From positions 1 through 33,957 of the forward strand of contig JAFIHF010000070.1 of the NCBI GenBank assembly GCA_017848855.1: a DNA stretch of 33,957 nucleotides. The letters are read 5' to 3'. Positions 1 through 33,957 of the stretch are shown here, in pieces (within the stretch, counting starts at the first letter, position 1; each line of letters begins with the position of its first letter). The notes beneath the pieces are model-generated. The model was not told the origin of the DNA. It made no database searches and saw only the letters and a list, made by a program, of their open reading frames with translations. This stretch comes from Rhodanobacter denitrificans. Its GTDB lineage: Bacteria > Pseudomonadota > Gammaproteobacteria > Xanthomonadales > Rhodanobacteraceae. A program made the translations under genes and the position numbers.

Positions 1-800
1 CCGCGGCCCGAGTTACTTCTCCTTTGCTTGTCCACGCACGCGCAGGAGCGCGTGCGAACGGCGAAGCCGGCCCGAAGGGCGGAGGGCAGGATGCCCGGAG
101 TCAAAGAGAAGTAGCCAAGAGAAAACGACACCCCGCGGCGGCGCTTGCCGGGCCTCCTGCCCGGCAAGTCCGGGAGCCGTGGCCGGGCTTTTCGGCCGGG
201 CATCCTGCCCGGTCGAAAAGGCGAGTCCATCCATGGCCTCGCCCGCTGCGCGGCCTCTTCGTCCCCGCCTCACCGCCGCCGAGGGGCCCCGGAAAAGCAG
301 GCGCATCCTGCGCACCAGAAGCAAAGCAGAGCAGAGCCGAAGCGTGCGCCGCACGGACTTCCTCTCCCCCAAGCTCTGCTTGGGGGAGAGGGTTGGGGAG
401 AGGGGGAGGCTCTTGCTGTGGCTTCTGCGCGCTGGGAGCGCGCTGCTTTTCCCGGGGGCCCCTATGGCGCGGCGGGCGGGTGGAGGAAAGTCCGCAGGAT
501 GGCCCGCACGGATGCGGGCCAGTTTTTCGCCGGGACAGGAGTCCCGTCGAAAAACCCCTCCACCCGCCCGCGCACCCGCAGGGCAGGATGCCCGGAGGGC
601 GCGCCATCGGGGTGCCCTTTCTCTTTGGTTCCTTTCTCTTTGGGCACGCAAAGAGAAAGGAACTCGGGCGCCGGCAGGCGCTCGAAATCGCTCTGTTTCT
701 TGCGGCAGCGGCTCGAAACCGCTTTGTCGCTTGCGGCAGGCGACCGAAACCACTCCGTCGCTGGCGTCAAAGGCCAAGCGGCCATGAGCGCAGACACTCC
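1..800. repeat. Non-coding mosaic of hairpin repeats
   Basis: No convincing gene is seen in these 800 bases; the open frames on both strands are low-complexity Arg/Pro/Ala/Gly readings of GC-rich DNA. The stretch is built from inverted repeats. Near 12-28 and 101-130 and again at 620-660 there are versions of a motif resembling CTTTCTCTTTGG and its complement. Two hairpins of similar design lie at about 186-221 and 523-556: a TTTTCG/CGAAAA outer stem enclosing a CGGG/CCCG inner stem. A perfect 14-bp stem lies at 361-374/378-391. The phrase GCAGGATGCCCGGAG occurs twice (about 86-100 and 583-597). My reading is an accumulation of dispersed intergenic repeats; mobility is not shown. Confidence 0.6.
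361..391. repeat. Perfect 14-bp-stem hairpin of the CTCTCCC type
   Basis: Arms 361-374 and 378-391 are perfectly complementary around a 3-base loop. The arm sequence (CCTCTCCCCCAAGC) resembles the hairpins at 33817-33837 and 33905-33927 at the other end of the window, so it probably belongs to one dispersed repeat family. There is no T-tract, so it is not a classical terminator. Confidence 0.6.
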
Positions 801-1133
801 CTACATCCCCCACAACTCCCGATCCAAGTCGGCATCCAACCCGAACGCGGAAAGCGCCACTCGCCCGTTCCTCACCTCCACGCCCTCGGCACGCAACCGC
901 CGCACCTGTTCGCGGAAACCGCGACTGCCCTTGGGCAGGGCGATCTCGCCGGAGGCGCGCAGCACGCGGAACCAGGGCAGCTGCATGCCGTCGGGCACTT
1001 CGCCGAGCAGCTTGCCGACCAGGCGCGCCCGGCCCGGCAGGCCGGCGCGGGCGGCGATGGCGCCGTAGCTGGCCACCCGGCCGGGCGGGATCGCGGCGAT
1101 GGCGGCGTAGACGCGGGCGTGGCTGTCTTGCAT
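801..1133 (-). CDS. Alkyltransferase-like protein (MGMT-family, no acceptor cysteine)
   Basis: A 110-aa protein matching the DNA-binding C-terminal domain of O6-alkylguanine-DNA alkyltransferases. Seen: an N-terminal segment with PPGRVASYGAIA (residues 16-27) and LVGKLLG (38-44) typical of the helix-turn-helix and its lead-in, then PWFRV at 53-57, where active alkyltransferases have PCHRV. The alkyl-accepting Cys is therefore Trp54. Family knowledge: such ATL proteins bind alkylated guanine without removing the alkyl group and hand the lesion to nucleotide excision repair. The ATG at 1133 was chosen over an upstream frame extension because homology begins at MQDSHARVY and about 100-110 aa is usual for the family. 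It is divergent from the gene at 1214, with about 80 bp between them. Confidence 0.85.
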   Translation of the reverse strand: MQDSHARVYAAIAAIPPGRVASYGAIAARAGLPGRARLVGKLLGEVPDGMQLPWFRVLRASGEIALPKGSRGFREQVRRLRAEGVEVRNGRVALSAFGLDADLDRELWGM

Positions 1134-1213
1134 GGCGATAACGAGGGCTTGACCCCGGCTTGCGGCGGACGTGTCAGAGTAGCAGCGCCATCGGCCAGTC
1201 ACGGGGGCGTCCC

Positions 1214-1618
1214 ATGCACCACTTCGAAGCCGTGCGTTCCCACGTGGGCAGCCTGCACGGGCTGCGCCAGAACGACCCCTACCTGATCAGCTTCGACCTG
1301 ACCCTGCCGCGCGGACGCCACCAGGGCATCTATCTCGCGGAACTGGAGGACGACGCCGGCTACCGCTACCTGCGCATTTCCACGCCGATCGGGCCGCTGG
1401 CGGGCACCGACCCGCAGCGCTGCCTGCGCTTCAACTGGGAGCAGCGCTGCGGCTACCTTGCCGTGGTCGACCTCGACGGCGCGCCCTACCTGCACCTGTG
1501 CGAGAACCGGCCGTACCGGCTGCTCGACGAGGGCGAGCTGCAGCGCGTGATCGACGAACTCGGCCGGCTGGGCGACCAGCTCGAACAGCTGGTGGCCAGC
1601 GGCAACGACGCGTTCTGA
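1214..1618 (+). CDS. Conserved-type hypothetical protein, 134 aa
   Basis: I do not recognise a named family. The protein starts MHHFEAVRSHVG and is soluble-looking, with no signal peptide or membrane segment. The middle alternates short strands (YLISFDLTLPRGRHQGIYL, then YRYLRISTPIG, then CGYLAVVDLDGAPYLHLC), and the C-terminus is a helix rich in Leu, Glu and Asp (about residues 105-130). This beta-then-helix plan is reminiscent of small chaperone-like folds such as YbjN/CesT, but that is only a structural impression. The start at 1214 removes a compositionally different upstream extension. It reads away from the alkyltransferase-like gene and ends about 20 bases before the convergent phosphate transporter. 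Confidence 0.7.
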   Translation: MHHFEAVRSHVGSLHGLRQNDPYLISFDLTLPRGRHQGIYLAELEDDAGYRYLRISTPIGPLAGTDPQRCLRFNWEQRCGYLAVVDLDGAPYLHLCENRPYRLLDEGELQRVIDELGRLGDQLEQLVASGNDAF

Positions 1619-1637
1619 ATCAACCGAGCAGGTTGAA

Positions 1638-2762
1638 TCAGTCGAACAGGTGCGCGACGGCCACGAAGCCCCAGGCGATCAGCGCGGTGATCGGCAGGGT
1701 GAGGATCCACGCCCACACCATGCGCTCCACCACCGACCACTTGATCGCGTTGGAGCGCTTGGCCGAGCCCACGCCCATGATCGCCGAGGACACCACGTGG
1801 GTGGTGGACACCGGCAGGCCGAAGTGCGAGGCCATGAGGATCACCATCGCCGAGCTGCCCTCGGCGGCGAAGCCGTTGATCGGGTGCAGCTTCACCATCT
1901 TGTGGCCCAGCGTCTTGATGATGCGCCAGCCGCCGCCGGCGGTGCCCGCCGCCATGGTCAGCGCGCACACCGCCGCCACCCACGCCGGCACCACGAAGCC
2001 GCCGTGCTGCGAGCCGCTGATGCGCAGGAAGTGCAGCCACGCCGGCAGCTGGTCGAACTGGCCCGCCGCGGTGGCGCTGGCCAGCGCCAGCGCGATGATG
2101 CCCATGCTCTTCTGCGCGTCGTTCATGCCGTGCGCCAGGCCCATCGCGCTGGCCGAGACGATCTGCGCCTTGCCGAAGAAGCCGTTGACGAAGGGCGTGC
2201 GGCCGAGCATCCGCAGCCAGCCGTTGCGCCGCGAGAACCACGCCAGCAACGCATACAGCCCGCCCATCAGCGCGAAGCCGATCACGAGGCCCGCGATGGG
2301 CGACGCCACCATCGGCACCACCACCTTCGGGATCACGCCCTTGCCGGTCCACCAGTGCGCGCCGCCCTGCGCCCAGATCACCGCGTTGAAGTGGCCGCTC
2401 GCCTCGGCGATCGCCGCGCCCACCAGCGCACCCACCAGGGCGTGGCTGGAGCTGGACGGCAGGCCCAGCCACCAGGTGATAAGGTTCCACACGATGGCGG
2501 CCAGGAGCGCGCAGATCAGCAGCTGCGGGCCGGCCTCGACCACGCCGGTGTTGACGATGCCGGCCGCGATGGTGGCCGCCACCGCGGTGCCCCACAGCGC
2601 GCCGATCAGGTTGGTGACCGCGGCCAGCAGCACCGCCTGGCCGGGCGTGAGCACCTTGGTCGCCACCACCGTGGCGATCGAGTTGGCGGTGTCGTGGAAA
2701 CCGTTGATGTAGGTGAAGGCCAGCGCGATCAGCACCACCGCCACCACGAGTCCGAGGCTCAT
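1638..2762 (-). CDS. PiT-family inorganic phosphate transporter
   Basis: A 374-aa polytopic membrane protein of the PiT family, which carries metal-phosphate complexes into the cell using the proton (or sodium) gradient. Both halves of the inverted family repeat are visible: NGFHDTANSIATVV at residues 20-33 with LPSSSSHALVG at 101-111, and AHGMNDAQ at 210-217 with GLPVSTTHVVSS further on. About ten hydrophobic segments fit the family. The upstream gene on the same strand is a DUF47/PhoU-like protein only 10 bp away, the usual partner of PiT carriers, so the two are almost certainly one operon. Which member of the family (PitA-like or other) cannot be settled from sequence alone. Confidence 0.93.
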   Translation of the reverse strand: MSLGLVVAVVLIALAFTYINGFHDTANSIATVVATKVLTPGQAVLLAAVTNLIGALWGTAVAATIAAGIVNTGVVEAGPQLLICALLAAIVWNLITWWLGLPSSSSHALVGALVGAAIAEASGHFNAVIWAQGGAHWWTGKGVIPKVVVPMVASPIAGLVIGFALMGGLYALLAWFSRRNGWLRMLGRTPFVNGFFGKAQIVSASAMGLAHGMNDAQKSMGIIALALASATAAGQFDQLPAWLHFLRISGSQHGGFVVPAWVAAVCALTMAAGTAGGGWRIIKTLGHKMVKLHPINGFAAEGSSAMVILMASHFGLPVSTTHVVSSAIMGVGSAKRSNAIKWSVVERMVWAWILTLPITALIAWGFVAVAHLFD

Positions 2763-2772
2763 GCAGGCGGCC

Positions 2773-3402
2773 TCAGGAATGCTTGAGCACGATCGAATAG
2801 ACGATGTTGCCCACGTCGCGGCACTTGTCGATCGCCTTCTCGATCAGCTCGAACAGGTCCTTCGCCAGCATCGCCTTCATCGCGTCGTTGCCCTCGACGT
2901 ACAGCGTGCGGTAGGGCGAGAGCAGCATGCGGTCGCCCTCGGACTCCAGCGTCTGCAGGCGGTCCTGCAGCTTCTTCACCGGGTCGATGCGCAGGCCGCG
3001 GCGCAGCTCGCCGATCATCTCGGCCACCACCGTGGTGGAGCGCTCCAGCACCAGCGCGCGCTGGCCGAAATCCACGCCGGCGAGGCGTTCCGCCACGATG
3101 GCGTAGCGCTCGGCGAACTTCTCCACCGTCTTCGGGATCTTGTACAGCGCGGAGTTCAGCGCCTCGATGTCCTCGCGGTCCAGCGCGGTGACGAAGGTGT
3201 TCACCAGCTCCTCGCTGATCTGCGCGGCCAGCGATTTCTCGCGCGCGCGGGTGGCGGCGAACGCGGCCATCACCGGCGCGTGGTCGGCCTGGGTGACCAG
3301 GGCGTGCAGCGCCTCGGCGCTCTCGTGCGCCGCCTCGGCGCTCTGCTCCAGCAGGCCGTAGAACTTGTCGCCTTTGCCGAAGATCGTCTGCAGTGAAAAC
3401 AT
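2773..3402 (-). CDS. DUF47-family PhoU-like accessory protein of the PiT transporter
   Basis: A 209-aa all-helical protein starting MFSLQTIFGKGDKFYGLLEQ, the typical opening of DUF47 proteins (PhoU-like, TIGR00153 type). Family knowledge: these proteins sit next to Pit genes and are thought to modulate the carrier. Seen: many heptad-like helices and acidic/basic residues where PhoU-type proteins bind metals (for example EALHALVTQADHAPVM). The ATG at 3402 is preferred to the GTG at 3411, because an AGG lies about 10 bases before the ATG but almost touches the GTG. It is the first gene of a two-gene operon with the transporter. Confidence 0.9.
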   Translation of the reverse strand: MFSLQTIFGKGDKFYGLLEQSAEAAHESAEALHALVTQADHAPVMAAFAATRAREKSLAAQISEELVNTFVTALDREDIEALNSALYKIPKTVEKFAERYAIVAERLAGVDFGQRALVLERSTTVVAEMIGELRRGLRIDPVKKLQDRLQTLESEGDRMLLSPYRTLYVEGNDAMKAMLAKDLFELIEKAIDKCRDVGNIVYSIVLKHS

Positions 3403-3616
3403 GCGGGCCACGCCTGAGGGTCGAATGGCGGCGATGTTACAGGACAGTTACCCCGCATCGCAGCACGAAGATCGTCGCGCCCTCGTCCGCGCCGGCCCGA
3501 AACGGGAGCATCCGCCTGCCCGATCAGGCACTTGCACCGCCCACCGCCGCGGCGTGGAGCGCCGCGCGGCGCTGCCGCTACACTCTGGCCATGCGCCCCA
3601 CCCCGCGACCCACGCG

Positions 3617-4936
3617 ATGCTGACCGAAATCGCGCTCGTCCTCCTGCTCGCCCTGTGCAACGGCTTCTTCGCGCTGTCCGAGATGGCCCTGGTCGCCTCG
3701 CGCAAGAGCCGCCTCAAGCAGATGGCGCGCAACAGCCGGCGCGCCGCGGTGGCGCTGCAGCATGCCGAGCGGCCGGAATACTTCCTCTCCACCATCCAGG
3801 TCGGCATCACCCTGCTGATGCTGGTCACCGGCGCGGTGGCCGGCGACGCGCTGGGCGCGCACATCGCCACGTTGCTGCACGGCGGCCACGCCGCGTGGCT
3901 GGAACCGTATGCGCGGGTACTCGGCGTGGTGCTGGGCTTCGTGCTGATCTCCTTCCTGCAGATCGTGGTCGGCGAGCTGGTGCCCAAGCGGCTCGCGCTG
4001 GCGGCGCCGGAGAAGCTCTCCAGCGCCGTGGCGATCCCGATGCTGGTGCTGTCGCGCGCCACCATGCCGTTCGTGTGGCTGCTCAATACCGCCAGCAGCC
4101 TGCTGTTGCGCCTGCTCGGCGTGCGCGGCGGCAGCCACGCCGCCGCCACCGAGGAGGAGATCCGCCTGCTGGTGGCCGAAAGCGCCGAACAGGGCGTGCT
4201 GGATGCCGACGAGCACGCCATGGTCAACCGCGTGCTGCGCCTGGGCGACCGCACGGTGGACAGCGTGATGACGCCGCGCGTGCGCATCGCCTGGCTGGAC
4301 ATGGCCGCGCCGCGCGAGGAAAACGTGGCCGTGCTGCGGCAGACGCCGTACTCGCGCTACCCGGTGTACCGCGGCGACGAGAGCGAGGTGGTCGGCGTGG
4401 TCGAGGTGAAGCGCCTGCTGCAGGCCTTCGCCGAAGGCCGCCCGCAGCTGTTCGACCACCTTGCCAAGCCGCTGTACGTGCCCGCCACCGCGCGCGCGCT
4501 GGACCTGCTGGAGGAATTCCGCGACGCCGAGACGCCGCTAGCGCTGGTGGTGGACGAATACGGCGACATCGAGGGCCTGGTCACCGTCAACGACCTGCTC
4601 GCCGCCGTGGTCGGCGCCAGCCAGCTCGGCCACGGCGACACCGACGCGGAGCCACCGATCGTGCGGCGCGCCGACGGCAGCTGGCTGGTGGACGGTAGCC
4701 TGACCACCGACGACCTGCGCGAACTGCTGCACGTCGACCACCTGCCCGGCGAAAGCGAACACGATTTCCGCACCGCCGCCGGCATGGTGATGGCCGCGCT
4801 CGGCCACATCCCGCAGACCGGCGAGGTGTTCACCTGGCAGGGCATCCGCTTCGAGGTGCTGGACCTGGACGGCGCGCGCATCGACAAGCTGCTGGTCAGC
4901 CGCGTGACGCAGGTCGACAGCGAGGAAGACGGGTAG
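3617..4936 (+). CDS. CNNM-domain and CBS-pair protein of the HlyC/CorC family
   Basis: A 439-aa inner-membrane protein. Domain order: an N-terminal DUF21/CNNM membrane domain (residues 1 to about 190, starting MLTEIALVLLLALCNGFFAL and including a conserved LVPKRLAL stretch), a pair of CBS domains (about 205-335, with DRTVDSVMTPRVRIAWLD and YSRYPVYRGDESEVVGVV), and a C-terminal CorC/HlyC domain (about 355-430). Family members are linked to magnesium or cobalt efflux and are often misnamed hemolysins; the substrate here is unknown. The ATG at 3617 begins the first membrane helix; the longer upstream reading is compositionally unlike the protein. A TACACT at 3579-3584 is a weak -10 candidate. 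It is divergent from the DUF47/Pit operon. Confidence 0.9.
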   Translation: MLTEIALVLLLALCNGFFALSEMALVASRKSRLKQMARNSRRAAVALQHAERPEYFLSTIQVGITLLMLVTGAVAGDALGAHIATLLHGGHAAWLEPYARVLGVVLGFVLISFLQIVVGELVPKRLALAAPEKLSSAVAIPMLVLSRATMPFVWLLNTASSLLLRLLGVRGGSHAAATEEEIRLLVAESAEQGVLDADEHAMVNRVLRLGDRTVDSVMTPRVRIAWLDMAAPREENVAVLRQTPYSRYPVYRGDESEVVGVVEVKRLLQAFAEGRPQLFDHLAKPLYVPATARALDLLEEFRDAETPLALVVDEYGDIEGLVTVNDLLAAVVGASQLGHGDTDAEPPIVRRADGSWLVDGSLTTDDLRELLHVDHLPGESEHDFRTAAGMVMAALGHIPQTGEVFTWQGIRFEVLDLDGARIDKLLVSRVTQVDSEEDG

Positions 4937-4963
4937 GCACGCACACCGGTTTCTGGCGAATGG

Positions 4964-5067
4964 CTCCGTCGCGACCAAGGCCACACTTGTAGGTCGGGAT
5001 TCATCCCGACTGGGCTTGCGGCGAAAGCCGGTGTCGGGATGAGTCCCGACCCACGCGCGCGACGGAG
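4964..5067. repeat. Compound REP-like palindrome before the trmJ stop
   Basis: This gap between two convergent genes holds nested inverted repeats. An outer pair CTCCGTCGCG (4964-4973) and CGCGACGGAG (5058-5067) encloses two hairpins with GTCGGGAT arms: 4993-5000 with 5003-5010, and 5033-5040 with 5043-5050 (GTCCCGAC). Such GTCGGGAT hairpins are a common kind of dispersed intergenic repeat. It could end transcription from both sides, though no T-tract is seen. Confidence 0.65.
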
Positions 5068-5076
5068 CGAATGCTC

Positions 5077-5835
5077 CTACCGTTTCTCGCCCGCCAGCTG
5101 CGCCATGCGTTGCGCATCGGCGAGAATTCCGTGCAACACGCGCAACTCACGCTGGTCCGGCTGGGCCCGCTGGAACAGCTTGCGCAGCCGCAACATGATC
5201 GTGGTGGGCTCGCGGCCCTTGTGGAAGTCGATGTCGTCCAGCGTCTCGGCCAGGTGCGCGTAGAAGCGCTCCATCTGCGCCGCGTCGGCGGGCGGTTCGT
5301 CGTTCGTGGGCAGAGCCTCGGGCAACGTGTCGCCCAGCATCGCCAGGCGCAGTTCGTAGGCCATCACCTGCACCGCCTGGGCCAGGTTCAGCGAGCTGAA
5401 ATCGTCCACGCTGGGAATGCGCACCATCGCGTGGCAGGTCGCCAGTTCCTCGTTCTCCAGCCCGGTGCGCTCGTTGCCGAACAGCACGGCCACCGGCTCG
5501 CCGCGCGCGGCCGCGGCCAGCGCCTGCCGCGCACCCTCGCGCGGAGAAAGTTCCGGCAAGGTCACGCCGCGCCGGCGCGCGGACAGGCCCAGCACGAAAC
5601 GCGCCCCGGCCAGGCCGTCCACCAGCGTCTCGTGCACGCCCGCCTCGGCCAGCACACGCACCGCGTTCGCCGCCAGCGCATCCGCCTCGCGGTCGGGAAA
5701 GCGCGCCGGCGCCACCAGTTCCAGCCGGGTGAAACCCATCGTGCGGATCGCCCGCGCCGCGCCGCCGATGTTGCCGGGGTGCGAGGTGCGCACCAGCACG
5801 AAGCGGAACAGCGAGGCGAGATCGGCGGCATTCAT
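5077..5835 (-). CDS. trmJ: tRNA (cytidine/uridine-2'-O-)-methyltransferase TrmJ
   Basis: A 252-aa SPOUT-fold methyltransferase that 2'-O-methylates position 32 of certain tRNAs using S-adenosylmethionine. Seen: the N-terminal FVLVRTSHPGNIGGAARAIR (residues 12-31), LFGNERTGLENEEL and RIPSVDDFSSLNLAQAVQV, which together form the knotted cofactor-binding core. The C-terminal extension (about 180-250), with FYAHLAETLDDIDFHKGR and a helical end, is typical of TrmJ rather than other SPOUT enzymes. Length matches the family (about 245 aa). It is divergent from suhB; in many gammaproteobacteria trmJ and suhB are neighbours, which supports the call. Confidence 0.94.
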   Translation of the reverse strand: MNAADLASLFRFVLVRTSHPGNIGGAARAIRTMGFTRLELVAPARFPDREADALAANAVRVLAEAGVHETLVDGLAGARFVLGLSARRRGVTLPELSPREGARQALAAAARGEPVAVLFGNERTGLENEELATCHAMVRIPSVDDFSSLNLAQAVQVMAYELRLAMLGDTLPEALPTNDEPPADAAQMERFYAHLAETLDDIDFHKGREPTTIMLRLRKLFQRAQPDQRELRVLHGILADAQRMAQLAGEKR

Positions 5836-5889
5836 GGGCGGAACCGTGGGGAAACAAGCTGCTTAGGATACGTCCTGCGGCGTCTCTGC

Positions 5890-5895
5890 TAGAAT
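5890..5895 (+). promoter_or_regulatory. Probable -10 element for suhB
   Basis: TAGAAT, in the context GCTAGAATCG, lies about 40 bases before the suhB ATG. The same GCTAGAAT octamer precedes purM (11539-11546), which supports a shared promoter style. No good -35 is evident. Confidence 0.45.
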
Positions 5896-5931
5896 CGCCG
5901 GCCGCAATCCGCTCTTTCGACAGCCGAAGCC

Positions 5932-6750
5932 ATGACCCGACCCGCCATCACCATCGCGGTGCGCGCCGCGCGCGCCGCCGGCAACGTGATCCTGCGCTAC
6001 ATGAACCGCATCGACGGCCTCACCGTCGTCGAGAAGCAGCGCATGGACTTCGCCTCCGAGGTCGACAAGCTGGCCGAGGCCGAGATCGTCAAGGAACTGC
6101 GCCGCGCCTACCCCGACCACGGCATCCTCGCCGAGGAAAGCGGCGCCAGCGGCAAGAAGAGCCCGCTCACCTGGGTGATCGACCCGCTCGACGGCACCCA
6201 CAACTACCTGCGCGGCATCCCGCATTTCTCCGTCTCCATCGCCATGCTCGACCGTGGCATTCCTGTTTATGGCGTGGTGTTCGACCCGCTGCGCGGCGAG
6301 CTGTTCACCGCCAGCAAGGGCGACGGCGCGTATCTCGACAAGGGCACCGGCCCCAGCCGCATTCGCGTGAGCAAGCGCGAGAACCTCGGCGGCGCGATGA
6401 TCGCCACCGGCTTCCCCTACCGCCAGCGCGCGCACCTCGACGCCCAGCTCGCGATGACCCGCGCCCTGCTCGGCCAGGCCGAGGACATCCGCCGCTCCGG
6501 CTCCGCCGCGCTCGACCTCGCCTACACCGCCGCCGGCCGCTACGACGGCTACTTCGAGATCGGCCTGAAGCCCTGGGACATGGCCGCCGGTGTGCTGCTG
6601 GTACACGAGGCGGGCGGCCGCTACGGCGACTTCGCCGGCCGCGACGGCATCCCCGAAAGCGGCAACCTCATCGCCGGCAACCTCAACGTGGCGAAGGCGA
6701 TGACCGATGCGATCGGCGCGCATGCGACGCCGGAGTTGCTCAAGGCCTGA
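5932..6750 (+). CDS. suhB: Inositol-1-monophosphatase family protein SuhB
   Basis: A 272-aa metal-dependent phosphatase of the inositol monophosphatase family. Seen: the EES metal-ligand motif (about 68-70), WVIDPLDGT (81-89) with metal-binding aspartates 84 and 87, and the second signature PWDMAAGVLLVHEAGG (about 217-232). In enterobacteria SuhB also joins the rRNA antitermination complex; that role here is inferred from homology. Reading frame and length (E. coli about 267 aa) are normal. The oddity is that its last 130 bp (6621-6750) are repeated at 8129-8258, on the far side of an inserted toxin-antitoxin islet, so the present 3' end may not be the original one. Confidence 0.94.
   Translation: MTRPAITIAVRAARAAGNVILRYMNRIDGLTVVEKQRMDFASEVDKLAEAEIVKELRRAYPDHGILAEESGASGKKSPLTWVIDPLDGTHNYLRGIPHFSVSIAMLDRGIPVYGVVFDPLRGELFTASKGDGAYLDKGTGPSRIRVSKRENLGGAMIATGFPYRQRAHLDAQLAMTRALLGQAEDIRRSGSAALDLAYTAAGRYDGYFEIGLKPWDMAAGVLLVHEAGGRYGDFAGRDGIPESGNLIAGNLNVAKAMTDAIGAHATPELLKA
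6621..6750 (+). repeat. Left copy of a 130-bp duplication of the suhB 3' end
   Basis: This stretch codes for the last 42 residues and stop of suhB and is repeated in the same orientation at 8129-8258. By eye 125 of 130 positions agree; differences are single bases near 6641 and 6688 and three clustered near 6719-6722. The repeat ends at the suhB stop codon on both sides, and similarity is lost just after it. Confidence 0.9.
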
Positions 6751-6756
6751 GCGGCC

Positions 6757-7320
6757 TCAACGCCTGATCATCCCCACCGGTCGAGTCGCCGGCTGGGAAA
6801 TCGCTGGACACCGTTTGATGTCCGGGCCGCCAAGGCGATCCGCGATCACTACATCCGATGCCGCCAGTGGCGAGTCTGGCGCCTCCGCCCCAACCGGCCC
6901 ACCCCACCACACGCCCGTGCCGCGCAACCCTTTCGGAGCCAACTTCAATCTCACCGCGTAGCCGCCATCCGGCGAGCGCGCAAGATCGAGATAGGCAGCA
7001 CCGCCCTGGAGAACCCAGGAAAAAAAGCCTTGCGAATCGATTCCGGTAGAGCCTTCGATCGATGCCTCGGCGCGAACGAAGCAGCCGTTGACCGGATGCC
7101 TGTCGAGCCAAGCACGGAAAACATGCCCTCGCGAATCCCGCAACGGCTGCTCGAACAGCACAAGGGTCCCCGTGAAATAGGCTCTTTCCGCACAGTCGCC
7201 ATGGCACAAGCGAATCCCGTACGTGCCTGCATAGATGGCTGGGTGCATTGCTTCGTAAGGTGTGACGCTGCCACCGAGTAGCAAAGCCAGAACGAACAAG
7301 CTGGAATGAGTCCAAAGCAT
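6757..7320 (-). CDS. Putative secreted protein of unknown function
   Basis: A 187-aa protein I cannot place in a named family. It begins with a plausible signal peptide: MLWTHSSLFVLALLLGG, then a likely cleavage after PYEA. The body has YAGTYGIRLCHGDCAERAYF with two close Cys, a third Cys in NGCFVRAE, and a C-terminal half rich in Gly and aromatic residues (AYLDLARSPDGGYAV, GTGVWWGGPVG), suggesting a beta-rich, possibly disulphide-bonded domain exported to the periplasm. The ATG at 7320 was chosen because it opens the signal peptide. Base composition is less GC-rich than neighbouring genes, consistent with transfer. It lies downstream of vapBC in the same orientation, about 96 bp away. Confidence 0.65.
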   Translation of the reverse strand: MLWTHSSLFVLALLLGGSVTPYEAMHPAIYAGTYGIRLCHGDCAERAYFTGTLVLFEQPLRDSRGHVFRAWLDRHPVNGCFVRAEASIEGSTGIDSQGFFSWVLQGGAAYLDLARSPDGGYAVRLKLAPKGLRGTGVWWGGPVGAEAPDSPLAASDVVIADRLGGPDIKRCPAISQPATRPVGMIRR

Positions 7321-7416
7321 GCCCGACCATCCATCAAGGTTCGGATGGTGCATCCTCCGCCCACGCAGCAGCCCGCACAAGAACCACTGGCCGTTGTGCC
7401 GCCAGCAAGACCTGAA

Positions 7417-7821
7417 TCAGACCCAGTTCGCCAGCTTCAGGCTCACCACGCGAACGAATTCGCGTTCGTTGTTGGTGACCAGGGTCAGCCCGGCGGCACG
7501 TGCGTGCGCAGCGATCCACAAGTCGTTGTTGCCGATCGGCGTGCCTTGCCGCTCCAGCGTGGCGCGGATATCGCCGTAATGCTCCGCCACCGCTTCGGGC
7601 ATCGGCTGCACCGGGATGACTTGCGCCAAGGCCTGCAGCCGTTCGCGCGCGAGTTCCGCCTGCTGGCTCTTGCTCGCGCCGAACAACAACTCGCCCCAGG
7701 TAATCACCGACATGCCGACGCTGCCCGGGTGCAGCCGGGCCAGATGCGCGCGCACGCCCGGCGGCCGCTCGCGCTTGATGTAGATGCAGATGTTGGTGTC
7801 CAGCAGATAGCGCAGCGCCAT
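7417..7821 (-). CDS. vapC: VapC-type PIN-domain toxin
   Basis: A 134-aa PIN-domain ribonuclease, the toxin of a type II toxin-antitoxin pair. Seen: the first catalytic acid in YLLDTNICIYIKR (Asp8), a second in TWGELLFGA (Glu44), a third in NNDLWIAAHA (Asp100), and TNNEREF (about 116-122) near the C-terminus; all expected active-site residues are present, so it should be functional. Family knowledge: VapC cuts RNA, often initiator tRNA or rRNA, when released by its antitoxin. The ATG at 7821 overlaps the vapB stop in a TGATG arrangement, indicating translational coupling. An in-frame upstream extension is rejected because it runs inside vapB. Confidence 0.93.
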   Translation of the reverse strand: MALRYLLDTNICIYIKRERPPGVRAHLARLHPGSVGMSVITWGELLFGASKSQQAELARERLQALAQVIPVQPMPEAVAEHYGDIRATLERQGTPIGNNDLWIAAHARAAGLTLVTNNEREFVRVVSLKLANWV

Positions 7822-8051
7822 CACCAAGCCTCGCGCGACTGCGGTGGCGCATCCTCGCGCTCGCCGGCGAAACAATCGTCGGGCAGCGCGGCGAGCAGGT
7901 CGAATGCTTCGGCCGGGCCGGGGCGCTTCTCCAGCAACACCACCTCATCGCCGCGGCGGAAGATCTCCACCTCGCTGCTCGCGAAGCGGAACTCCTTGGG
8001 CAGGCGCACGGCCTGGCTGTTGCCGGATTGGAAAACCTTGGCGATGGACAT
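7821..8051 (-). CDS. vapB: VapB-type AbrB-fold antitoxin
   Basis: A 76-aa antitoxin. The N-terminal half (MSIAKVFQSGNSQAVRLPKE, residues 1-20) is the swapped-hairpin AbrB/SpoVT DNA-binding fold typical of VapB and MazE-like antitoxins; the C-terminal half (about 46-76), rich in Asp, Glu and Trp, is the toxin-binding tail. Family knowledge: VapB neutralises VapC and, alone or with it, represses their shared promoter. The repeats just upstream at 8068-8092 fit such an operator. The gene overlaps vapC by one base and sits close to the right-hand suhB 3' copy. Confidence 0.93.
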   Translation of the reverse strand: MSIAKVFQSGNSQAVRLPKEFRFASSEVEIFRRGDEVVLLEKRPGPAEAFDLLAALPDDCFAGEREDAPPQSREAW

Positions 8052-8067
8052 GGCGGCGACCCTTCAT

Positions 8068-8096
8068 CGTATATACGCTGAGGATATACGCTTCAA
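8068..8096 (-). promoter_or_regulatory. vapBC promoter with overlapping operator repeats
   Basis: On the minus strand TTGAAG (plus 8091-8096) and TATACG (plus 8068-8073) are separated by exactly 17 bases, a good sigma-70 layout, followed by GAAGGG as a ribosome binding site for vapB. Within the promoter are an inverted repeat CGTATAT/ATATACG (8068-8074 and 8084-8090) and a direct repeat ATATACGCT (8071-8079 and 8084-8092). Such overlap suits autorepression by VapB or VapBC. Confidence 0.7.
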
Positions 8097-8128
8097 TGAT
8101 CGCTGTCACCAAATGAAGTTCAGCGACC

Positions 8129-8258
8129 CTACGGCGACTTCGCCGGCCACGACGGCATCCCCGAAAGCGGCAACCTCATCGCCGGCAACCTCAATGTGGC
8201 GAAGGCGATGACCGATGCGATCGGCGCTCTGGCGACGCCGGAGTTGCTCAAGGCCTGA
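8129..8258 (+). pseudogene. suhB: Orphan 3' fragment of suhB (right copy)
   Basis: This fragment codes in frame for 42 residues (YGDFAGHDGIPESGN to TPELLKA) plus stop, differing from the current SuhB C-terminus at two residues (Arg to His, His to Leu). It has no start codon or upstream coding sequence and is not expected to make a protein. Frame and stop are intact despite five base differences, so the copy is either recent or came from a related strain. It may be the ancestral end of suhB, displaced by insertion of 6751-8128. Confidence 0.9.
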
Positions 8259-8267
8259 CCGGCTCCG

Positions 8268-8522
8268 TCACCGACGGAATTCGGTCGGCCGCTCCAACTG
8301 GTAGATCGCCTCGCCCAGCTCGTCCATCTTGCCGGAGAGGATGGCCTGCGCGTCGTACAGGCCGCGGTTGTAGAAATAGCCGCCAATTTCGCCGGCGAAG
8401 AAATCCAGCAGGAATTCGGCGTCGAAGCGGCCGATCTCCTGTTTCAGCTCTTCCGCGAAGTAGAGCTTGATCCTGCGCACGATGACTTCTTTCTCGTCGC
8501 TGCTGAACTGGATGTCGGGCAT
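8268..8522 (-). CDS. DUF2164 family protein
   Basis: An 84-aa acidic, helical protein starting MPDIQFSSDEKEVIVRRIKLYFAEELKQE, the pattern of DUF2164. No biochemical function is established for the family. Seen: the central FDAEFLLDFFAGEIGGYFYNRGLYDAQ stretch with its conserved aromatic residues, and no signal peptide or membrane segment. The ATG at 8522 gives the whole domain. It lies 35 bp downstream of hda on the same strand and may be co-transcribed with it. Its other neighbour is the orphan suhB fragment. Confidence 0.82.
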   Translation of the reverse strand: MPDIQFSSDEKEVIVRRIKLYFAEELKQEIGRFDAEFLLDFFAGEIGGYFYNRGLYDAQAILSGKMDELGEAIYQLERPTEFRR

Positions 8523-8557
8523 GGTGATCCACCGTTCTCTGCAGTTGGCCTGCGTGG

Positions 8558-9244
8558 CTATTTCAGCAGCCCGCGCAGGAACGGGATCGTCACCCGCCGC
8601 TGCGCCGCCAGCGAAGCCTGATCCAGTCGATCCAGCAGATCGAGCAGTGCGCCGAGGTCACGCGTGTGGCGGGCGAACAGCCAATCCAGTACGGGGTCGT
8701 CCAGCTCGATGCCGCGCAGGCCGGCCTGGGCCTTGAGCACGGCGCGGCGTTCGGCGTCGTCCAGCGGTTTCAGTGCGAACTGGGTGCAGGCGCCGAGGCG
8801 CGAGCGCAGGTCGGGTAGGCCGAGGCCGAGTTGCGTGGGGATGGCCTCGGCGGCGAACAGCAGGGCGGCGCTTTCGGCCTTGGCACGGTTGTAGAGGTCG
8901 AACAGCGCGTGTTCGGCCTCGCGCTCGCCGGCGATGGCGCCGAGGTCGTCCAGCGCCAAGAGCGCGCCGCCGGCCACGCCGCGGATCGCGGCGGCACGGT
9001 CGGCCAGCTTCGCCAGCGGCAGGTATTGCACGCTGCGGCCCGCCTCGCCCGCGGCTTGGCAGGCGGCCATCAGCAGGTGGCTCTTGCCGCTGCCGGCGGG
9101 GCCGTGCAGGTAGAGCCACGGCGCACCCGGTTCGCGCGCCAGCGTTTCGAGCGCGGCGAGCGCGGCGGCGTTGGCGCCGGCGTGGAAATGTTCGAAGCGC
9201 TGGCGGCGCGGCCAGCGCAGGGCGAGCGGCAGCTGCGGGATCAT
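8558..9244 (-). CDS. hda: DnaA regulatory inactivator Hda
   Basis: A 228-aa AAA+ protein resembling the ATPase domain of DnaA. Seen: an N-terminal QLPLAL (residues 4-9) matching the sliding-clamp binding motif of Hda, Walker A GPAGSGKS (48-55), Walker B LLALDDLGAI (about 92-101), and RSRLGACTQFALKPLDDAERR with the arginine-rich sensor region. Family knowledge: Hda with the DNA-loaded clamp stimulates DnaA-ATP hydrolysis and so prevents over-initiation of replication. The ATG at 9244 overlaps the perM stop by four bases (ATGA), showing translational coupling; the open frame running far upstream of it is only the shadow frame of perM. Confidence 0.94.
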   Translation of the reverse strand: MIPQLPLALRWPRRQRFEHFHAGANAAALAALETLAREPGAPWLYLHGPAGSGKSHLLMAACQAAGEAGRSVQYLPLAKLADRAAAIRGVAGGALLALDDLGAIAGEREAEHALFDLYNRAKAESAALLFAAEAIPTQLGLGLPDLRSRLGACTQFALKPLDDAERRAVLKAQAGLRGIELDDPVLDWLFARHTRDLGALLDLLDRLDQASLAAQRRVTIPFLRGLLK

Positions 9245-10431
9245 GGATGGGCGGGCGGCTCGCGCGACGGCTCGATCACCGTCGTGGTTTCCACCGTGCC
9301 GGCGGCGGTGCTCACCGTCACCTCCACCTCGGTGGCCGCCTCGCGCAGGGCGGGATCGGCCTCGCCTTCCTCGGTGTACAGCTCGCTGTGGCGGTAGCGT
9401 GTCATCAGGTAGCGCAGCAGCACCATCACCACCGAGGCGGCCGGCAGCGCCAAGAGCACGCCGATGAAGCCGAACAGCTCGCCGCCGGCCAGCACCGCGA
9501 AGATCACCGCCACCGGGTGCAGGCCGATCTTCTCGCCGACCAGCTTGGGCACCAGCACGTAGCCTTCCAGCAGCTGGCCGACCACGAACATGGCGCAGAC
9601 GACCAGCACGTGGTTCCAGTCGCCGTACTGCACCAGCGCGGCGATGATCGCGGCGCCGAAGCCGGTGATGAAGCCGAGGTAGGGCACGAAGCTCAGCAGG
9701 CCCGCGATCATGCCGATCAGCGCGCCCACCGACAGCCCCGCCACCAGCGACAGTGCGCCGCCGTAGTACACGCCCAGCGCCAGCATCACCAGGAGCTGGC
9801 CGCGCACGAAGGCGCCGAGCACGGCGTCGGATTCGCGCGCGAGGTGGGCGATGGTGGGTTCGACCGAGCGCGGCAGCAGGCGGTCGATCGCCGCCACCAG
9901 CCGGTCCCAGTCGCGCAGCAGGTAGAACGCCACCACCGGGATCAGCACCAGGTTGGTAAGCCACAGCACGAAGCCCATGCCGGTGCGCGAGACCTTGCCC
10001 AGCACCTGCCCCGCGATGTCGCCCACCGAACCGATGTGCGCCTTCAGCGAGGCGATCAGCTGGTCGCTTTCGAAGCTGCGCGGGTCGAGGTGCAGCTTCG
10101 CCTGCAGCCACGGCCAGGCGGTGTGCTCGGCCCAGTCCACGTAGCGCGGCACGTTCTGGATCAGGTTCTCGATCTGGTGCGAGAGCAGCGGGATCAGCAG
10201 CAGCAGCGCGCCGCCCAGCAGCAGCACCAGCACCAGGAACACGATGCTCACCGCCAGCGTGCGGCCCATGCCCACGCGTTCCAGCCGGTCTGCCAGCGGA
10301 TCGCCGAGATACGCCAGCATCGCCGCCACCACGAACGGCATCAGCATCGGCGCCAGCCGCCACAGCAGGAAGCCGATGACCGCGAGGATCGCCAGCAACT
10401 GCCAGCGGCGGTGACTCTCCTGGCTCAGCAT
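9241..10431 (-). CDS. perM: AI-2E/PerM family transporter
   Basis: A 396-aa polytopic inner-membrane protein of the AI-2E (UPF0118/PerM) family. Seen: a first hydrophobic block at LLAILAVIGFLLWRLAPMLMPFVVAAMLAYLGDPLADRLE (about 12-51), further helices such as GRTLAVSIVFLVLVLLLGG, a large periplasmic-type central segment, and C-terminal helices with IGMIAGLLSFVPYLGFITG and LLEGYVLVPKLVGEKIGLHP, the most conserved part of the family. Substrates of PerM proteins are uncertain; the autoinducer-2 export name should not be taken literally. The arrangement with hda downstream (4-base overlap), a DUF2066 gene 10 bp upstream and purM divergent recurs in related gammaproteobacteria. Confidence 0.9.
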   Translation of the reverse strand: MLSQESHRRWQLLAILAVIGFLLWRLAPMLMPFVVAAMLAYLGDPLADRLERVGMGRTLAVSIVFLVLVLLLGGALLLLIPLLSHQIENLIQNVPRYVDWAEHTAWPWLQAKLHLDPRSFESDQLIASLKAHIGSVGDIAGQVLGKVSRTGMGFVLWLTNLVLIPVVAFYLLRDWDRLVAAIDRLLPRSVEPTIAHLARESDAVLGAFVRGQLLVMLALGVYYGGALSLVAGLSVGALIGMIAGLLSFVPYLGFITGFGAAIIAALVQYGDWNHVLVVCAMFVVGQLLEGYVLVPKLVGEKIGLHPVAVIFAVLAGGELFGFIGVLLALPAASVVMVLLRYLMTRYRHSELYTEEGEADPALREAATEVEVTVSTAAGTVETTTVIEPSREPPAHP

Positions 10432-10441
10432 CGGGCTGCCC

Positions 10442-11422
10442 TCACTTCAGCCAGCGCAGGCTGGCATCCGTGCCCGGATGCGCCGGGCCGCGGATCAGCC
10501 GCCCGCTGGCGGCAAGATTCGCGGCCAGCGCGTCGGCCGGCATCGCCGCCTTCACCTCGAACAGCATGCCGTCGTTCTCCGCGCCCAGCGTTTCGACGCT
10601 GCGCACCGAGGGATCGTTGCGCAGCACGTTGAGCAGGTTCGCGTAGTCCATCGCGCTGTCCAGCCCGTTCACCCACAGCTTCTCGGTGCTGACGGTGGCG
10701 CCGATCACGTTGAGCTGCCTGCCGATGCGGTCGACCATGCCGTTGCCGGCGTCGGCCAGCAGCGCGTCCGTGCTGGCGGCCTTGCCGCTCCAGCGCTGCG
10801 CCTTGCCGCCGGAAACCAGGGTCCAGTCGGCGCTGCCGTCGTGCAGGCTGCCCAGCAGCACCAGGCCGGTGTGGTATTGCTGGTTGATCGCCGCCAGCGT
10901 GGCGGGGTCGGCGGCGTCCACCTTGGCCGCAGCGGGCGCGTTCGCGGGATCGGCGTAGGCCACCTCGTAGCCGCGCGCGGTGGCGGCCTTGGCGAGGCCG
11001 GCCAGCGCACCCTTGTCCAGCAGCTGGCCGTCGCTGCCGCGCACCATCAGCAGCACCGGCGGCTTCGCGCCCGCGCTGCCCACCACGCCCAGGGTGGACA
11101 CCAGGTGGCGCACCGCGCCCGGCTCGAAATCCACGCTGAGGCTGATGCCGTTGCCGGCGCGCGCGTACTGGAAGCGGCGCACCAGCGCGGCGGCGTTCTT
11201 CAGCGCGTCGTCGTAGCCGGCCCGGCCGCGCAGGTCCTGGCCGCCGGCGACCCGCGCCAGCACCTGGCTGAGCGCGGTGGCGAAGGCGTCGCTGCGCTGG
11301 GTGTCGCTGGTGTCGGGCACCGGCACCGTCACCGAGTACGGCGAGGTGCCCTGCGCGTGCAGCGTCGGCAGCGCGGCGCAACCCAGCAGCAGGGCGAGGG
11401 CGAACAGGTGGAGCAGACGCAT
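10442..11422 (-). CDS. DUF2066 domain-containing exported protein
   Basis: About 326 aa with an N-terminal signal: [23 protein letters not shown]. It could be a lipoprotein (LLGC resembles a lipobox) or be cut by signal peptidase I after LHA. The mature part is a DUF2066 domain, with [20 protein letters not shown] (about 29-48) and [13 protein letters not shown] near its start; function is unknown. Two starts are possible, ATG at 11422 or at 11437 five codons upstream; neither has a clear Shine-Dalgarno sequence. It is the first gene of the DUF2066-perM-hda operon and is divergent from purM, so promoters for both should lie in 11440-11574. Confidence 0.82.
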
Positions 11423-11540
11423 CGGGAGCAGGCGCATCGGCGGGATACTGGCGGGGGAATACCTCGGAAGTCTGCCCAATCGCCCTCCCGGCGTCCATGC
11501 CGGCGGCCGCGGCACCGGCGCGGCCGCGGCCCGCATGCGC

Positions 11541-11546
11541 TAGAAT
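11541..11546 (+). promoter_or_regulatory. Probable -10 element for purM
   Basis: TAGAAT in the context GCTAGAATTG lies about 30 bases before the purM ATG. The same octamer occurs before suhB. No convincing -35 is visible in the GC-rich stretch upstream. Confidence 0.45.
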
Positions 11547-11574
11547 TGCGCGTTTCCCACCGCCGGTTTCCGCC

Positions 11575-12639
11575 ATGTCCGACGCCCTCACCTACCGTGC
11601 CGCCGGGGTCGATATCGACGCCGGCAATGCCCTCGTCGAACGCATCAAGCCGCTGGTCAAGCGCACCAGCCGCCCCGAGGTGATGGGCGGGCTGGGCGGC
11701 TTCGGCGGCCTGTTCAACCTGGGCGGCAAGTACCAGGAGCCGGTGCTGGTCTCCGGCACCGACGGCGTGGGCACCAAGTTGAAGCTCGCCCAGCAGCTCG
11801 GCCGCCACGACACCATCGGCATCGACCTCGTGGGCATGTGCGTGAACGACGTGCTGGTGCAGGGCGCCGAGCCGCTGTTCTTCCTCGACTACTTCGCCAC
11901 CGGCAAGCTGGACGTGGATACCGCCGCGGCCGTGGTGGGCGGCATTGCCAGGGGCTGCGAGCTGGCCGGCTGCGCGCTGATCGGCGGCGAGACCGCCGAG
12001 ATGCCCGACATGTACCCGCCCGGCGAATACGACCTCGCCGGCTTCACCGTGGGCGCGGTGGAGAAGTCCCAACTGCTTTCCGGCGACGCCATCGTGGCCG
12101 GCGACGTGGTGCTCGGCGTGGCCTCCAGCGGCCCGCACTCGAACGGCTACTCGCTGATCCGCAAGATCCTCGAGCGCGCCGGCAACCCGCTGGACCTCGA
12201 CCTCGGCGGCGTGAAGCTGGTGGATGCCCTGATGGCGCCCACCACCATCTACGTGAAGCCGATGCTGGAGCTGCTCGGCGCCGGCTCCTCCCGAGTCCCG
12301 AGTCCCGAGTCCCGAGTCCCGGCCATCCACGGCATGGCCCATATCACCGGCGGCGGCCTCAAGGAAAACATCATCCGCGTGGTGCCCGACGGCCTCGGCC
12401 TCGCGCTCAGCGCTTCGGCCATCGAACTGCCGCCGGTGTTCGACTGGCTGCAGCGCGAGGGCAAGGTGGCGCGCGAGGAAATGTGGCGCACCTTCAACTG
12501 CGGCATCGGCTTCACCGTGATCCTGCCGCACGACGCGGTGATCGCGGCGTCGGCGCTGCTGGCGAAGCACGGCCTGGCCAGCCGCGTGATCGGCGCGGTG
12601 GTGAACGCCAGCGGCGACGAGCGCGTCCATATCGGCTGA
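11575..12639 (+). CDS. purM: Phosphoribosylformylglycinamidine cyclo-ligase PurM
   Basis: A 354-aa enzyme making aminoimidazole ribotide, the fifth step of purine synthesis, with ATP. Seen: the [14 protein letters not shown] loop (about 58-71), [38 protein letters not shown] and [11 protein letters not shown], all family landmarks. Anomaly: between LELLGAGSS and [10 protein letters not shown] the gene carries four copies of a 7-bp repeat (12291-12321), encoding [11 protein letters not shown]. By memory of E. coli PurM this adds about 12 residues at that position. The inserted length keeps the frame, so the protein can still be made whole, but gain or loss of one 7-bp unit would frameshift it. 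The ATG at 11575 is followed by a normal N-terminus. purN follows 118 bp downstream. Confidence 0.95.
12291..12321 (+). repeat. Heptamer array (CCGAGTC, 4 units) inside purM
   Basis: Four perfect units of CCGAGTC plus a final CCG lie within the purM reading frame. The same array type, in one orientation or the other, is found at 15136-15180, 16451-16481, 25117-25147, 25227-25257 and 25263-25292, all intergenic. This is the only copy seen within a gene. Confidence 0.95.
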
Positions 12640-12652
12640 AACCCCTCACACA

Positions 12653-12738
12653 CCGTTCGCCCTGAGCGTAGACCCGAAGGGTCGGAGTCGAAGGGCCCTT
12701 CGACTCCGGCGTTGCGCGCCTACGCTCAGGGCGAACGG
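12653..12738. repeat. Nested palindromes between purM and purN
   Basis: Outer arms of 19 bp (12653-12671 and 12720-12738, containing TTCGCCCTGAGCGTAG and its complement) are perfectly complementary. Inside lies a perfect 24-bp palindrome at 12684-12707 (GGAGTCGAAGGG with its complement). The pattern resembles dispersed REP-type elements. There is no T-tract; it may slow or trim transcription between the two purine genes. Confidence 0.85.
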
Positions 12739-12757
12739 CGGCTAGCCAACGAACACC

Positions 12758-13432
12758 ATGCCCAGCCCCCTGAAAATCGCCGTGCTCGCCTCCGGCCGCG
12801 GCAGCAACCTCGCCGCGCTGATCGCCGCGCGCGACGCCGGCACGCTGCCGGTGGAGTTCGTGCTGGTGGCCAGCGACAAGGCCGCCGCCGGCGCGCTGCG
12901 GCTGGCCGAGGCTGCCGGCATCCCCACGCTGACGCTGGACCCCAGGGCTTTTCCCGACCGCCGCAGCTACGACCTCGAGCTGTTCGGGCGCGTGCAGGCC
13001 AGCGGCGCGCAACTGCTGGTGCTGGCCGGCTTCATGCGGGTGATCGACGGCGCCGCGCTGGCGCCGTGGGCCGGCCGCGTGCTGAACATCCACCCCTCGC
13101 TGCTGCCCAAGTACCGCGGCCTGCACACCCACCGCCGCGCGCTGGAAGCGGGCGACGCCGAGCACGGCGCCAGCGTGCACTTCGTCACCGCGGAGCTGGA
13201 CGGCGGCCCGCTGATCGCGCAGGCGCGCCTCGCGATCCGGCCCGGCGACGACGAGGACAGCCTCGCTGCGCGCCTGCTGCCGCTGGAACACCGCCTGCTG
13301 CCCGCGGTGGTGAACCTGATCGCCGAACGCCGGCTCGCGCTCACCGCCGCGGGCGTGGCGCTGGACGGCGCGCCGCTGCGCGCACCGCTGCGGCTCACCG
13401 ACACGGGCCTGCAACGTGCTGAGAGTTTGTGA
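12758..13432 (+). CDS. purN: Phosphoribosylglycinamide formyltransferase PurN
   Basis: A 224-aa enzyme transferring a formyl group from 10-formyltetrahydrofolate to glycinamide ribotide, the third step of purine synthesis. Seen: IAVLASGRGSNLAAL (residues 7-21), the phosphate-binding loop; VLAGFMRVI; and NIHPSLLPKYRGLHTH (about 109-124), which holds the catalytic Asn and His, with VTAELDGGPLI supplying the catalytic Asp. Length is slightly above the usual 210 aa. It follows purM by 118 bp containing a large palindrome, so the two may be co-transcribed with internal processing. The stop codon lies inside a hairpin (13419-13448). Confidence 0.95.
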   Translation: MPSPLKIAVLASGRGSNLAALIAARDAGTLPVEFVLVASDKAAAGALRLAEAAGIPTLTLDPRAFPDRRSYDLELFGRVQASGAQLLVLAGFMRVIDGAALAPWAGRVLNIHPSLLPKYRGLHTHRRALEAGDAEHGASVHFVTAELDGGPLIAQARLAIRPGDDEDSLAARLLPLEHRLLPAVVNLIAERRLALTAAGVALDGAPLRAPLRLTDTGLQRAESL

Positions 13433-13562
13433 ACTTTCAAACTCTCAGCCCGGCCACGGATGGCCGGTCGCGAAGCAGTCACTCGAGTGACTGCTTCGCG
13501 GAGGCACGTACGGACATGTGCCGGACGTGCCGATGAAAAATTCCGCACGATGCGGAATTTTT
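13419..13562. terminator. Cluster of hairpins ending in a bidirectional intrinsic terminator
   Basis: Several palindromes follow one another: 13419-13428/13439-13448 (CTGAGAGTTT arms, spanning the purN stop), 13451-13466 (CGGCCA/TGGCCG), a perfect 32-bp palindrome at 13469-13500 centred on ACTCGAGT, and 13536-13547/13551-13562 (AAAAATTCCGCA arms around CGA). The last has an A-run on one side and a T-run on the other, so it can end transcription in both directions. It separates purN from the DUF3108 gene. Confidence 0.8.
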
Positions 13563-13612
13563 CTCAGGCACGGAGTGATCCGGTTCAGACGCGCGCGGGC
13601 AGACTCGACGCC

Positions 13613-14314
13613 ATGAGCCCACACCCCTTGCACGCCTACGCCCTCGCCCTGCTGCTGGCCAGCGGCAGCGCCGCCGCCAGCACGCCCAAGCCCTTCACCG
13701 CGCGCTACCAGGTGTCCCAGGACGGCCAGCCGATGGGCACAGCCACCGTGACCCTGCGCGCCGGCCCGGACGGCAGCTGGATCCTGCGCAAGGACACCCA
13801 GGGCACCGCCGGCCTCGCCGCCCTGCTCGGCGCCAGCACGCAGGAAACCTCGCGCTTCCGCTGGCGCGGCGCGGTACCCGAGGCGATCAGCTACGACTAC
13901 CGCCTCGTCGCCGCCGGCAAGGACAAGCGGCGCCACCTGCAGGTGGACTGGCCGCAGCGGCAGGTGAGCGTGCAGGACGGCAAGCACGCCGCCAGCTACC
14001 CGGCCCAGCCCGGCATGGTCGAACGCAACACCGTGCCGCTGGCGGTGGGCTTGGCGCTGGACGCCGGCAAGCCGCAGCTCAGCCTGCCGGTGGGCGTGCG
14101 CCAGGCGGTGGAGACGGAAAGCTTCAAGGTCGCCGGCCGCGAAACCGTCAAGGTGCCCGCCGGCAGCTTCCAGGCCGAACGCGTGGAACGCAGCGACGCC
14201 GCCCGGGAATTCAGCGCCTGGTACGTGCCGCAACGCTACCCGCTGCCGGTGAAACTCGCCCAGCGCGACGGCGGCGACCTGGTGCTGGAGTTGGTGAGTT
14301 TTACGGAGCCGTGA
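13613..14314 (+). CDS. DUF3108 domain-containing exported protein
   Basis: A 233-aa protein with a signal peptide (MSPHPLHAYALALLLASGSAAAS, likely cut near AAAS). The mature part is a DUF3108-type domain with FTARYQVSQDGQPMGTATVT (about 29-48), many alternating beta strands, and near the end VPAGSFQAERVER and EFSAWYVPQRYPLPVKL. The family is periplasmic and of unknown function. The ATG at 13613 opens the signal peptide. In related genomes DUF3108 genes often follow purN, which fits the order here, but a strong terminator and several hairpins lie between, so it probably has its own promoter. Confidence 0.83.
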   Translation: MSPHPLHAYALALLLASGSAAASTPKPFTARYQVSQDGQPMGTATVTLRAGPDGSWILRKDTQGTAGLAALLGASTQETSRFRWRGAVPEAISYDYRLVAAGKDKRRHLQVDWPQRQVSVQDGKHAASYPAQPGMVERNTVPLAVGLALDAGKPQLSLPVGVRQAVETESFKVAGRETVKVPAGSFQAERVERSDAAREFSAWYVPQRYPLPVKLAQRDGGDLVLELVSFTEP

Positions 14315-14321
14315 GAGAGGC

Positions 14322-14429
14322 CGGGACTCGGGACTCGGACTGCGAAGGCAGGATGCCGTAGCGAACATCGGCGCAGCCGATGGCCCGCAGGGCGAGCCGC
14401 TGATGCGGCGAGTCACTCGGGACTCGGGA
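14322..14429. repeat. Degenerate heptamer copies after the DUF3108 gene
   Basis: Short runs of CGGGACT occur at 14322-14338 (about two units) and 14414-14429 (about two units), in the same orientation. They look like eroded or minimal versions of the longer arrays elsewhere. Nothing else is recognised in this gap. Confidence 0.7.
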
Positions 14430-14473
14430 AGCAGCATCGCACAGGCAGCCTCGCAACCCGAATCCCGCACCCG

Positions 14474-14794
14474 CTATTCCGGCGCGTAGCGATCCAGCTC
14501 GTGCGCGTGCTCGCGCAGCCAGTTCCGTGCGGCCGGCGCCGTGACGCAGCTGTCGATGCCCAGTTGGGCAAAGAGCGCAAGCACGAGGGCCAGCGCCAGC
14601 GAAACCGGCCACGAGAAGTGCGTTCGCAATGCCACGAGGATGGCGGCGGCCGCCAAGGCCCGCGCCGCCAGCAAGATCAACAGGCGCCGGGGCGTGGTGC
14701 TGCGCGATACCGCCTCGCTCCACAGCGTCCGCTGCCGGCGCCTTGGCATGCCGCGGAGTTCGGGGATGTCCTGCAATCGCCAATAGCGAATCAC
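14474..14794 (-). CDS. Small membrane protein (paralogue of 14791-15123)
   Basis: A 106-aa protein of no recognised family. It starts at a GTG overlapping the stop of the upstream gene (GTGA), giving VIRYWRLQDIPELRG. Two hydrophobic segments lie at about residues 38-54 (LLILLAARALAAAAILVAL) and 59-76 (WPVSLALALVLALFAQLG). The ends resemble the upstream neighbour: IPEL near the N-terminus and WLREHAHEL near the C-terminus. The two genes therefore look like an ancient tandem duplication and are probably translated together. Function unknown; both ends should lie in the cytoplasm if the two segments cross the membrane. Confidence 0.65.
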   Translation of the reverse strand: MIRYWRLQDIPELRGMPRRRQRTLWSEAVSRSTTPRRLLILLAARALAAAAILVALRTHFSWPVSLALALVLALFAQLGIDSCVTAPAARNWLREHAHELDRYAPE

Positions 14795-15123
14795 GACCGC
14801 ACCGTGCCGTCGGTGTCGCTCACGCGGAATTCGTGCAGGTGTTCGCGCAACCATTGCCTGGCGCGCTTTTGTCGATGGACTCTCCACAGATGGTCGGCCA
14901 CGACGGCGACCAGGAAGTACGCGACAACGACCAAGGCGCTCGGCTGCCAGCGGCTGGGGAAAACAACCCAAGCAAACACGATGATTGCAGTCACCATGCG
15001 GCCCACCACCGCAGTGTGTTTGGAACGACTGCGATCCATGGCCGCATCCAGCCACCCGCGCCGATTCGCCGGCTCCACTTCCAGCAGCTCAGGGATGTTC
15101 TTCGCGAACGAGTAGTACGCCAC
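14791..15123 (-). CDS. Small membrane protein with IPEL and WLREH end motifs
   Basis: A 110-aa protein, unrecognised. It starts MAYYSFAKNIPELLEVEPANRRGW and has two hydrophobic segments (about 40-56, VVGRMVTAIIVFAWVVF, and 62-78, SALVVVAYFLVAVVADHLW), then a basic stretch VHRQKRARQWLREHLHEFRV. The same plan is seen in the next gene, whose GTG start overlaps this stop by four bases. It lies downstream of murA on the same strand; a six-unit heptamer array (15136-15180) sits in the gap, only 12 bp before its start codon, so ribosome binding must use sequence within or beside the array. Confidence 0.68.
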   Translation of the reverse strand: MAYYSFAKNIPELLEVEPANRRGWLDAAMDRSRSKHTAVVGRMVTAIIVFAWVVFPSRWQPSALVVVAYFLVAVVADHLWRVHRQKRARQWLREHLHEFRVSDTDGTVRS

Positions 15124-15135
15124 GCCCCGCCCCCT

Positions 15136-15180
15136 CCGAGTCCCGAGTCCCGAGTCCCGAGTCCCGAGTCCCGAGTCCCG
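15136..15180. repeat. Heptamer array (CCGAGTC, 6 units) after murA
   Basis: Six perfect units plus CCG, the longest array in the window. It lies five bases beyond the murA stop codon and 12 bp before the start of the next gene (both on the minus strand). It is inverted relative to the array at 16451-16481, so the two flank murA. Confidence 0.95.
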
Positions 15181-15184
15181 GCCT

Positions 15185-16760
<1,576 letters not shown>

Positions 16761-16820
16761 CGGGCTTCCACGGGCAGGGGCGGCGACGCGGCCGATATCG
16801 GTATCGCGTCGACCTGACGT

Positions 16821-16826
16821 TAAAAT
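16821..16826 (+). promoter_or_regulatory. Probable -10 element for the kdsD-lpt operon
   Basis: TAAAAT in the AT-rich patch GACGTTAAAATGCGAATATG lies about 110 bases before the kdsD ATG, the only such patch in the ibaG/kdsD divergent gap. The -35 is unclear. A long leader would follow. Confidence 0.4.
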
Positions 16827-16934
16827 GCGAATATGCCATGGTAATGGAAATCCCCTGTCGCAGAAACGACAGCGCCCGCCGCCTGGCCGCCAGCGGCCCC
16901 GCGACGGGCCTTCCGCCGCCCCCATCGAGCCGAC

Positions 16935-17945
16935 ATGAACCCACGCCCCGCCCCGCACGCCGCCATCGAACCCGAGCCCGACGCGATCGTGCGCAGCGCC
17001 CGCGCGGTGATCGCCACCGAGGCGGCCGCGATCGCCGAACTGGGCCCGCGCATCGACGGCGCTTTCGTGGACGCCTGCCGGCTGCTGCTGGCCTGCCGCG
17101 GCCGCGTGGTGGTCACCGGCATGGGCAAGTCCGGCCACGTGGGGCGCAAGATCGCCGCCACGCTCGCCTCCACCGGCACGCCGGCGTTCTTCGTGCACCC
17201 GGGCGAGGCCAGCCACGGCGACCTCGGCATGATCCAGCCCGACGACGTGGTGCTGGCGCTGTCCTATTCCGGCGAGACCGACGAGCTGCTGTTCATCCTG
17301 CCGATGATCAAGCGCCAGGGCATCCCGCTGATCGCGATCACCGGCCGCGCCAGCTCCTCGCTGGCCAGCCAGGCCGACGTGCACATCGACGGCAGCATCT
17401 CCAGCGAGGCCTGCCCGCTGGGCCTGGCGCCCACCACCAGCACCACCGCCGCGCTGGTGCTGGGCGACGCGCTGGCGATCGCGCTGCTGGAGGCGCGCGG
17501 CTTCACTTCCGACGACTTCGCCCGCTCGCACCCGGCCGGCAGCCTCGGCCGCCGCCTGCTGCTGCGCATCAGCGACGTGATGCACAGCGGCGACGACGTG
17601 CCGCGCGTGCCGCCCGAGGCCAGCCTCACCGCCGCATTGGTGGAGATGACCCGCAAGCACCTGGGCATGACCGCGGTGGTGGACGAGCAGCAGCGCCTGC
17701 TCGGCGTGTTCACCGACGGCGACCTGCGCCGCGCGCTGGACGACGAAGGCGTGGACCTGCGTGGCGCCACCGTGGCCGAGCTGATGACCCGCGGCCCCAA
17801 GACCATCGGCCCCGACAAGCTGGCGGCCGAGGCAGCCCAGCTGATGGAAAAGCACCAGATCAACGCGCTGCTGGTGGTCGACGCCGAACGCCACGTGGTC
17901 GGCGCGCTGAACATTCATGATTTGCTGCGAGCGCGTGTGGTCTGA
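16935..17945 (+). CDS. kdsD: Arabinose-5-phosphate isomerase KdsD
   Basis: A 336-aa enzyme converting ribulose-5-phosphate to arabinose-5-phosphate, the first dedicated step of Kdo synthesis for lipopolysaccharide. Domains: an N-terminal sugar-isomerase (SIS) domain (about 45-185) with VVVTGMGKSGHVGRKIAAT, VHPGEASHGDLGM, ALSYSGETDELL and LAPTTSTTAALVLGDALAIAL, then two CBS domains (about 210-330) with MHSGDDVPRVPPEASLTAAL and ELMTRGPKTIGPDKLAAEAA. Length matches E. coli KdsD (328 aa). It heads the run kdsD-kdsC-lptC-lptA-lptB and is divergent from ibaG-murA. A hairpin lies just after its stop. Confidence 0.95.
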   Translation: MNPRPAPHAAIEPEPDAIVRSARAVIATEAAAIAELGPRIDGAFVDACRLLLACRGRVVVTGMGKSGHVGRKIAATLASTGTPAFFVHPGEASHGDLGMIQPDDVVLALSYSGETDELLFILPMIKRQGIPLIAITGRASSSLASQADVHIDGSISSEACPLGLAPTTSTTAALVLGDALAIALLEARGFTSDDFARSHPAGSLGRRLLLRISDVMHSGDDVPRVPPEASLTAALVEMTRKHLGMTAVVDEQQRLLGVFTDGDLRRALDDEGVDLRGATVAELMTRGPKTIGPDKLAAEAAQLMEKHQINALLVVDAERHVVGALNIHDLLRARVV

Positions 17946-17952
17946 TTTGCCT

Positions 17953-17976
17953 GCCGATTCGCCTTGGCGAATCGGC
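17953..17976. repeat. Hairpin between kdsD and kdsC
   Basis: Arms GCCGATTCGCC (17953-17963) and GGCGAATCGGC (17966-17976) are perfect around a TT loop, with a second pair CTGATTT/AAATCAG outside them and a bulge. It begins eight bases after the kdsD stop. No T-tract follows, so read-through is likely. Confidence 0.75.
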
Positions 17977-18033
17977 AAATCAGGCAAGGATGCTCTTGCT
18001 CGTCTTTCGCTCCATCCAGCCACCAGACCCAAC

Positions 18034-18582
18034 GTGCCCCCCACCTACCTCTCCAACATTCCTAGTGACGTCCTCGCCCGCGCCGCGAAGCTCCGCCTCG
18101 CCGCCTTCGACGTGGACGGCACGCTCACCGACGGCCGCCTCTGGTACGGCGAGGACGGCCACGAGGCCAAGGTGTTCCACGTGCACGACGGCTTGGGCCT
18201 GAAGCGGCTGCAGGCGAACGGCATCGCGGTGGCCATCGTCACCGCGCGGATCAGCCACCCGGTGGCGCTGCGCGCCGAGGAACTGGGCATCGCCCACGTC
18301 TACCAAGGCCAGGGCGACAAGCGCGCCTGCCTGGAAACCCTGCTCGAAGCACTCGGCCTCGCGCCCGAGCAGGCCGCCTTCGTCGGCGACGACCTGCCCG
18401 ACCTGCCGGCGATGCGCCTCGCCGGCCTCGCGGTGGCGGTGGCGAACGCACACCCGTGGGTGCTCGAAGCCGCGCACTGGCAGACCCGCCTGCCCGGCGG
18501 CATGGGCGCGGCGCGCGAGGTCTGCGACCTGATCCTGCACGCGCAGGGCAAGAGCGCCGCGGAACGGGAGCGCTGGCAGTGA
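18034..18582 (+). CDS. kdsC: 3-deoxy-D-manno-octulosonate 8-phosphate phosphatase KdsC
   Basis: A 182-aa HAD-superfamily phosphatase that removes phosphate from Kdo-8-phosphate. Seen: AAFDVDGTLTDGRLWYG with the nucleophile Asp26 and Asp28, VHDGLGLKRLQANGIAVAIVTAR, and FVGDDLPDLPAM for the metal-binding acids. KdsC is tetrameric and lacks a cap domain, in line with this length (E. coli 188 aa). The start is taken as the GTG at 18034; an ATG at 17917 inside kdsD would add an unrelated 39-residue extension. Its stop overlaps the lptC start by three or four bases, indicating coupling. Confidence 0.93.
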   Translation: MPPTYLSNIPSDVLARAAKLRLAAFDVDGTLTDGRLWYGEDGHEAKVFHVHDGLGLKRLQANGIAVAIVTARISHPVALRAEELGIAHVYQGQGDKRACLETLLEALGLAPEQAAFVGDDLPDLPAMRLAGLAVAVANAHPWVLEAAHWQTRLPGGMGAAREVCDLILHAQGKSAAERERWQ

Positions 18583-19187
18583 TCGCACGCCTGCGCCGCT
18601 GGCTGCGCGACCGCAAGCTGGCCAGCGCGATCGTGCTGGTCGGGCTGGCCGCCGGCTTCGCCCAGCTGCTGCTGTGGTGGATGGGGCCGGCGCCGAAGCC
18701 GAACGACTTCGTGGGCCCGCCGCGCTCGGGCTACACCCTCACCGATTTCAAGCTGTGGTCGTACAACCCCGAGGGCCAGCTCGCGTTCCAGATGCAGGCG
18801 CCGCACCTGGAGCGCCGCGAGGGCGACGATTCGCTGTACATCAACTCGCCCACCTTCCAGCTCGCCGCGAAGCAGCCCGGCGTGCCCGACTGGCAGGGCC
18901 AGTCGCTGTACGGCTGGGTGGACAAGGCCGGCACCCTGATCAAGCTGCAGGGCCCGGTGACCATGCACCGCCCGGCCTGGGCCGACCACGCGGCCACCGA
19001 TCTGGTCACCGCGGACGCCACCGTGTGGCCGAAGGAAAACCGCATGGCCACCGCCGCGCCGGCGCAGATGACGCAGGGCGACAGTAAAATGAACGGGATC
19101 GGCATGCGTGCCAACCTCAACGACAATCATCTGGAGTTGCTCGATGACAGCCACGGCTCGTTCCCGCCGCGCAAGCGCAAGTCGTAA
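18579..19187 (+). CDS. lptC: Lipopolysaccharide export protein LptC
   Basis: A 202-aa bitopic inner-membrane protein. It starts at a GTG that overlaps the kdsC stop (GTGA), giving VIARLRRWLRDRKLASAIVLV, with one membrane segment (about 17-37) followed by a periplasmic beta-jellyroll domain: SGYTLTDFKLWSYNPEGQLAFQMQAPHLERREGDDSLYI and [17 protein letters not shown] near the end. Family knowledge: LptC links the LptBFG pump to the periplasmic bridge protein LptA in carrying lipopolysaccharide to the outer membrane. The last 44 bases overlap lptA in another frame. Length is typical (about 190 aa). Confidence 0.92.
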   Translation: MIARLRRWLRDRKLASAIVLVGLAAGFAQLLLWWMGPAPKPNDFVGPPRSGYTLTDFKLWSYNPEGQLAFQMQAPHLERREGDDSLYINSPTFQLAAKQPGVPDWQGQSLYGWVDKAGTLIKLQGPVTMHRPAWADHAATDLVTADATVWPKENRMATAAPAQMTQGDSKMNGIGMRANLNDNHLELLDDSHGSFPPRKRKS

Positions 19188-19710
19188 GTTCGCCGCCGGC
19201 CTGCTCGCCGCCGCGGCGCTGGCGCTGCTGCCCGCGCTGGCGCTGGCGAAGAAGTCCGACCGCCAGCAGCCGATGGCCTACCAGGCCAAACACACCGACG
19301 CCTACAACGCGCCGAACACGGTGACCACGCTCAGCGGCGCGGTGAAGATCACCCAGGGCACCCTGCTGCTCACCGGCGACGAGGCCAAGATCCATCTCGA
19401 CGGCGACCAGCAGATTTCCCGCGTGGTGGTCACCGGCAAGCCCGCGCACATCCAGCAGCTGGACGAGGCCGGCAACCTGATGACCGGCGACGCCGCCACG
19501 CTGGACTACGACAACCTCAACGGCATCGCCGTGCTCACCGGCGGCGCGGTGGTGAAGCAGCAGAACCGCGGCGAATTCCACGGCGACAAGCTCACCTACA
19601 ACACCGACACCAGCCAGATCACCGGCGACTCCAGCGGCGACGGCCTGGTGCACGGCGTGATCCTGCCCAAGGCCAGGCCGGCCGCCCCGCCCGCGAACGG
19701 CGGCCAGTAA
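19144..19710 (+). CDS. lptA: Lipopolysaccharide transport periplasmic protein LptA
   Basis: A 188-aa periplasmic protein. The signal peptide is [20 protein letters not shown] followed by a run of Ala/Leu ending ALALA, where cleavage is expected (about residue 35). The mature OstA-type domain has [65 protein letters not shown] and a loose Pro/Ala-rich tail. Family knowledge: LptA units stack into a bridge along which lipopolysaccharide crosses the periplasm. The ATG at 19144 lies inside lptC (44-base overlap), the same tight packing seen in other genomes. lptB follows two bases after the stop. Confidence 0.93.
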
Positions 19711-19712
19711 GC

Positions 19713-20432
19713 ATGCTGTCGGCCGAAGGTTTGCAGAAGAGCTTCAAGTCGCGGCAGGTGGTGCGCGACTTCGGTTTCTCGATCCGCGAGGGCGAAGTGG
19801 TGGGCCTGCTTGGCCCCAACGGCGCCGGCAAGACCACCTGCTTCTACATGGTGGTGGGCCTGATCGAGGCCGACGCCGGCACGATCAAGCTGGACAAGCA
19901 GGAGATCACCGGCCTGCCGATGCACCTGCGCGCGCGGCTGGGCATCGGCTACCTGCCGCAGGAGGCTTCCGTCTTCCGCAAGCTCAGCGTGGCCGACAAC
20001 ATCATGGCCGTGCTGGAGCTGCGCGAGGACCTGTCCGCGCAGCAGCGCGACGTCGAGCTGGAGAGCCTGCTGGACGAACTGAAGATCGCCCACATCGCCG
20101 GCCAGAAGGGCATCAGCCTCTCCGGCGGCGAGCGCAGGCGCGTGGAGATCGCCCGCGCGCTGGCCGCGAACCCGCGCTACATGCTGCTGGACGAACCGTT
20201 CGCCGGCGTCGACCCGATCTCGGTGGGCGAGATCCAGCGCATCGTGCGCCACCTCAAGGAACGCGGCATCGGCGTGCTGATCACCGACCACAACGTGCGC
20301 GAGACGCTGGGCATCTGCGACCGCGCCTACATCCTCAACGAGGGCGAGGTGCTGTCGCGCGGCACGCCCGCGCACATCCTCGCCGACGAGAAGGTGCGCG
20401 AGGTCTACCTGGGCCGCGAATTCCGGCTCTGA
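19713..20432 (+). CDS. lptB: Lipopolysaccharide export ATP-binding protein LptB
   Basis: A 239-aa ABC-type ATPase powering the LptFG pump that extracts lipopolysaccharide from the inner membrane. Seen: Walker [10 protein letters not shown] (about 34-42), the Q-loop around [15 protein letters not shown], the signature [17 protein letters not shown], Walker [17 protein letters not shown] and the H-loop [19 protein letters not shown]. The last two are written exactly as in LptB and distinguish it from general ABC ATPases. lptF and lptG are not in the window. It is followed by rpoN after 85 bp, as in E. coli. Confidence 0.96.
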
Positions 20433-20517
20433 ACGCTGTTCAGGATGCGCCGGGCGGCTATATGGCCGCTTCGCCGGCTGGGGTAGGATGGAAGCCGTAT
20501 CCACCGTCCGGGCCGGC

Positions 20518-21993
20518 ATGAAACCTGCGCTGCAATTCCGCCTCCACCAGCAGCTCGCGCTGACGCCGCAGCTGCAGCTGGCGATCCGCCTGCTGCAGCT
20601 GTCGCAGCTCGAACTGGAGGCCGAATTGCGCCAGCTGGCCGAGGCCAACCCCCTGCTGGAATTCGCCGGCGAAGGCGAAGGCGAGGACGAAGCGGCCGCC
20701 GGCGACGACACGCCGCCGGACGATTACCTCGCCGTGCCCGGCGCAACCGAAAGCGCGAACCGCGACGCCGATGGCGACGGCGGCGACGACCCCACCGAAT
20801 GGGCCGACGACGGCGGCAGCGCCGAGACGCCGATCGACTTCTCCAACGGCAGCGGCGGCAACGGCGCCGCGCGCGGCGACGAGGATTTCGAGCCGCAGAA
20901 CGCCGCGCCCGAATCCCTGCAGCAGCACCTGCTGTGGCAGCTCAACCTGGCCGGCTTCAACCCGCGCCAGACCGCGATCGCCACCGTGCTGATCGACGCG
21001 CTGAACAGCGACGGCTACCTCGCCGACGGCATCGAGGCGGTGCAGGCGGCGCTGCCGGCGAACCTCGCCGCCGACCTCGACGAGATCGAGGCGGTGCGCC
21101 GGCGCCTGCAGGGTTTCGACCCGCTGGGCGTGGCCAGCCTGGACCTGCGCGACTGCCTGCGCAGCCAGCTCGAACAATTCGAGGCGGACACCCCGCAGCG
21201 CGAGCTGGCGCTGGCCATCGTCGACGGCGAACTGGAACTGCTCGCGCGCAACGACATCGCGAAACTGGCGCGCAGGCTGCACGCGGGCGAGGACGAGGTG
21301 GCCGCCGCCGCCGCGCTGATCCGCAGCCTCGACCCGCGCCCCGGCGCGGCGCTGGACGCCACCCCGGTGGAGTACGTGGCGCCGGACGTCTACGCGGTCA
21401 AGGAAGGCGGCCGCTGGCAGGTGCGGCTGAACGCCGCGGCCCAGCCGCGGATCGGCCTGAACCAGCACTACTGCAACCTGATCGCCCGCGCCCGCGGCGA
21501 GGACGCCAGCTGGATGAAGGGCCAGCTGCAGGAGGCGCGCTGGCTGCTGAAGAGCCTGGAGTCGCGCGCCGAGACCCTGCTCAAGGTGGCCGGCGCGATC
21601 GTGCGGCGGCAGAGCGCCTTCCTCGACTACGGCCCCGAGGCGATGCACCCGCTGGTGCTGCGCGAGGTGGCCGAGGAGGTGGGCATGCACGAATCCACCA
21701 TTTCGCGCGTCACCACGCGCAAGTACCTGCACACGCCGCGCGGCACCTTCGAGCTGAAGTACTTCTTCTCCAGCGGCGTCTCCACCGAGGACGGCGGCAG
21801 CGCCTCGGCCACCGCGATCCAGGCCATGCTGCGCAAGCTGATCGACGCCGAAGACCCGCGCAAGCCGCTGTCCGACCAGGCGCTGGCGGAGGAACTGAAA
21901 AGCCGCGGCATCCAGGTCGCCCGCCGCACCGTGGCCAAGTACCGCGAAGGGCTGCGCATCCCCAGTTCCAGCGAACGCCAGCGGGTCCATTGA
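20518..21993 (+). CDS. rpoN: RNA polymerase sigma-54 factor RpoN
   Basis: A 491-aa sigma-54 factor. Regions in order: the N-terminal glutamine/leucine-rich activator-response region (MKPALQFRLHQQLALTPQLQ, then IRLLQLSQLELEAELRQ), an acidic linker unusually rich in Asp, Glu and Gly (about 50-115), the core-binding region (about 130-300), a helix-turn-helix (HESTISRVTTRKYLHTPRG), and the RpoN box ARRTVAKYRE (468-477). Family knowledge: it directs polymerase to -24/-12 promoters and needs an ATPase activator. The ATG at 20518 gives the normal N-terminus; an ATG at 20488 would add ten residues, and has GGGGTAGG placed too close to it. Confidence 0.95.
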   Translation: MKPALQFRLHQQLALTPQLQLAIRLLQLSQLELEAELRQLAEANPLLEFAGEGEGEDEAAAGDDTPPDDYLAVPGATESANRDADGDGGDDPTEWADDGGSAETPIDFSNGSGGNGAARGDEDFEPQNAAPESLQQHLLWQLNLAGFNPRQTAIATVLIDALNSDGYLADGIEAVQAALPANLAADLDEIEAVRRRLQGFDPLGVASLDLRDCLRSQLEQFEADTPQRELALAIVDGELELLARNDIAKLARRLHAGEDEVAAAAALIRSLDPRPGAALDATPVEYVAPDVYAVKEGGRWQVRLNAAAQPRIGLNQHYCNLIARARGEDASWMKGQLQEARWLLKSLESRAETLLKVAGAIVRRQSAFLDYGPEAMHPLVLREVAEEVGMHESTISRVTTRKYLHTPRGTFELKYFFSSGVSTEDGGSASATAIQAMLRKLIDAEDPRKPLSDQALAEELKSRGIQVARRTVAKYREGLRIPSSSERQRVH

Positions 21994-22053
21994 TCGGGGA
22001 ACTTGCCTGGCGCAAAAACGCTCCCATGTCTGCAACGAAGGATGATTGACGAT

Positions 22054-22079
22054 GCGCCGCCGGACTCCGCCGGCGGCGC
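22054..22079. repeat. GC-rich hairpin between rpoN and hpf
   Basis: Arms GCGCCGCCGG (22054-22063) and CCGGCGGCGC (22070-22079) are perfect, with a 6-base loop and no T-tract. It lies about 50 bases before the strong hpf ribosome binding site and might act as an mRNA stability or processing element. Confidence 0.6.
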
Positions 22080-22127
22080 GTCCACCCCGCCGCCAAGCGC
22101 GGCCAGCATCACCAGAGGAGGCAAATC

Positions 22128-22451
22128 ATGCAATTCAAGCTCAGCGGCCAGCAGATCGAAGTCACCCCCGCGCTGCGCAGCCATGTCGAGTCCAAGCTCG
22201 ACCGCCTCCAACGCCTCGATGACAAGTTGCTCAGCCTCGCCGTGGTGCTCTCGGTGGACAAGCTGCAGCACCGCGCCGACGCCACGCTCGGCGTCACCGG
22301 CGCCACCCTGCATGCCGAGGCCGCCGAGGCCGACATGTATGCCTCCATCGACATGCTGTTCGACAAGCTGGTCAACCAGCTGCGCCGCCACCGCGAGAAG
22401 ATCCAGGACAAGAACCAGCGGGCCGTGCGCGAGGAGCGCCAGTACGGCTGA
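22128..22451 (+). CDS. hpf: Ribosome hibernation promoting factor, short form
   Basis: A 107-aa protein of the sigma-54 modulation/HPF family: [20 protein letters not shown] (residues 1-20), then [19 protein letters not shown] and a basic C-terminal helix [20 protein letters not shown]. Family knowledge: it binds the decoding region of the 30S subunit and pairs ribosomes into inactive 100S particles in stationary phase. The lack of a C-terminal dimerisation domain marks the short form. It has a strong ribosome binding site, AGAGGAGG, six bases before the ATG. Position after rpoN is the standard one. Confidence 0.94.
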
Positions 22452-22460
22452 AGCGTTCGC

Positions 22461-22489
22461 CGCGGGCCGCCCGGAGCGGGCGGCCCGCG
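22461..22489. repeat. 12-bp-stem hairpin between hpf and hprK
   Basis: Arms 22461-22472 and 22478-22489 (CGCGGGCCGCCC and its complement) are perfect. It begins about nine bases after the hpf stop. No T-tract is present, but such a stable stem could separate hpf from the PTS genes or protect the 3' end of the hpf message. Confidence 0.65.
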
Positions 22490-22584
22490 ATCTGCCGACC
22501 GGGACACACGCCAAGCCCAAGCTGGCACAATGGCCTCGCTGCCGTCGCGAATTCCGCCGGCACCCGAGGCAAAGGACCGAAGGC

Positions 22585-23535
22585 TTGGACCGGCTCACCG
22601 CACGACAACTCTATGACGGCGTCAACGAGCGCATGGCGCTGCGCTGGGTCGCCGGCATGCGCGGCGAGTCGCGCGTGCTGGAGCCGGGCGCGGCGCAGGC
22701 GCGCCGGCCCTCGCTGATCGGCTACCTCAACGTCATCTACCCGAACAAGATCCAGATCGTCGGTTCGGAGGAGCTGAACTTCCTCGACGCGCTCGACTCG
22801 CGCCAGCGCTGGGAGGCGATCCACAAGATCGCCGCGAGCAAGCCGGTGGCGCTGATCGTCACCAAGGAGCAGCCGGTGCCGCCGGACCTGCGCGAGGTGG
22901 CCGAGGAAACCGACACCCCGCTGTGGGTCAGCGCCAAGCGCGGCCACGAGCTGCTGACCTTCCTGCAATACCACCTGGCGCGCCAGCTGGCGGCGAAGAC
23001 CACCCTGCACGGCGTGTTCCTGGAGGTGTTCTCGATCGGCGTGCTGATCACCGGCGAGGCCGGCGCCGGCAAGAGCGAGCTGGCGCTGGAACTGATCAGC
23101 CGCGGCCACCGCCTGGTTGCCGACGACGCCACCGAGTTCACCCTGATCGCGCCGGACGTGATCGACGGCAGCTGCCCCGAGCTGCTGCAGGATCTGCTGG
23201 AAGTGCGCGGGCTGGGCGTGCTCAACGTGCGCGAGATGTTCGGCCACATGTCGGTGAAGCCGTCCAAGTACCTGCGCCTGGTGGTGCACCTGAAGCCGAT
23301 GCGCGAGGGCGAGGAGATCGACGCGCTGACCCGCCTCACCGGCGACATCGGCCACCGCGAGGTGTTCGACGTCAAGGTGCCGATGATCACCATCCCGGTG
23401 GCGCCGGGCCGCAACATCGCCGTGCTGGTCGAAGCCGCGGTGCGCAGCCACGCGCTGAAGAGCAAGGGCATCGATCCCGCGCAGACCTTCATCGACCGCC
23501 AGGCGCACCAGCTGCGCCGGCTGCCTCCCTGGTGA
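22585..23535 (+). CDS. hprK: HPr kinase/phosphorylase HprK
   Basis: A 316-aa bifunctional enzyme that phosphorylates HPr on Ser46 with ATP or pyrophosphate and reverses the reaction. Seen: the N-terminal substrate-binding-like domain ([21 protein letters not shown], about 40-60), Walker A GEAGAGKS (157-164), [13 protein letters not shown], and the family signature [15 protein letters not shown] (about 207-221). The start is a TTG at 22585, because homology to xanthomonad HprK runs through LTARQL just after it and AAGGA lies eight bases before; the next in-frame ATG (22633) would cut into the domain. The HPr encoded 1.3 kb downstream has its Ser46 target. Confidence 0.93.
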
Positions 23536-24452
23536 CCGTGGTGAACGACGTGAACGACGAACCCAGCGCGCCGAACGGCCCGTTCAGCAACCCGCACGAG
23601 ACCCACCTGATCGTGCTCACCGGCCTGTCCGGCGGCGGCAAGACGGTGGCGCTGCGCGCGCTGGAAGACCTGGAGTTCTACTGCGTCGACAACCTGCCGC
23701 CGTCGCTGCTGCCGCAGCTGGTGAACGTGGTGGCCCGCGGCCCCGGCCGGCCCCGGCGCATCGCGGTGGGCGTGGACGTGCGCAACCGCGGTGCCGAGTT
23801 CGAGCAGTTGCCCACGATCCTCTCCGAGCTGGCCGCGAGCGGTGTGCAACTGCACCTGATCTTCCTCGACTGCAGCAACGAGGTGCTGCTCAAGCGCTAC
23901 TCGGAAACCCGCCGCCGCCACCCGCTGGCCACGCGCGGCATGTCGCTGGCCGACGCGATCGGCAAGGAACGCCGCCTGCTGCGCCCGCTGGCGGAGATCG
24001 CCGAGAAGGTGATCGACTCCAGCGAGCTCAACGTGCACCAGCTGCGCCGGCTGGTCGCCACCGGCTATGCGCAGGCCACCGAGGGCATGACCCTGATGTT
24101 CCAGTCCTTCGCGTTCAAGCGCGGGCTGCCGCTGGACTCCGACTTCGTGTTCGACGCGCGCTGCCTGCCCAACCCGCACTGGCAGCCGCGGCTGCGCCCG
24201 CTCTCCGGCAAGGACGCGCCGGTGCGCGAATACCTCGAAGGCCAGCCGCTGGTGGCCGAATACCTCGCCGACACCACGCGCTGGCTGGACGCCTGGCTGC
24301 CGCGCTTCGAGCAGGACGACCGCAGCTACGTCACCATCGCGATCGGTTGCACCGGCGGCCGGCACCGCTCGGTGTACCTGGTCGAGCAGCTCGCCGCGCA
24401 CTACCGCGAAACGCGCGAGGGCGTGCTCACCTTCCACCGCGAGCTGGACTGA
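23532..24452 (+). CDS. rapZ: RNase adapter / nucleotide-binding protein RapZ
   Basis: A 306-aa protein with an N-terminal P-loop kinase-like domain, [23 protein letters not shown] (Walker A at about 31-38), and a C-terminal domain with [24 protein letters not shown] and [19 protein letters not shown]. In E. coli RapZ delivers the small RNA GlmZ to RNase E and so controls glucosamine-6-phosphate synthase; whether this holds in a lineage without that RNA pair is unknown. The GTG at 23532 overlaps the hprK stop (GTGA); nearby GTGs at 23538 and 23541 are possible alternatives. The N-terminus is about 20 residues longer than the E. coli protein. Confidence 0.92.
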
Positions 24453-24456
24453 GGCC

Positions 24457-24849
24457 ATGGCCGTCGGCGTGCTGTTGATGACCCACGAAGCGGTCGGCCA
24501 GGCGCTGATCTCCGCCGCGCACCACGTGATGCCGAAGCTGCCGCTGCAAGTGGACGCGGTGGAAGTGCCGCCGCAGGCCGACCCCGACGCAATGCGCACG
24601 CTCACCGCCCATCACGCGCGCGCGCTCGACCAGGGTGAAGGCGTGCTGGTGCTGGCCGACCTGTACGGCGCCACGCCGTGCAACATCGGGCTCTCGCTGA
24701 GCTCGCTGGGCGTGCGCCTGCGCTGCGTCTCCGGCCTCAACCTGCCGATGCTGCTGCGCGTGCTCAACTACGCGGAAAAACCATTGGACGAACTGGCGGA
24801 AATAGCGGCCTCCGGCGGCCGCGGGGGAATCTTCATCGATCATGCTTGA
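24457..24849 (+). CDS. Mannose-type PTS EIIA protein
   Basis: A 130-aa phosphocarrier of the EIIA-Man family. Seen: VGVLLMTHEAVGQAL with the phosphorylatable His10, and LVLADLYGATPCNIGLSL with the GATP motif, both typical of the fold. It has no EIIB domain attached and no EIIC/EIID permease in the neighbourhood, so it likely acts in regulation rather than sugar uptake. It starts four bases after rapZ and its stop overlaps the HPr start by eight bases. Related clusters occur in xanthomonads and other proteobacteria that have HprK. Confidence 0.9.
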   Translation: MAVGVLLMTHEAVGQALISAAHHVMPKLPLQVDAVEVPPQADPDAMRTLTAHHARALDQGEGVLVLADLYGATPCNIGLSLSSLGVRLRCVSGLNLPMLLRVLNYAEKPLDELAEIAASGGRGGIFIDHA

Positions 24850-25111
24850 GAGAGACATCGTGGTATCCAACAAGCTGGGCCTGCACGCACGCGCCTCGGC
24901 CAAGCTGGTGCAACTGGTGCAGGGCTTCAAATCCACCGTGTGGCTGCTGAGCAAAGGCCGCGAAGTCAACGCGCAGAGCATCATGGGCGTGATGATGCTG
25001 GCCGCCGGCATCGGCACGCCGCTGACGATCCGTGCCGACGGCCCGGACGAACAGGCCGCGCTGGAAGCCGTGACGGCGCTGTTCGAGCGCAAGTTCGATG
25101 AGGGGGCGTGA
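24842..25111 (+). CDS. ptsH: Phosphocarrier protein HPr
   Basis: An 89-aa HPr. Seen: NKLGLHARASAKLV with the active His15, which takes phosphate from EI, and NAQSIMGVMMLAA with Ser46 and its neighbouring hydrophobic residues, the recognition site of HprK. The presence of both sites together with hprK in the same operon supports double regulation. The ATG overlaps the EIIA stop by eight bases. Downstream, before ptsI, lies 200 bp of heptamer arrays. The usual enterobacterial name ptsH is used; in some related genomes it is called ptsO or npr. Confidence 0.94.
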   Translation: MLERDIVVSNKLGLHARASAKLVQLVQGFKSTVWLLSKGREVNAQSIMGVMMLAAGIGTPLTIRADGPDEQAALEAVTALFERKFDEGA

Positions 25112-25116
25112 GATGA

Positions 25117-25147
25117 CGGGACTCGGGACTCGGGACTCGGGACTCGG
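25117..25147. repeat. Heptamer array (CGGGACT, 4 units) after HPr
   Basis: Four units starting five bases after the HPr stop. It is inverted relative to the arrays at 25227-25257 and 25263-25292, so the transcript could fold into a long stem-loop closing an 80-base loop. Confidence 0.95.
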
Positions 25148-25226
25148 CAAAGCGGCTTCTCGCCAGCCTTGCCGCCCTTGGCACAGGCGAAGCCAAGCAG
25201 CCGATCGCCTGCCGGAAACTGCTCTA

Positions 25227-25313
25227 CCGAGTCCCGAGTCCCGAGTCCCGAGTCCCGGACGTCGAGTCCCGAGTCCCGAGTCCCGAGTCCCGGCCCCACA
25301 GTCCCGAGTCCCG
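25227..25313. repeat. Heptamer arrays (CCGAGTC) directly upstream of ptsI
   Basis: Two four-unit arrays (25227-25257 and 25263-25292) and one shorter stretch (25301-25313) run up to six bases before the ptsI ATG. The region has no purine-rich ribosome binding site. It is open in the ptsI frame from at least 25169, so the arrays could be translated as a SRVPSPE-repeat extension. Confidence 0.93.
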
Positions 25314-25318
25314 GCCCC

Positions 25319-27049
25319 ATGAGACTCGTCCTGCCCGGCACCCTGGCCTCCCGCGGCATGGCCCTGGGCCGTGCCCGGCTGGTGCAGCCCAGCCGTTACG
25401 CGGTGGACACCCGGCCGCTGGGCGAGGACGAGATCGAAGGCGAGCTCGAACACCTGCACCGCGCGCTGGACACCGCGCGGCAGGAGCTGCGCGAGCTGCG
25501 CGGCAAGCTGCACGGTGCGCTGGCGCGCGAGGTCAACGAGTTCATCGACGCGCACAGCCTGCTGCTGGACGACGCCGAGCTGCTGCGCGGCCTCGACGAC
25601 CTGGTGCGGATCGGCCACTACCGCGCCGGCGCCGCGCTGAAGAAGCAGCGCGACAGGCTGGCCGCGGTGTTCGAGGCGATGGACGATCCCTACCTGCGCA
25701 GCCGCAAGGAGGACATCGACCAAGTGATCGCCCGCGTGGTCTCCGCGCTGCAGCGCCAGACCAGCGCCGAGGAACGCAAGCTGGCCGCGCGCGTGGGCGA
25801 GATCCTGGTCGCCGACACCATCGCGCCGGCCGACATGGCCCAGCTCGCCGGCAACGGCCTGCTCGGCGTGGTCACCAGCTCCGGCAGCGCGTACTCGCAC
25901 AGCGCGATCCTCGCGCGCAGCCTCGGCCTGCCGATGCTGGTGGGCGCGCGCGACGCGCTGGCGCTGCTGCACGACGACGACCTGATCCTGCTCGACGCCG
26001 AGCACGGCGAAGCGATCGTGCACCCCACCGCGCAGGACCTCGCCCGCTACCGCGCCTGGCAGCGCGAGGCCGTCGCCGAAGGGCGCCGCCTCGCCACGCT
26101 GGCGAACGCGCCCACGCGCACCCGCGACGGCGTGGAGATCCGCCTGCTGGCGAACGCGGAAACCCCCGCCGACGTGGCGCTGGCGCGCACCCGCGGCGCC
26201 GACGGCGTGGGCCTGTACCGCACCGAGTTCCTGTTCCTGCGCCACAAGAGCCTGCCCTCGGAAGACGAGCAGTTCATCGCCTACCGCGACCTGGTGCTGG
26301 GCATGGGCGGCCTGCCGGTGACCATCCGCACGCTCGACCTCGGCGCCGACAAGGCCGACGCCGCCGGCCTCGTGCTGCGCGGCGAGGACAACCCCGCGCT
26401 GGGTGTGCGCGGCGTGCGGCTGTCGCTGCGCTATCCCGCGGTGTTCAGCACGCAGCTGCGCGCGATCCTGCGCGCCGCCTGCTACGGCCCGGTGCGCGTG
26501 CTGGTGCCGATGGTGACCCAGCCGGACGAACTGATCGCGGTGCGCACGCTGTTCAAGCTGGCGCGCGCCGACCTCAAGCGCGAAAGCATCGACCTGCCCG
26601 AAAAGCTGCCGCTGGGCGCGATGATCGAGGTGCCCGCCGCCGCGATCAACGTGCGCGCGCTGCTCGAACACGCCGACTTCCTCGCCATCGGCACCAACGA
26701 CCTCGCCCAGTACGTGCTCGCCGCCGACCGCGGCAACGACGCGCTGGACAACATCTACACCCCGCTGCAGCCGGCCCTGCTGCGCCTGCTCTCGCACGTG
26801 ATCGGCGCGGGCCGCCGCGCACGGAAGCCGGTGAGCCTGTGCGGCGAGATCGGCGGCGACACCGGCTTCACCGCGCTGCTGCTCGCGCTCGGCCTCACCG
26901 AGTTCAGCATGCACCCCAGCCAGCTGCTGCAGGTGCGCGACCGCCTCGCCGCGCTCGACCATGCCGCGTTGCGCGGCCACGCCGCCCGCCTGCTGCGCGC
27001 CACCACCCACGAGCAGGTCGCCGAACTGCTGGCGCAGCTCGAATGCTGA
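25319..27049 (+). CDS. ptsI: Phosphoenolpyruvate-protein phosphotransferase (PTS enzyme I)
   Basis: A 576-aa enzyme I, which takes phosphate from phosphoenolpyruvate and passes it to HPr. Seen: the HPr-binding N-terminal domain (about 30-150), the phosphohistidine loop GSAYSHSAILARSLG with His194, the PEP-binding barrel with GVGLYRTEFLFLRHKSLPSEDEQ, and the C-terminal IGTNDLAQYVLAADRGND and SLCGEIGGD (catalytic Cys) motifs. It has no GAF domain, unlike the nitrogen-type EI, PtsP. The ATG at 25319 begins the conserved MRLVLPGTLASRGMALGRA, but no Shine-Dalgarno sequence precedes it, only heptamer arrays. A longer in-frame start (for example ATG 25169) cannot be excluded. Confidence 0.93.
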   Translation: MRLVLPGTLASRGMALGRARLVQPSRYAVDTRPLGEDEIEGELEHLHRALDTARQELRELRGKLHGALAREVNEFIDAHSLLLDDAELLRGLDDLVRIGHYRAGAALKKQRDRLAAVFEAMDDPYLRSRKEDIDQVIARVVSALQRQTSAEERKLAARVGEILVADTIAPADMAQLAGNGLLGVVTSSGSAYSHSAILARSLGLPMLVGARDALALLHDDDLILLDAEHGEAIVHPTAQDLARYRAWQREAVAEGRRLATLANAPTRTRDGVEIRLLANAETPADVALARTRGADGVGLYRTEFLFLRHKSLPSEDEQFIAYRDLVLGMGGLPVTIRTLDLGADKADAAGLVLRGEDNPALGVRGVRLSLRYPAVFSTQLRAILRAACYGPVRVLVPMVTQPDELIAVRTLFKLARADLKRESIDLPEKLPLGAMIEVPAAAINVRALLEHADFLAIGTNDLAQYVLAADRGNDALDNIYTPLQPALLRLLSHVIGAGRRARKPVSLCGEIGGDTGFTALLLALGLTEFSMHPSQLLQVRDRLAALDHAALRGHAARLLRATTHEQVAELLAQLEC

Positions 27050-27101
27050 TTCCCGCCTTGCCGTGCTCTCCCCGCCGGGAAGGGAGCCGACGCTCCGAAA
27101 C

Positions 27102-27989
27102 CTAACGGCCCAATCCCGCCTGCGCGATGAACGCATCCAGCAGCGCGCCGCGGTATTTCTGGCGATGCACCAGCATGGAGAGCTTGCGGCGCAAGTCGAG
27201 GAACGGCGTCTTCAGCGCCTTCAGCCGGCCGGTGGCGAGCGCGTCGGTGACCGCCACCTGCGGCAGGCAGGCGATGCCGAGGCCGGCGACCACTGCCTGC
27301 TTGATCGACTCGATCTGGTCCAGCTCCAGCACGGTCTCGCCGGGCGGCAGCTGCGACAGCACGCGCTCGCTGGTGGCGCGGGTGGCCGAGCCCGGCTCGC
27401 GCATCACCCAGCGCGCGCCGGCGAAGTCGGCGGGCTTGAGCGCGCGCTTGTGCGTCAACGGATGGTCGGGCGGCGCGCACACCACCAGCAGGTCGTCGCG
27501 CCACGGCCGCACTTCCAGTTGCGGATGCGTCACCGGCCCTTCCACGCAGCCGAGGTCGAGGCTGTGCTCCAGCATCGCTGCGGCAATCGCGTCGGTGTTC
27601 GCCACGCGCAGCCGGATCGCCACCTGCGGATGCGCGCGCACGAACGCGCCCAGCAGCTCGCCCACGCGGTAGTTGCCCACCGTGTTGCTGGCGCCGATGC
27701 GCAGCTCGCCGGACAGCGCGTCGCCCTCCTCGCGGCCGCGGCGGCCGAACTCGGCGTGTCGTTCCAGAAGTTCCTGCGCCAGCGGCAGCAGCTCGCGACC
27801 GCGCGGGTTGAGCCGCAAGCGGCCGCGCTCGCGCGCGAACAGCGGCGCGTCGAGCTGCCGCTCCAGCTCGGCCAGCGCCATGCTGGCGGCCGGCTGGGTC
27901 ATGTACAGGCGCTCGGCGGCGGCGCGCACGCTGCCCAGCAGCGCGATCTGCACGAACACCTCGAGTTGGCGCGGGCTGATGTTGTTCAT
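27102..27989 (-). CDS. LysR-family transcriptional regulator, YeiE-like
   Basis: A 295-aa LysR-type regulator. Seen: the N-terminal winged helix-turn-helix (MNNISPRQLEVFVQIALLGS, then AAERLYMTQPAASMALAELE) and a two-lobed effector domain (about 90-295), with LRIGASNTVGNYRVGELLGAF, DLGCVEGPVTHPQLEV and KQAVVAGLGIACLP. The pairing with a divergent YeiH-type exporter matches the E. coli yeiE/yeiH arrangement, so the effector could be sulphite or a related sulphur compound; this is inference. The ATG at 27989 is chosen; a GTG at 27992 just before it is an alternative. TATAAG lies on this strand about 15 bases upstream. Confidence 0.9.
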   Translation of the reverse strand: MNNISPRQLEVFVQIALLGSVRAAAERLYMTQPAASMALAELERQLDAPLFARERGRLRLNPRGRELLPLAQELLERHAEFGRRGREEGDALSGELRIGASNTVGNYRVGELLGAFVRAHPQVAIRLRVANTDAIAAAMLEHSLDLGCVEGPVTHPQLEVRPWRDDLLVVCAPPDHPLTHKRALKPADFAGARWVMREPGSATRATSERVLSQLPPGETVLELDQIESIKQAVVAGLGIACLPQVAVTDALATGRLKALKTPFLDLRRKLSMLVHRQKYRGALLDAFIAQAGLGR

Positions 27990-28007
27990 CACTCGATCTT
28001 ATACGAA

Positions 28008-28036
28008 CAATCAGATATTCCAAGTTTTGCTGATTG
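28008..28036. promoter_or_regulatory. Candidate LysR-type operator between yeiE-like and yeiH-like genes
   Basis: CAATCAG (28008-28014) and CTGATTG (28030-28036) form a perfect interrupted dyad with a 15-base spacer in the only AT-rich patch of the divergent gap. Such dyads near divergent promoters are typical LysR-type binding sites. The regulator's own -10 candidate overlaps the left side. Confidence 0.55.
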
Positions 28037-28082
28037 CTGGCGGCGAGGACAATGGCGCGCATTCCCCGCCATGGGCCGCCTC

Positions 28083-29108
28083 ATGAACACGCCGCTCGCC
28101 ACCGCCCTCGCCCGCCCCACCCTGCGCAGCCGCGCGCCGGGCTTGCTGCTCGCCATCGCGATCGCGCTGCTGGCGTGGTGGCTGGGGCGGCGGATGCCGC
28201 TGATCGGCGGGCCGGTGTTCGGCATCCTGCTCGGCATCGCGGTGCGCAACCTGTTCTCGCCCGATGCGCGCTTCACGCCGGGCATCGCGTTCGGCGGCAA
28301 GCAGGTGCTGCAGTGGTCGATCATCGCACTGGGCTTCGGCCTCAGCCTCACCCAAGTGGCAAAGACCGGGCTGGAATCGCTGTCGGTAACGCTGGTGACG
28401 CTGACCGTAGCGTTCCTCAGCGCGTGGGCGCTGGGCCGCTGGCTGGGCGTGCACGACAAGCTGAAGATCCTGATCGGCGTGGGCACCGCGATCTGCGGCG
28501 GCTCGGCGATCGCCGCGGTGACGCCAATCATCAAGCCCGACGAGCACGACACCGCGTTCGCGATCTCCACCATCTTCCTGTTCAACGTGGTGGCGGTGCT
28601 GCTGTTCCCGCTGCTCGGCCACCTGCTGCACCTGTCCGACCTCGGCTTCGGCCTGTGGGCCGGCACCGCGATCAACGACACCTCCTCGGTGGTGGCGGCC
28701 GGCTACAGCTACAGCAGCGCGGCGGGCGACTACGCCACCATCGTCAAGCTCACCCGCGCCACGCTGATCATCCCGATCTGCCTGGTCCTCGCCTTCGCAG
28801 TGGCCGCGCGCGAAAAGAAGAACGGCGCCGCCGACTTCAGCCTGCGCCGCATCTTTCCGTGGTTCATCCTGTGGTTCCTGGTGGCCTCGGCGCTGCGCAC
28901 CGCCGGCCTGGTTCCCGCCGCGATCCAACCCGTGCTGCACGACGCCGCCGAGTTCCTGATCATCGTGGCGCTCACCGCGATCGGCCTCTCCGCCAACCTG
29001 CGCAAGATGATCGCCAGCGGCGCGCGGCCGATCCTGCTGGGGCTGGGCGTGTGGGCGGCGGTGTCGGTGAGCAGCCTGGCGGTGCAGTTGCTGATCGGGC
29101 GGTTGTAG
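28083..29108 (+). CDS. YeiH-family putative sulfate/sulfite exporter (UPF0324)
   Basis: A 341-aa polytopic membrane protein of the UPF0324/YeiH family. About ten hydrophobic segments are seen, with family landmarks LIGGPVFGILLGIAVRN, KILIGVGTAICGGSAIAAV, FAISTIFLFNVVAVLLFP, LWAGTAINDTSSVVAAGYSY and ALTAIGLSANLRKM. Family members are annotated as putative sulphate or sulphite exporters; the substrate here is not shown. The ATG at 28083 is used; an ATG at 28071 would add four residues. It is divergent from the LysR-type gene, which probably controls it. Its stop codon lies in the left arm of a palindrome shared with the convergent tsaB. Confidence 0.9.
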   Translation: MNTPLATALARPTLRSRAPGLLLAIAIALLAWWLGRRMPLIGGPVFGILLGIAVRNLFSPDARFTPGIAFGGKQVLQWSIIALGFGLSLTQVAKTGLESLSVTLVTLTVAFLSAWALGRWLGVHDKLKILIGVGTAICGGSAIAAVTPIIKPDEHDTAFAISTIFLFNVVAVLLFPLLGHLLHLSDLGFGLWAGTAINDTSSVVAAGYSYSSAAGDYATIVKLTRATLIIPICLVLAFAVAAREKKNGAADFSLRRIFPWFILWFLVASALRTAGLVPAAIQPVLHDAAEFLIIVALTAIGLSANLRKMIASGARPILLGLGVWAAVSVSSLAVQLLIGRL

Positions 29109-29172
29109 GAGCGCACCCTGGGCGCGATTGGTTCTCGCGAAAAACCCCATCGCGCACAGGGTGCGCTCCTAC
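29105..29172. repeat. REP-like palindrome joining the stops of yeiH-like and tsaB
   Basis: Arms GTAGGAGCGCACCCTG (29105-29120) and CAGGGTGCGCTCCTAC (29157-29172) are perfect over 16 bp, with a 36-base interior holding a GCGCGAT/ATCGCGC pair. The stop codon of each convergent gene lies in one arm. It is likely a dispersed repeat that also serves as a two-way terminator. Confidence 0.85.
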
Positions 29173-29876
29173 ACGGGCTGCGGCTTGCCCTGCTCCACCA
29201 GTGTCAACGCCACCTTGTCGCGCAGGTACACCGGCAAGGCCTGCTCGGGCGGCAGCGCGCGGCCGGCCTTGAATTCGCGGGCGGCGAGTTCGGCGACGTG
29301 CACGGCTTGCGGGTAGCGGGCGCCGTCGGCGTGGCGCGGCGCCGCGCCCAGCCGTTCGCGCAGCACGGATTCGTAGGTGGCCCAGCCGCTGCCCACCACT
29401 TGCCAGGCGCGGGCCTCGGGCAGCAGCAGCGCGTCGGCGGTGCAGACACGTTCGTCGTCGAGCGCGACGAGGCCGCCGGCGCCGTCGCGGCGGTAGCAGG
29501 CGGCGTAGATCTCGCCCATGCGGGCGTCGATCACGGCGAGGATGGCGGTGCTGGTGTCGCCGTCGTCGGGCGCTTCCAGCGCCAGCGCGGCAAGCGAGGA
29601 GACGGTGACCACGGGCAAGTCCAGCGCCAGTGCCATGCCTTGCGCCAGCGACACGGCGAGGCGCACGCCGGTGAACGCGCCGGGGCCGCGGCCCACGGCG
29701 ATCGCGTCCAGCGCGTGCTTGCCCAGGCCCGCCTCGGCCAGCAGTTCGTCGGCCATCGGCAGCACGCGTTCGGCGTGGCGGCGGGGCGCGAGTTCGCTGC
29801 GTGCGATCACTTCGTCGCCGTGGATCAGGGCGATGGAGCAGGCTTCGGTGGCGGTTTCGATGGCGAGCAGGTTCAT
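29169..29876 (-). CDS. tsaB: tRNA threonylcarbamoyladenosine biosynthesis protein TsaB
   Basis: A 235-aa protein of the actin-like ATPase fold: MNLLAIETATEACSIALIHG (residues 1-20), RRHAERVLPMADELLAEAGL, AIAVGRGPGAFTGVRLAVSLAQGMALAL (about 62-89) and VIDARMGEIYAACY. Family knowledge: TsaB is the partner of TsaD and TsaE in making t6A at position 37 of ANN-decoding tRNAs and is essential in many bacteria. Length matches E. coli (231 aa). The ATG at 29876 overlaps the stop of a 27-codon ORF with a strong ribosome binding site (29873-29956), which may couple its translation. Confidence 0.94.
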   Translation of the reverse strand: MNLLAIETATEACSIALIHGDEVIARSELAPRRHAERVLPMADELLAEAGLGKHALDAIAVGRGPGAFTGVRLAVSLAQGMALALDLPVVTVSSLAALALEAPDDGDTSTAILAVIDARMGEIYAACYRRDGAGGLVALDDERVCTADALLLPEARAWQVVGSGWATYESVLRERLGAAPRHADGARYPQAVHVAELAAREFKAGRALPPEQALPVYLRDKVALTLVEQGKPQPV

Positions 29877-29956
29877 GGCTTTTCCATGATAGCGGCTGCC
29901 GGTTCGCCGGACGCGCAGGCGTACCAGTCGATGCGGCGGGTGAGGCACATCAGCAT
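29873..29956 (-). CDS. Candidate 27-aa leader ORF overlapping the tsaB start
   Basis: A short frame from ATG 29956 to TGA 29873 encodes MLMCLTRRIDWYACASGEP and eight more residues. AGGAG lies seven bases before its ATG, a much better site than any before tsaB, and its stop overlaps the tsaB ATG (ATGA). A 6-bp stem (29962-29967 with 29975-29980) would cover this AGGAG in the mRNA. The LTRRID segment recalls the LTRR-x-D pattern of actinobacterial cysteine leader peptides, but this may be chance. It could be a coupling or attenuating leader; translation is not proven. Confidence 0.4.
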   Translation of the reverse strand: MLMCLTRRIDWYACASGEPAAAIMEKP

Positions 29957-30046
29957 GGCGTCGCTCCTGAATCGGGAGCGCACATCACAACAGCGCGGCG
30001 GGCCAGGTCGCGGGCAAGACGTGGCCGCGCGTGGTGCGAGTCGTGG

Positions 30047-30811
30047 CTATTCATGGGCGGCGATCGCCGCGCGCAGCTGCCGGTAGCCTTCCACGAGGCG
30101 CGGACCGGGGCGGCCGAGGAAGGCCTCGCTGATCGCATGGATGCAGCCGTTCACCACCGCGGGCACCTCGCCCCAGCCTTCGCGCCCGCGCACCTTGTCG
30201 GCGCGGTAGTGTTCCACCTTCACCCCGCACCAGCTCATCACCACGATGTCCGGACGCTGCGCGGCGGCCGCGGCGTATTCCAGCGGCACGCTCTTGGCGT
30301 CCACCTCGCCCCAGGGATTGCTGCCGCCCGCGCGCTGGATCAGCTCATTGACCCAGGAGCGCTTCGCCGCGGCGATCACCGGCTTGGGCCACCACTCCAC
30401 CAGCACGCGCGGACGCGCGCCGCGCGGCTCGACCGCGGGCATCGCCGCTTCCATCTCGCGCACCAGCGTCGCGCCGCGCTCGGCCACGCCCAGCGCGGCG
30501 GCGATGCGGCGGATATCGCCGTACACGTCGTCCAGCGACTGCGGATCGCACACCAGGGTCTTGAGTCCGGCGGCTTCGAGCTGCGCCAGCACGTGCTCGT
30601 GGCCGGGCACGGTCAGCGAAGTCAGCACCAGGTCGGGCTTGAGTTGCCGCACCGCGTCGACATCGAGGCCGAGGTCGCGCCCGGGCTTGGGCAGGCCGGC
30701 CACGACCTCGGGCGGGTAGTCGGAATCCGCGTCCACGCCCACCAGCAGGCCGGCGCCGCCCAGCGCGCAGACGATCTCGGTGTTGGAGCAGGTGTGGGAA
30801 AAGATGCGCAT
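30047..30811 (-). CDS. Cobalamin-binding (BtuF-like) helical-backbone metal receptor protein
   Basis: A 254-aa protein of the periplasmic-binding-protein type III family: MRIFSHTCSNTEIVCALGGA (1-20), GVDADSDYPPEVVAGLPKPG, LKPDLVLTSLTVPG, DDVYGDIRRIAAALG, and AAQRPDIVVMSWCG in the second lobe. These match cobalamin/iron-siderophore receptors such as BtuF. Oddly, no signal peptide is seen: the ATG at 30811 gives a start with no hydrophobic leader, and no upstream alternative supplies one. It may act in the cytoplasm, or the family annotation may mislead. It follows the VOC gene by eight bases on the same strand and is probably co-transcribed with yoaA. Confidence 0.8.
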   Translation of the reverse strand: MRIFSHTCSNTEIVCALGGAGLLVGVDADSDYPPEVVAGLPKPGRDLGLDVDAVRQLKPDLVLTSLTVPGHEHVLAQLEAAGLKTLVCDPQSLDDVYGDIRRIAAALGVAERGATLVREMEAAMPAVEPRGARPRVLVEWWPKPVIAAAKRSWVNELIQRAGGSNPWGEVDAKSVPLEYAAAAAQRPDIVVMSWCGVKVEHYRADKVRGREGWGEVPAVVNGCIHAISEAFLGRPGPRLVEGYRQLRAAIAAHE

Positions 30812-30819
30812 GGCGGGCC

Positions 30820-31188
30820 TCAGCTCGGCGGCTGCCACAGTTCGACGCGGCTGCCTTCGGGGTCGGTGATCCAGCCGAAGCGGCCGAACTCGTTCTGATC
30901 GACGCGTTCCTCCACCGCGACGCCGGCGGCGCGCAATTGCGCCAGCAGTGCGTCCAGGTCGTCGACGCGGAAGTTGAGCATGTAGGCCTGCGGGCCGCCG
31001 CCGAAGTAGCCGGTGTCGGCGGCGAACGGCGACCACAGCGTGCAGCCGGCGCGCCGCTCGTCCTCGACGAAGCGGGCGCCGCCCCAGTCCTCCACATCCA
31101 GGCCGAGATGTTGCGCATACCACGCGCCGAGCGCGGCGGGGTCGCGCGACTTGAAGAAGATGCCGCCGAGTCCGGTGACCTTGGCCAT
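30820..31188 (-). CDS. VOC-family (glyoxalase/bleomycin resistance-like) protein
   Basis: A 122-aa single-module protein of the vicinal oxygen chelate superfamily: MAKVTGLGGIFFKSRDPAAL (1-20), WYAQHLGLDVEDWGG, MLNFRVDDLDALLAQLRAAGV and a terminal ITDPEGSRVELWQPP with the C-terminal metal-ligand Glu. The superfamily includes glyoxalases, dioxygenases and antibiotic-binding proteins; this one cannot be assigned a substrate. GAGG lies about nine bases before the ATG. It sits 18 bp after the helicase gene and eight bases before the BtuF-like gene, so the three look like one transcription unit. Confidence 0.9.
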   Translation of the reverse strand: MAKVTGLGGIFFKSRDPAALGAWYAQHLGLDVEDWGGARFVEDERRAGCTLWSPFAADTGYFGGGPQAYMLNFRVDDLDALLAQLRAAGVAVEERVDQNEFGRFGWITDPEGSRVELWQPPS

Positions 31189-31206
31189 TGTTCAATCCTC
31201 GCTGGG

Positions 31207-33201
31207 TTATGCTCCCTCTTCCCCATCGCAGGCGATGGGGGTGAGGGGATCAAGCGCGGCATGCGGGAGGGCACTCCCGAAGAACGCCTGCACGTCGGCC
31301 AGCGCGCGCGTGCGCGGCATTGGCGGCAGGCTGGCAAGGAACAGCCGGCCGTAACCCTTGGTGGCGATGCGCGGGTCGCACAGCACCAGCACGCCGCGGT
31401 CGGTGACGCTGCGGATCAGCCGGCCGGCGCCCTGCTTCAGCGCGATCGCCGCGGCCGGCACCTGCCAGCCCATGAAGGGGTTGATGCCCTGCTGCTCCAG
31501 CGCCTCCAGCCGCGCCACCAGCACCGGATCGTCAGGCGCCGCGAACGGCAGCTTGTCGATCACCACCACGCTGAGCGCGTCGCCGGCCACGTCCACGCCT
31601 TCCCAGAAACTCGCCGCGCCCAGCAGCACGCCGTGGCCGGAGTAGCGGAACTCCTCCAGCAACTGGTGCCGCGGCGCCGTGCCCTGCACGAACAGCGGCC
31701 AGGGCACGCGCGCGGCGAGCAGCTCGGCGGCGCGGCGCAGCGCGCGGTGCGAGGTGAACAGCAGGAAGGCGCGGCCGTGCGAGGCCTCAAGCACCGGCAG
31801 CACGGCGTCGAGCACGCGCTCGGTGTAATCGCGCGCGGCCGGATCGGGCAAGCCCTCGGGCAGGTAGCACAGCGCCTGCCGCGCGTAATCGAACGGGCTT
31901 TCCAGCAGCAGCGCTTGTGGTTCGTCCAGGCCCAGCTGGCGCGCGAAGTGCTCGAAGCGGCCGGCCACCGACAGCGTGGCCGAGGTGAACACCCACGCCG
32001 CCTCGCTGCGCTCGCGCATCGCGCGCAGGGGCGCGGCGAGGTCCAGCGGCGTGGCGTGCAGCGCGAAGCCGCGCGGGAACAGTTCGTACCAGCGCACGTC
32101 GCGTTCGGAGCCCTGCTCGACGATGCGCTCCAGCCGCTCGGCCAGCAGCGCGGCGCGCTCATGCGCGTTGGCCAGCCCGCGCGAGCGCTCGGCCTGCGAG
32201 GCGAGCAGGTCGGCCAGCGTGGCCAGCAGTTCGCCGATTTCGTGCAGGCCGGCGCGCACCTCGGCCACGGTGTCGAGCGCGCCGAACGCGCCGCGCGGCG
32301 GCAGCGGTTCCAGCGCGAGGCGCAGGCGTTTCAACGCGTCCTGCAAGGCCTCCACCGGCTCCAGCAGCAGGCCGATCGCGCCGGTGACGCCGCCGCATTC
32401 GCGCAGCGCGTCCTGCGCCAGTTCGCTGAGCTGGCGCGCGCTCACGCTCTGCGAGAAGAACTGCCCGGCCAACTCGGGCACCTGGTGCGCCTCGTCGAGG
32501 ACGAAGGCCGCCGCGCCGGGCAGGATCTCGCCGAAGCCTTCCTGCTTCAGCGCGAGGTCGGCGAACAGCAGGTGATGGTTGACCACCACCAGCTGCGCCT
32601 CCTGCGCCTCGCGGCGCGCCTTCACCACGTGGCAGTCGTCGTAGAACGGGCACTCCACGCCGAGGCAGTTTTCCGGTGTGGAGGTGACCAGCGGCCACAG
32701 CGGCGATTCTTCCGGCACCTCGGCCAGCTCCATGCGGTCGCCGCGGCGCGTGCGCGCGGACCAGGCGCGGATCGTCGCCAGCTGCGCGGCCTGCTGCTTG
32801 CCGAAGCTCGCGCCCTCGCGCACGGTCTGGTCGAGCCGGTACAGGCAGAGGTAATTCGCGCGCCCCTTCAGCAGCGCGGTCTTGACCCGCGCGTCCAGCA
32901 CCGAGCGCACCTTCGGCAGGTCGCGGAAGTAGAGCTGGTCCTGCAGCGCCTTGGTGCCGGTGGAGACGATCACGCGCTCGCCCGACAGCAACGCGGGCAC
33001 CAGATAGGCGTAGGTCTTGCCGGTGCCGGTGCCGGCCTCGGCGATCAGCGTCTCGCGCCCGGCAATGGCGGCAGCCACCGCGGCTGCCATCGCCTGCTGC
33101 GCGGCACGCGGCGCGAAGTTCGGCAGCTCGCGCGCGAACGGGCCGTCGGCGCCCAGCAGCGCGGCGATGCCGGCGGGCGTGGTGTCGTCGGGATCGATCA
33201 T
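31207..33201 (-). CDS. yoaA: ATP-dependent DNA helicase of the DinG/YoaA family
   Basis: A 664-aa superfamily 2, XPD-like 5'-3' helicase. Seen: Walker A AEAGTGTGKTYAYLVP (54-69), four Cys placed to hold an iron-sulphur cluster (one in RANYLCLYRL, then C residues in ENCLGVECPFYDDCHVV), the DEAH box in FVLDEAHQVPELAG, and C-terminal motifs FTSATLSVAGRF, LGAASFWEGVDV and IALKQGAGRLIRS. Length is nearer to E. coli YoaA (636 aa) than DinG (716 aa), so yoaA is preferred. Family role: DNA damage tolerance and removal of R-loops or chain-terminated ends. The ATG at 33201 precedes IDPDDTTPAGIAALLG; a longer reading has no support. Confidence 0.9.
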   Translation of the reverse strand: MIDPDDTTPAGIAALLGADGPFARELPNFAPRAAQQAMAAAVAAAIAGRETLIAEAGTGTGKTYAYLVPALLSGERVIVSTGTKALQDQLYFRDLPKVRSVLDARVKTALLKGRANYLCLYRLDQTVREGASFGKQQAAQLATIRAWSARTRRGDRMELAEVPEESPLWPLVTSTPENCLGVECPFYDDCHVVKARREAQEAQLVVVNHHLLFADLALKQEGFGEILPGAAAFVLDEAHQVPELAGQFFSQSVSARQLSELAQDALRECGGVTGAIGLLLEPVEALQDALKRLRLALEPLPPRGAFGALDTVAEVRAGLHEIGELLATLADLLASQAERSRGLANAHERAALLAERLERIVEQGSERDVRWYELFPRGFALHATPLDLAAPLRAMRERSEAAWVFTSATLSVAGRFEHFARQLGLDEPQALLLESPFDYARQALCYLPEGLPDPAARDYTERVLDAVLPVLEASHGRAFLLFTSHRALRRAAELLAARVPWPLFVQGTAPRHQLLEEFRYSGHGVLLGAASFWEGVDVAGDALSVVVIDKLPFAAPDDPVLVARLEALEQQGINPFMGWQVPAAAIALKQGAGRLIRSVTDRGVLVLCDPRIATKGYGRLFLASLPPMPRTRALADVQAFFGSALPHAALDPLTPIACDGEEGA

Positions 33202-33708
33202 CGCCGCAGTATCGCCCGGCCCGCGCGCGGGGCAAACCACTTTCGTGCCGGCTGCACGCACCGCGAGGTCTCCCGGCCAGCGGACGGCACGGGGGTACCG
33301 TCCGCTGGCCGGGAAAGCGCCGCGGTTGCACGCACTTCACGCCATCCCGGCGCAAACCCGCATGCTTGCCAGGCAAGGCATGCGTACCACTCCAAGACTC
33401 GCCGGATTCGCCAAGGCGCACGCCCCGACGCGCGGCCGGCACGGCCGCACGATCCGGCTACTCACCAGTCAGACGTTTGAGGGGCGGATTTTGGAAATGG
33501 CCGCCGTCATCCGGCTACGGACGGCCCGGTCGGGCGCAGGCGGGCTGGCTCGTACCAAATTGCGTTCAATGAGGCAGACGATCCGGGCCATGCCGTCCAC
33601 AAGCCATTGCTCGTCATCCTCGCGAGGCGCTTCTCAACAGCCGGAGGCGGGTCAAGCGAGGATCCAGTGCCTTCAAAAAGACACTGGATTCCTGCTTTCG
33701 CACACTGC
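33202..33708. repeat. Gene-free stretch with several palindromes
   Basis: No convincing gene is seen. It holds a perfect 16-bp-stem palindrome (33272-33287 with 33298-33313), an imperfect one at about 33358-33383 (CGCATGCTTGCC with its near complement), a 10-bp direct repeat ATCCGGCTAC (33452-33461 and 33509-33518), and a hairpin ATCCAGTG/CACTGGAT (33662-33669 and 33682-33689). The last resembles the widespread repeat found around the phrase GGAATCCAGTG. The yoaA promoter should lie near 33202-33270. Confidence 0.6.
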
Positions 33709-33956
33709 TGTCCGGAATATTCGATGTTCCAGTTCGCAGACTCCAAGCGCCGCAGGCTCTCGCTTTGAACAACGAAGCCGAGCGACATGAATTCGCGCGG
33801 GCGCTGATTGGTGAATCCCTCTCCCTCCGGGAGAGGGTGCCGGCAGGCGGGTGAGGGTTCGGGCAAAGCGAAATGCTGCGGCAAGTCCGAACCCTCACCC
33901 CCGGCCCCTCTCCCGGAGGGAGAGGGGAGAAGATCGCCTGCGAGATATTCCGGACA
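33709..33956. mobile_element. Possible MITE-like element with 12-bp terminal inverted repeats
   Basis: TGTCCGGAATAT at 33709-33720 is matched by its exact complement ATATTCCGGACA at 33945-33956, giving a 248-bp unit. The interior has nested hairpins: CCCTCTCCC/GGGAGAGGG (33817-33837), a 14-bp stem GGGTGAGGGTTCGG (33849-33862 with 33887-33900) and CCCCTCTCCC/GGGAGAGGGG (33905-33927). No transposase is present. The window ends one base beyond, so a target duplication cannot be checked. Confidence 0.45.
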
Positions 33957-33957
33957 C

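Follow-up and report, generated by a model that had tools for sequence, protein, structure and literature searches.

In-frame insertion of a dispersed G-rich heptamer array in purM of Rhodanobacter denitrificans and its word at sites shared between genomes

The purM gene of Rhodanobacter denitrificans carries an in-frame insertion of four CCGAGTC units, which is one of many GGGACTC arrays in the same genome (G000; 3.49 Mb in 73 contigs), and at the sites shared with a second member of the genus (G014) the arrays are written in a different word. This in-step change of the word across the genome, at coding sites as well as at others, is what makes the finding interesting. We consider it probable that the purM array is a tolerated dispersed repeat whose frame is held by selection and whose word is rewritten by genome-wide homogenisation, with conversion as the presumed process and neutrality in PurM as a presumed property. 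The window referred to below is the whole stretch of DNA that was analysed (33,957 nucleotides).

The array in purM

The purM gene (phosphoribosylformylglycinamidine cyclo-ligase, 354 residues) occupies positions 11575 to 12639 of the plus strand; its product contains the Pfam domains AIRS (residues 57 to 162) and AIRS_C (175 to 349) and matched the PDB entries 9jzw and 1cli with E values of about 8e-124. The array interrupts the gene on the plus strand at 12291 to 12321, with four perfect CCGAGTC units at 12291 to 12318 followed by a partial CCG, and the G-rich (GGGACTC)4 is carried by the purM template strand. The four in-frame units reported in the initial annotation were confirmed by the sequence, by the TRF call (12289 to 12321, 4.7 copies, 100% match), and by a purM frame that was open across the array from 11575 to 12639. 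The insertion point is a loop between YVKPMLELL and a 10-residue block, and the array encodes a 10-residue peptide (PurM residues 240 to 249). By eye, GGCTCCTCCC at 12283 to 12292 (plus strand) resembles, in degenerate form, the edge motif (see below) that precedes C-rich arrays. In the predicted PurM model, which was weak (mean pLDDT of 60.5), residues 239 to 248 scored below 50, and this may be taken only as a hint, four other stretches being equally low. Between purM and purN, at 12660 to 12745, the window also holds a long inverted repeat (CCGTTCGCCCTGAGCG ... CGCTCAGGGCGAACGG); G011 has a similar one at this position, and in G014, G003, and G004 the interval is only 12 bp long.

The array was absent from purM in 28 of the 29 relatives aligned with G000, and the sole carrier was G014, with a PurM of 353 residues. 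Matched PurM lengths in the 28 array-free relatives were 342 or 344 in 22 cases and 338 to 349 in the remaining 6, and the net gain of the G000 protein over most of the genus was 10 residues. A phmmer alignment with E. coli PurM (1cli) gave 12 extra residues, in agreement with the figure of about 12 expected beforehand. When all 112 fetched purM loci were scanned (some genomes being counted twice, and two loci being pieces of one gene), arrays within purM were present in 2 (G000 and G014) and absent from 110; at a further locus (L103), an array was located after purM and not within it. A regular expression for the loop could read it at 84 of the 112 loci. In a separate comparison, the loop measured 17 residues in G000, 16 in G014, and 7 in seven other genus members. 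The initial annotation had called the array an insertion, had proposed the alignment of relatives as a check, and had named a loop of the same length in all relatives as the sign of an ordinary loop. The alignment and the 7-residue native loops rule out an ordinary loop, and the purM array is a true insertion.

In both carriers the array has exactly four units and is in frame. Because 7-base units run through all three frames in 21 bases, the array is free of stop codons in all six frames, and for that reason only its total length modulo 3 matters for the purM frame. The earlier argument that gain or loss of one or two units would shift the frame, whereas a change of three would keep it, was sound in this respect, and a hazard to the purM frame from changes in unit number is plausible in principle.

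Arrays across the genome and inside genes

A two-unit probe with at most 2 mismatches gave 23 matches in the window, compared to a mean of 0.50 (largest, 3) in 100 shuffled sequences, which excluded a chance array. Apart from purM, the window contains two short GGGACTC arrays on the plus strand (14323 to 14336 and 14415 to 14429) that lie immediately past a stop codon, one on either side of a second dispersed repeat, a six-unit intergenic array on the minus strand (15138 to 15179), a four-unit intergenic array on the plus strand (16452 to 16479) whose ortholog in G014 has the word GGGATTC, and, on the plus strand at 25118 to 25310, a convergent pair of (GGGACTC)4 and (CCGAGTC)4 separated by 83 bp and followed by a four-unit array and a remnant. 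The second dispersed repeat (GCAGGATGCCGTAGCGAACATCGGCGCAGCCGATGGCCC...) directly adjoins GGGACTC arrays at 14338 to 14414 of the window, at three other G000 loci (L193, L200, and L210), and at one locus of G014 (L225). An Rfam search of the window at gathering scores gave no match.

In G000 as a whole, the exact two-unit probe gave 306 overlapping matches and its reversed control gave none. From stretches picked around array matches, rather than from the whole genome, 109 arrays of at least two units were counted, and the number may be too low, since contig C34 ends and contig C50 starts in or near arrays. These arrays comprised 427 units, namely, 411 GGGACTC and 16 GGGATTC, and GGGAATC was not found among them. 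Four units was the commonest length (65 of 109 arrays), and there were 33 convergent pairs and 43 single arrays. Imperfect units numbered 17 of 445 in G000 and 35 of 173 in G014; a looser count of decay (59 of 494 and 53 of 200, respectively) was set aside because the edge motif could score as a bad unit. This motif, GGnARAGC, whose consensus was drawn from the 109 G000 arrays and 48 G014 arrays, is often found 3' of the G-strand array, and its loose form was present at 75 of the 109 G000 arrays as a raw count. By eye, roughly 7 of the 20 arrays inspected in Xanthomonas and in other Rhodanobacteraceae had a recognizable copy, the rest having none or only a loose one, and an edge-like motif also adjoins the purL insertions in both G000 and G005. 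Among 15 genomes of the genus, the four-tract pattern occurred in 6, with 166 overlapping matches in G000, 18 in G014, 13 in G005, 10 in G008, 9 in G001, and 5 in G007. The array DNA was predicted to form a weak hairpin (-4.1 kcal/mol; z = -1.60).

The spacers of the convergent pairs did not behave as copies of one master element, in that wholesale copying was not seen in their matches. Of the 30 spacers that were at least 25 bp long after trimming, 7 had another match in the fetched DNA; for 6 this was an array spacer on the same contig, and for the seventh it was a different dispersed repeat. With all 33 whole spacers and a laxer cutoff, a few short matches (15 to 43 bp) to spacers on other contigs appeared. 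At L179 (contig C10, 21477 to 24190), four array pairs lie within 2.7 kb and have 75-bp spacers that are 83 to 87% alike, unlike most, and this sequence pattern suggests local copying of whole elements there.

Eleven of the 109 G000 arrays are intragenic, all in open frames; they fall in linkers or loops of eight genes' products. The initial annotation had stated that the array can enter coding DNA, which these cases bear out, and that it otherwise occurs only between genes, which holds for the window and fails for the genome. A GC3 frame screen of the 109 arrays yielded 11 candidates, of which L186 was dropped for want of a Pfam domain and to which a second nadE array in the same open frame was added; two arrays upstream of an M20 domain, in its open frame, were left out of the 11. 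With genes named from their Pfam domains, seven arrays fall between domains (one each in metH, purL, and valS and two each in an icmF-like gene and aceF, the second icmF-like array being one for which the first stretch of the next domain was not listed), and four fall inside a domain (one in purM, two in nadE, and one in an M20 peptidase). The arrays encode VPSPESR or GTRDSGL repeats, depending on the strand. Insertion relative to array-free relatives was demonstrated for three of the eight genes, purM, purL, and metH. In-frame insertions occupy the same place in G000 and G014 in purM, purL, and nadE, and in G005 also in purL, and their lengths and words differ genome by genome. Thus, the PurM loop reads PRIPNPESRIP in G014 and is a different 11-residue peptide in G000; the PurL loop is an 11-residue peptide in G000, NPESRIPNPESRE in G014, and a third version in G005; and in NadE, G000 and G014 each have a pair of arrays within an open frame, the spacers being different.

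Word and history of the shared sites

To compare sites, G000 elements were placed in G014 by both flanks, using about 1.8 Mb of G014 contigs together with the array loci of G014, a set that was partly fetched for its arrays and is biased toward sharing. Of 70 elements, 37 were placed (22 shared, 3 degenerate, and 12 array-free) and 33 were unplaced; the array-free class was rule based, and by eye at least 2 of those 12 sites hold array-like DNA. The G014 site of L215, ruled array-free, appeared by eye to be a decayed array. The G014 site orthologous to L179:3262 (L162) holds a convergent pair of another, GGGGAAC-like heptamer, with GTTCCCC/ATTCCCC on the far side.

At the 22 shared sites, the G000 arrays contained 143 GGGACTC units and 1 GGGATTC unit, and the G014 arrays contained 76 GGGATTC, 3 GGGAGTC, and 1 GGGAATC units and no GGGACTC. 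When sites were aligned between the two genomes (17 sites and more), the outer flanks were conserved and the arrays had the same place and orientation; by eye, the spacers were mostly unlike. Coding DNA of the two genomes differed at 9% of 7,596 columns (91% identity). Point mutation acting on the sites one by one could account for uniform, genome-specific words only with great difficulty. Since the arrays are nearly uniform and each genome has its own word at the same sites, some homogenising process within genomes is therefore called for.

In the explanation that we favor, the purM array would belong to a dispersed family of G-rich heptamer elements, (GGGANTC)n, often with the edge motif GGnARAGC, mostly with n = 4, and often in convergent pairs. 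A copy would have inserted into a tolerant loop of PurM, with no function there being needed; such a stop-free array would survive wherever it adds a net length divisible by three, and the frame would be kept by purifying selection. Concerted evolution would then hold the arrays of one genome nearly identical, most likely through gene conversion between arrays or template-switch repair of breaks that the inverted G-rich arrays promote. Conversion or array-templated repair is the simplest known kind of process for this role and is, we infer, the most likely homogeniser, no event having been observed. The array would presumably be neutral for PurM, with selection acting only on frame and tolerance; because the arrays are homogenised, the word prevailing in the genome, rather than selection on PurM, would dictate the loop residues. 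In an unlikely variant, a dedicated homogeniser (for instance, drive-like conversion or templated synthesis of arrays) would bring all arrays of a genome to a single current word, and the switch from GGGATTC to GGGACTC, or the opposite one, would have altered the unrelated enzymes PurM, PurL, and NadE in step, so that the sequence comes from a drive at the DNA level and the frame comes from selection.

Trees were built from purM, a 4-kb locus, and eight genes, and the carriers G000 and G014 were not sisters in any of them. By the eight genes, the nearest relatives were G011 and G007 for G000 and G003 and G004 for G014, and all four are without the purM array. If purM was entered only once, the array must then have been lost several times or passed between species. 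The site orthologous to window position 25118 holds a pair in G014 (GGGATTC) and in G001 (GGGATAC, on the G side) and is decayed in G005, and the element is absent from G011, G007, G003, and G004, in which 7 bp lie between the genes. The G001 array at this site (L409) consists of four GGGATAC units, yet another word in another species. The three purL carriers (G000, G014, and G005) have other sequence in place of the native DPRRDL codons, and simple precise excision elsewhere is therefore unlikely. Flank identities around the arrays gave no clear sign of recent exchange between species.

It is doubtful, in our judgment, that the insertions at the same codons arose independently, at hot spots hit separately by elements with each species' own word. 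Such a history would agree with the position of the carriers in the trees, with the clean native linkers of nearer relatives, and with the frequent gains or losses indicated by the 12 of 37 placed sites that were array-free in G014 by rule. However, it would require a repeat hit at each of 22 sites, in an unchanged position and orientation, and the carriers have junction sequence in common that the compared noncarriers are without. GCCGGCTCC precedes the purM array in G000 and G014; in purL of G000, G014, and G005, VTR...ESRE stands before IDL and CTC CCC codons follow, the CCC codon occurring also in the noncarrier G001. Because this junction sequence is common to the carriers in both purM and purL, the sequences make it likelier that the inserted piece had one origin than that it was inserted separately. 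Old presence with loss, interspecies gene flow, and repeated insertion are all possible.

Other explanations and known repeat systems

That the insertion was selected for an effect on PurM, for example, through a partner contact or stability, appears very unlikely. It was kept in two species, and PurM and PurL, which belong to one pathway, both have arrays; yet the same peptides are found in unrelated enzymes and from either strand, and the loop sequence follows the word of the genome. The low predicted confidence at residues 239 to 248 points the same way, as a hint only. Even less credible is the phase-variable switch suggested in the initial annotation, in which 7-bp slippage of one or two units would frameshift purM and turn purine synthesis on or off in a subpopulation. 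The unit length is indeed indivisible by three, and among the loci used to type Xanthomonas, related heptamer arrays show polymorphism (PMC6459536, PMC8002079). Nevertheless, both carriers (one genome per species) have exactly four in-frame units, and the same repeat, most copies of which are outside genes, lies in unrelated housekeeping genes (those with valS, aceF, nadE, metH, and purL domains). No association of the arrays with surface or niche genes was found, the Pfam domains being those of purM, purL, valS, nadE, aceF, metH, and others. Moreover, Rehm et al. thought phase variation unlikely for their repeats (PMC4692102).

If our reading holds, repeat homogenisation can impose amino acid replacements in concert on essential enzymes, which bears on the interpretation of loops and of insertions confined to single lineages in conserved proteins. 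The arrays also offer a testable case for the open question of the 2015 study, namely, what keeps such G-rich heptamers of four units in place in bacterial genomes. The purM copy would lend itself to use as a reporter, since a frame loss there is expected to cause purine auxotrophy. A literature search did not find the GGGACTC word or the word switch as published; the papers in which GGGACTC occurs as a whole word appeared unrelated, although such a search would miss tandem strings. For Rhodanobacter, heptanucleotide repeats gave no paper, and the papers on quadruplexes appeared unrelated. On the basis of this search and the available text of PMC4692102, the word and its switch appear to be unpublished.

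A RAYT transposase was rejected as the driver because the presence of Y1 does not track array number over 15 genomes. A Y1 transposase match (PF01797) was found in 8 of the 15, with two in G000, one of which has an internal stop; G005 has 37 array starts and no Y1 match, and G010 has two Y1 matches and no four-tract array. REP/RAYT elements are dispersed and form convergent pairs with a variable spacer. The G000 arrays are likewise dispersed, with convergent pairs, and several of them lie, by eye, just 3' of stop codons, but no REP consensus was noticed in G000 and Y1 transposase does not accompany array number. MITEs have terminal inverted repeats and a target-site duplication; the convergent G000 arrays may act like inverted ends, and no duplication was evident by eye at the G014 sites without an array.

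In-gene repeats of Borgs create peptide repeats that are often disordered, and all their in-gene units are divisible by three (PMC9879509); the G000 arrays also create peptide repeats, but their unit is seven and the frame rests on total length. Rickettsia palindromic elements, of about 150 bp, add conserved peptides in frame to unrelated metabolic genes (PMC10969869). They resemble the G000 arrays, which lie in eight open-frame genes, in their in-frame insertion into coding DNA, and they differ in that the G000 pieces are heptamer arrays or pairs with a species-specific word and mostly unrelated spacers. Xanthomonas heptamer VNTR loci have GGGATTC, GGGAATC, or CCGATTC units in strain-variable numbers, the arrays that vary being longer and made of related heptamers (PMC6459536, PMC8002079); they are mostly intergenic, and the two coding loci of X. 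euvesicatoria have 6-bp units, with which the frame is safe.

The closest comparison is with the G-rich heptamers GGGAATC and GGGGA(C/T)T described in Xanthomonas and Nostoc by Rehm et al. in 2015 (PMC4692102). Their search of Xanthomonas accepted only arrays with one or more GGGAATC units; because the word of G000 is GGGACTC and no unit is GGGAATC, we file the G000 arrays as a variant of these repeats and not as a member. Neither a species-wide change of word at shared sites nor an edge motif is reported in the available text of that study, which found 83% of sites common to both Xanthomonas species, Xcc and Xac. G4 folding was measured for the Rehm words; for GGGACTC, a simple G4Hunter-type score is lower (1.0 versus 1.14). 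In form, however, the 109 GGGACTC/GGGATTC arrays follow the tandem GGGANTN pattern of at least two units. Like the Rehm repeats, they have a 7-base G-rich unit, a preference for four units (65 of 109 arrays), convergent pairs (33), and a dispersed, mostly intergenic distribution, with an intragenic share of 11 of 109 compared to 11% in Xcc and 7% in Xac.
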